Positions 1 to 64,000 of a DNA stretch of 64,000 nucleotides are shown piece after piece. Location: the NCBI GenBank assembly GCA_022482785.1, contig JAKVON010000002.1, positions 124,001-188,000 on the forward strand. Reading direction: 5' to 3'. The stretch comes from Atopobiaceae bacterium. GTDB lineage: Bacteria > Actinomycetota > Coriobacteriia > Coriobacteriales > Atopobiaceae. A program made the translations under genes and the position numbers. Each line of letters begins with the position of its first letter. Positions within the stretch are counted from its first letter, which is position 1. The notes beneath the pieces are model-generated. The model did no database searches. It was given only the letters and a program-made list of their open reading frames with translations, and was not told the DNA's origin.

Positions 1-2
1 TC

Positions 3-1007
3 CTCACGAACTACCACGTGGTCGACGGCGCGAGCACGATCCAGGTGAACACGTCCGACGGCCTCAGCTACGACGCGACCGTCGTGGGCTCCGACGAGTC
101 GAGCGACCTCGCCGTCATCAAGATCGACCCAGGCTCCGCCGCCCTGACCCCCATCGAGGTGGGCGACTCGAGCGCGCTCGTCACGGGCGACTGGGTCATG
201 ACCATCGGCAGCCCCTATGGCCTCGACCAGTCGGTCTCCGCTGGCATCGTGAGCGCGCTCTACCGCTCGACCATGATGGCCAGCACCACCGGCACGACGA
301 TCTACGCCGACCTCATCCAGACCGACGCGGCCATCAACTCGGGCAACTCCGGCGGTGCCCTCGTGAATGACCAGGGCAAGCTCGTGGGCATCAACTCCCT
401 GGTCGAAAGCTCGAGCGGCGCGAACGCCGGCATCGGCTTCGCCATCGACGGCAACTATGCCATCAAGGTCGCCAACACCATCATCGCCGGCAAGACGGTC
501 GAGCACGCCTACCTCGGCGTCACGCTCCAGACGGTCACCTCCTCCAACGCCAAGGTCAACAACCTCTCCACCGACTCCGGCGCCTATGTGACCTCCGTCG
601 TCGACGGGAGCGCCGCCGCGACCGCGGGTCTCCAGAAGGGCGACATCATCACCAAGATCGACGGCGAGCAGATCGGCTCCTCGAGCGCCGTCATCCTCGC
701 CGTGCGCAAGCATGACGTGGGCGACACGATGGAGATTACCTACATGAGGGGCACCGCCGAGAGCACCATCACGGTGACGCTCGGATCCGACGGCGGGAAG
801 AACCTCTACTCGAACAACAGCTCCAACTCGAACGCCTACGGCTACGGCTACGGCAACAGCGGCTCCGGCTCGGGCTCCAGCTCCGGCTCGGGCACGAACG
901 GGTACGGCTCGGGCTCCGGCTCGGGCAGCACGTCGTCGTGGTCGAGCTCGATCTATGTCGACGAGAACCAGGCCGTCGACGACGGTACCGTGACCTACTC
1001 GGCATAA
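3..1007 (+). CDS. HtrA/DegP-like S1C serine protease with PDZ domain, 5'-truncated by window edge
   Basis: Frame open from base 3; trypsin-like motif TDAAINSGNSGGALVN, PDZ-like region GLQKGDIITKIDGEQI, Ser/Gly/Tyr-rich C-terminal tail. Confidence 0.9.
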   Translation, partial: LTNYHVVDGASTIQVNTSDGLSYDATVVGSDESSDLAVIKIDPGSAALTPIEVGDSSALVTGDWVMTIGSPYGLDQSVSAGIVSALYRSTMMASTTGTTIYADLIQTDAAINSGNSGGALVNDQGKLVGINSLVESSSGANAGIGFAIDGNYAIKVANTIIAGKTVEHAYLGVTLQTVTSSNAKVNNLSTDSGAYVTSVVDGSAAATAGLQKGDIITKIDGEQIGSSSAVILAVRKHDVGDTMEITYMRGTAESTITVTLGSDGGKNLYSNNSSNSNAYGYGYGNSGSGSGSSSGSGTNGYGSGSGSGSTSSWSSSIYVDENQAVDDGTVTYSA

Positions 1008-1025
1008 GCCGCGGTCCCGGATGCC

Positions 1026-1060
1026 AAGGCCCCGTCGCAGCGATGCGGCGGGGCTTTTTC
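1026..1060 (+). terminator. Rho-independent terminator after htrA-like gene
   Basis: GC-rich stem GCCCCGTCGC/GCGGCGGGGC followed by TTTTT. Confidence 0.75.
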
Positions 1061-1103
1061 CGTCCGGCCCTTCGGGTACCATGGGCGTGTCGGAAGGGGA
1101 GAG

Positions 1104-2278
1104 ATGCGCTTCGTTCACACGTCGGATCTGCACCTGGGGCGTCGGCTCGGCCAGATGCCCCTCGGGGACGACACGGCCCACATGCTCGACCAGCTTGCCG
1201 CGGCCGTCCTGTCGAGCGGGTCGGAGGCCGTGGTCGTGGCGGGCGACGTGTTCGACTCGCCCGTCCCTCCCGAGGCCGCCGTGCGCCAGTGGGACGGCTT
1301 CGTCTCGCGCCTTGCCAGCGACAAGGTCCCCTGCCTCGTGATCGCCGGCAACCACGACTCCGGCGCCCGCCTCGCGTTCGGGCACGAGCTCATGGCGCGG
1401 GCGGGGCTCCACCTCGCGGGGTCGCTCTCCGGGGAGGTGAGCCACGTGAGGCTCGGCCACGGCGACGATGCCGCCACGTTCTGGCTCGTCCCCTTCGTCC
1501 GGCCGGCGGACGTCCGTCCATGGGCACAGGCCGAGGGCATCGAGGCGCCGTCCGTCGCCACCTTCGGGGAGGCCCTCCGCGTCGTCCTCGACGCGGTGCG
1601 GAGCCATCCCGCGTTTGCCGAGGGCGCCAACGTCCTCGTCTCGCACCAGTTCGTCACCGTCTCGGGGGCGGGCCCCGCGCGCAGCGATTCGGAGCGCCTC
1701 ACGCTCGGCACGGTCGACAACGTCGACGCCTCCGTCTACGAGGGCTTCGACTACGTCGCCCTCGGCCACATCCATCGTCCCCAGCGCGTCGGGTCCGACC
1801 GCATGCGCTATGCGGGCAGCCCCCTCAAGCTCTCTGCCTCCGAGGCCCGCTATGCCAAGTCGTTCGTCGTGGTCGACGTCGGGCGCACGGGGCGTCTCCG
1901 CCCGTCTCGAACCCGTGGTGCCGCTGCACGACTTCCGCGAGATCCGCGGATCTGTCGACGACCTCGTGAGACAGGGCTCCGATGAGCCCGAGCCCGTCCG
2001 GCAGGACTTCGTCAGCGCCACGGTGACGGACGACGACGCCATCGACGTCGCGAGCAGGCTGCGGCGCGTGTGGCCCAACCTCGCCCAGGTCTCCTTCGAC
2101 AACGCCAGGACGAGGGCCGAGGGCGCGCGCTCCGTCGAGACGCTCGAGCAGGCCGCGGAGGACCTTCCCCAGCTCTTCGGCGAGTTCTTCTCGCTGCCAG
2201 GCCGGCCGCGAGCTCAACGACGCGGAGCGGGCGCTCGCCCTCGAGGCCCTCGGACGGGCGGGAGGCGATGCGGCATGA
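1104..2278 (+). CDS. sbcD: Exonuclease SbcD (metallophosphoesterase), interrupted by two apparent frameshifts
   Basis: MRFVHTSDLHLGRRLGQ, GDVFDS, GNHDSG, GHIHRPQ motifs; reading continues in a second frame (VSARLEPVVPLHDFREIRG...) and a third (GRELNDAERALALEALGRAGGDAA*) ending in ATGA overlap with sbcC. Confidence 0.85.
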
Positions 2279-5097
2279 GGCCACTCTTCCTCGTCATCCG
2301 CGCCTTCGGACCCTTCGCGGACACCTGCGAGGTCGACTTCTCGCGATACGGCGACCATGGCCTGTTCCTCGTCTGCGGCGACACCGGGTCGGGCAAGACC
2401 ACGATCTTCGACGCGATCTCGTATGCGCTGTTCGGCAGGACCTCGGGAGACGAGCGCGAGGTGTCCACCGTGCGCAGCCAGTTCGCCGGCGACGAGACCC
2501 CGACGTCGGTCTCGCTCGAGTTCGAGCATGCCGGCAAGGTCTATCGGGTCGAGCGCTCGCCGCAGCAGCAGCTCAAGCGCAGGAGGCGCGGCAGGGCCGG
2601 ACAGGGCTCCTCCCTGGCGGGACGTGCCGCCTCGGTCTCGCTGACGTGCGGCGACGCGCTCCTCGCCTCGAGCGAGCGTGACGTCAGGAGCTCCATCGAG
2701 CGCATCCTCGGCCTCGACTACCATCAGTTCCGCCAGGTCACCATGATCGCCCAGGGAGCGTTCCGCGACCTCATCTGCGCCGAGCCGCAGGAGCGCGAGG
2801 CCGTGCTGCGCCAGGTCTTCTCGACGCGTGACATCCAGGGCTTCCAGCTGTGCCTCGCCGCCGCCTCCAAGGAGGCGGCGGTCGCGCTCTCGGAGGCGCG
2901 GCAGCGCTTCGACATGGTCGCCGGCCAGTTCGACGTGGGGCCCCTTCCCGAGGGCGACCCCCGCGTGGGGGCGATCCGCTCGGAGCGACCCTCCCTCGAG
3001 CCCGCGTCGACGCTCTCCGCCGCCGAGCAACTCCTCGCGCTGCAGCGCGAGGAGGGCACGCGCCGTGCCGAGGAGCTCGCCTCCGCCCGTGACGCCATGC
3101 TGGCCGCCCGTGACGCGGAGCATGCTGCCGCGGAGGCCGCCCGCGCCCTCTCGGACGTCGCGGGCGCACGGCAGGCGCTCGCAGCCGCGACGGAGGCCGC
3201 CGAGGCGGCCGAGAGGGCCTTCGCCGCTGCCTCGGCGGGCCACGAGGAGAGGCACAGGGGCCTCGTGGCGCGCGAGGAGCAGCTCTCCTCGTCGCTTTCC
3301 CGCTACGAGCAGCGAGACGAGGCCTCCCGTGCCGTTCTCGAGGCGAGGGCGGCCCTCGACGCCGCCCGTTTGAGGCGTGACGGGCTTTCCGCGGCCCGCG
3401 CGGGCATCGAGGCCCGCATGCCGGCCGAGCGCTCCGCCTCGGAGGAGGCGCGTCGCCTCGCGGCCGCCCTCGAGCTCGCCGCGCGCGACCGCGACGGCAT
3501 CCAGGACGAGGGCGAGCGGGTCAACGCCTGCTACGGAAACCTGGCCACGCTCGAACGCGACCGCATGAAGCTCCTTGCGAAGGCGGACGCGGCCGCCCGC
3601 GCCCACGATGCGGAGCTCGAGGCCCGGGCACGCGCCGATGCCGCATTCGCCGCCCTCGTCGCCGACGACGCCTCCTTCCTCGCCGCCGGCCTGGCAGACG
3701 GGCGGCCCTGCCCCGTGTGCGGCTCGACCGAGCACCCACGGCCCGCCCGGCCGACGCCCCCATCCGCCGATTCCCCGTCCCTCGAGGAGGCCCGCAGGCT
3801 CCTCGAGGAAGCCGAGGCCCGCTCCCGTGCCGCCACCGACGAGCTCCTCGACGTCCGCGCCTCGGTGACGGCCCTCTCGAGGCAGTCCCTCGAGGAGGCC
3901 CGCCGCCATCTCGACGACCTCCCGTCAGGGGAGGGCGAGGCCGTCGAGGAGCAGGCACGCAGGGCGATGCTCCGCCTGCGCAGCCGCCTCGCCGAGCGCC
4001 TCGTCTCCGTCCAGCAGTCCATCGACTCCATGGAACAGGACATCGCCTCGGCGAGGGAGGCGAGCGCCCGCCTCGAGGGCGACGAGTCGGAGCTGGCCTC
4101 CCTCGCCGAGGGCCTTGCCGCGTGCGAGCCGGAGATAACCGAGGCCACGGCACGTCTCGCCTCGGCATCCTCGCTCGAGGGGGAGCTGTCGGCCCATCTC
4201 GAGTTCGCGGACGGCAGCCAGGCGCGCGAGGCCCTCTCGCGAGCCACGGCCGCGCGCCGTGCCGAGGAGGCGGCCCTCGCCGCCGCGCGCGACGAGAGGG
4301 AGGCTGCCCTCGCGGCGCGCGCCGGGGCCGAGGCATCCCTCTCGGAGCGCCTCGGGAGGCTCTCAGCCCTGGGCATCGCCGAGGGCGACCCCGCGCCCGA
4401 CCTCGCGGCCATGGCCGCCGCCCACGCGGAGGCCCGCCGGCGCGAGGACGAGGCCGAGCGCGCCGCGCGGTCCCTCGACGCGCGCGTCGAGGCCAACGGG
4501 ATGCGCCTCCGTGCCCTTCGCGGCCAGGCGGACCTCCTCCCCGGGCTCGAGGCCGACGCGCGTGCGGCGGCCTCCGTCTCGTCGGTCGCCAACGGCCAGG
4601 GAGGCTCGTACGTCTCCTTCGAGCGCTATGTCATGGGCTTCTACTTCGATCAGGTGCTCCGCTGCGCGAACCTTCGTCTCACGCATATGACCAGCGGCCA
4701 TTTCGAGCTCCTCCGTCGCGACGACGAGCGAGGCCAGGCGCGTGCCGGCCTGGGGCTCGACGTCCTCGACCACGAGACGGGCAAGCGCCGTCCCGCATCG
4801 ACCCTCTCGGGCGGCGAGACCTTCGAGGCGTCGCTGTCCCTGGCCCTGGGACTCTCCGACTACGCCCAGCAGCGTGCCGGGGGCATGCATCTCGACACCG
4901 TCTTCATCGACGAGGGCTTCGGCTCGCTCGACCCGGAGGCCCTGGAGCGGGTGATCGACGTCCTCGCCGAGCTCGCCTCCGGCGACTGCCTGGTGGGGAT
5001 CATCTCCCATGTGGCCGAGCTCGAGGCACGCGTCGGCAACCGCATCGAGGTCGTGCGCACGCCCGAGGGCAGCCGCATCGAGCAGGTCGGGGAGTAG
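2275..5097 (+). CDS. sbcC: Exonuclease SbcC (SMC-like ATPase)
   Basis: Walker A GDTGSGKTTIFDAISYALFG, zinc hook CPVCG, C-terminal LSGGETFEASLSLALGLSD; the ORF track fuses it to an sbcD fragment from 1468. Confidence 0.92.
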   Translation: MRPLFLVIRAFGPFADTCEVDFSRYGDHGLFLVCGDTGSGKTTIFDAISYALFGRTSGDEREVSTVRSQFAGDETPTSVSLEFEHAGKVYRVERSPQQQLKRRRRGRAGQGSSLAGRAASVSLTCGDALLASSERDVRSSIERILGLDYHQFRQVTMIAQGAFRDLICAEPQEREAVLRQVFSTRDIQGFQLCLAAASKEAAVALSEARQRFDMVAGQFDVGPLPEGDPRVGAIRSERPSLEPASTLSAAEQLLALQREEGTRRAEELASARDAMLAARDAEHAAAEAARALSDVAGARQALAAATEAAEAAERAFAAASAGHEERHRGLVAREEQLSSSLSRYEQRDEASRAVLEARAALDAARLRRDGLSAARAGIEARMPAERSASEEARRLAAALELAARDRDGIQDEGERVNACYGNLATLERDRMKLLAKADAAARAHDAELEARARADAAFAALVADDASFLAAGLADGRPCPVCGSTEHPRPARPTPPSADSPSLEEARRLLEEAEARSRAATDELLDVRASVTALSRQSLEEARRHLDDLPSGEGEAVEEQARRAMLRLRSRLAERLVSVQQSIDSMEQDIASAREASARLEGDESELASLAEGLAACEPEITEATARLASASSLEGELSAHLEFADGSQAREALSRATAARRAEEAALAAARDEREAALAARAGAEASLSERLGRLSALGIAEGDPAPDLAAMAAAHAEARRREDEAERAARSLDARVEANGMRLRALRGQADLLPGLEADARAAASVSSVANGQGGSYVSFERYVMGFYFDQVLRCANLRLTHMTSGHFELLRRDDERGQARAGLGLDVLDHETGKRRPASTLSGGETFEASLSLALGLSDYAQQRAGGMHLDTVFIDEGFGSLDPEALERVIDVLAELASGDCLVGIISHVAELEARVGNRIEVVRTPEGSRIEQVGE

Positions 5098-5139
5098 CTT
5101 GCCTCTGGCCCGGCCTTCCGTCCCCCTGTGCTTGTAACT

Positions 5140-5189
5140 TACCCTATGGGGGTATATGCTTCTTGCAGAGATACACCCCATGGGGGTAT
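5140..5189. promoter_or_regulatory. Two CsoR-type operator-like sites upstream of csoR-copA
   Basis: TACCCTATGGGGGTAT (5140-5155) and ATACACCCCATGGGGGTAT (5171-5189), resembling the known CsoR operator core TACCC-N-GGGGGTA. Confidence 0.65.
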
Positions 5190-5212
5190 CAGACACCACC
5201 CGAGGAGCTGCG

Positions 5213-5536
5213 ATGAAGCCCGATTCGACATCCCCCGCCACGTCCGCCTGCGACTGCCGCCACAAGCAGACGCCTCGCTCGGAGGCGCTGCAGAAGGACG
5301 TCACCTGTCGCCTCAACCGGGCCATTGGCCAGCTCAACGGCGTGAAGTCCATGATCGACGACAACCGATACTGCGGTGACGTCCTCATCCAGCTCGCCGC
5401 GGCGCAGAGCGCCATCAAGGCGGTGTCCACCGAGGTCCTGCAGGACCATCTCGAGACCTGCGTGGTCGAGCGCATCCAGGCGGGTGACACCGAGGTGGTC
5501 GACGAGGTGGTCCAGCTCCTCAAGAGGTTCTCATGA
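5213..5536 (+). CDS. csoR: CsoR/RcnR-family metal-sensing transcriptional regulator
   Basis: CRLNRAIGQLNGVKSMIDDNRYCGDVLIQLAAAQSAIKAV...HLETCV matches the DUF156 family with a Cys-His-Cys pattern; lies directly before copA. Confidence 0.88.
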   Translation: MKPDSTSPATSACDCRHKQTPRSEALQKDVTCRLNRAIGQLNGVKSMIDDNRYCGDVLIQLAAAQSAIKAVSTEVLQDHLETCVVERIQAGDTEVVDEVVQLLKRFS

Positions 5537-8124
5537 GGCAGACCTATGACGTCACGGGCATGACCTGCGCGAGCTGCCAGTCCCATGTCGAGAGGGCGGT
5601 GGGCGCGGTGCCGGGCGTCGAGTCCGTCGCCGTGAGCCTGCTCACCAACAGCATGAGCGTGGAGGGAACGGCGAGCGCCGCCGCCGTCGAGAGGGCCGTC
5701 TCGGATGCGGGCTACGGCGCGACGCCTCGTGGCGGCCAGACGTCGGGCGACTCCCTCGCCGCCGAGGAGGAGGCCCTGGTCGACCACGAGACGCCGCGCC
5801 TGCGCCGTCGCCTCGTCGCAAGCCTCGGATTCCTGCTCGCGCTCATGTACCTCTCCATGGGGCACATGATGTGGGGCTGGCCGCTGCCTGCGTTCTTCGA
5901 CGGCAACCACGTGGCCATGGGCATCGTCGAGATGCTCCTCGCCGGCATCATCATGGTCATCAACCGGCGGTTCTTCGTGAGCGGCCTCAAGGGTCTCGCC
6001 CATCGCGCGCCCAACATGGACACCCTGGTCGCCATGGGCTCAGGCGTGAGCTACGCCTGGAGCGTCTGGGCCCTGCTGCAGATGACGTACGCCCAGGTGC
6101 ATGACGGCTCCATGGCGGCGATGGCGTGGATGGACGAGCTCTACTTCGAGTCCGCCGCGATGATCCTCGTGCTCATCACGGTGGGCAAGATGCTCGAGGC
6201 CATGAGCAAGGGCCGCACGACCGACGCGCTCCGGGGCCTCATGCGCCTCGCCCCCAAGACCGCGAACGTGCTGCGCGACGGGCACGAGGTCGAGGTGGGC
6301 GTCGAGGGCGTCGCGGTCGGCGACCTGTTCGTCGTGCGCCCGGGCGGCAGCATCCCCGTGGACGGCGAGGTGGTCGAGGGGGGAGGGGCCGTCGACGAGA
6401 GCGCCCTCACCGGGGAGTCCGTCCCCGTCGACAAGGGGCCGGGCGACGCGGTCTCCGCCGCCACGATCAACCGCTCCGGCCTACTCACCTGCCGCGCGAC
6501 GCGCGTGGGGGCCGACACCGCCCTCGCGCAGGTCATTCGCATGGTGAGCGACGCCGCCGCGACGAAGGCGCCCATCGCCAAGGTGGCGGACGAGGTCTCC
6601 GGCGTGTTCGTGCCGGCGGTCCTCGGCGTCGCCGCCGCGGTCGCGCTCGTGTGGCTCGCGGTGGGGGCCGACCCCGGCTATGCCCTCGCCCGTGGCATCA
6701 GCGTCCTCGTGATCAGCTGCCCGTGCGCACTCGGGCTTGCCACGCCCGTCGCCATCATGGTGGGCAACGGCATGGGCGCCAAGGCGGGGATCCTCTTCAA
6801 GACGGCCGCGAGCCTCGAGGCGACCGGCCGCGTGCGCATCGTCGCGCTCGACAAGACCGGCACCATCACCTCGGGCGCGCCGGTCGTGACCGACGTCCTG
6901 CCCGCCGCGGGCGTCGGGGAGGAGGACCTGCTGGCGACCGCCGCGGCGCTCGAGGCGGGAAGCGAGCATCCGCTGGCGAGGGCCGTGCTCGACGAGGCCC
7001 GGTCCCGCGGAGTCGGGATCGACCCCGTCGAGGGCTTCTCTGCCCTGCCGGGAAGCGGCCTGGTCGCCACCCTCCGCGGCCGCGGGCTCGTCGGCGGCAA
7101 CCTCGAGCTGCTCGCAAGGCACGCGCAGATTCCGGGCGACCTGCGTTCCCGCGCGGAGTCCCTCGCCGGGCAGGGCAGGACGCCGCTGTGGTTCGCCGCG
7201 GGCGGGCGGGCTCTGGGCGTCATCGCGGTCGCCGACGCGATCAAGCCCGACAGCGCCTCAGCCGTGGCCCAGCTCAAGGCCCAGGGACTCCGCGTCGTGA
7301 TGCTCACCGGCGACAACGAGCGCACGGCGCGTGCCATCGGCTCCCAGGCCGGCGTCGACCGCGTGGTGGCCGGGGTGCGCCCCGACGGCAAGGAGGCCGT
7401 GGTGAGGAGGCTCCAGGACCTCGGCCCGGTCGCCATGGTGGGCGACGGCATCAACGACGCGCCGGCCCTCGCCAGGGCGGACGTGGGCATCGCCATCGGC
7501 GCCGGCACGGACGTCGCCATCGATGCCGCCGACGTCGTCCTCGTGAACAGCCATCTCGCCGACGTCCCCGCCGCCGTGCGCCTCTCCCGCGCCACCATCA
7601 GGAACATCCATGAGAACCTGTTCTGGGCGTTCTTCTACAACGTCATCTGCATCCCCGTGGCGGCAGGCGCATGGGTGCGTCTCACGGGCTGGACCATGAG
7701 CCCCATGCTGGGTGCCGCGGCGATGAGCCTCTCGAGCCTGTTCGTGGTCACGAACGCGCTCCGCCTCAATCTGTTCGACCTGCGTGGCGAGGGACACGAC
7801 CGCCACGGGGATCCGGTAGGCGACGGCGAGCTCGACGAGGCGCTTGTCGAGCTCGTCGCATGTCCGGCACGGAACGTCGACAACGCCCCGACAGGGGCCG
7901 AAGGGAAGGGAACGACCATGGAGAAGAGCCTCAAGGTAGAGGGCATGATGTGCCAGCACTGCGTGGCCCATGTCATGAAGGCGCTGGAAGGCGTGGAGGG
8001 CGTGAGCGACGTGCACGTGAGCCTGGACGATGCGTCGGCCACGCTCGAGGCCGACGCGCAGGTCACGGACGACGAGCTGCTCGCCGCCGTGAAGGATGCC
8101 GGCTACAGGGCGAGCGTCGTGTAG
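5533..8124 (+). CDS. copA: Copper-translocating P-type ATPase with N-terminal and C-terminal HMA domains
   Basis: GMTCASC, CPC in SCPCALGLATP, DKTGTIT, GDGINDAPALARADVG; C-terminal HMA GMMCQHCVAHV. Confidence 0.93.
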   Translation: MRQTYDVTGMTCASCQSHVERAVGAVPGVESVAVSLLTNSMSVEGTASAAAVERAVSDAGYGATPRGGQTSGDSLAAEEEALVDHETPRLRRRLVASLGFLLALMYLSMGHMMWGWPLPAFFDGNHVAMGIVEMLLAGIIMVINRRFFVSGLKGLAHRAPNMDTLVAMGSGVSYAWSVWALLQMTYAQVHDGSMAAMAWMDELYFESAAMILVLITVGKMLEAMSKGRTTDALRGLMRLAPKTANVLRDGHEVEVGVEGVAVGDLFVVRPGGSIPVDGEVVEGGGAVDESALTGESVPVDKGPGDAVSAATINRSGLLTCRATRVGADTALAQVIRMVSDAAATKAPIAKVADEVSGVFVPAVLGVAAAVALVWLAVGADPGYALARGISVLVISCPCALGLATPVAIMVGNGMGAKAGILFKTAASLEATGRVRIVALDKTGTITSGAPVVTDVLPAAGVGEEDLLATAAALEAGSEHPLARAVLDEARSRGVGIDPVEGFSALPGSGLVATLRGRGLVGGNLELLARHAQIPGDLRSRAESLAGQGRTPLWFAAGGRALGVIAVADAIKPDSASAVAQLKAQGLRVVMLTGDNERTARAIGSQAGVDRVVAGVRPDGKEAVVRRLQDLGPVAMVGDGINDAPALARADVGIAIGAGTDVAIDAADVVLVNSHLADVPAAVRLSRATIRNIHENLFWAFFYNVICIPVAAGAWVRLTGWTMSPMLGAAAMSLSSLFVVTNALRLNLFDLRGEGHDRHGDPVGDGELDEALVELVACPARNVDNAPTGAEGKGTTMEKSLKVEGMMCQHCVAHVMKALEGVEGVSDVHVSLDDASATLEADAQVTDDELLAAVKDAGYRASVV

Positions 8125-8131
8125 GGGGAGA

Positions 8132-9460
8132 TCACCTCGTCTCGCGAGGTTGGTCTTCAAGGGCTGGCCGGTCCATGGCCAGGGCTCTCCGCTTCTCTGC
8201 TTCCTGCGCAATCTCGCGTGCGATGTCTTTCGCCTCGGGAAATCCCTGGTCGTTTATCTTGGCGGCTGCTGCGGAAAGGGTCGCCGGGAAGTCCTCGACG
8301 AGTTCGCAGAAGGCTCCCCATGCCATTTTCGCGGGAAGTCCGACTCGCCGCCCTGTCTCTACGACGTCGTCTGCGGTCACGTCGTCAATGGATCGCGATG
8401 CGCAGAATGCGATGCCCATCTCTCGGACGAGATTCGGATAGCACGTCGTGTTTGCGATGTCATAGAGGGGGGCCAGCACCTGCGTCTTCCATTCGCCATC
8501 CCAAAGCATGGCGTAGTTCTTGAGATGGTTGTCGCAGTTCCCGACGAGAAGGTCGAGGCAGAGGGCATAGAAGAACAGCATGCGGTCCTCGAATGGCCTC
8601 GACGAGGTCTTCGAGATGACATCGGCCACGACCGTTGCATAGCCGTGGCCGGTAGGCTCGTACTTCAAGACGATTCCCGAAGCCTGCGACATGTCTTCCT
8701 GATGCCGTCGCCAAGGCATCGGCAGCCCTGAGGCGAGGCGTGGCTCGTTGGGAAGATGCCTGTCAAATCGCCTTACGGCAAGGAGCGGCTCCTGCCCGTT
8801 CACGGGGACGAGGCTGACCTCTGCCGTCGGGAGATCGTTCGCCCGGGCCATCTCCATGCAGAGAGCCTCGTTGACGGAGTCATGGGGGAACAGGGAGTTC
8901 GAGTTCTTCACGATGTGCGTCGTGGGTGCAACGCCTTTTGGCACGAACCAGCCTGCACGCATGTCGTCCCCTGCGTGATAGAGCCCCATCTTCGGCTGCG
9001 CGCCGGCAAGGGACCGTCGGGTTCTCATTCCCATCGCGGCTGCGGTCTCTGTGGGATGGGCGGCGAACTCGTCGAAGACGCCGTCTTCGAGGGGAAGGTA
9101 GGACGCGCCGTCCGTGCTTGGCTGGTCGAAGGAGAACACAAGCGCACCGGCCGATTCGTCGTTCAAGGCTTGGAGCATCCGAGAGAATTCCCCTTGCCCG
9201 GCGTGCGTCATCTGGGAGACGAGCTGCTCGGTTCTCCCCTCGGGAAGAAGCCCGGAGAAGAAGCCGCGAGCGCTTCCGATGGAGAACGGCTCTTCTCGGA
9301 GAGGCAAGTTGAGGGAAATGGCCTGTGAGGTTCGGTTCTCGAGATAATCTACGTCATAGCAAAAACCCATCGAGGCGTGGTCGTGGGTCGGGCCAAGGAT
9401 GCCGACTTTCTCGAATGCCCCACGATATTCCCTGAACACGCCGATGGAGGGGTCGTTCAT
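8132..9460 (-). CDS. hipA: HipA-family serine/threonine kinase toxin
   Basis: SLNLPLREEPFSIG..FFSGLLPEGRTE, SLAGAQPKMGLY, NEALCMEMARANDLPTAEV, LVGNCDNHLKNYAML motifs. Confidence 0.88.
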   Translation of the reverse strand: MNDPSIGVFREYRGAFEKVGILGPTHDHASMGFCYDVDYLENRTSQAISLNLPLREEPFSIGSARGFFSGLLPEGRTEQLVSQMTHAGQGEFSRMLQALNDESAGALVFSFDQPSTDGASYLPLEDGVFDEFAAHPTETAAAMGMRTRRSLAGAQPKMGLYHAGDDMRAGWFVPKGVAPTTHIVKNSNSLFPHDSVNEALCMEMARANDLPTAEVSLVPVNGQEPLLAVRRFDRHLPNEPRLASGLPMPWRRHQEDMSQASGIVLKYEPTGHGYATVVADVISKTSSRPFEDRMLFFYALCLDLLVGNCDNHLKNYAMLWDGEWKTQVLAPLYDIANTTCYPNLVREMGIAFCASRSIDDVTADDVVETGRRVGLPAKMAWGAFCELVEDFPATLSAAAAKINDQGFPEAKDIAREIAQEAEKRRALAMDRPALEDQPRETR

Positions 9461-9461
9461 C

Positions 9462-9755
9462 CTAACCCCTCTCTTTGAGAATGACGTCCATCCCGAGTCC
9501 GGTAACGAGTCGCAGCACGGTGCCGATCGCGACGGTGTCCCTGCCTCGCTCTATCTCGCTGATGAGTCGCGGGCTGCACCCCATGAGCATAGCTACCTGT
9601 GCCTGGGTGTAGCCCAGGCACTTTCTCCTGTGTCGTATCTCGCGGCCGATGCCTGCCATGTCGTAGACCTGCTTCGGCTGTGCGGGTTGCGCGCCGTCTG
9701 CATCAGATTCGGATGCGGACGGGTTCCGCTTGAGCAATCCCTTGAGGGAGGACAA
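9462..9755 (-). CDS. hipB: HipB-like XRE-family antitoxin
   Basis: HTH IGREIRHRRKCLGYTQAQVAMLMGCSPRLISEIERGRDTVAIGTVLRLVTGLGMDV; immediately upstream of hipA. Confidence 0.85.
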   Translation of the reverse strand: MSSLKGLLKRNPSASESDADGAQPAQPKQVYDMAGIGREIRHRRKCLGYTQAQVAMLMGCSPRLISEIERGRDTVAIGTVLRLVTGLGMDVILKERG

Positions 9756-9775
9756 TCGGCCACCTCCTTAAAAAG

Positions 9776-9827
9776 TTACCTAACGGGAATATTAGCACAA
9801 CCTGAATAAAATCTTCCCGATAGGTAA
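9776..9827. promoter_or_regulatory. Inverted repeat in hipBA promoter, putative HipB operator
   Basis: TTACCTAACGGGAA (9776-9789) and TTCCCGATAGGTAA (9814-9827), 13 of 14 positions complementary. Confidence 0.6.
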
Positions 9828-10000
9828 TGTTTCTAGCAGTCATGACCTTACGCCCAACGTCATCCGTGCGCCCTCCTCGAGGTTTCCCAGCATCCCGGAA
9901 GAGACTCCGAAGAGCGTCACGACGATGCCTACGCCACGCACTCGCGCACAGGGAGAGTGCAATTCGTACAGAGCCGTCATTTTCCTGTTTTGAAACCGAC

Positions 10001-10042
10001 AGCATCTACCTGCAGAAACTCACGTCTCTGCAGGTAGATGCT
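10001..10042. repeat. Perfect 16-bp inverted repeat, 10-nt loop
   Basis: AGCATCTACCTGCAGA ... TCTGCAGGTAGATGCT. Confidence 0.85.
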
Positions 10043-10074
10043 CCGCAGTTCTTTCTCGGTAATGCACGCGAGCC

Positions 10075-10761
10075 TCACTCCCAGGCGAAGCTCCCCTTGC
10101 CGGCGCCCAGCTCGAAGTCGTGGCGCACGATGCCCAGGTCGACGGCCGAGTACGGGCCGCCGAGGTTCTCGAGGCGCGCCGTCTTTGCCCCCGTGCAGGT
10201 GATGCGGAACTTCTGCTGGTTCATCGCCGTCGGGGCGAGCAGGGCCGCATGCACGCCGGCCGAGAACCACGCGGGCGCGCTCTCGGCGCTCATCGGCGCC
10301 GCATAGCCCACGAGCCGATCGGCCGGCTTGCTCGTGTGCGCGACGCCATGCGTCACCCCGTGCCCGAGCGACGCCACGAGCGAGAGCCTCTGTCCCGGCT
10401 CCACGAACCTCGACGCCGCCCCCTTCCCGAAGGTGAGGGCAACCCAGCACGAGTCGAGCCCGAGCTGGGTCGCGAGCAGCACGATTCCCTCTCCCCAGTA
10501 GCCGGAGAGCCCGTCGAGCTCGGGGGAGTCGGGGCCGGCCAGGACGAGGTAGTTGCTGACTCCCTTGAACGAGCCGAAATGGGCGCGGCCGGTCGTGAAG
10601 GCGCGCGGCTCGTCGCATACGAGCTGCATCGAGAGCCCGCTGGCTGCGTTGGCCTGCGCGATGGCCTCGTTCAGGGCGGCGCGGTCGCTTTGGGAGATGG
10701 GCTCGTCGGTATAGGCACGCACGGCGTGACGTGCCTCCATGGCTTCCTGGATGGTCATCAT
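10075..10761 (-). CDS. Nitroreductase family protein
   Basis: MTIQEAMEARHAVRAYTDEPIS..., GEGIVLLATQLGLDSCWVALTFGK, PTAMNQQKFRI. Confidence 0.85.
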   Translation of the reverse strand: MMTIQEAMEARHAVRAYTDEPISQSDRAALNEAIAQANAASGLSMQLVCDEPRAFTTGRAHFGSFKGVSNYLVLAGPDSPELDGLSGYWGEGIVLLATQLGLDSCWVALTFGKGAASRFVEPGQRLSLVASLGHGVTHGVAHTSKPADRLVGYAAPMSAESAPAWFSAGVHAALLAPTAMNQQKFRITCTGAKTARLENLGGPYSAVDLGIVRHDFELGAGKGSFAWE

Positions 10762-11138
10762 GATCGGGTCTTCCTTTCTCGTGCGGCGGCCGTGGCCACC
10801 ACGTAGACGTCGTCGAACAGGCCCTTGAGCGCGGCCCATGTGTCGAGCTCCTCGCTCACGGCGTAGTAGTTCCTGGTTCCCCGCTTGTCCACCTCGACGA
10901 GCCCGGCCCGCAGCATGATCTGCAGGTGGTGCGACACGGCGGGGCGCGAGAGGTGCGTGCTCTCGGTGATCTGGCCCACGCGCATGCCCCAGGTCTCGCT
11001 CTCGAGGAGGGTCACGAAGATCTGCTGGCGGTTCTCGTCGCCGAGCGCGGCGAAGGCGGGAAGCAGGCGCTTCAGCTGGGCGGAGAGTATTCTGCGGTTG
11101 CGCACGCACTCCTGCGCCGTGCCTGTCGGCCCTTCCAT
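10758..11138 (-). CDS. ArsR-family HTH transcriptional regulator
   Basis: FAALGDENRQQIFVTLLE...THLSRPAVSHHLQIMLRAGLVEVDKRGTRNYYAV; overlaps the nitroreductase start. Confidence 0.88.
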   Translation of the reverse strand: MEGPTGTAQECVRNRRILSAQLKRLLPAFAALGDENRQQIFVTLLESETWGMRVGQITESTHLSRPAVSHHLQIMLRAGLVEVDKRGTRNYYAVSEELDTWAALKGLFDDVYVVATAAARERKTRS

Positions 11139-11305
11139 GCCTCGCTCCTTCGTTTAATCGTTCACGTGCTTAAACCAATTGGCGACATGTACGATAGGGG
11201 CTTTCCCGGCCGGCGTCCACATCGGGAAAGAAAGTCGAGACGGAACGCGTCGTCGTTCGGGCGAGGGCCTCGGGAGGGCGAAGCGTCCTGCGTGCGGCGC
11301 AGCCG

Positions 11306-11863
11306 CTACCTCGCGGAGACGTGCTCCTGCTCGTAGGGAAGCACCGGGGCGAGGAATCCCAGATCGTCGAGGGTCTGGCCGATCTCGTCGAGCTCCTCCT
11401 CCGTGTCGGCCTCGACAAGGTGGAAGTGGTAGCCCGAGGTGAGCGTCATGAGGGGCGAGGAGACGCCGCGGGAGAGCTCTTCCACGAAGCGGCGCACGTC
11501 GCGACGGCTCGCGATGTCGAGCGGTGCCGAGACGAGCCCATAGGCGCGATGGTTCACCGAGACGTCGAGGACGCGCCCGCCACCGTCGACGATCGCGTCG
11601 AGCTCGGCGGCGACCTGAGATGCGTCGTGGCGCACCTTGAACGTCCTCCTCGGCCGCTCGCCAACACGGCTTCGCTCGAGGAGGTAGCCCCTGCTCGTGG
11701 CCATGATGGGGACCCCGCCCTCGCGCAGCAGCGCCACGTCCTGCACCACGGCCTGTCGGCTCACGCCAAGCACCTCGGCCAGCTCGCGTCCCGAAGCCGC
11801 CGTGCCCGCGGCGAGCGCGCTCAGGTAGTCGACGAGCCTCTGCCTGCGCGCCTGGCCGGTCAT
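11306..11863 (-). CDS. niaR: NiaR-like transcription repressor (HTH + 3H domain)
   Basis: N-terminal HTH plus 3H-like C-terminus (VNHRAYG..., YHFHLVEADTEEELDEI); adjacent to nadC/nadB/nadA. Confidence 0.8.
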   Translation of the reverse strand: MTGQARRQRLVDYLSALAAGTAASGRELAEVLGVSRQAVVQDVALLREGGVPIMATSRGYLLERSRVGERPRRTFKVRHDASQVAAELDAIVDGGGRVLDVSVNHRAYGLVSAPLDIASRRDVRRFVEELSRGVSSPLMTLTSGYHFHLVEADTEEELDEIGQTLDDLGFLAPVLPYEQEHVSAR

Positions 11864-12729
11864 GAGAGGCCTCCCGCGTCGAGTAGGCGCAGGTGCTTCA
11901 TGCTGAGGTCGAGAATGGGCGCGGAGTGCGTGAGCGCGCCGCAGGAGACGAAGTCGACGCCCGCCTCGGCCGCCTCGCGCACGTTCGCGAGCCCTACGTT
12001 GCCCGACGCCTCGATCTGCGCGCGCCCGTCGATGAGCCTGACGGCCTCGCGCATGAGCGGGGGCGTCATGTTGTCGAGCATGATGATGTCGGCGTCCGCC
12101 TCGACGGCCTCACGCACCTGGTCGAGCGTCTCGACCTCGACCTCGACCTTGCGCACGAAGGGGGCGTGGGCGCGCGCCGCCGCGACGGCTGCCCCGATGC
12201 CACCAGCGGCATCGATGTGGTTGTCCTTGAGCAGGATGCCGTCGGACAGGTTGTAGCGGTGGTTCGTGCCGCCGCCGACGCGCACGGCCTCCTTCTCGAA
12301 CACGCGCATGCACGGCGTGGTCTTGCGGGTGTCGACAAGCGTCGCGCCCGTGCCCCGCAGCTCTGCCGCCATGCGGCGCGTGCAGGTTGCTATGCCGCTC
12401 ATGCGCTGCAGGTAGTTGAGGGCGACGCGCTCGCCGGAGAGGAGCGCCCGCGCGTCGGCGCACATGCGTCCCACGAGCTGGCCAGACCTCACCTCGTCGC
12501 CCTCGGCCACCAGACGCTCGAGACGCGCCGTGGGGTCGATCAGCTGGAACGTCCGCTCGAACACGTCGAGTCCGCAGATGACGCCCCCGCCCTTCGCGAT
12601 GAGGTCGACCTGTGCGGCGCGTGCCTCGTGCATCACGCTCTCCGTGCTTGCGTCCTCGCTCGTGATGTCCTCCTCGAGCGCGAGGCGCAGGTACCTTTCG
12701 GCCACGACGGCCATGGTGGTGGGGCTCAT
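11860..12729 (-). CDS. nadC: Nicotinate-nucleotide pyrophosphorylase (carboxylating)
   Basis: LEEDITSEDAST, RMSGIATCTRRM, DTRKTTPCMRVFEKEAVRVGGGTNHRYNLSDGILLKDNHI. Confidence 0.93.
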   Translation of the reverse strand: MSPTTMAVVAERYLRLALEEDITSEDASTESVMHEARAAQVDLIAKGGGVICGLDVFERTFQLIDPTARLERLVAEGDEVRSGQLVGRMCADARALLSGERVALNYLQRMSGIATCTRRMAAELRGTGATLVDTRKTTPCMRVFEKEAVRVGGGTNHRYNLSDGILLKDNHIDAAGGIGAAVAAARAHAPFVRKVEVEVETLDQVREAVEADADIIMLDNMTPPLMREAVRLIDGRAQIEASGNVGLANVREAAEAGVDFVSCGALTHSAPILDLSMKHLRLLDAGGLS

Positions 12730-13971
12730 GGTTCCTCCCTGTCGAACGTCGGGACTTCCCGTGCGATCGCCCGTGCCGCGCGCCGCGCGAACACGAGCGA
12801 CTCGAGCAGGCTGTTCGAGGCGAGCCTGTTCCTGCCGTGCACCCCGTTGCAGCTGGTCTCGCCCGCGGCGAAGAGGCCGGGCATCGACGTGGCTGAGTCG
12901 AGGTCGACGCGGACTCCGCCCATCAGGTAGTGCTGCGCCGGCACGACGGGAATGGGCTCGCTCAGGATATCGTAGCCCTCCTCGAGGCAGCGCTCGCGGA
13001 TATGGGAGAAGTGCGCGCGCACGACCCCGGGGTCGACGTTCGCGAACGAGAGGCGCACGTGGTCGGTTCCCTCGAGCTCCATCTGCTCCCGAATGGCCGC
13101 GGTCACCACGTCGCGGGGTTGGAGCTCGTCGCAGAACCGCCTCTCGTCGCGGTCCAGGAGGACGGCGCCCTCGCCGCGGCAGCTCTCGGATATCAGGAAG
13201 GCCCGGCCGCCACGGCCTGGCCCCGTGTAGAGGCTCGTGGGATGCACCTGCACGTAGTCCATGTGCTCGAGTTCGATGCCCCTCTCGGCGGCGATGCGAC
13301 ATGCATCGCCCGTGAGCAGGGGAATAGTTTGTCGAGCGAGGATAGAGCCCGCCCACGCCGCCCGTCGCCCATACGGTGCGCGACGCCAGCACGCGCAGGG
13401 GCGCTCCGTCGGCGGTCGTCGCGGCGACGCCACGGCAGCGCTCGCGGCCCGAGGCATCGGTGCCGGTGACGACGTCATCCATGCGGGTGTGCTCGAGGAT
13501 GGTCACGTTGCCCAGCACGCGCACGCGCGCGAGCAGCTTGGTGGTGATCTCCTCGCCGGTGACGTCGGCGTGGAAGCAGATGCGCGCGCGGGAGTGCGCC
13601 CCCTCGCGGGTGAAGCGCAGCGAGCCGCCCTCGTCTCGCTCGAACTCGACGCCCAGGCGCACCAGGTCGTCGATGACCGAGCGGCTCGAGCGGATCATCA
13701 CGTCGACGCTCTCCCGTCGGTTCTCGTAGTGGCCGGCGCGCAGGGTGTCCTCGAACCAGGGGGCGTAGTCGTCCTCGTCGCGCTGCACGCAGATGCCTCC
13801 CTGGGCGAGCATGGAGTCGCATTCGTCGACCGCGCCCTTGGAGAGCATGGCCACGCGTGCCGTGCGGGGGAGGTTGAGCGCGCAGTAGAGTCCCGCCACG
13901 CCGCAGCCGATGACGGCGACGTCGCACGCGAGCGTCCCGTTCCTGGGGGCGCCGACCCTCGCGGCGGGCAC
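12726..13971 (-). CDS. nadB: L-aspartate oxidase NadB, split by one apparent frameshift near 13330-13345
   Basis: GCGVAGLYCALNLP...SMLAQGGICV...ATGGVGGLYPRSTN in one frame, then LLTGDACRIAAERGIELEHMDYVQVHPTSLY...GETSCNGVHGRNRLASNSLLESLVFARRAA in another. Confidence 0.85.
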
Positions 13972-13973
13972 CG

Positions 13974-14957
13974 CTACCGCCTTTCCGCGAGATCGAGCAT
14001 GCGTTCAAGGGGCCGCGTGGCCGTGGCCGCGAGCCGTTCGTCGAGCGCGACCTCGCCGGAGAGGTCGCGCAGGCAGTCGCGCACCCGCTCGGGCGTGACC
14101 AGCGACATGTTGGGGCATGCGGGCGCGGGCTGGGGGAACAGCACCGTCTTGCCCTGTCCGGCGCAGGCCCGTCCCAGTTCGTGGGTTACCCCCTCGACCG
14201 TGAGGACGACCAGCTCGCGGGCGTGCGTGGCGCATGCGCGCCCGATGATCTGCGAGGTCGAGCCCACGAAGTCGGCCTCGGCGAGGACCTCCTCCGTGCA
14301 CTCGGGATGGGCGAGGACCTCGGCCATGGGATGGGCGTCGACGAGCGCGCGCACGCTCTCGGGCGAAATCCCCGCGTGTCGCGGGCACCAGCCGCGACCC
14401 ATGATTACATGCTTCTCGGGAACTTGCTGGGCGACGTAGCGGCCGAGGTTCATGTCGGGAACGAACAGCACCTCCGACTGCGGGAGGGCGCGCACGATGC
14501 CGACCGCGTTGGACGAGGTCACGCACACGTCGCTCGCGGCCTTCACCTCTGCGGTCGAGTTGACGTAGCACACCACGACGATTCCGGGCCGCTCCTCGCG
14601 CACGCGTTCGATCTGCTCGACCGACACCATGTGGGCCATGGGGCAGTCTGCCTCCGGGACAGGGAGGAGCACCGTCCTTCGTGGGTTGAGCAGCTTTGCG
14701 CTCTCGCCCATGAAGGCAACGCCTGCGAGTACGATGACCTGCGCCTCGATGGTCCGGGCGAGGCGTGCGAGCGCGAACGAGTCGCCCACGTGGTCGGCCA
14801 GCTCCTGCGTCTCGGGAGGCACGTAGTAATGCGCGAGCACCACCGCGTCGCGCTCTCGCTTCAGGCACCTGACCTGTTCTGCGACAGCCTCCTCTTCCGC
14901 GTTCGCCCGTGCCGTCGCGTGCGCTTCCCGCCCTGCGCCCTGTACCACGGGAGCCCC
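13974..14957 (-). CDS. nadA: Quinolinate synthase; exact start uncertain (GTG near 14950 or ORF up to 15068)
   Basis: VVLAHYYVPPETQELADHVGDS, GVAFMGESAKLLNP, PEADCPMAHM, HPECTEEVLAEADFVGSTSQII. Confidence 0.88.
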   Translation of the reverse strand, partial: GAPVVQGAGREAHATARANAEEEAVAEQVRCLKRERDAVVLAHYYVPPETQELADHVGDSFALARLARTIEAQVIVLAGVAFMGESAKLLNPRRTVLLPVPEADCPMAHMVSVEQIERVREERPGIVVVCYVNSTAEVKAASDVCVTSSNAVGIVRALPQSEVLFVPDMNLGRYVAQQVPEKHVIMGRGWCPRHAGISPESVRALVDAHPMAEVLAHPECTEEVLAEADFVGSTSQIIGRACATHARELVVLTVEGVTHELGRACAGQGKTVLFPQPAPACPNMSLVTPERVRDCLRDLSGEVALDERLAATATRPLERMLDLAERR

Positions 14958-15142
14958 CTTGCTCGTCGATTGCGTGGGTTCGAGTATGGCATCGGTAAAG
15001 ACAGATGACAAGACAGCATACGATCGAATCGCGAATTGCGACGGGTGGCGATGGGTAAGAAAAGGCACGGCAACGCATCAAAGGCGGCTCCGCGCGCATT
15101 CTCGCAGGAGCCTGCCGCGGTATCGCAGAAAGGGCTCGTGAC

Positions 15143-17128
15143 ATGCGCAAGTTCAAGACCGAAAGCAAGAAGCTCCTCGACCTCATGATCAACTCGATCT
15201 ACACCAACCGCGAGATATTCCTCCGCGAGCTGATATCGAACGCCTCCGATGCGGTGGACAAGCTCCACTTCAGGAGCCTGACCGATCCCGCCATCAGCCT
15301 CGAGGCCGACGAGCTGGGAATCCGCATCGCCTTCGACAAGGATGCCCGCACGATCACGGTGTCCGACGGCGGCATCGGCATGACCGCCGACGAGCTCGAC
15401 AAAAACCTCGGCACCATCGCGCACTCGGGGAGCCAGGAGTTCAAGGAGGGCGTCTCGGCCGACGCCTCCGCAGAGGCCGGCTCCGAGGATGCGGCGCAGA
15501 TCATCGGCCAGTTCGGCGTGGGGTTCTACTCGGCGTTCATGGTGGCGAAGAGCGTGCGCGTCGTGAGCCGCGCCTTCGGCTCCGACGAGGCGTCCGCGTG
15601 GGAGTCCGACGGCCTCGAAGGCTATGCGATCGAGTCCGTGCCGGCAGACGCGCTGCTCTACGGCCGCGCGCATGGCACCGACGTCACCCTCACCCTGCGC
15701 GACGACACGGAGGGGGAGCGCTACTCCGAGTACCTCTCCGAGTGGAAGCTCACCGACCTGATCAAGCGCTACAGCAACTACGTGCGCTATCCCATCCGCA
15801 TGGAGCTCACCAAGAGCCGCGAGAAGCCACGGCCCGAGGATGCCGGCGACGACTACAAGCCCGAGTACGAGCAGTACACGGAGCTCTCGGCCGTGAACTC
15901 GATGACGCCCGTGTGGAAGCGCCGCACCGCCGACGTCTCCCAGGACGAGTACGACGAGTTCTACGAGCAGACCTTCCACGACTACGCGAAGCCGGCCCGC
16001 ACCTTCTCGCTGCATGCCGAGGGCGCGATGACCTACGACGCCCTGCTGTTCATCCCGTCGAAGGCCCCCTTCGACCTCTACAGCCGCGACTACGAGCGCG
16101 GACTCGAGCTCTACAGCGCCAACGTCCTCATCATGGAGAAGTGCGCCGACCTCCTGCCAGACCACTACAACTTCGTGCGCGGCGTCGTCGACTCGGCCGA
16201 CATCCACCTCAACATCTCTCGCGAGACGCTCCAGGAGACCGCGCAGCTCAAGGCAATGGCGAGGCGCATCGAGAAGAAGGTCACCTCCGAGCTCTGCGAC
16301 ATGCGCGACAACGACCGCGAGGCCTACGAGGCGTTCTTCGAGAACTTCGGCCGCGGCCTCAAGTACGGCATCTACTCGAGCTACGGCGCCAAGAAGGACG
16401 AGCTCGCCGACCTGCTGCTCTACCGCTCGGCCAAGCTCGGAAAGCAGGTGACGCTCGCCGAGTATGCCGCGGCCATGCCCGAGGGGCAGAGGCAGGTCTA
16501 CTACGCCGCGGGCGACGACGCCGCTCGCCTGGAGAGGTCGCCCCAGGTGGCGACCGTGCTGGCCAAGGGCTTCGACGTCCTGCTCTGCACCCAGGACGTC
16601 GACGACTTCTGCCTCTCGGCCATGCGCGACTACTCCTGGAAGCCCGCCGCGAAGGAGGGCGAGGAGACCCCCGAGGCCGTCCTGCTCGAGTTCAAGAACG
16701 TGGCATCGGGCGACCTCGACCTTGCGACCGACGACGAGAAGAAGCAGGCAGAGGAGGCCGCCGACAAGAACAGGGCGCTGCTCGACGCGATGAGGGAGGC
16801 CCTGGGAGACGAGGTCGCCAGGGTGAGCGTCTCTCCGCTCGCGACCGACGCGCCGGCCGTGGTCGCGGCCGAGGGACCGGTCTCGCTCGAGATGGAGCGC
16901 GTGCTCGCCTCCCAGCCGGACGCCCCCGGCGTGGGCGCCCGCCGCGTGCTCGAGCTCAATGCCAGCCATCCGGTCTTCGCCAGGCTGCAGGCGGCCCAGG
17001 AGGCGGGCGACGCCGAGAAGGTCAGGCTCATGAGCTCGCTCCTGCTCGACCAGGCGCTTCTCACGGCGGGACTCCCCGTGAAGGACCCGCTGGCGTTCGC
17101 CCAGAACGTGTGCAGGCTCATGGAGTAG
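15143..17128 (+). CDS. htpG: Hsp90-family chaperone HtpG
   Basis: FKTESKKLLDLMINSIYTNREIFLRELISNASDAVDKL, DGGIGMTADEL, GQFGVGFYSAFMVA, HLNISRETLQ. Confidence 0.97.
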   Translation: MRKFKTESKKLLDLMINSIYTNREIFLRELISNASDAVDKLHFRSLTDPAISLEADELGIRIAFDKDARTITVSDGGIGMTADELDKNLGTIAHSGSQEFKEGVSADASAEAGSEDAAQIIGQFGVGFYSAFMVAKSVRVVSRAFGSDEASAWESDGLEGYAIESVPADALLYGRAHGTDVTLTLRDDTEGERYSEYLSEWKLTDLIKRYSNYVRYPIRMELTKSREKPRPEDAGDDYKPEYEQYTELSAVNSMTPVWKRRTADVSQDEYDEFYEQTFHDYAKPARTFSLHAEGAMTYDALLFIPSKAPFDLYSRDYERGLELYSANVLIMEKCADLLPDHYNFVRGVVDSADIHLNISRETLQETAQLKAMARRIEKKVTSELCDMRDNDREAYEAFFENFGRGLKYGIYSSYGAKKDELADLLLYRSAKLGKQVTLAEYAAAMPEGQRQVYYAAGDDAARLERSPQVATVLAKGFDVLLCTQDVDDFCLSAMRDYSWKPAAKEGEETPEAVLLEFKNVASGDLDLATDDEKKQAEEAADKNRALLDAMREALGDEVARVSVSPLATDAPAVVAAEGPVSLEMERVLASQPDAPGVGARRVLELNASHPVFARLQAAQEAGDAEKVRLMSSLLLDQALLTAGLPVKDPLAFAQNVCRLME

Positions 17129-17158
17129 CCCGAGGCGTCGCCGCATTCGTGCAAACGG

Positions 17159-17191
17159 GACGGCCGCCTTCCCTATGGGAAGGCGGCCGTC
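17159..17191. terminator. Strong hairpin after htpG (15-bp stem, 3-nt loop), terminator-like, no T-tract
   Basis: GACGGCCGCCTTCCC TAT GGGAAGGCGGCCGTC. Confidence 0.6.
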
Positions 17192-17228
17192 CTCGTCCGT
17201 GCCGGAGTCACTCGATGGGGGGAGGTGA

Positions 17229-20537
<3,309 letters not shown>

Positions 20538-20538
20538 C

Positions 20539-21304
20539 ATGGCGGGGACCGGAACCCAGGCCAGGGAGAACTTCGGCCACATCGACTTCTCCGGCCTTCC
20601 CAACACCCGCGACCTCGGCGGCCTCGAGACGCTCGACGGGCGGCATGTGGTGCCGCGCCGCCTGCTGCGCTCCGGGGCCCTCGGCTTCGCGAGCGACGAC
20701 GACCTCGCGCGGCTGCGCGAGGACTACGGCCTCAGGGCCGTCATCGACTTCCGCGACGACGACGAGCTCGCGGAGTACCCCGACCCCATGCATGCGTTTC
20801 CCGCCGCCACCTACCTGCATGCCGACGTCCTGCGCGGCCGGGCGGTGGGAATCACGCAGAGCGAGGCCGCCAAGAAGGAGGCCAGGCTCCAGCGCCTCGT
20901 CGAGAGCGATCCCGCTGCGGCGATGGCCGAGTTCTACACCCGTCTCGTCGTCCAGGAGCCGGGCCCCACGGGCTACTCGGCGTTCCTCCGCACCCTGCTC
21001 GCGACCGGCGAGGGCGCGGTGCTGTGGCATTGCACCATGGGACGCGACCGCGCCGGGATCGGCCTCGGTCATCGTCGAGAGCATCCTCGGGGTGCCCCGC
21101 GACCTCATCGAGCAGGACTATCTCGCCACGAACGACTTCTACGAGGACAGCGCCCAGGACCCGTTCCGCGCGCAGGTCGTCTCGATCGACGCCGCCTTCG
21201 GCGCGGTCGAGGAGCGCTACGGCGGCATGGGCGCCTACGTCGAGCGGGCGCTCGGCATCACGCCGGCCGAATGCGAGACGCTGCGCGAGCGCTACCTCGC
21301 ATGA
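20539..21304 (+). CDS. Tyrosine-protein phosphatase-like protein, apparent frameshift just after the P-loop (~21064)
   Basis: [37 protein letters not shown] in frame 1, continuing [28 protein letters not shown] in frame 2. Confidence 0.75.
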
Positions 21305-23217
21305 GGGTGGGAGAGGGGTATCGAGCTTTGATTGACGAGACGGTGGACCTTGGCCGCGCGCGGGCCGTCCTCAAGGACGTCTTCGGGCACGATGACTTCC
21401 GTCCCAGCCAGCGCGAACTGGTGGAGGCCGTGCTCGCGGGGCGAGACGTGCTCGGGGTCATGCCCACCGGCGCCGGCAAGTCGCTCGTCTACCAGGTGCC
21501 GGCCATTCTCTCGGGCGGTCTGGCCATCGTGGTGTCGCCGCTCATCTCGCTCATGAAGGACCAGGTCGCCGCCCTCGGGGAGGCGGGCGTCGCGGCGGCG
21601 TGCATCAACTCCGCGCAGACGCCCGCCGAGCAGGACAGCGCCTTCCGGCTCGCCTCGTCCGGCGAGTGCCGCCTGCTCTACGTGGCGCCCGAGCGGCTCG
21701 ACACCTCGCGCGTCGCCCAGATCTGCCGCTCGGTGCCGCCTGCGCTCGTCGCGGTGGACGAGGCCCACTGCGTCTCCCAGTGGGGACAGGACTTCCGTCC
21801 CAGCTACATGGGCATCGCGGGCTTCGTCTCCTCGCTCCCGGCGCGGCCTCCCGTCGTGGCGCTCACGGCCACGGCCACGGCCGACGTGCGCGCCGACGTC
21901 GTCCGCGGCCTCGAGCTCGTCGACCCGTTCGTCCTGGTCGCGGGTTTCGACCGCCCCAACCTCTTCTTCGGCGTCGAGCGTCCCGAGCCGCGTGAGAAGC
22001 TCGCATGCCTCCTGCGTCTGGTGCGCGAGCGTCCCGGCCAGACGGGCATCGTCTACTGCTCCACGCGCAATGCCGTCGAGGAGGTGTGCGACGCGCTTCG
22101 GCACGAGGGCCATGTGGCGACGCGCTACCATGCGGGCCTCGCCTCCGAGGAGCGCCGTCGCAACCAGGAGGACTTCCTCTACGACCGCGCGCGGGTCATG
22201 GTGGCCACCAATGCCTTCGGGATGGGCATCGACAAGTCGGACGTGGGCTTCGTCATCCACTACAACATGCCCGGCGACCTCGAGAGCTATTACCAGGAGG
22301 CGGGACGCGCCGGCCGCGACGGAACCCCTGCCGACTGCATCGTGATCTACAACAAGAGGGACGTCCGCACCGAGCAGTTCCTCGTCGACCGAGGCCGCGA
22401 CGAGGCGGTTGCCAACGGCACGGCACCCGAGGTGGCCCAGGAGCTGTGGCAGCGCGACTGCGAGCGGCTGCGGCGCATGACGCTCTGGTGCACCACCACG
22501 GAGTGCCTCCGCTCGCAGATCCTCCGCTACTTCGGCGAGGTCGACGCGCCTGCCCGCTGCGGGCACTGCTCGAACTGCCTCGCCGAGACGGACACGGTCG
22601 ATGCCACCATCGACGCCCAGAAGGCGATGAGCTGCGTGGTGCGCATCGAGAGGGCCGGCAGGCAGGTGGGCCGCGCCACGATCGTCGACGTGCTGCGCGG
22701 CTCCAAGGCAGAACGCATCACGCGCTGGCACTTCGACCAGCTCAGCACCTACGGCATCATGGCCGACGTTCCTACCGCGCGCGTGCGCTACCTCGTCGAC
22801 GCGCTCGTCGAGCGGGGGCTGCTCGCCACGACCGACGGCCAGTACCCCACGGTCTTCGCGACCGAGGCGGGGCTGCGCTGGCTTCTCAAGGAGAGGACCC
22901 CCTTCGAGCTCAAGGTGCCCAGGCGACTGCCCAAGGCGGAGTCTGCCGCCCCGCGGCCGGGCTCTGGGCGCAAGGGCTCCGCCGCGAACCTCCCCGAGGC
23001 CGACCAGGCCCTCTTCGAGTCGCTCCGTGCCCTTCGCTCCCGGATCGCCGCCGAGGAGGAGGTGCCGGCCTACATCGTGTTCAGCAACGCCGCCCTGGCC
23101 GACATGGCGGCGCGGCGGCCGCGCTCCGCCGAGGAGTTCCTTCAGGTCTCGGGTGTCGGCCGTGTCAAGGCCGAACGCTACGGCGAGCGCTTCCTCGCCT
23201 GCATCGCAGAGGGGTAG
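21301..23217 (+). CDS. recQ: ATP-dependent DNA helicase RecQ
   Basis: [65 protein letters not shown] domain. Confidence 0.95.
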
Positions 23218-23261
23218 GGCGCGCGCTCTGGTTCCGAGCCTGCTGCCGAGTGGCCGGAGCC

Positions 23262-23333
23262 CATCGCTTCGAGCCAGATGGTCAAACAAAGGTCATCCTC
23301 GTGGCTCGTCTGACCATCTGGCTCGAAGCGATG
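23262..23333. repeat. Perfect 23-bp inverted repeat, 26-nt loop
   Basis: CATCGCTTCGAGCCAGATGGTCA (23262-23284) / TGACCATCTGGCTCGAAGCGATG (23311-23333). Confidence 0.95.
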
Positions 23334-23394
23334 AGGGGCGAGTCCGTTGGTCGCGAAACCGCTAGACTGTTCCCATCACGGCGAGAGGAGTGCC

Positions 23395-24495
23395 ATGGGC
23401 TCGAATGCGCAGGGACGGCCGCCCGCTCCGGGAGGGGGACGGCCTCACGGGGGAGGCGGCAACGGCTGGAAGGTCGTCATTGCCGTCCTCGTGCTGGGCT
23501 TTCTCTTCCAGTCGTGCAGCGCGCTCCTCTTCGCCGGCTATCCCGCGGCCTCTCGCACCCCTTCGATCGGAGGAAACATGATCGTTCTCATCGTCATCCT
23601 GGCCATTGCCGCCATCGTCGTGTTCAACACGATGTACATCGTGCGGCAGCAGCATGTCGCCGTCATCGAGAGGCTCGGCCGCTTCCACTCCATCAGCCGT
23701 CCCGGCTTCCACGTCCGCGTGCCCTTCTTCGACAAGATCGCCCACGACGTCGACCTCATGACCGAGGACGAGCACATGACGTTCGACGCCAAGACCGCCG
23801 ACAACGTGACCATCGAGCTCGACGTCTCGGCGCAGTATCGCGTCGATGCCACCTATCCCGCGGGCCAGGACATGGGAGGCATCTACAAGAGCCAGTACAC
23901 CCTGGCCTCTCCCGTCGCCCAGATGAAGGACTACCTCGCCGACGCCCTCCGCTCCCAGATCCCCAACCGCACCCTCGACGAGGTCTTCTCCGAGAAGGAC
24001 GCGATCGCACATTCCATCGACGAGGTGGTCGCCGCCAAGATGCTGGGCTACGGCTACATCCTGGTCACGACCCTCATCACCACGATCCGCCTGCCCCAGG
24101 AGGTCCAGGAGTCGATGAACCGCATCGTCGCCTCCAAGAACAACCTCGCCAGCGCCCAGAACGACGCCAACGCGCAGAAGGTCAAGGTCGTCACCGCCGC
24201 CCAGGCCAAGGCAGAGGCCATGGCCGCCGAGGGCAAGGGCATCGCCGACCAGCGCGCCAACATCGCCGACGGCATCGCGCGCTCGCTCGGCACCATCGAG
24301 GCCTCGGGCGTCTCGACCGAGGAGGCGAACCGCCTCTTCCAGTTCACGCAGTGGTGCGACATGATGTCTGCCTACGCCGCGACCGGCGCGTCCACCGTGG
24401 TGCTCCCCAGCGACTTCCGCGAGAACGCGAGCATGTTCGAGCAGATGCTCTCCGCGGGTGCCACCAGGACGAGCGGGAAGGCCCCTCGCGCCTAG
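23395..24495 (+). CDS. SPFH/band 7 (stomatin-like) protein
   Basis: YIVRQQHVAVIERLGRFHSISRPGFHVRVPFFDKI, followed by coiled coil (AKAEAMAAEGKGIADQRANIADGI). Confidence 0.88.
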   Translation: MGSNAQGRPPAPGGGRPHGGGGNGWKVVIAVLVLGFLFQSCSALLFAGYPAASRTPSIGGNMIVLIVILAIAAIVVFNTMYIVRQQHVAVIERLGRFHSISRPGFHVRVPFFDKIAHDVDLMTEDEHMTFDAKTADNVTIELDVSAQYRVDATYPAGQDMGGIYKSQYTLASPVAQMKDYLADALRSQIPNRTLDEVFSEKDAIAHSIDEVVAAKMLGYGYILVTTLITTIRLPQEVQESMNRIVASKNNLASAQNDANAQKVKVVTAAQAKAEAMAAEGKGIADQRANIADGIARSLGTIEASGVSTEEANRLFQFTQWCDMMSAYAATGASTVVLPSDFRENASMFEQMLSAGATRTSGKAPRA

Positions 24496-24506
24496 CGGGG
24501 TGTCCC

Positions 24507-25436
24507 ATGTCCCCCGCGCCCACACAGAGCCAGGACCTCAAGGCCCTCCTCCGCTCGGATGGGGTCGCCAAGCTGGCGATCGTCTTCTGCGCGACCGCCT
24601 GGGGCATCTCGTTCTTCATCATGAAGGACGCCATCTCTCAGATGCCCGTCCCGTTTCTGCTCACGGTTCGCTTCGCCCTTGCCGCGGCGCTCATGTTCGT
24701 GCTGTTCAGGCATCGCGTCTTCGACCGCCTCGACCGGCGGTGCATGAGGGTCGGGCTGCTTCTGGGCATCGCCGACTGGGGGGCCTACGCGCTCCAGACG
24801 GTGGGGCTGGCCTACACCACCCCTGGCAAGAACGCGTTTCTCACTGGCTGCTACTGCGTCATCGTGCCGTTCGCCGCGTGGGCGATCGGGCGGGGCAGGC
24901 CCAGCCGCCTCGCCGTCCTGGCCGCCGGCCTCTGCGTGGTGGGCCTGGGCTTCGTGGCGCTCGACGCGGGCCCCGAGCCGAACGTCGGCGACGTGCTCAC
25001 CTTCGCCTGCGCCGTCCTGTTCGCCTTCCAGATGGCACTCACCTCGAAGCTCTCGGTGGGGCTCGACATCTGGGTGCTCACCTCGTGGGAGATGCTCGCG
25101 ATGGGGGCGGCCTCGGCGGTCTGGATGGTGGGGACCGGCGGATACCCGACCCCCGACATACTCACGCCCGCCAACGTCGAGGTGCTCGTCTTCCTGGGCG
25201 TGGTCTGCTCGGCGGGCTGCTCGTGCCTGCTCAACTACGGCCTCACCGTGGTCGACCCCTCGGTGGGCGCGCTGCTGTCCTCGCTCGAGTCTCCCATCGG
25301 GGTCGTCTCGTCGGTCGTGTTCGCGGGAGAGGTGCTCACCGGCAGGCTGGTGGTGGGCCTCGCCCTCATAGCTGCCGCCATCGTGCTCTCGGAGATGGCC
25401 CCCAAGATCGCGGAGCGGCTCGGCCGCGTCGGCTGA
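24507..25436 (+). CDS. EamA/DMT-family transporter
   Basis: Multi-TM; TAWGISFFIMKDAI, YTTPGKNAFLTGCYCVIVPF, SLESPIGVVSSVVFAGEVLT. Confidence 0.88.
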   Translation: MSPAPTQSQDLKALLRSDGVAKLAIVFCATAWGISFFIMKDAISQMPVPFLLTVRFALAAALMFVLFRHRVFDRLDRRCMRVGLLLGIADWGAYALQTVGLAYTTPGKNAFLTGCYCVIVPFAAWAIGRGRPSRLAVLAAGLCVVGLGFVALDAGPEPNVGDVLTFACAVLFAFQMALTSKLSVGLDIWVLTSWEMLAMGAASAVWMVGTGGYPTPDILTPANVEVLVFLGVVCSAGCSCLLNYGLTVVDPSVGALLSSLESPIGVVSSVVFAGEVLTGRLVVGLALIAAAIVLSEMAPKIAERLGRVG

Positions 25437-25466
25437 CGTGGCCCGCCGCGTGACGGGACGGCCGCC

Positions 25467-26309
25467 TTATCCCCGCTGCCTCACGTAGGGCACGCGGCTG
25501 CCGTCCATGCCGACGTCGAAGACGATGGTGCGCCCCGACGCATCGGTGCAGGTGACCGTTCCGGCACCCAGGGTCGAGGTGTTATAGACGAGCTGGTCGC
25601 CGTTCACCTCGACGCTTCCGGGGCCGTCGAGCTCGGCGCTCCACGTCCCCTCGGGAAGGGGTGCGGCCGTGCTCGACTCCGGAACGCCCCATACCTGGTA
25701 GGCCACCGACGCCACGAGCAATGCGACCGCCAGCGCGAACATCGCGAGACGCGTCTTGCCCGGCCTCCCGAACTCGGCCGCCAGCACGAACATCGCGACA
25801 ACCGTGAACGCCGTGGTCACGAGATGGCGGGGGAATGCGAACCAGGCCTTCCACGCGTAGAGCCCGGCGAGGACGGCGAGCATCGCGAGCGCCATCGCGA
25901 GCGCGACCGTGCCCAGCGCCCCGCGTTCGCGCATCTGGTTCGCGAGGGCCCCTGCCGGCAGGCATGCCACGGTCGCGCCCAGCCAGTAGGGGTAGTAGCC
26001 CCAGACGCCCACGCCCAGGAACGGCATCTCGACCAGGTAGACCAGCGGCTGGCTCACGAGGAAGAACACGAACACCTTGAGTGCGGCCTCGACGGGACCC
26101 TTGCAGTTGGTCGCGATGATCACGCCGAAGACGAGCCACCACTCGTAGGAGACGGCGATGTCGGTCGCCGAGGTGTCGGCCAGCGCTGGGATGAGGTTGA
26201 GCACGGCCGTGACCAGGCCTGCCACGATGGCGAACACGATGACCACGGGCCATCCCATCGGGGTTCCCGTGAAGAGCCTGTCAAGTCTGCCTGCCTTCTC
26301 CATGCTCAC
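25467..26309 (-). CDS. Uncharacterised multi-pass membrane protein
   Basis: Long ORF with several hydrophobic segments; no recognised family motif. Confidence 0.6.
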   Translation of the reverse strand: MSMEKAGRLDRLFTGTPMGWPVVIVFAIVAGLVTAVLNLIPALADTSATDIAVSYEWWLVFGVIIATNCKGPVEAALKVFVFFLVSQPLVYLVEMPFLGVGVWGYYPYWLGATVACLPAGALANQMRERGALGTVALAMALAMLAVLAGLYAWKAWFAFPRHLVTTAFTVVAMFVLAAEFGRPGKTRLAMFALAVALLVASVAYQVWGVPESSTAAPLPEGTWSAELDGPGSVEVNGDQLVYNTSTLGAGTVTCTDASGRTIVFDVGMDGSRVPYVRQRG

Positions 26310-27511
26310 CCTCTCGACCTGCCGCGCGACCCGGCCAGATGGGTGGCCTTCTCGGCATAGAGCTCGCGGTCCGCGGCATTGACCAGCTCGTCGACGGTCT
26401 GCGCCGCGCCGGTGCCCGCCTGCGCGATTCCGATGCTCAGCCTCAGATGATAGGGGGCCTTCGACTCCCTGTCATGCCTCTCGAACGTCTCGACGACCTC
26501 CCTCTTGAGCTTCTCGGCCTCCGCCCTGCTCGGGAGGTTGCCCAGGAACGCGAACTCGTCCCCGCCGTAGCGGGAGATGACCACGTGCCGGTTGTCGGCG
26601 ACCTCCTTGAGCAGGTCGGCGACCTGGACGAGCGCGGCGTCCCCGGCGCGGTGCCCGTAGAAGTCGTTGATCGACTTGAAGCCGTCGACATCCATGAGCA
26701 GCAGGAACACGGGGCTGCTCGGGGTCGCGTCCTCGACCATGGCGCAGGCCCGCGACTCGAACTGCCGGCGGTTGTTGAGGCCCGTGAGTCCGTCGGTCGA
26801 GATCGAGTACTCCTGGAAGTTGGAGAAGACCATGACGACGGCGACGGTGCAGAGCGTCCAGGTGAAGGGGATGCCGTAGACGAAGATGTCCAGGATCGTG
26901 CCAAGGGCGGGGAGGATGAAGAACGCGAGCAGCGTGAGGAGCTCCCGCCTCCGCTGGGGGCTCGTCTCGCGCACGAAGGCGCGCAGCGTGAGCGCGGCCG
27001 AGGCCACGAGATAGAAGCCGGCGAACGTCGTCTGCAGGAAGTGGAGCGGCCCGCGGTGGTAGGCGATGGTGACGGGGTCGACGGTGAACACCCAGCCCGT
27101 CCAGACGCTCGCATAGCACGCGATGGCAAGGAGCATGACCGGCAGGGCCTCGACGAGGCGTTGGATGCGCGGCCTCTCCTCGCGGTCGAGGGTGGCCTCC
27201 GTGTAGCGGAGCCAGGAGAGTCCCGTGACCCCCGTCCAGAACAGGAAGGTCGAGTTCGCGAAGAGGCTCAGCGGGAGGTTGTTGCCGGAGGCGAGGATCG
27301 CGACCGCGCTCATGGCGAGCACGACGATGAGGTTGGCGACCACGCGCGACAGCGTGCGCCTGGCGTCGCTCAGATAGGCACTCCGCATCATCCTGAAGAG
27401 GATGAAGGCGAGGATGGCGACGCAGAGGATGTTGAGGTATGCGTAGGTCGTCTGGTACAACTGCCACCCTCCCTCAGGGATGGGTTCGCGCCGAGGGCCT
27501 GTCCCGGGCAT
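26306..27511 (-). CDS. Membrane GGDEF-domain protein (putative diguanylate cyclase)
   Basis: TDGLTGLNNRRQF, DVDGFKSINDFYGHRAGD, RYGGDEFAFL; N-terminal hydrophobic helices. Confidence 0.9.
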   Translation of the reverse strand: MPGTGPRREPIPEGGWQLYQTTYAYLNILCVAILAFILFRMMRSAYLSDARRTLSRVVANLIVVLAMSAVAILASGNNLPLSLFANSTFLFWTGVTGLSWLRYTEATLDREERPRIQRLVEALPVMLLAIACYASVWTGWVFTVDPVTIAYHRGPLHFLQTTFAGFYLVASAALTLRAFVRETSPQRRRELLTLLAFFILPALGTILDIFVYGIPFTWTLCTVAVVMVFSNFQEYSISTDGLTGLNNRRQFESRACAMVEDATPSSPVFLLLMDVDGFKSINDFYGHRAGDAALVQVADLLKEVADNRHVVISRYGGDEFAFLGNLPSRAEAEKLKREVVETFERHDRESKAPYHLRLSIGIAQAGTGAAQTVDELVNAADRELYAEKATHLAGSRGRSRG

Positions 27512-27671
27512 ACCGATAAGGGTACCCGAGTTCCTGCGCGCGTCTCGCTCGCATGCCGGCATTCGACGGCAATCGGGCACCATTCGGCGCCGTGGGGAGT
27601 GCCGGTGCGGCGGGCAATTCGTCGGCTTTGGTATCATTTTCCAACCAGCGTCTTCGACGAGGGGTCCGCAC

Positions 27672-29657
27672 ATGGGAAGGCTTTCTGAGGACAAGGGTGC
27701 GGCCGCGGGGGTCCTCGTGCTCTGCCTGCTGCTCTCGTGCCTCGTCACCGCGTGGTACTACATCACCTTGCGGGACCAGTCGGCCCAGGACCTCAGGCGC
27801 GTCCAGACGATCTACACGGAGCGCACGGAGAGCCTCGTCAACTCGGTCTTCCACAAGACCGACGTCCTCGCCACGGTGGTCAAGCTCGATGCGGGCGACG
27901 TCTCGGACGAGACGTTCGACCAGGTCGCCAAGACCGTCTACGCCGAGAACAGCGGAATCCGCGGCATCCAGCTCATGCCTGGGGCGGTGGTTACCAAGTC
28001 CTATCCCCTCGAGGGCAACGAGGCCGTCATGGGGAAGAACTTCCTGCAGATTCCCGATCGCGCCGCCGACTGCCAGCTTGCCATCGACACGAGGAGCATC
28101 GCGCTCTCCGGGCCCTACAACCTCATCCAGGGCGGGCTCGGCCTCGTCGCGAGGAACCCCGTCTTCCTCGTCGACGACGCGGGCGACGAGTACTTCTGGG
28201 GGTTCTCCGCGATCGTGCTCGACCTGCCGGACGCGCTCAGCTCGGCGGGGCTCGGCGACCTCCCCGACGCCGGCTACGACTTCCAGCTCTTCTGCACCAA
28301 CGAGAACGGGGAGCGCATCGTCATCGAGGGGGACGAGGGCCTCGACACCTCCAGGGCGGTGCTCGGCACGGTGGAGGTCCCCAACCACGAGTGGACCCTC
28401 GCGGTGTCGCCCAAGGACCCCTGGGCGAACCTCCTGCGCTCGCTTGGCGTCCTGGCCTTCTGCACGGCGCTCAGCATCGCCGTCTGGCGGCAGTGCGTCA
28501 TGCTCCAGCGCGAGCACGAGGCCACGGAGGCCAAGGACCTGTTCTTCTCCGACGTGAGCCACGACATGAGGACCCCGCTGAACGCCATCGTGGGCTTCTC
28601 CAAGCTGGCCCGGAAGCCCAGCATCTCCGCCGAGCAACGCGATGACTACCTCGAGAAGGTGGAGCGCTCCGGCGGCCTGCTGGTCGACCTCATCGACGAC
28701 ACGCTCACCATCTCGCGCTCGGGCCAGGGCAAGATCGAGCTGCACCCGGTGGCGCACGACGCGCGGACGCTCTTCTCCTCGGTCTGCGACTCGGTCGGGA
28801 GCATGGCCGAGCGGGGCGGCGTCTCCTTCGCGGCCGACCTGTCCCGGCTCGATGACTGCGCGATCATGGCCGACGGCCTCAGCGTGCAGAAGGTGCTGCT
28901 GAACCTGCTCTCCAACGCCGTGCGCTACACCCCTTCCGGAGGCCATGTCCGCTACGTGGTGTCGAGCGAGGAGGCGGCTCCCAGCCACGCGGCCTTCTCC
29001 GTCGTGGTGTCAGACGACGGCATCGGGATGGGCGAGGAGTTCCAGCGACACCTCTACGAGCCCTTCTCGCAGGAGAAGCGCTCGGGATACGAGTCCGTGG
29101 GAACGGGTCTCGGGCTCTCCATCGTCAGGCAGCTGGTCGACCTCATGGGCGGGAGAATCTCCTTTTCGAGCAAGGTGGGCGAGGGAACCACCTTCGCCCT
29201 GCATCTGAGCTTCGCACGCGCTGCCGCGGCCTCGACCAGTCCCGCCCCCGCCATCGGGGACGTGCGCGGCGCGCTCGCCGGGAGGCGTGCCCTGCTGTGC
29301 GAGGACAACGAGCTCAACGCCGAGATTGCCGTGGCGCTGCTCGCCGACGAGGGCGTCGAGGTGGTCACGGCCAAGGACGGCAAGGCGGGCGTCGAGCTGT
29401 TCTCGGCGAGCGACGTCGGCTGGTTCGACATGGTGCTCATGGACGTTCGCATGCCCGTCATGGACGGCCTCGAGGCGGCGCGGGCGATTCGCTCGCTGCG
29501 CCGCCCGGATGCGGCGAGCGTCCCTATCGTCGCGATGACGGCCAACACCTTCGCCGACGACGTGAGGGAATGCCTCGATGCGGGCATGAACGCGCACGTC
29601 GCGAAGCCCATCGACCCAGTGGCCCTGCGCTCCACGCTCGCGGGGCTGGTGCGCTAG
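27672..29657 (+). CDS. Hybrid sensor histidine kinase with CHASE-like sensor and C-terminal receiver
   Basis: FFSDVSHDMRTPLNAIVGFSKLA, GTGLGLSIVRQLVDLMGGRI, receiver LLCEDNELNAEIA...VLMDVRMPVMDGLEAARAIR. Confidence 0.92.
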   Translation: MGRLSEDKGAAAGVLVLCLLLSCLVTAWYYITLRDQSAQDLRRVQTIYTERTESLVNSVFHKTDVLATVVKLDAGDVSDETFDQVAKTVYAENSGIRGIQLMPGAVVTKSYPLEGNEAVMGKNFLQIPDRAADCQLAIDTRSIALSGPYNLIQGGLGLVARNPVFLVDDAGDEYFWGFSAIVLDLPDALSSAGLGDLPDAGYDFQLFCTNENGERIVIEGDEGLDTSRAVLGTVEVPNHEWTLAVSPKDPWANLLRSLGVLAFCTALSIAVWRQCVMLQREHEATEAKDLFFSDVSHDMRTPLNAIVGFSKLARKPSISAEQRDDYLEKVERSGGLLVDLIDDTLTISRSGQGKIELHPVAHDARTLFSSVCDSVGSMAERGGVSFAADLSRLDDCAIMADGLSVQKVLLNLLSNAVRYTPSGGHVRYVVSSEEAAPSHAAFSVVVSDDGIGMGEEFQRHLYEPFSQEKRSGYESVGTGLGLSIVRQLVDLMGGRISFSSKVGEGTTFALHLSFARAAAASTSPAPAIGDVRGALAGRRALLCEDNELNAEIAVALLADEGVEVVTAKDGKAGVELFSASDVGWFDMVLMDVRMPVMDGLEAARAIRSLRRPDAASVPIVAMTANTFADDVRECLDAGMNAHVAKPIDPVALRSTLAGLVR

Positions 29658-29679
29658 GGGCGGCGGCGCCGGGTAGCCG

Positions 29680-29776
29680 TGCAGGAAAATGCAGGCTGTG
29701 GCGGGGTTTTCGGCCCCAGGGGCCCGAATCCGGAGGAAAATGACAGGCTGTGGTCCACAGGTTGCAAAATCCTGCA
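29680..29776. repeat. Imperfect inverted repeat with internal direct repeat between convergent genes
   Basis: TGCAGGAAAATGCAGGCTGTGG ... CCACAGGTTGCAAAATCCTGCA; GGAAAATG(A)CAGGCTGTGG occurs twice. Confidence 0.65.
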
Positions 29777-29813
29777 GGCGCGGCCCGGGCGCCGGCCGCC
29801 AGCGGCGCTGCCC

Positions 29814-30743
29814 CTAGTCCGTGACGTCGGCCAGCCATCCGAACAGATGGGAGAGCACCGGGTCGGTCTCGACCTGGTGCTTGTGCATCGTCACCGTGGT
29901 GATCATGTGCTGCCAGGCGGGGTCGTCCATCGCATGGAGCGTCGCCGCCTTGGGGCCCAGCCCCCGGCGCAGCACGTCCGCGAACGCCTCCTCGCTCGCG
30001 AAGGGGCTGGCGGTGTCGGCCGTGCCGTGCACGCCGAAGGAGGGAACGTCCGGCAGCCTCCCCTCCGAGCCGAGCCGCCGTGCGACGGCGATGGGGGAGT
30101 AGGGCAGCAGCGCCTCGTGGACCGAGCGCTCGTCGGCGGGGTCCATCCCCGGGAGGTCGAGCAGGGCACGCGTCACCAGGGGGCCGAGCGGTGCCGGCGG
30201 GACGGGCCTCGAGAGCATGTCGTCGGCGTCGAGCACGGCCGCGCACGAGACGTAGGCCCTGATCGCCTCCCTGTCGATTCCGTGACGTTCCTGCAGGTCG
30301 CGGTCGTAGGCCACCAGCGCGGCGGACATCCCGCCGGCCGAGCTCCCTCCCACCACGACGCTCTCGCAGGTCGTCCCGCGCCCGCGGAGCCACGCCATCG
30401 CGGCGCGCACCCCCTCCGCCGCGTCGTCCACCTGAGCGGGAAAGCGATGCCGTGGCATGAGCCGAAACCCCACCGAGACGAACCGGTATCCCTGGGCGTT
30501 GTAGACGTCGGCGGCATTGGCCATGCTCTCTGGCGTCCCCACGAGGTAGCCCCCGCCGTGGAACCACATGACCACGGCGTCGTGGCGCACCTCGGCGGGC
30601 TCCCAGACCACGCAGCGCTGCAGCCTGTCGGGCCCGAACGGAACGATCGCGGGTCCGCCCCTGCGCGCGGGGCGGTGACGATCGTAGTAGGCCGGCTCGA
30701 GATAGGCGACGGGGGTGGAAAGCACCTCGAAGACAGCTCCCAT
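29814..30743 (-). CDS. Alpha/beta hydrolase (HSL/esterase-like)
   Basis: VVMWFHGGGYLVGTPESMA, VVGGSSAGGMSAAL, HGTADTASP. Confidence 0.85.
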   Translation of the reverse strand: MGAVFEVLSTPVAYLEPAYYDRHRPARRGGPAIVPFGPDRLQRCVVWEPAEVRHDAVVMWFHGGGYLVGTPESMANAADVYNAQGYRFVSVGFRLMPRHRFPAQVDDAAEGVRAAMAWLRGRGTTCESVVVGGSSAGGMSAALVAYDRDLQERHGIDREAIRAYVSCAAVLDADDMLSRPVPPAPLGPLVTRALLDLPGMDPADERSVHEALLPYSPIAVARRLGSEGRLPDVPSFGVHGTADTASPFASEEAFADVLRRGLGPKAATLHAMDDPAWQHMITTVTMHKHQVETDPVLSHLFGWLADVTD

Positions 30744-30992
30744 GCCTGGCCCCTCTCCCGTGGAGGCGTCGTGTCGGCGCCTGGTCCCTACGATACCATC
30801 ACCGCCTCGAAGCACGTATAATGCGGAAGGTCCCAGTGCCTCGTCGTGTTACGGGTGGGTTTCGAACGCGTCACCGAATGGCGGCAAGACCGTCACGACT
30901 TCGCGCAAATCGCGGGGTGGCCGGAGCCGTCTTGTAGGATTGATTCCCAACCCAGATAACGTGCCAACCAGACAACGAGCTAAGGAAGACGC

Positions 30993-33900
30993 ATGGATAC
31001 CTCCCGACAGCATCCGCTGGCTACCTCCTGCAACGAGAGGGGTCTCTACCAGCCCGAGTTCGAGCACGACGCGTGCGGCATCGGTGCGCTCGCGCACCTC
31101 AAGGGGCACCGCTCCCACCAGATGCTCGACGACGCCCTCTCCGTCCTCGTGAACCTCGAGCATCGCGGCGGCAAGGGCCTCGAGCGCAACACCGGCGACG
31201 GCGCCGGCATCCTCTTCCAGATCCCGCACCGCTTCTTCCGGAAGGAGGCCCAGAAGGAGGGCCATCTCCTGCCCGACGAGGGCGACTACGGCGTGGCCAT
31301 GCTCTTCTTCCCCCAGGACGGGCAGGGCACCGAGGCCGCGAAGGCCACCTTCGAGCAGGGCTGCGCCGAGCTCGGCTGCCCGCTGCTGTTCTGGCGCGAG
31401 GTCCCCATCGACCCGCATGACCTCGGGGACACGGCGCGCGCCTGCATGCCCACCATCCTGCAGGCCTTCATCGGCCGTCCCGAGGGGGTCGAGCCCGGAG
31501 ACGCCTTCGAGCGCCGCCTCTACGTGTGCCGCCGCGCCATCGAGAAGAAGGCGGCGGCAGACCCCGCCTTCAAGGGCAAGATCTTCTACGTCTGCTCCAT
31601 GAGCGCGCGCACCATCGTCTACAAGGGCATGCTCGTGGCCACCCAGATGCGCCGCTTCTACACCGACCTCAACGACGCCTCCACCGAGACGGCCCTGGCG
31701 CTGGTCCACTCGCGCTACTCCACCAACACCACGCCCAGCTGGGAGCGCGCGCACCCCAACCGGTTCATCATCCACAACGGCGAGATCAACACCCTGCGGG
31801 GCAACGTCAACTGGATCCGCGCCCGCGAGCCGAACCTCTACTCGCCGCTCCTCGGCGCCGACCTCGAGAACGTCATGCCCATCATCAACCGCGAGGGCTC
31901 CGACTCCGCCATCCTCGACAACGTCCTCGAGTTCCTCACCATGAACGGGCGCGACGTGGCCCGGGCCGTCACGATGCTCATGCCCGAGCCCTGGGACCAC
32001 AACAAGGCCCTCTCCAAGGAGAGGCGCGCCTACGATGCCTACCAGTCGATGCTCATGGAGCCCTGGGACGGCCCGGCGGCGATCGCCTTCACCGACGGCC
32101 TGCGCCTGGGGGCCGCGCTCGACCGCAACGGCCTGCGTCCCGCCCGCTACTACGTGACGCGCGACGACCGCTTCATCCTCTCGAGCGAGGCGGGCGCCAA
32201 GCCCATCGAGCCCACCAACATCCTGCAGGCGGGATGCCTCGGGCCCGGCCAGATGCTCGTGGTCGACCCCAGCCAGGCCCGCGTCATCTGGGACGGCGAG
32301 CTCAAGGACACCTTCGCCAAGCAGAAGCCCTACCGCGACTGGCTCGACGCCGAGACGCTCGACATCCACGACCTCGGCCACGCCAAGGGCAACCCCTTCG
32401 CGCCCATCGACGCCGACGAGCCCCTCTCGCAGCGCCTCGCGCACCACGGCTACCACTTCGACGACGTCGAGGAGGCCATCCTGCCCATGGCCGACACGGG
32501 CAAGCCGCCCCTGGCCTCGATGGGCCAGGACATGCCGCTGCCCGTGCTCTCCAAGCACGCCCGCTCGTTCTTCGACTACTTCAACCAGCTCTTCGCGCAG
32601 GTCACCAACCCGCCCATCGACGCCCTGCGAGAGAGCTTCGTCACCTCGACGGTGCTCTACCTGGGCAACCACGGCAACCTCCTCGAGGACGCGCGCGAGA
32701 CCTGCCGCCTCGTGAGGCTGCAGGGGCCGCTGCTCTCCAAGGACGCCTTCGAGCGCATCTGCGCGATCGACCGCGAGGGCTTCGAGGCCGCGCGCTTCTC
32801 GGCCACCTACGACCGCGACGGCGGGGACGGCGCGCTCGAGAAGGCCCTCGCGAACCTCAACGCCTCGGTCGAGAAGGCCGTGCGCGGCGGGGCCAACATC
32901 GTTGTCATCTCCGACCGCGCGCCCGAGGGCAAGGTGCCCATCCCCAGCCTGCTCGCCGTCTCGAGCGTGCACAACCACCTCATCCGCGCCGGCGTCCGCA
33001 TGTCCGCCGACCTCGTGGTCGAGTGCGGCGACGCCATGACCGCGCACGACTACGCGGCGCTGGTGGGCTACTCCGCGTCGGGCATCTATCCCTACCTGGC
33101 CCACGACCTCATCGTCGACGCCGCCGCGAAGGGCAAGGTCAAGGTCTCGGCCGAGGAGGCCGTGGCCAACTACAACAAGGCCGTGACCGCCGGCATCGTC
33201 TCGATCATGTCCAAGATGGGCATCTCCACGATGCAGGGCTACCACTCAGCCCAGATCTTCGAGATCGTGGGCCTCAACAAGGCGTTCGTCCACGAGTACT
33301 TCCGCGGCACGTTCAGCCGCCTGGGCGGCCTGGGCGTCGACGACGTCCAGCGCGAGTGCGACCAGCGCTACGACGAGGCGGAGGCCCTCAAGGCCAGCCC
33401 CTCGCCCGACCAGCTCGCGAGCTCCGGCATCACGAAGTGGCGGCCTGTCGGCGGGGAGGAGCACCTCATCACCCCCGAGGTGATCTACCTGCTCCAGGAG
33501 GCGGTCCGGCAGGGCGACTTCGACGCCTTCCACGAGTACAGCCGCGCCCTGCATCCAAAGGGCCGTGCCATCACCCTGCGCGACCTGCTCGAGTTCGTGC
33601 CCCGCGAGACGGGAGCCGTCCCCCTGGACGAGGTGGAGCCCGCGAGCGAGATCGTCAGGCGCTTCACCACGGGGGCGATGAGCTACGGCGCCATCTCCGA
33701 GGAGGCGCACGAGTGCATGGCCATCGCCATGAACCGCCTCGGAGGGAAGTCGAACACCGGCGAGGGCGGCGAGAACCCCAAGCGCGAGACGACGCTGCCC
33801 AACGGCGACTCCAAGAACTCCGCGATCAAGCAGGTGGCCTCGGCGCGCTTCGGCGTGACCAGCCGCTACCTGGTCTCGGGCAAGGAGATCCAGATCAAGA

Positions 33901-35618
33901 TGGCCCAGGGCGCCAAGCCCGGCGAGGGTGGTCACCTGCCCGGCAAGAAGGTCTGGCCATGGGTCGCCGAGGTCCGCAGCTCCACCCCGGGCGTGAGCCT
34001 CATCTCGCCGCCGCCCCACCACGACATCTACTCGATCGAGGACCTCGCCGAGCTGATCTTCGACCTCAAGAACGCCAACCCCGACGCGCGCATCTCGGTG
34101 AAGCTCGTCTCCGAGGCGGGCGTGGGCACCATCGCCACGGGCGTCGCCAAGGGAGGCGCCGGCAAGATCCTGATCTCCGGCGCCAACGGGGGCACGGGCG
34201 CGGCCCCGCGCGACTCGATCTACCACGCCGGCCTGCCGCTCGAGCTCGGCCTCGCCGAGACCCAGCAGGTCCTCCTCCAGAACGGGCTGCGCTCCCGCGT
34301 CGCCCTCGAGGCCGACGGCAAGCTCATGGACGGCCGCGACGTCGCCGTGGCGTGCCTGCTCGGCGCGGAGGAGTTCGGCTTCGCGACGGCGGTCTGCATC
34401 TCGATGGGCTGTCTCATGCAGCGCGACTGCCAGCAGGACACCTGCCCGGTGGGCATCTGCACCCAGGACTGCCACCTCAGGAGCTGCTTCATGGGCAAGC
34501 CCGAGCACGTGGTCAACTTCATGACCTTCGTGGCCGAGGAGCTGCGCGAGATCATGGCGAGCCTGGGCTTCCGTACGGTCGACGAGATGGTGGGGCACCC
34601 CGAGTGCCTGCGCCAGATCGAGATCCCCGGCAACTGGAAGGCCAACAAGGTCGACCTCTCGAGGGTCCTCGCCAACGGCACCAACGTGTTCGGCAAGAGC
34701 GTCCCCGGGGCCGAGGTCAGGCACTTCCTGCCCGAGATGGCCTATGACGACGAGCTGGACAAGACGCTCGACGCCACCCTCTTCATCCCCTACACGGCCG
34801 ACGCGCGCGCCCGCCTCGAGCCGCTGCGCTTCCATGCCGACATCGCCAACGTGAACCGCTGCGTGGGCACCATGCTGGGAAGCCAGGTCACCAAGGCCCA
34901 TCCCACGGGCCTTCCCGAGGGGTCCGTCACCATCGACTGCACCGGATCGGGCGGCCAGAGCTTCGGCGCCTTCCTGCCCGCCGGCATCACCCTCAACATC
35001 TCGGGCGACGCGAACGACTACTTCGGCAAGGGCCTCTCGGGAGGCATCCTCTCGGTCGCCCCCGCGGCCAATGCCAGCTACAAGTTCGACGAGAACGTCG
35101 TGATCGGCAACGTGGCCTTCTATGGCGCCACGAGCGGCAAGGGCTTCTGCAACGGGCTGGCGGGCCAGCGCTTCGGCGTGCGCAACTCCGGTGCCACCCT
35201 GGTGGTCGAGGGCGTGGGCAACCACGGCTGCGAGTACATGACCGGCGGCCGCGCGCTCGTCCTGGGCGAGGTCGGGCTCAACTTCGCCGCGGGCATGTCG
35301 GGCGGCATCGCCTACGTCTTCGACGAGCACCACACCCTCGAGGAGCGCACCAACAAGGACATGGTCTACCTGGAGCGGCCCACGGAAGACGAGCTCGATT
35401 ACATCCGCGACCTCATCGAGGAGCACGTCGAGCGCACCCAGAGCCCGCGCGGCATCAAGCTCCTCTACCAGTTCGACACGATCAAGGGCCTGTTCGTCAA
35501 GGTCATCCCGCACGACTACAAGCGCGCCCTCGAGCTCACCGCCGCGGCCGAGGCCGCCGGCCAGACGCACGAGGCCGCCGTCGAGACCGCATTCGCACAG
35601 ATGAGGAAGGGGGAGTAG
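30993..35618 (+). CDS. gltB: Glutamate synthase large subunit
   Basis: EHDACGIGALAHLKG, RYSTNTTPSWERAHP, GGKSNTGEGGENPKR, GANGGTGAAPRDSIYHAGLPLELGLAE, 3Fe-4S CISMGCLMQRDCQQDTCPVGICTQD. Confidence 0.97.
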   Translation: MDTSRQHPLATSCNERGLYQPEFEHDACGIGALAHLKGHRSHQMLDDALSVLVNLEHRGGKGLERNTGDGAGILFQIPHRFFRKEAQKEGHLLPDEGDYGVAMLFFPQDGQGTEAAKATFEQGCAELGCPLLFWREVPIDPHDLGDTARACMPTILQAFIGRPEGVEPGDAFERRLYVCRRAIEKKAAADPAFKGKIFYVCSMSARTIVYKGMLVATQMRRFYTDLNDASTETALALVHSRYSTNTTPSWERAHPNRFIIHNGEINTLRGNVNWIRAREPNLYSPLLGADLENVMPIINREGSDSAILDNVLEFLTMNGRDVARAVTMLMPEPWDHNKALSKERRAYDAYQSMLMEPWDGPAAIAFTDGLRLGAALDRNGLRPARYYVTRDDRFILSSEAGAKPIEPTNILQAGCLGPGQMLVVDPSQARVIWDGELKDTFAKQKPYRDWLDAETLDIHDLGHAKGNPFAPIDADEPLSQRLAHHGYHFDDVEEAILPMADTGKPPLASMGQDMPLPVLSKHARSFFDYFNQLFAQVTNPPIDALRESFVTSTVLYLGNHGNLLEDARETCRLVRLQGPLLSKDAFERICAIDREGFEAARFSATYDRDGGDGALEKALANLNASVEKAVRGGANIVVISDRAPEGKVPIPSLLAVSSVHNHLIRAGVRMSADLVVECGDAMTAHDYAALVGYSASGIYPYLAHDLIVDAAAKGKVKVSAEEAVANYNKAVTAGIVSIMSKMGISTMQGYHSAQIFEIVGLNKAFVHEYFRGTFSRLGGLGVDDVQRECDQRYDEAEALKASPSPDQLASSGITKWRPVGGEEHLITPEVIYLLQEAVRQGDFDAFHEYSRALHPKGRAITLRDLLEFVPRETGAVPLDEVEPASEIVRRFTTGAMSYGAISEEAHECMAIAMNRLGGKSNTGEGGENPKRETTLPNGDSKNSAIKQVASARFGVTSRYLVSGKEIQIKMAQGAKPGEGGHLPGKKVWPWVAEVRSSTPGVSLISPPPHHDIYSIEDLAELIFDLKNANPDARISVKLVSEAGVGTIATGVAKGGAGKILISGANGGTGAAPRDSIYHAGLPLELGLAETQQVLLQNGLRSRVALEADGKLMDGRDVAVACLLGAEEFGFATAVCISMGCLMQRDCQQDTCPVGICTQDCHLRSCFMGKPEHVVNFMTFVAEELREIMASLGFRTVDEMVGHPECLRQIEIPGNWKANKVDLSRVLANGTNVFGKSVPGAEVRHFLPEMAYDDELDKTLDATLFIPYTADARARLEPLRFHADIANVNRCVGTMLGSQVTKAHPTGLPEGSVTIDCTGSGGQSFGAFLPAGITLNISGDANDYFGKGLSGGILSVAPAANASYKFDENVVIGNVAFYGATSGKGFCNGLAGQRFGVRNSGATLVVEGVGNHGCEYMTGGRALVLGEVGLNFAAGMSGGIAYVFDEHHTLEERTNKDMVYLERPTEDELDYIRDLIEEHVERTQSPRGIKLLYQFDTIKGLFVKVIPHDYKRALELTAAAEAAGQTHEAAVETAFAQMRKGE

Positions 35619-35620
35619 CC

Positions 35621-37081
35621 ATGGGAAAGCCAGGCGCATTCCTCGAGCACGACCGCGTCAGCCACGGCGAGCGTCCGGCCGCCGAGACGATCCGCGACTT
35701 CGACGAGTTCGCGGTGCCCCTGTCGGCCGACGAGCAGCGCACGCAGGCGAGCCGTTGCATGTACTGCGGCGTCGCCTTCTGCCAGACCGGCATCGCCTTC
35801 GGGCATGCCCGCCCCTCGGGCTGCCCGCTCCACAACCTCATCCCCGAGTGGAACGACCTCATGTGGCGCGGGCTCTGGGACGACGCCGCCGAGAGGCTCG
35901 CCCTCACCAACCCGTTCCCCGAGTTCACCGGGCGCGTGTGCCCGGCCCTGTGCGAGGCTGCCTGCAACCTGGGCCTCCACGAGGAGCCGACCACGATCAA
36001 GGACAACGAGCGCGCCATCTCCGACCACGCCTGGGAGGCGGGCAACGTGCGGCCGCTTGCCGCGGCCGGCGCCGATGCGCCCAAGGTCGCCGTCGTGGGC
36101 TCGGGGCCTGCGGGCCTCGCGGCCGCGTGGGAGCTCGCGCGCCTCGGCGCGGCCGTCACCGTCCTCGAGAGGAGCGACGCCGCGGGCGGCCTGCTCATGT
36201 ATGGCATCCCCAACATGAAGCTCCCCAAGGACGTGGTCCAGCGCCGCATCGACCTCATGCGCGAGAGCGGCATCGCCTTCGAGCTGGGCTGTGACGCGAG
36301 CGACCCCGCGGTGGCCAGGCGCCTCGCGGACGACTTCGACGCCGTGGTTGTCACGGCCGGTGCCGGCGACGCGCGCAGGCTCACGGTTCCTGGGGCCGAC
36401 GCCAAGGGCGTCTGCCTGGCCGTGGACTACCTCACGGCGTCGACCAAGTCGGTCGTGGGCGGAGGCGAGCCTGCCATCAGCGCGAAGGGGCTCGACGTCG
36501 TGGTCGTGGGCGGTGGCGACACCGGCACCGACTGCGTGGCCACCGCGCTGCGCCAGGGCGCCAAGAGCGTGTCCCAGCTCGAGTTCTTGCCCGCTCCTCC
36601 CGAGGCCCGCGTGCCCGGCAACCCCTGGCCCGAGTGGCCCAACGTCAAGAAGACCGACTACGGCCAGGTCGAGGCCGCTTCCGTGCAGGGCACGGACCCC
36701 CGCACCTGGGCCACCGACACGCTCGAGGTGCTGGGCGAGGGCGGCGCGGTCTCCGGCCTGCGCGTGGCCTCGCTCGACTGGAGCCACGGCAAGCCCGAGC
36801 GGATCGCCGGCAGCGAGCGAGAGATCCCCGCTCAGCTGGTGCTTCTGGCCATGGGGTTCACCGGTCCGTCGCGGGGCGTGTTCGACGCCCTGGGGGTCGA
36901 GCTCTCCGAGGCCCGTGGCGGGGTACGCCCCGTCATGGAGAAGGCCGACGGCCACAAGGCCAAGGGAGCCGAGAGGGTCTACGCCGCAGGCGACGCGAGG
37001 AACGGCTCCTCCCTCGTGGTGAGTGCGCTGGCTGACGGCCTGGCCGCTGCGACGGAGGTCGCAGCCGACCTGGGGCTGTAG
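35621..37081 (+). CDS. gltD: Glutamate synthase small subunit
   Basis: RCMYCGVAFCQTG..GCPLHNLIPEWND, CPALCEAACNLG, GSGPAGLAAAWELARLG, VYAAGDARNGSSLVVSAL. Confidence 0.96.
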   Translation: MGKPGAFLEHDRVSHGERPAAETIRDFDEFAVPLSADEQRTQASRCMYCGVAFCQTGIAFGHARPSGCPLHNLIPEWNDLMWRGLWDDAAERLALTNPFPEFTGRVCPALCEAACNLGLHEEPTTIKDNERAISDHAWEAGNVRPLAAAGADAPKVAVVGSGPAGLAAAWELARLGAAVTVLERSDAAGGLLMYGIPNMKLPKDVVQRRIDLMRESGIAFELGCDASDPAVARRLADDFDAVVVTAGAGDARRLTVPGADAKGVCLAVDYLTASTKSVVGGGEPAISAKGLDVVVVGGGDTGTDCVATALRQGAKSVSQLEFLPAPPEARVPGNPWPEWPNVKKTDYGQVEAASVQGTDPRTWATDTLEVLGEGGAVSGLRVASLDWSHGKPERIAGSEREIPAQLVLLAMGFTGPSRGVFDALGVELSEARGGVRPVMEKADGHKAKGAERVYAAGDARNGSSLVVSALADGLAAATEVAADLGL

Positions 37082-37157
37082 CCCGACAGAACGAGAGCTG
37101 CCTGCGGGCGGCGGCCGGCTGGTGTCGGCTGCCGCCCGCCTTGGTTTGGTCCCAGTG

Positions 37158-37230
37158 GCAATTCTCCGTGGTTTCATACGTTCTCGCTATCCGTTAAATG
37201 GGGAAACCGTATGAAACGACGGAGAATTGC
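37158..37230. repeat. 23-bp inverted repeat (22/23), 27-nt loop
   Basis: GCAATTCTCCGTGGTTTCATACG (37158-37180) / CGTATGAAACGACGGAGAATTGC (37208-37230). Confidence 0.93.
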
Positions 37231-37330
37231 GGGCGGGTCGTGGGGCGGTCTGCGAGCCCTCGGTTCCCTGGCCCACCGTCGCACCTAGAATGGAGCGGAG
37301 CCAACACCGGCGACGGAGGGGAGGAGAGCC

Positions 37331-38110
37331 ATGCCGTTCGGGACGTCGCACATTGCGCGCACCGCCTCGGGCCTGGCCTTCGTCCGCGAGGTTCGGCTCC
37401 CCGACGGGACGCGCATGCGAGTGCTCGTCGTGGGCGGGGTCTTCCAATCGGCGACCTATCTGGGCGAGCGTCGCAACGAGCTGCCCTTTGCCTACCTCCG
37501 CTCGTTCGAGCGCATGTTCGAGCCGGGCGTGCCCGTGCATGACGTCCTCCTGCTGGGCGGCGGGGGCTATGCCTATCCCAAGTACCTGATAACCCACCAC
37601 CCCGAGACCAGCGTCGACGTGGTCGAGATCGACCCCGCCATCACCCGAATCGCGCGCAGGTGGTTCTACCTCGACCGGCTCATCGCCGAGACGAACTGCG
37701 TGCGAGATGGCCGCCTCGGCCTCGTCAACGCCGACGGCCGCGCGTACCTGGAGCAGGGCGGCAAGGCCTACGACGTGGTCATCAACGACACGTTCCGCGG
37801 CAGGGTGCCGGCCTGCGAGCTCGCGACCCTCGAGGCCGCCTCCGCCGTGAGGTCGCGCCTGCGTCCCGGCGGAATCTATCTCGCGAACGTCGTCTCGCAC
37901 CAGGGGGGCCAGGACGTGGGATTCCTCCGCGACGTGACGGCGACGCTCGACGAGGCCTTCGGGCACGTGCACATCATCCCCGCTACCGACGAGACCTTCG
38001 GGGGCGAGGACAACTACCTCGTCATCGCCACGGACGGCGACTACGCCTTCAGCGACGACCTTGGCGTCTACGAGGGATTTCTCGGCAATGTGCTGCACGA
38101 TGAGGGCTGA
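37331..38110 (+). CDS. Spermidine synthase-like/SAM-dependent methyltransferase-fold protein
   Basis: VLLLGGGGYAYPKYLITHHPETSVDVVEIDPAITRIARRWF, VINDTFRGRVP. Confidence 0.78.
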   Translation: MPFGTSHIARTASGLAFVREVRLPDGTRMRVLVVGGVFQSATYLGERRNELPFAYLRSFERMFEPGVPVHDVLLLGGGGYAYPKYLITHHPETSVDVVEIDPAITRIARRWFYLDRLIAETNCVRDGRLGLVNADGRAYLEQGGKAYDVVINDTFRGRVPACELATLEAASAVRSRLRPGGIYLANVVSHQGGQDVGFLRDVTATLDEAFGHVHIIPATDETFGGEDNYLVIATDGDYAFSDDLGVYEGFLGNVLHDEG

Positions 38111-38120
38111 GCGCAAACGT

Positions 38121-38188
38121 CGTCCCGTGCCCCCACGGCCCCGGGCACGGGACGAAGATTCCGGCCGCCGCCATAGGCGACGGCCGGA
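38121..38188. terminator. Tandem GC-rich hairpins between convergent genes
   Basis: CGTCCCGTGCCC/GGGCACGGGACG (38121-38154), then TCCGGCC...GGCCGGA (38160-38188). Confidence 0.55.
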
Positions 38189-38223
38189 GGTTCGCTGGCC
38201 TGTCTGAGGCCTGCGGGCGAAAG

Positions 38224-38490
38224 CTAGGAGAGCTCGTGCCTCGGCTCCGAGATTTTGACGCCCCGGAAAAGGCCGAAGTCATGCGTTTGCAGGGCATCAT
38301 AGAACGGATTGCCCATGCCCGGCCCCCACTGGCTCCTCGAGGTTCCGCCGGAGACGCTTGAGAGGATGTCGTCGGGCAGGGCGATCCTCTCAGCCCTCGC
38401 GAGGGAGATGACCTCCTCGACCGATTTGCACTCGCCGAACTTCTTCGCTTGCTCCGGAGAAAGACTCTTTGCGAACTCTTCCCAATCCAT
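38224..38490 (-). CDS. Nif11-like leader peptide (double-glycine) putative RiPP precursor, copy 1
   Basis: MDWEEFAKSLSPEQAKKFGECKSVEEVISLARAERIALPDDILSSVSGG | TSRSQWGPGMGNPFYDALQTHDFGLFRG...; AAGGAGG SD. Confidence 0.75.
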   Translation of the reverse strand: MDWEEFAKSLSPEQAKKFGECKSVEEVISLARAERIALPDDILSSVSGGTSRSQWGPGMGNPFYDALQTHDFGLFRGVKISEPRHELS

Positions 38491-38643
38491 GGCGTGCCTC
38501 CTTAAGCGAAACCCTGATCTTGGTGGAATTCTGCCCAACGGCGTGGCCGGAAAATCTTAATAAAGTGTTAGGAAAAAGAAACCACGGCCAGCACGCGCGG
38601 GGACGTTCCTCCGTCGGGATTCCAGTGCCTGGCACCGCCTGTG

Positions 38644-40344
38644 CTAGCCTTTGCCCATGCCGCCCGAGAACCGCCCGCCGCCCGTGGCGCCTCCCTGCGT
38701 GACCGAGCCCACGATCGTGGAGCTCATCGTCACGCTGGTCGAGGCCGAGCCGTTCGAGACGGTGTAGGTCTGGCCGGCCTGCATCGAGGGGCTGCTCACG
38801 ACAACGCACTGGTACGACTTGCCGGTCGTGCCCGACATCAGCACGTTCCCCGCGGCATCGGTCACGGTGATGGTGTCGCCGGCGCTGCCGGAGAGGCTCA
38901 CGAGCGCCGCGCACTGCGTTCCCGCGGAGAAGTTCTCGGCCATGCCCGAGGCACCTGCGGCGATGACCGTGCCGCCGGAGACGGTGGCCTCCGAGCCGTA
39001 GTCGAGCGCGCCGTTGCCGGAGTCCTCGGGGCCCCAGACGCGGACGGTGCCGCCGCTCACCTCGAGGGTGCCGTTGGAGTCGAGGCCGTCGCCGCCCGTG
39101 GTGCAGGTGAGCGTGCCGCCCGAGATGGTGAGGTCGCAGCTGTCGTCGACGTCGTTCGCCATGCCGAGGCCCATGCCGCCTCCCCCGGAGGCGTCTCCCG
39201 AGCCCGTCGCGCCGCTCGTGGCGCTTGTCGCGTTGGCGTCCATGCCAGGTGCCCCGCCGCCGTGGAAGTCGCTGCCCGCGGTGGCGGAGGGGGTGCCGCC
39301 CATGCCGGTGTCGGCCGTGCCGCTCGTGGTCGAGGGGCTGGCGGCGTTCACGGAGTCGTCGGTCGAGACGATGCTCACGTCGCCGGCCGTCTGCAGCACG
39401 GTCTGGCCCTCGAGCCCCTCGTAGCAGCTCTGGATGTCGATCGTCCCGCCGTCGACGCGCGTCGCGCCCTCCGCGTGCACGGCGTCGTCGCCCGCGTTCA
39501 CGGTGAGGGTGCCGCCGGCGACGTAGACGTAGCCGAGCGCGTCGCTCGAGGTGTCGGCATGGATGGCGTCGGTGTCGACCTTGATGTTGTAGGTGCCGCT
39601 CGCGATGCGCACGGAGTTGTTGGCCTTGAGCCCGCTGCCCGATGCGGTCACGTTCAGCGTGACGCCGGCGCAGACCAGGTCGTCCTTCGACACGATGGCG
39701 TGGCCCTGGGCAGAGCTCACGCTCAGCGTGCCGGTCCCGTTGATGGTGAGGTCGTCATGCGAGAAGACGGTGGCGTCGGCCTTGTCGTCGGATGCCTGGG
39801 CTATCGTGCCCGTGGTGGCAAGCGAGCTGGCCTGCCCGCCCTCGACGGTGAGGAAGGTCTTGTCGGCGCTCTTCACGTAGACGGCAGGCAGGGCCGAATT
39901 GGTGATGGTGACCCCCTCGAGCACGATTTGCACCTTGTCCGAGTCGCCTGCGTCGACCACGATCTGGCCGTCGGTGAGCGAGCCCGTGACCACGTAGGTG
40001 CCGCCCTTGCTGATGGTGATGACGTTGCCGCTGATCGAGACCCCGGCCGAGCTCGATGCGGTCGAGGCGTTGTCGGCCAGGGTGATGGTGACGGCCGAGC
40101 CGTTCTCGTAGTTGCCCGAGAGGTCCTTGTCGGTGAACATGTTCGAGACGTCGAGGTCTGCGGCCTTGGTGGCCGTGAGGGTGGTGCCGTCCGAGCTGCT
40201 TGCCGTCGTGCTCGCGGCGCTCGTGGTCGCGCTCGCAGACGAGGTGCTCGTTTGCGAGCAGCCGCCCAGCGCGAGCGCGCAGGCGAGCCCTGCGGCGATG
40301 GCGCCGGCGGCGATGCGCCCGTGCGTGCGGTCGTTAGAGTTCAT
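38644..40344 (-). CDS. Secreted carbohydrate-binding-domain lipoprotein (CotH-operon-associated type)
   Basis: Lipobox LACALALGGCSQ; repetitive beta-strand repeats (ISGGTLTC, VSGGTV); operon with DUF4956 and VTC proteins. Confidence 0.7.
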   Translation of the reverse strand: MNSNDRTHGRIAAGAIAAGLACALALGGCSQTSTSSASATTSAASTTASSSDGTTLTATKAADLDVSNMFTDKDLSGNYENGSAVTITLADNASTASSSAGVSISGNVITISKGGTYVVTGSLTDGQIVVDAGDSDKVQIVLEGVTITNSALPAVYVKSADKTFLTVEGGQASSLATTGTIAQASDDKADATVFSHDDLTINGTGTLSVSSAQGHAIVSKDDLVCAGVTLNVTASGSGLKANNSVRIASGTYNIKVDTDAIHADTSSDALGYVYVAGGTLTVNAGDDAVHAEGATRVDGGTIDIQSCYEGLEGQTVLQTAGDVSIVSTDDSVNAASPSTTSGTADTGMGGTPSATAGSDFHGGGAPGMDANATSATSGATGSGDASGGGGMGLGMANDVDDSCDLTISGGTLTCTTGGDGLDSNGTLEVSGGTVRVWGPEDSGNGALDYGSEATVSGGTVIAAGASGMAENFSAGTQCAALVSLSGSAGDTITVTDAAGNVLMSGTTGKSYQCVVVSSPSMQAGQTYTVSNGSASTSVTMSSTIVGSVTQGGATGGGRFSGGMGKG

Positions 40345-41023
40345 AGCTGTTGGCCTCCTGTCGGCTGATGGCGATCTCGAGGTTGCCGTTGCGGCAGCGG
40401 AGCTGGTCGATGAAGGCCTTCTCCTGGGCGAGGTCGCGCATGGCGATGTCATAGGTGAGCTTGTAGAGGCTGCCCATGTTGGTGGTCTTCACGCTCACCA
40501 GGTCGTGGCTCGAGGTATAGCTCTCGAGAAGGTCGTCGAACTCGCCCGCGTAGTCGAGGTCCTCGGGCACGGTGATGCGGAGCGTCCTGTGGCGGTCGTC
40601 GCCAAGGCCGAGGCCGGTGTGGTCGAACAGCACCATGCAGCCTCCCAGGATGAGGGCGAACAGCACGGCGTAGCCCAGGTAACCCATGCCACAGACGAGG
40701 CCGGTCCCCATGGCGAGGAAGAGCGAGCCAATCTCGCGCGCCGAGCCGGGAACCGATCGGAACCGCACCAGGCTGAAGGTGCCCGCGACGGCGACCCCGG
40801 CACCGATGTTGCCGTTCACCATGATGATGATCACGGTCACGATGGCGGGAAGCAGGGCGAGCGTGGTGACGAAGCTCGCCGAGGAGCGGCCCGACCTGGA
40901 GTGGACGAAGGCCAGGAAGACCCCGATGGCGAGGGCGGCGGCGATGCAGGCGACGAACGACCCCACCGCCACCGAGCCGCTCGACGCGGTTGAGTCGAAG
41001 ATGCAGGCGAACAGGTTAGGCAT
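40334..41023 (-). CDS. DUF4956-family membrane protein
   Basis: GNIGAGVAVAGTFSLVRFRSVPGSAREIGSLFLAMGTGLVCGMGYLGYA. Confidence 0.82.
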   Translation of the reverse strand: MPNLFACIFDSTASSGSVAVGSFVACIAAALAIGVFLAFVHSRSGRSSASFVTTLALLPAIVTVIIIMVNGNIGAGVAVAGTFSLVRFRSVPGSAREIGSLFLAMGTGLVCGMGYLGYAVLFALILGGCMVLFDHTGLGLGDDRHRTLRITVPEDLDYAGEFDDLLESYTSSHDLVSVKTTNMGSLYKLTYDIAMRDLAQEKAFIDQLRCRNGNLEIAISRQEANSYEL

Positions 41024-41858
41024 AGTTGGCCTTCCTCTCGTGACGGACTGGCTGATAGCCGGCGGCCAGGTGGGCAGGCACGCCAGGGACCAGGTGGAGC
41101 CTGGGGCGGCGATCCCCGAGCCGTGCGACCCTCTCGGCCTGGCGCGTGCGCTCGCGGGCGAGGTAGGCCTTGCCCACCTTGGAGAACGGAACCTGGTAGA
41201 GGCTGTTCGCGGTGAGGAAATCGACCAGCCAGAGCGGGATGGCCCCGGCGGTCTTGACCTCCATGAGGGTCTGGCCCTGCCCGAGGAGGGGATGGCCGTC
41301 GGTCCCGTCGGTAAGCGCGAGCCGCGAGTCGCGCCAGCGGATGTCGGTGTCGAGGGTGATGCGGAAGTCGGGGTCGTCCGCCGCGTAGTAGGCACAGCGG
41401 TCGCTCGCGACGAAGAATGCCGGGGCTATGCCGCGGTAGCGGCGGACGAAGTAGTCTATCTCGCGGGAGACCTGGTCTTCTCCGGGAAAGCCGTCCGAGG
41501 AGAGGCTGGCGAGCGCGCGGCTCGCCGTGGAGCCGATGCGGCGCTTGTACACGACCCCGTCGAGCTTCTCCTTGACCTCCACGTAGGCGGGGGAGTCTGG
41601 GGCCACGTCGCCATAGGCGCGCACGCGGAGCTTCTCCTTGTAGGGGCCTCCCTCGATCGAGCGGCGGATGAGCACGTTGGAGGGGGTGTCGAAGTAGACG
41701 TTGGAGATGGTGCTCTGGCCCCAGGCGTCGGCCGCCATGTGGGGGCGCATGACCGCGTCGAGCTTGGCACGCTGCTTGACGTCGAGCAGGTACTTGAGCT
41801 CGTAGCGCTTGAAGACGAGCTGTGCCGGGATCTGCTGCGTCGCGAGTGCGGTTTCCAT
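41016..41858 (-). CDS. VTC-domain (polyphosphate polymerase-like) protein
   Basis: FKRYELKYLLDVKQRAKL, ISNVYFDTPSNVLIRRSIEGGPYKEKLRVRAYG, YVEVKEKLDGVVYKRRI, LMEVKTAGAIPLWL. Confidence 0.85.
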   Translation of the reverse strand: METALATQQIPAQLVFKRYELKYLLDVKQRAKLDAVMRPHMAADAWGQSTISNVYFDTPSNVLIRRSIEGGPYKEKLRVRAYGDVAPDSPAYVEVKEKLDGVVYKRRIGSTASRALASLSSDGFPGEDQVSREIDYFVRRYRGIAPAFFVASDRCAYYAADDPDFRITLDTDIRWRDSRLALTDGTDGHPLLGQGQTLMEVKTAGAIPLWLVDFLTANSLYQVPFSKVGKAYLARERTRQAERVARLGDRRPRLHLVPGVPAHLAAGYQPVRHERKANYA

Positions 41859-42035
41859 GGCTGTCCTTCCGTCGCGCTGGTGGGCCCCATTGGCCCCGAG
41901 GACAGACTAGCGGGTAAAGGCAGCGTAAAAAGGCCAGGAAGAAGGGTATGCGCAAAGCTCGCGCAAGGCTTCGGGCAGGCTGAATGCAGGCGGAAGGCGG
42001 GCTGAAAGGGGAGGGGAGGGCGCGGTCGGCAAAGG

Positions 42036-42121
42036 AGGAGGGCCAGCACCCTGGTGTGGGTGCTGGCCCTCCTGCGCCTCTTGGGAAAAGGCAGCCTGCG
42101 GTCGTTGGGAGCGACCGCAGG
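42036..42121. terminator. Tandem hairpins downstream of Nif11-like copy 2
   Basis: AGGAGGGCCAGCACCC/GGGTGCTGGCCCTCCT (16-bp, 42036-42073) and CCTGCGGTCG/CGACCGCAGG (42095-42121). Confidence 0.6.
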
Positions 42122-42131
42122 TGGCCCGGAG

Positions 42132-42380
42132 CTAGCTCCTGTGGTTGATCCTGTCCATCAGGAAGCGATAGGAGGTCTTCGGGTTATAGAGGAGATCGTA
42201 GAAAGGATCGCCTGGGGTGCCCGTGTTGCACCGGCCGCCTGCGATGCCATCGAGGAACTCGTCCGGAAGGGCGAGCTTCTCCTCCCTGGCGACCGCGGTG
42301 ACGTCCTCGATGGTCTTGCAGGCGTCGAGCTTCTTCGCCTGCTCCTCGGTAAGACTCTTCGCGAACTCTTCCATGTTCAT
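42132..42380 (-). CDS. Nif11-like leader peptide (double-glycine) putative RiPP precursor, copy 2
   Basis: MNMEEFAKSLTEEQAKKLDACKTIEDVTAVAREEKLALPDEFLDGIAGG | RCNTGTPGDPFYDLLYNPKTSYRFLMDRINHRS; CAGGAGG SD. Confidence 0.78.
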   Translation of the reverse strand: MNMEEFAKSLTEEQAKKLDACKTIEDVTAVAREEKLALPDEFLDGIAGGRCNTGTPGDPFYDLLYNPKTSYRFLMDRINHRS

Positions 42381-42596
42381 GGCATGCCTCCTGGTTGTGA
42401 GGGTCGACTTGGCAGCTATCTACCCCCTGCGTCGAGAAAAAGCATCAAGTAAGTTTAAAGACTCGAGCATCTTGAAAAAGGCATCGGATGCATTCGCCCC
42501 TGTTCGCACCATTGGCCCTGGCACAGGGGTGCTGGGCATTTGTTGTCCGGCCCGTGCGCGAGAATGCGGGATAGCCGCAATCGAGGAGGATGTCCC

Positions 42597-43670
42597 ATGG
42601 TGAAGGAAAGCACGCCCCGCCCAACCGCGACGGACGCCTCTCTCGTAGGGAGGTCCGCCTCCTGGCACCTGGCCCGCCCCCTTGCGCCCGCGCTGCTCGG
42701 ATCGAGCGGGGGCGTGCAGATCGGCCGCGTGTTCTCGCCCTGGAGCATCGCATATGTCGCAGAGATGCTGTTGCTCGGGTCTGCCGGGGGGACGCGGGAG
42801 GCCCTGGCGGAGAAGCTCGGACAGGGAGGGCCCGGCGATGTCTCTGCGCCCTGTCTCGCCGCCGGGGCCGGCTGGCTGGATGTCGCAGCCCGTCCCTCGC
42901 AGGAGTTCCTGGGCGCGTGCGCGCGGCGCGGCATTTGCGTCGAGCGGTGCCGTCTGGCAGACCGTGCCTCGGGAGAGGCCATCTCCGCCTGGATTACGGA
43001 GCACACGAAGGGGCTGTTCCGCCCCAAGGTGGAGCTGGGCGCGGATGCGCTTGCCTGCCTGGTGAGCGCCATCTACTTCAAGGACGCCTGGGACGTGCCC
43101 TTCGATCCCGAGCTCACGGCGGAGGGGGAGTTCCGCCTCGAGTCGGGCAAGGTGACAGATGTGCAGCTCATGGCCGTCTCCGAGGAGCTTGCCGTGGTGG
43201 ACTACCCGGCCGCGAGCGTGACGGCCCGAACGTTTGCGAGCGGCGCCCGCATGGTCTTCGCGCTGCCCAGGGAGGGCGTCCCCGTGGATTCGCTGTTGGA
43301 GGGGGCCGCGCTCGAGGCTATGGAGGACTACCTCGCCCCGCGCAGGCGCCACCGCGAGATGGTCTACCTCAAGGTTCCCGAGTTCGACTTCGCCTCCTCG
43401 TACAGCGGGCTCGAGCGCGAGCTCATGGGAGGCACCGACTGCGACCTCACCCCCATGGTGGGAGACCGGCCAGCGCTGCTGCAGGTGGTCCACGAGGCCA
43501 AGGTGGTGGTGAACGAGGAGGGCGCCGAGGCCGCCGCCTATACGATGGCCGTCACCCTTGGCTGCGCTGGCCCGAGGGAGCCGCGGGAGTTCGTGCTGGA
43601 CCGGCCGTTCGTGTTCGCGATCGTGTCGGCGGAGGGCGAGCTGCTGTTCATGGGGGCCGTGCGGGGGTGA
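42597..43670 (+). CDS. Serpin (serine protease inhibitor family)
   Basis: VFSPWSIAYVAEMLLLGSAGGTREAL, VSAIYFKDAWDVPFDP, VVHEAKVVVNEEGAEAAAYTMAVT hinge/RCL, FVLDRPFVFAIVSAEGELLFMGAV. Confidence 0.92.
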   Translation: MVKESTPRPTATDASLVGRSASWHLARPLAPALLGSSGGVQIGRVFSPWSIAYVAEMLLLGSAGGTREALAEKLGQGGPGDVSAPCLAAGAGWLDVAARPSQEFLGACARRGICVERCRLADRASGEAISAWITEHTKGLFRPKVELGADALACLVSAIYFKDAWDVPFDPELTAEGEFRLESGKVTDVQLMAVSEELAVVDYPAASVTARTFASGARMVFALPREGVPVDSLLEGAALEAMEDYLAPRRRHREMVYLKVPEFDFASSYSGLERELMGGTDCDLTPMVGDRPALLQVVHEAKVVVNEEGAEAAAYTMAVTLGCAGPREPREFVLDRPFVFAIVSAEGELLFMGAVRG

Positions 43671-43867
43671 GAGAGGACACCTGCTCCTAGTAGCTGGTCC
43701 GTCCGAGCTCCATCGCTGGTCTCCCTTCACAAAAGCTCGACCCTGTTCTGAGGTTAGACCGCTCGCCAACTTGTCATGTCCGCAGCAGAAGGCGTGAATG
43801 AACATTGAATCAGAAATCTTGACTGTGTCCCGTGATTGCGAGTCGTTGCTCGCTCTCGGGAGCATCG

Positions 43868-46081
43868 ATGGGGAGAGGACCGACATTGGACAATCACACC
43901 GAGCTGGACTGGATTGACTTCTATCAGGAGCTTGCAGACAAGGTTGTCTCTTTCGAGGCCGACAGGCCTGGCTTCATCTCCAAGATTGGGAGCATATACG
44001 ACGAAGCGGGGATGAAGCTTCCTAAGCTTGATAGCGTCAGCCCTCCGAGCGACATCGACCCATTCACGTTCTTTGGCCTCTTCAACAAGGGAATCAACGC
44101 AACCAACCGCATCAGGCTGCTTTCGGCAATCAGAGAGGAGTTCGGGGTCGACGCTGTGGTGCCTGGCAACTTTGACGGCATTCCAGCCCTGAACAATCTA
44201 AACGCTACCTTCTATTACTTCGTCGGAAATCCGTCGAGGGGGAATCACGATATTGATTGGCTTTGGGAAGTCTTTCGTGCAGCGCTCGCTTTCGCAAGCT
44301 CAGGCTCAGGGGATGATCGATCGAGATTCGAGGGGGCATTCGACAAGGCAAGAGAGGTAAAAGGCAACCGCTTCAAACTCACTATGGGTCTCTATTGGAT
44401 CCGACCTCATACATACCTCAACCTCGACTCTCGAAACAGGTGGTTCATCGGGGAAAGGTGTGGCATGCCAAAGGCGCTGAGCGATGAGATCAAGAATCTC
44501 TCGGAGCTCCCTTCCGCCTCGGAGTACATGACACTGTGCGAGGCCGTGAGGGAAGCGATCAAGTCTGGCGAGCACGGCTTCTCTAGCTTCCCAGAGCTGT
44601 CTAAGGTGGCATGGGACGATTCAGAGGCTGTCAACAAAGAAAAGAAAGCACTCGGGAAGGCCGCGCATGGAGACGTCGTTACGGATCCTATCCTCGCTGA
44701 CGCAGACGTGCGCCCTGTTCATTACTGGCTCTACTCGCCGGGAAAGAATGCATGCATCTGGGACGATTTGTATAAGCGGCAGGCTATGGCGATTGGCTGG
44801 GGAGTGCTCGGTGATCTGTCCCAGTATGAGAGCAAGACCGCAGTGAAGGATGCAATGAGAGGGGCCTACGATTCTGCGAAGGCCTATACCAACGACGCCA
44901 ACTGCGTTTGGCAATTCGTCCATGAGATGAGGCCGGGCGATGTCGTCTTCGCGAAGAGGGGTATGAGCGAGCTCGTTGGCTGCGGGACGGTCTCTGGTGA
45001 CTACGCCGTTTGGCCACGCGATGAGCTTCTTGTTGGCCCGGACGGCACCGAGTACCCGAACGCCCGGGGTATGAGGTGGGCAAACCGTGGGTCTTGGCCG
45101 TATCCAGGGAAAGCTCCAATGAAGACAATCACTGACATAACGAGCTATACCGATCTCGTGAGCCAGCTCTCTGCCCTGTTCGTGGACGAAGATGCCGAGC
45201 CGGACGAGGATGTGCCGTCGTTTCCTCTTTACACGAAGGATGACTTCCTCTCGGAAGCCTTCATGGACGAAGCTGCCTACGATGACCTCGAATACCTCGT
45301 GAGACATAAGAAAAATGTCGTGCTCCAGGGGGCACCAGGCGTGGGGAAGACATACTGCGCCAAGAGGCTTGCTTACTCGATGATGGGAGAGAAGGATCCC
45401 TCCCGCGCATGCATGGTCCAGTTCCACCAGAGCTACTCCTACGAGGACTTCATCCAGGGATTCAGACCGACCGCGGACGGGTTTGTCCTCAAGGATGGTG
45501 CCTTCTATACATTCTGCAAGAAAGCGGGGGAGGACAGTGACAACGACTACTTCTTTATCATTGACGAGATTAACCGCGGCAACCTGAGCAAGATTCTTGG
45601 CGAGCTGTTCATGCTCATCGAGGCCGACAAACGAGGTGTTGAGCTACGACTCCTCTACTCTGACGAGGTCTTCTCCGTTCCCGAGAACGTTTACATCATC
45701 GGTACGATGAATACGGCAGACAGGAGCATCGCGCTTCTTGACTTTGCCCTCCGTCGCCGTTTTTCCTTCTTCGGGCTAAGGCCGGGCTTTGGCAGCCAGG
45801 CCTTTCACGAGTATGCCGGGGGGCTCGAAAGCGAGGCCTTCAATCAGCTCGCCGCTTGTCTGCGAAGCCTGAACGAGGCTATCGCGTCCGACGAGTCTCT
45901 CGGTGAGGGGTTTGTGATAGGACACAGCTATTTGTGCGGGCTCACTCCTGAGACGGCGACTATAGATTGCCTTCGCCGGATAGTCGAGTACGAGCTCATG
46001 CCGTTACTCAGGGAGTATTGGTTCGATGACCCAGCCACGGTGGGGGAGTGGGAGAAGCGCCTGATGAAAGCCCTCTCGTGA
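43868..46081 (+). CDS. mcrB: McrB-type AAA+ NTPase with EVE/PUA-like domain; exact start uncertain
   Basis: Walker A LQGAPGVGKTYCAKRLA, FHQSYSYEDFIQGFRP, DEINRGNLSKILGELFMLIE, GTMNTADRSIALLDFALRRRF; EVE-like YWLYSPGKNACIWDDLYKRQAMAIGWG. Confidence 0.88.
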   Translation: MGRGPTLDNHTELDWIDFYQELADKVVSFEADRPGFISKIGSIYDEAGMKLPKLDSVSPPSDIDPFTFFGLFNKGINATNRIRLLSAIREEFGVDAVVPGNFDGIPALNNLNATFYYFVGNPSRGNHDIDWLWEVFRAALAFASSGSGDDRSRFEGAFDKAREVKGNRFKLTMGLYWIRPHTYLNLDSRNRWFIGERCGMPKALSDEIKNLSELPSASEYMTLCEAVREAIKSGEHGFSSFPELSKVAWDDSEAVNKEKKALGKAAHGDVVTDPILADADVRPVHYWLYSPGKNACIWDDLYKRQAMAIGWGVLGDLSQYESKTAVKDAMRGAYDSAKAYTNDANCVWQFVHEMRPGDVVFAKRGMSELVGCGTVSGDYAVWPRDELLVGPDGTEYPNARGMRWANRGSWPYPGKAPMKTITDITSYTDLVSQLSALFVDEDAEPDEDVPSFPLYTKDDFLSEAFMDEAAYDDLEYLVRHKKNVVLQGAPGVGKTYCAKRLAYSMMGEKDPSRACMVQFHQSYSYEDFIQGFRPTADGFVLKDGAFYTFCKKAGEDSDNDYFFIIDEINRGNLSKILGELFMLIEADKRGVELRLLYSDEVFSVPENVYIIGTMNTADRSIALLDFALRRRFSFFGLRPGFGSQAFHEYAGGLESEAFNQLAACLRSLNEAIASDESLGEGFVIGHSYLCGLTPETATIDCLRRIVEYELMPLLREYWFDDPATVGEWEKRLMKALS

Positions 46082-47133
46082 TTCCCGTCAGGAACATCTA
46101 CTACATGCTCTCCTATGGCTTCAGCGCCCTTCGGAGCCAGGGATACCGAGACCTCGAGACGGAGGAGTTCGCCAACGCTGCGGACCTGATGGCTGCCATC
46201 GTTGCCAGGGGTATCGCCCAACAGGCCAAGCGCGGGCTCGCCCACGAGTACGTCTCCGTGAGAGAGGTGACGCCATCTCCTCGCGGGAAGATCGATATGA
46301 CCGGTTCGATCAAGGACGGGACGTTTGCTCGACGACGGGTCGTTTGCTCGCATGACGAGTTCAGCCCAGACACGTACCTGAACAGGATTCTGAGAACTAC
46401 AGGGGAGGTTCTGCTAGACGAGGTCGATGACCCAGGTAGGCGTCGTGACTTGAGATGTGCCCTGGCGTACTTAGCCGGCGTCACTCCACTCGACCCGCGC
46501 CGGATTGAGTGGAGGCAGCGGTACGACCGAACCTCCCGCACCTACCAGATGCTCGTGAACGTCTGCCACCTCTCCGTTATCGGTGCGCTTCAGTCGCAGA
46601 GGAGTGGCACGACACGGCTCGAGGACTTCATTGACGAGAAGCGTATGAGCGCTCTGTACGAGCGATTTGTCCTCGAGTACTTCAAGCGCGAGCACTCTGT
46701 GAGAATGGAGGTCAGCGCACCGTATGTCTCGTGGGCGCTTGATGGCCCGGCGGACGAGCTCCTCCCCATTATGCGTACCGATGCCATGTTGAGGGATAGG
46801 AACGGCAAGGGGACCCTGATTATCGATGCGAAGTACTATGGCCACAATACTCAGGCGTGGTTCGGGAAGAGCTCTATCCACTCGGGGAACCTGTACCAGA
46901 TCTTCTCCTACGTCAAGAACGAGAGCGAGTCGCTTGCGAGACAGGGAGATGACGAGAGGGTTGCCGGAATGCTCTTGTACGCGATGACCGACGATGCGCT
47001 GCAGCCTGAGTGCCAGTATCGGATGAGCGGTAACACAATTTTTGTGAAGACTCTCGATCTGACAAGAGACTTCGCAGGAATTGCTGCCCAGCTCGACTCA
47101 ATTGCAGAGTCGGTTGTATGCGGGGATACCTGA
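46078..47133 (+). CDS. mcrC: McrC-family restriction nuclease subunit
   Basis: IPVRNIYYMLSYGF, PSPRGKIDMTGSI, YERFVLEYFKRE, TLIIDAKYY...NLYQIFSYVK. Confidence 0.88.
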   Translation: MIPVRNIYYMLSYGFSALRSQGYRDLETEEFANAADLMAAIVARGIAQQAKRGLAHEYVSVREVTPSPRGKIDMTGSIKDGTFARRRVVCSHDEFSPDTYLNRILRTTGEVLLDEVDDPGRRRDLRCALAYLAGVTPLDPRRIEWRQRYDRTSRTYQMLVNVCHLSVIGALQSQRSGTTRLEDFIDEKRMSALYERFVLEYFKREHSVRMEVSAPYVSWALDGPADELLPIMRTDAMLRDRNGKGTLIIDAKYYGHNTQAWFGKSSIHSGNLYQIFSYVKNESESLARQGDDERVAGMLLYAMTDDALQPECQYRMSGNTIFVKTLDLTRDFAGIAAQLDSIAESVVCGDT

Positions 47134-47216
47134 GGTTCAGCGGAGGGCCTTGTCGAGATTCACACGGATTAGTTGCAGTTAAAGTGCGCATGTTGAAAGC
47201 TTGCACTGTTGTGACG

Positions 47217-47300
47217 GGAAGGTGTCTCAAGACCAAAGTGGTGGTGAACGAGGAGGATGATCTACTACTCATGGGGTTGTGCGAAGGTGCGGGAGGAGCG
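47217..47300 (+). pseudogene. Possible serpin 3' remnant with internal deletion
   Basis: KTKVVVNEE|DDLLLMG; 19-nt GTGGTGGTGAACGAGGAGG identical to serpin 43503-43521. Confidence 0.45.
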
Positions 47301-47500
47301 CTTGATTCATGCTGCATCTCGTCGGTAGCTTAATGACCTTTGGGATTGTGGCTCCGCTCACCTATCGGATACGAACAGCTACACCCTGCGCCATCGATAT
47401 CCCTTGGAAAAGTATTACGTTGTTCACTACTCGTAGCGGAATGCTGATGCCTATTTTGCTGTAGATACTGATGAGATCTTGTGCGGTCGGGGAGCCATTG

Positions 47501-50500
47501 ATGGACAAAAAGCCATATGCTGTTTCGTCAATCAACGAAACGTTCTATGAGAACGCCGTCATCGAGCATCTCGTCAGTATTGGCTATGAGCATTTCTATG
47601 GACCCGATGTCGTTCGGTCAAGCGCGGCGTATAACGACGCATTCCTTCCAGGCGTGTTGCCAGAGTGTCTGGGGCGTATCAATCCCAGACTTCCCCAGTC
47701 TGCCATCGACGAGGCTATTCGCAAGCTCAGTAACATCGATGGCATAAATCTTCTGAGCCGTAACGAGATCTTCACCGACTATTTGCAGTCTGGCATCGCG
47801 GTGACCTTCTTTGACGGCAAGAGCATGAGGAGCGACGTCGTCAGGCTCGTGGACTTCGAAAGGTCCGGCAAGAACTCGTTCCATGTGGTCAACCAGTGGA
47901 CCTACGTCGAGCACGACGAGAAGCGAGTCGACGTCATCGCATTCGTCAACGGCCTCCCGCTCGTCGTCTTCGAGCTCAAGTCTCCCTCGAGGGACAATGT
48001 GAGCTCATCCGATGCCTTTCTGCAGCTCCGCAACTACATGAAGGCCATACCGACCCTCTTTGTCTACAACGCCTTCTGCGTCATGAGTGACCTCGCTGAT
48101 ACCAAGGTCGGTACCATCACCGCTGGCGAGGATCGATTCGCGCACTGGAAGACCGCTGACGGCGACTACTCGATGATCGACCCCACGAAGCCTGACAAGT
48201 GGACAACCATGCTCGACGGCATGATGGAGAAGGGCCGGCTCCTCGACATCGTCAGGAATTTCCTCTGCTTCTCGAAATCGCAGGAGTCGACCGCCAAGAT
48301 ACTCGCAGCCTACCACCAGTACTTCGGCGTCCAGAAGGCGGTTGCGAGCACCCTCCACGCCATGGGCGGCGACGGCAAGGCTGGCGTCTTCTGGCATACG
48401 CAGGGCAGTGGCAAGTCGCTCTCGATGGTCTTCTTCGCCCACATGCTCCAACAGCATATGGACAGCCCCACGATTGTGGTCATCACTGACAGGAACGATC
48501 TCGACGACCAGCTTTACGGCCAATTTGCCAAGTGTAGCGACTTCCTGCGGCAGACGCCGCAGCACGCGGAGAGCCGCGAGGACCTCATCTCCCTGCTGGA
48601 GAACCGCGAGGCGAACGGGATCATCTTCACCACCCTCCAGAAGTTCAGCCAGGGGGATACTCCTCTTTCTAAGAGGCATGACATCCTCGTCATGGTCGAC
48701 GAGGCGCACCGAGGCCAGTACGGGCTCTCTATTACCCTCCATGCAGACGGCACCCGCACGGTGGGCGAGGCCCTGAAGGTGAGGCAGGCACTCCCGAATG
48801 CCTCGTATATAGGCTTCACAGGCACCCCAATCGAGACCGAGGACAAGAGCACGCGCGAGATCTTCGGCGACTACGTCGACGTATACGACATGACCCAGTC
48901 CGTCGATGACGACGCGACCCGCCCCGTCTATTACGAGAGCCGGGTCGTCGCCCTCAAGCTCGATCAGGACGTGCTCAAGAGAATCGACGACGAGTACGAG
49001 GCCATCGCCGACAGCGCCGACGAGCTCGCCGTCGAGAGGAGCAAGCACGATCTCGCGAATCTCGACAGCGTGCTCGGCGCCCCCGAGACCATCGACTCCC
49101 TCTGCCGCGACATCGTTACCCATTACGAGGAGAACCGTGCTGACGAGCAGGCAGGCAAAGCCCTCGTAGTCGCCTACTCCCGGCCAACCGCCATGAAGAT
49201 GTACGAGAAGTTCCTCGAGCTCCGTCCCCAGTGGCAGGACAAGATTCACGTTGTCATGACTTCCGGCAACCAGGATCCGGAGGACTGGTGCGATACCATT
49301 GGGAACAAGGCACGCAAGTACGAGCTTGCGAAGCAGTTCAAGGACGATGAGGACCCATTCAAGATTGCCATCGTCGTGGACATGTGGCTTACTGGCTTCG
49401 ACGTGCCGTCGCTCTCGACGATGTACGTCTATAAGCCGATGAAGGGCCACAACCTCATGCAGGCCATCGCCAGGGTCAACCGTGTCTACAAGGGCAAGGA
49501 GGGCGGGCTCGTCGTTGACTACATCGGCATCGCGAATGCTCTCAAGAGGGCCATGCACGACTACACCAAGCGCGACCGCAAACGATATGGCGACATGGAC
49601 ATCGCCAAGACTGCCTATCCGCTCTTCCTCGACAAGCTCGACGTTTGCCGCGACTTCCTCCACGGCTTCCCGTATCAGGACCGCATCGGGACCAAGTCCG
49701 CAGAGGAGCTGGCCAACGTCATCAACGAGGGGATGGATTTCCTCCTCGCGCCGGAGAGGACAGACTCGAGGGACGACTTTCTTGCTACGGCGAAGCAGAT
49801 GATGCAGTCCCTCGGACTGTGCAAGAGCTTAGCCTCCGACGAGCTCCGTCTTGAGGCGGCCTACTTCGACGTCCTGCGCGTGCAGGTCCTCAAGACCGTC
49901 ATTGTCAGGCCGGTCGGCCCGGCCCTCACCCTCGCCGACGTGGACAAACGGATATCGGCCATCATCGAGCAGGGCGTCCACAACGAGGGGATTATCAACC
50001 TCTTCGAGAAGGAAAACGTCGAGTTCTCCCTCTTCGACGAGGCATTCCTCGAGGAGATTGCCGGAATGAAGCAGAAGAACCTCGCCTTCGAGATGTTGAA
50101 GAGGCTCATCGAGGACCAGGTGAGGTCATATCAGAAGAAGAGCGTGGTCAAGGCCCAGAAGTTTTCCGACATGCTCAAAGGCTCCGTCAACTCCTACCTC
50201 AACGGCATGCTTACAAATGCCGAGGTGATCGAGGAGCTCCTCAACATGGCCAAGGAGATGATGAGGGAGCGGGACGAGGGCAGGGACCTCGGGCTCGATG
50301 ACGAAGAGCTCGCCTTCTACGACGCGCTTACCAAGCCCCAGGCCATCAAGGACTTCTATCAGAACGACGAGCTCATCGCCATCACCCGCGAGCTCACCGA
50401 GTCGCTCAGGAAGAACCGCACCATCGACTGGCAGAAGAAGGAGGATGCGCGCGCGAGGATGCGCATGTCTATCCGCAGACTCCTGAAGAAGCATAAGTAC

Positions 50501-50581
50501 CCACCAGAGGAGATACCGGACGCGCTCGACACCGTTATGAGGCAGTGCGAGCTTTGGGTCGACTACAGCGAGGGAGAGTAG
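47501..50581 (+). CDS. hsdR: Type I restriction enzyme, R subunit
   Basis: VFELKSP, FWHTQGSGKSLSMVFFA, VDEAHRGQYGL, GFTGTPIE, VNRVYKGKEGGLVVDYIG. Confidence 0.95.
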   Translation: MDKKPYAVSSINETFYENAVIEHLVSIGYEHFYGPDVVRSSAAYNDAFLPGVLPECLGRINPRLPQSAIDEAIRKLSNIDGINLLSRNEIFTDYLQSGIAVTFFDGKSMRSDVVRLVDFERSGKNSFHVVNQWTYVEHDEKRVDVIAFVNGLPLVVFELKSPSRDNVSSSDAFLQLRNYMKAIPTLFVYNAFCVMSDLADTKVGTITAGEDRFAHWKTADGDYSMIDPTKPDKWTTMLDGMMEKGRLLDIVRNFLCFSKSQESTAKILAAYHQYFGVQKAVASTLHAMGGDGKAGVFWHTQGSGKSLSMVFFAHMLQQHMDSPTIVVITDRNDLDDQLYGQFAKCSDFLRQTPQHAESREDLISLLENREANGIIFTTLQKFSQGDTPLSKRHDILVMVDEAHRGQYGLSITLHADGTRTVGEALKVRQALPNASYIGFTGTPIETEDKSTREIFGDYVDVYDMTQSVDDDATRPVYYESRVVALKLDQDVLKRIDDEYEAIADSADELAVERSKHDLANLDSVLGAPETIDSLCRDIVTHYEENRADEQAGKALVVAYSRPTAMKMYEKFLELRPQWQDKIHVVMTSGNQDPEDWCDTIGNKARKYELAKQFKDDEDPFKIAIVVDMWLTGFDVPSLSTMYVYKPMKGHNLMQAIARVNRVYKGKEGGLVVDYIGIANALKRAMHDYTKRDRKRYGDMDIAKTAYPLFLDKLDVCRDFLHGFPYQDRIGTKSAEELANVINEGMDFLLAPERTDSRDDFLATAKQMMQSLGLCKSLASDELRLEAAYFDVLRVQVLKTVIVRPVGPALTLADVDKRISAIIEQGVHNEGIINLFEKENVEFSLFDEAFLEEIAGMKQKNLAFEMLKRLIEDQVRSYQKKSVVKAQKFSDMLKGSVNSYLNGMLTNAEVIEELLNMAKEMMRERDEGRDLGLDDEELAFYDALTKPQAIKDFYQNDELIAITRELTESLRKNRTIDWQKKEDARARMRMSIRRLLKKHKYPPEEIPDALDTVMRQCELWVDYSEGE

Positions 50582-50587
50582 CGAGGA

Positions 50588-52096
50588 ATGGCGAAGAAAA
50601 GCAGTACGAAGGCCCTTGGCTTCGAGGAACAGATTTGGGATGCGGCATGCAAGCTACGCGGGAACATTGACGCGTCCGAGTACAAGAACGTCGTCCTAGG
50701 GCTCATCTTTCTCAAGTACATCTCCGACAGCTTCGACCTCAAGCACGATGAGCTCGTCCGTGACGGTGAGGGGTTCGAGGAGGAGCGCGACGCCTATGCG
50801 GAGAGCAATACGTTCTGGGTCCCGAAGGGAGCCCGCTGGGACAGGGTGGCGAAGGCGGCGCACACCCCGGAGGTCGGTAAGGTGATCGATGAGGCCATGA
50901 GGCTCATCGAGCAGGAGAATAAGAGGCTCAAGGGCGTCTTGCCGAAGAACTTCGCCCGCCCGGAGCTCGACAAACGGCGTCTAGGTGACGTCGTCGACCT
51001 CTTCACCAACGTGAAGATGGCCGAGCAGGGGAATACCCACGACCTCTTGGGTGGAACCTACGAATACTGCCTCGCCCAGTTTGCCTCGCAGGAGGGTAAG
51101 AACGCCGGCGAGTTCTACACCCCGAGGTGCGTGGTTCAGACGCTCGTGAGCGTCATAGAGCCGTTTAAGGGCCGCGTCTACGATCCGTGCTGCGGCAGTG
51201 GTGGCATGTTCGTCCAGTCTGCCGAATTCGTAAAGGCGCACAGGGGCAAGATTAGCGACATCGCGATTTACGGTCAGGAGTCGAATCCCACGACCTGGAA
51301 GATGGCGACGATGAACCTTGCCATCAGGGGCATCGACGCAGACCTGGGCGCCTCAAACGCCGACACCTTCTTTAACGATTTGCACAAGACGAAACGGTTC
51401 GACTTCATCCTTGCGAACCCGCCCTTCAACCTCTCCGACTGGGGAGGCGATAAGCTCAAGGATGATCCGCGTTGGGAGTACGGCATCCCGCCCGAGGGCA
51501 ACGCAAACTTCGCCTGGATGCAGCACATGATTCATCATCTATCACAACGTGGCAGGATAGGCATGGTGCTCGCGAACGGATCGCTCTCGTCCCAGACGAA
51601 CGGCGAGGGGAACATCAGGAAGAACATCGTGGATGCCGACCTCGTCGAGGGTATCGTGGCCATGCCGACGCAGCTCTTCTTCTCCACTCAGATACCCGTA
51701 TGCCTCTGGTTTATCAACAAGGATAAGAAGCAGCACGGCAAGGTGCTCTTCGTCGACGCACGCGGGCTCGGAACGATGGTCTCCAGGTCGCAGAAGACCC
51801 TAAGGTCAGAGGAAGACATCGCGAGAATCTCCGGCACTTTTGACGCCTTTAGGAATGGGACCCTCGAGGACGAGAAGGGCTTCTGCGCCGCGGTCACCAC
51901 CGAGGACATCGCGAAGCAGGGATACGTCCTGACCCCCGGGCGATACGTGGGGATAGCGGACCAAGAAGAGGATGACGAGCCCTTCGAAGAGAAGATGAAG
52001 AGGCTGACCTCCGAGCTCAGTAAGTCGTTCGAGGAGTCTAACCGCCTCCAGGAAGAGATTCGCAAGAACCTGGAGGCGATTGGCTTTGGGGTCTAA
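50588..52096 (+). CDS. hsdM: Type I restriction-modification N6-adenine methyltransferase, M subunit
   Basis: VLGLIFLKYISD, GEFYTPRCVVQTLV, DPCCGSGGMFVQSAEF, NPPFNLSDWGGD. Confidence 0.96.
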   Translation: MAKKSSTKALGFEEQIWDAACKLRGNIDASEYKNVVLGLIFLKYISDSFDLKHDELVRDGEGFEEERDAYAESNTFWVPKGARWDRVAKAAHTPEVGKVIDEAMRLIEQENKRLKGVLPKNFARPELDKRRLGDVVDLFTNVKMAEQGNTHDLLGGTYEYCLAQFASQEGKNAGEFYTPRCVVQTLVSVIEPFKGRVYDPCCGSGGMFVQSAEFVKAHRGKISDIAIYGQESNPTTWKMATMNLAIRGIDADLGASNADTFFNDLHKTKRFDFILANPPFNLSDWGGDKLKDDPRWEYGIPPEGNANFAWMQHMIHHLSQRGRIGMVLANGSLSSQTNGEGNIRKNIVDADLVEGIVAMPTQLFFSTQIPVCLWFINKDKKQHGKVLFVDARGLGTMVSRSQKTLRSEEDIARISGTFDAFRNGTLEDEKGFCAAVTTEDIAKQGYVLTPGRYVGIADQEEDDEPFEEKMKRLTSELSKSFEESNRLQEEIRKNLEAIGFGV

Positions 52097-52658
52097 CGTT
52101 CCAGTAGGAGAGCTTATCGAATATTCAATCGGCGGAGGTTGGGGCAATGAGGACAGGACCCCATCCTCTGATACCTCTGTTTGTGTAGTTCGAGGTGCCG
52201 ACTTCCCTTCCTTTTCCCTGCCGAAGAGGGCGCTTCCAACTCGGTGGGAGACCAGCAAACGTGCCCAGAAGCGATATCTCAAACCAGGCGACATCGTTTT
52301 GGAGAATTCGGGGGGCACAAAAGATCGACCAACAGGAAGGACGATTTTCGTAACTGGACAAAACTGTCTAGATAACCTCATTCCCGCAAGCTTCTGTCGA
52401 TTGGTTCGTCCAAACCAGGCTCTCGTTGTTCCTCGATATCTTTATTATTGGCTGCAAGAAATGTATCTAGCGGGTAGAACGTGGAAATATCAGAACCAAT
52501 CAACTGGAATTGCAAACTTTCAATTCGACCTCTTCGCAAAGAATGAATACGTTCGCCTCCCCGCATATGACGAGCAGATAGCCATTGCAAAAGTACTTGG
52601 TGATATCGATGATCTTCAGACTAACCTTGCTTTTCTAAATGATTATTTGGCTGCTTAG
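52080..52658 (+). CDS. hsdS: Type I RM specificity subunit, first half (single TRD), ends at inversion repeat
   Basis: KPGDIVLENSGGTKDRPTGRTIFV..., YDEQIAIAKVLGDIDDLQTNLAFLNDYLAA*. Confidence 0.85.
   Translation: MALGSNVPVGELIEYSIGGGWGNEDRTPSSDTSVCVVRGADFPSFSLPKRALPTRWETSKRAQKRYLKPGDIVLENSGGTKDRPTGRTIFVTGQNCLDNLIPASFCRLVRPNQALVVPRYLYYWLQEMYLAGRTWKYQNQSTGIANFQFDLFAKNEYVRLPAYDEQIAIAKVLGDIDDLQTNLAFLNDYLAA
52637..52649 (+). repeat. Left arm of putative hsdS inversion repeat
   Basis: AAATGATTATTTG encoding NDYL; reverse complement at 53865-53877. Confidence 0.8.
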
Positions 52659-52664
52659 CATGAG

Positions 52665-64000: not shown

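What the first reader, a model, noticed from the sequence alone, without database searches (positions are those of the whole stretch)
38224..42380. Two paralogous Nif11-like double-glycine peptides with a conserved '(N/D)PFYD' core and no visible modification enzyme
Copies at 38224-38490 and 42132-42380 share leader sequence (MxxEEFAKSLxxEQAKKxxxCKxxEEVxxxAxxExxALPDxxLxxxxGG). After the GG they share a second motif (GPGMGNPFYDALQ versus GTPGDPFYDLLY). Only one core has a Cys, which argues against a classical lanthipeptide. Conservation on both sides of the GG suggests functional cores or an unusual peptide class. No LanM, rSAM, YcaO or peptidase-ABC gene is visible in the window.
Basis: partly seen in the sequence, partly recalled or inferred. 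Interest (0 to 1): 0.72.

Follow-up and report, generated by a model that had tools for sequence, protein, structure and literature searches.

The report
Orphan double-glycine peptides of gut Atopobiaceae
Two small genes encode secreted-peptide precursors whose cutting-and-export machines, though absent from the window, sit elsewhere in the same genome; they are unusual members of a large, diverse peptide family of ruminant-gut Coriobacteriia, and seem to leave the cell without the usual chemical modification.

Summary
Both ORFs are on the minus strand (88 and 82 aa), each with a Shine-Dalgarno site. They are 52% identical over 67 aa, and the shared block after GG, G[ND]PFYD.L, beats shuffled cores (p=0.0014). 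They are two of four same-leader paralogues in a draft genome of GTDB family Atopobiaceae; the other cores differ, and one is zinc-ribbon-like. The 'missing' exporter exists in trans: four NHLM/LahT-type C39-ABC transporters, three of them intact, all keeping the catalytic Cys/His/Asp. Leader positions -1, -2, -4, -7 and -12 match what the LahT co-crystal structure reads. Across 140 family genomes, all 41 with this leader also have the NHLM exporter; 92 of the 99 without it lack the exporter. YcaO, LanC-like proteins and the radical-SAM maturase that accompanies the peptides in relatives (32 of 41 carriers) were not found in this genome. In relatives, 120 of 130 distinct cores carry a Trp within five residues of GG; none of the four peptides here does. 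Best reading: trans-exported Nif11-like precursors, probably unmodified, with a lineage-specific core. Their biological role is not shown. The general kind (N11P/NHLM) has been known since 2010; this is an outlying variant.

The parts
38224..38490 (-). pepA: 88-aa precursor; leader MDWEEFAKSL...ILSSVSGG (49 aa), core TSRSQWGPGMGNPFYDALQTHDFGLFRGVKISEPRHELS (39 aa, no Cys)
   Evidence: AF2 model: helical leader, disordered tail
38344..38490 (-). pepA leader with V-4, L-7, L-12 and GG
   Evidence: alignments; position census of 70 relatives; LahT co-crystal contacts in PMC6363468
38290..38313 (-). pepA core block GNPFYDAL
   Evidence: p=0.0014 against shuffles
42132..42380 (-). pepB: 82-aa precursor; leader MNMEEFAKSL...FLDGIAGG (49 aa), core RCNTGTPGDPFYDLLYNPKTSYRFLMDRINHRS (33 aa, one Cys)
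   Evidence: Pfam Nif11 16.1 bits, below its 23.8 cut-off
42189..42212 (-). pepB core block GDPFYDLL
42095..42121 (-). terminator-like hairpin just after pepB, which would make pepB monocistronic
   Evidence: the number of such sites in the region equals chance expectation, so weak evidence
38647..41858 (-). three genes between the two peptides: VTC-domain protein (41858-41016), DUF4956 (41023-40337), Cthe_2159 carbohydrate-binding protein (40344-38647); no maturase

Best explanation
pepA and pepB are precursors of secreted peptides with an outlying Nif11-like (N11P) double-glycine leader. After translation the helical leader docks on the C39 peptidase domain of NHLM-type ABC exporters encoded elsewhere in the genome (contigs C3, C9, C19, and C28 in part). 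The exporter cuts after GG and releases 39- and 33-residue cores. No dedicated modification enzyme was found for them, so the cores most likely leave unmodified and act outside the cell as signal or antagonist peptides. Shown: the genes, paralogy, leader grammar, intact exporters, and co-occurrence of leader class and exporter. Inferred: cleavage, export, absence of modification, and the biological role.
For: Three full TIGR03796 NHLM_micro_ABC1 exporters above cut-off and a fourth cut off at a contig end; catalytic Cys, His and Asp kept in all four. The best solved relative of the C9 peptidase domain is LahT150, 6MPZ, E=3e-58, which experimentally cleaves diverse Nif11-type precursors at GG (PMC6363468). 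Its co-crystal contacts V-4, L-7 and L-12 are V/L/L in pepA and I/L/L in pepB, and hydrophobic at these sites in nearly all of 70 relatives, with GG in 70 of 70. Co-occurrence in 140 Atopobiaceae genomes: 41 carriers of the leader all have NHLM_ABC1; 7 have the exporter only, 92 neither. Class peptides lie within a few kb of NHLM exporters in several relatives. Relatives match TIGR03798 (12 of 18) and PF07862 (11 of 18). The maturase that sits about 80 bp from such peptides in relatives was not found in this genome; nor were YcaO or LanC.
Against: Neither window peptide reaches a curated Nif11 cut-off. No exporter is adjacent, and which of the four serves them is unknown. A radical-SAM/SPASM gene beside exporter genes on C28 and C19 could still modify them. 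The genome is about 85% complete, so absences are provisional. Co-occurrence follows genus lines, so the counts are not independent. Cores are not clearly cationic or amphipathic, and no activity is known.
Confidence: 0.7

Rival explanations
1. They are RiPP precursors modified in trans by the radical-SAM/SPASM enzyme encoded beside the NHLM exporters on C28/C19, then exported.
For: An rSAM/SPASM of 459 aa lies divergent from HlyD-C39 genes on C28, with an identical N-terminal part on C19. In relatives a different, TIGR04463-like rSAM lies about 80 bp from such peptides. Maturases serving scattered precursors in trans are known for prochlorosins (PMC10783134).
Against: The four peptides of this genome share no residue pattern in their cores, and pepA has no Cys. 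They lack the GG-proximal Trp of the family. The C28/C19 rSAM matches no Nif11-peptide maturase at its cut-off and may serve the long-leader peptide on C19 instead.
Confidence: 0.15
2. They are small cytosolic proteins or decaying remnants: the leader is retained from ancestry, but nothing is cleaved or exported.
For: No adjacent exporter or maturase; cores not conserved outside this genome; AF2 gives a helical leader and a disordered tail.
Against: The GG and the -4/-7/-12 positions are kept in all four paralogues; leader dN/dS about 0.43; the PFYD block is kept across synonymous changes; good Shine-Dalgarno sites; 41 of 41 co-occurrence with the exporter.
Confidence: 0.1
3. They are the two halves of a two-peptide (class IIb-like) unmodified bacteriocin.
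For: Two paralogous double-glycine precursors 4 kb apart on one strand without modification genes; weak leader-only matches to TIGR03949 among relatives.
Against: Probably not co-transcribed (three unrelated genes and a terminator-like hairpin between them), no immunity gene recognised beside them, cores of unlike length and low net charge, two further paralogues with unrelated cores.
Confidence: 0.05

Closest known systems
N11P / Nif11-like leader RiPP precursors (TIGR03798, PF07862; Haft 2010, PMC2887384)
   Same: Leader ending in acidic-L..[VI][SA]GG, hypervariable cores, paralogous expansion, co-occurrence with TIGR03796/TIGR03797/TIGR03794 exporters.
   Different: The window peptides fall below both curated cut-offs, have 49-aa rather than about 70-aa leaders, and no LanM or TOMM enzyme was found in the genome.
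LahA1-9 / LahT of Lachnospiraceae C6A11 (PMC6363468)
   Same: Several Nif11-type leaders with diverse cores handled by one tolerant C39 exporter; same recognition positions; its protease domain is the closest solved relative of the genome's exporter.
   Different: lah is a compact lanthipeptide operon; here precursors are scattered orphans and no lanthipeptide enzyme was found.
Prochlorosins / synechococsins (ProcA; PMC10783134)
   Same: Scattered precursors served in trans, hypervariable cores.
   Different: Prochlorosins are made by one promiscuous LanM; no LanC-like protein was found here.
TIGR04463-type radical-SAM Cys-rich peptide systems
   Same: The relatives of pepA/pepB in other Atopobiaceae sit next to such rSAMs (score below cut-off) and have Cys-rich cores.
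   Different: No such rSAM was found in this genome, and its peptides lack the GG-proximal Trp; pepA lacks Cys.

Membership tests
Nif11-like leader precursor (TIGR03798 / PF07862) | profile match above the curated cut-off | tested here: not met
   pepA no hit, pepB 16.1 bits against 23.8. Relatives of the class that their profile recovers match TIGR03798 in 12 of 18 (best 3.6e-10) and PF07862 in 11 of 18 (best 1.8e-12). Filed as Nif11-like, not as Nif11.
Nif11-like leader precursor (TIGR03798 / PF07862) | double-glycine end with conserved hydrophobic -4/-7/-12 and acidic residues | tested here: met
   pepA ALPDDILSSVSGG, pepB ALPDEFLDGIAGG; census
Nif11-like leader precursor (TIGR03798 / PF07862) | hypervariable core in a paralogous set | tested here: met
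   four paralogues with different cores in the genome, 134 distinct cores in the collected set
NHLM-exported peptide | species distribution correlated with TIGR03796 | tested here: met
   41/0/7/92 table over 140 genomes; genus clustering not corrected for
NHLM-exported peptide | cleavage after GG and secretion | not testable with these tools
   needs in vitro cleavage or LC-MS
lanthipeptide | LanC-like cyclase (LanM/LanC) in the genome | tested here: not met
   PF05147 none in the genome; genome about 85% complete
TOMM/LAP | YcaO cyclodehydratase | tested here: not met
   PF02624 none in the genome, controls ring
rSAM-matured Cys-rich peptide | cognate rSAM and Cys-rich core | tested here: not met
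   no A5-type rSAM found (same query rings in 42 relatives); pepA has no Cys and pepB one. The unrelated C28/C19 rSAM was not excluded as a partner.

The most novel reading that the evidence does not exclude
Coriobacteriia carry a large, hardly described class of NHLM-exported peptides defined by a Trp placed one to five residues after GG, with cores that are short and Cys-rich or are whole zinc-ribbon modules. The window's lineage has lost both the Trp and the associated radical-SAM maturase and has turned the system into an exporter of unmodified peptides with its own PFYD core.
Probability: 0.3. Interest if true: 0.6.

Novelty: new variant of a known kind. Interest (0 to 1): 0.42.

Why it matters
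It shows that 'orphan' double-glycine peptides scattered through a gut genome can be assigned to exporters encoded far away, using leader grammar and co-occurrence. It also points to a wide, mostly unnamed peptide repertoire in ruminant-gut Coriobacteriia with two testable peculiarities: a near-invariant Trp right after the cut site, and zinc-ribbon cores behind an export leader. The natural contrast between this genome (no Trp, no rSAM) and its relatives (Trp, rSAM) offers a direct test of what the rSAM modifies.

Tried and rejected
A strict regex for GG peptides printed nothing and was corrected. An apparent shared core in the C3 paralogue (DFG) was not better than shuffles (p=0.64), so it is not claimed as a PFYD relative. 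Trp as strict substrate of the neighbouring rSAM: weakened, because some genomes without that rSAM, such as G133 (99% complete), still have Trp cores. Trp as an exporter requirement: weakened, because the exporters are kept here without it. No sigma-70-like promoter was found near the peptides, and no long shared upstream motif. Literature searches found no paper on this class in Coriobacteriia apart from NHLP/Nif11 clusters noted in Eggerthella lenta (PMC4289311); the library lacks most subscription journals.

Full report
WHAT IS THERE. Both have the same Shine-Dalgarno string AGGAGGCA beginning 12 nt before the start codon. They are 52% identical over 67 residues, E=2e-23. Each has a 49-residue leader ending ALPD..L...[SA]GG. 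Beyond GG only an 8-residue block aligns (GNPFYDAL / GDPFYDLL; shuffle p=0.0014), with synonymous codon changes inside it, whereas the leader has dN 0.27 and dS 0.64. The block is therefore more than a recent duplication echo, though with two sequences the case for selection is modest. AlphaFold2 gives a helical leader (pLDDT about 70), a short helix at PFYD and a disordered tail. Between the two genes lie a VTC-domain protein, a DUF4956 protein and a Cthe_2159 carbohydrate-binding protein. No C39, SPASM, YcaO or LanC-like hit falls on the window's contig.

THE REST OF THE GENOME. A profile of the pair finds two more paralogues: C3:205874-206137 (core AGFPCSEDSMFNEKYMTNGHLDFGKWLDRKRKPGQPHAN) and C5:190340 (core with a CPKC...CWNC zinc-ribbon pattern). 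A second, long-leader Nif11 set sits as an array on C13 with singles on C19 and C1. Four C39 exporters exist on C28, C19, C3 and C9. Three are full NHLM_micro_ABC1 above the curated cut-off and the fourth is cut by a contig end. C3 and C9 have the ABC2 partner, and all four keep the catalytic Cys, His and Asp. No YcaO or LanC-like protein was found, but the genome is only about 85% complete.

RELATIVES. In 140 genomes of the family, 41 carry this leader class, up to 38 matches per genome. All 41 have NHLM_ABC1; 7 others have the exporter without the leader; 92 have neither. The table is clustered by genus, so its Fisher p (1.7e-28) overstates the evidence; the complete absence of leader-without-exporter is the telling part. 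A named scan shows the class in ruminant-gut Olsenella, Atopobiaceae, Eggerthellaceae and other Coriobacteriia MAGs, and in Olsenella intestinalis KCTC 25379. That record agrees with G044 by position, so the window's family is read as GTDB Atopobiaceae (inference). Relatives match TIGR03798 and PF07862, whereas pepA and pepB stay below the cut-offs.

MECHANISM. The nearest solved relative of the exporter peptidase is LahT150 (6MPZ, E=3e-58). LahT150 cuts many Nif11-type precursors after GG; in its co-crystal structure V-4, L-7 and L-12 of the leader fill a hydrophobic groove (PMC6363468). pepA has V, L, L and pepB I, L, L at these positions; in 70 relatives GG is invariant and the three sites are hydrophobic in nearly all. 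The best reading is recognition, GG cleavage and export in trans. Haft and colleagues had shown the same exporter co-occurrence for the NHLP kind (PMC2887384), so the principle is known.

MODIFICATION. In relatives a TIGR04463-like radical-SAM enzyme sits at a median 80 bp from the peptides in nine loci. It occurs in 32 of 41 leader-bearing genomes and in 1 of 99 others (E below 1e-80). It was not found in the window's genome. Among 130 distinct cores outside this genome, 120 have a Trp within five residues of GG against a background of 2.2%; none of the four peptides here does (pepA's Trp is at the sixth position). The joint lack of Trp and rSAM suggests the window peptides go out unmodified. 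Counter-evidence: a few genomes without this rSAM keep the Trp (for example G133), and another rSAM/SPASM beside exporter genes on C28 and C19 could act in trans.

LIMITS. No PFYD core was found outside this genome, so its function cannot be inferred by comparison. Cleavage, export, modification state and biological role are all untested. Neighbour gene calls in relatives come from a crude ORF picker; only those confirmed by profile search are named.

Noticed in passing
relatives, e.g. L080:5694-5963, L045, L048, L170; own genome L009:1397-1671: About 30 of 171 collected leader-class peptides have zinc-ribbon-like cores (C..C then C..C) directly after the GG export motif; some match Pfam zinc-ribbon models weakly.
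   Followed up: partly
171 peptides in loci L025-L170: A Trp sits within five residues after GG in 120 of 130 distinct cores; no explanation was found in the papers searched.
   Followed up: partly
L165:3277-4470, L165:6307-7488, L080:18272-19510, L113:1199-2548: A ~400-aa protein family sits about 120 bp from these peptides in several relatives; one member shows a sub-cut-off HipA-like C-terminal match and an HTH, two others scanned match no Pfam or NCBIfam model.
   Followed up: partly
L080:15853-17876, L093:1633-4772, L108:1497, L113:2919: A ~340-aa family, often in tandem paralogues near the peptides; the members scanned have no Pfam or NCBIfam match.
   Followed up: partly
own genome C13 (L018:4443-8400), C19, C1: Array of long-leader Nif11 peptides whose short cores mostly end in Cys or PxxC (e.g. 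VKPTLTVPHPKC, TRHPTLPNC, RKC); C13 and C1 share an identical leader with different cores (SNGEMIHP, FRNGEAMIP).
   Followed up: partly
own genome C9 (L017:1125-5240) and C28 (L014:2721-7553): Large subtilase (Peptidase_S8) genes lie next to two of the NHLM exporter loci.
   Followed up: no
own genome C19 (L015:9855-12408): The NHLM ABC2 gene on C19 appears split between two frames (frameshift or assembly error).
   Followed up: no
own genome C3 (L016:16486-16800): A further double-glycine peptide (IPDEALSGVSGG leader end) lies a few kb from the C3 NHLM exporter.
   Followed up: no
window 42558-43670: A serpin-family protease inhibitor gene follows pepB's locus on the opposite strand.
   Followed up: no
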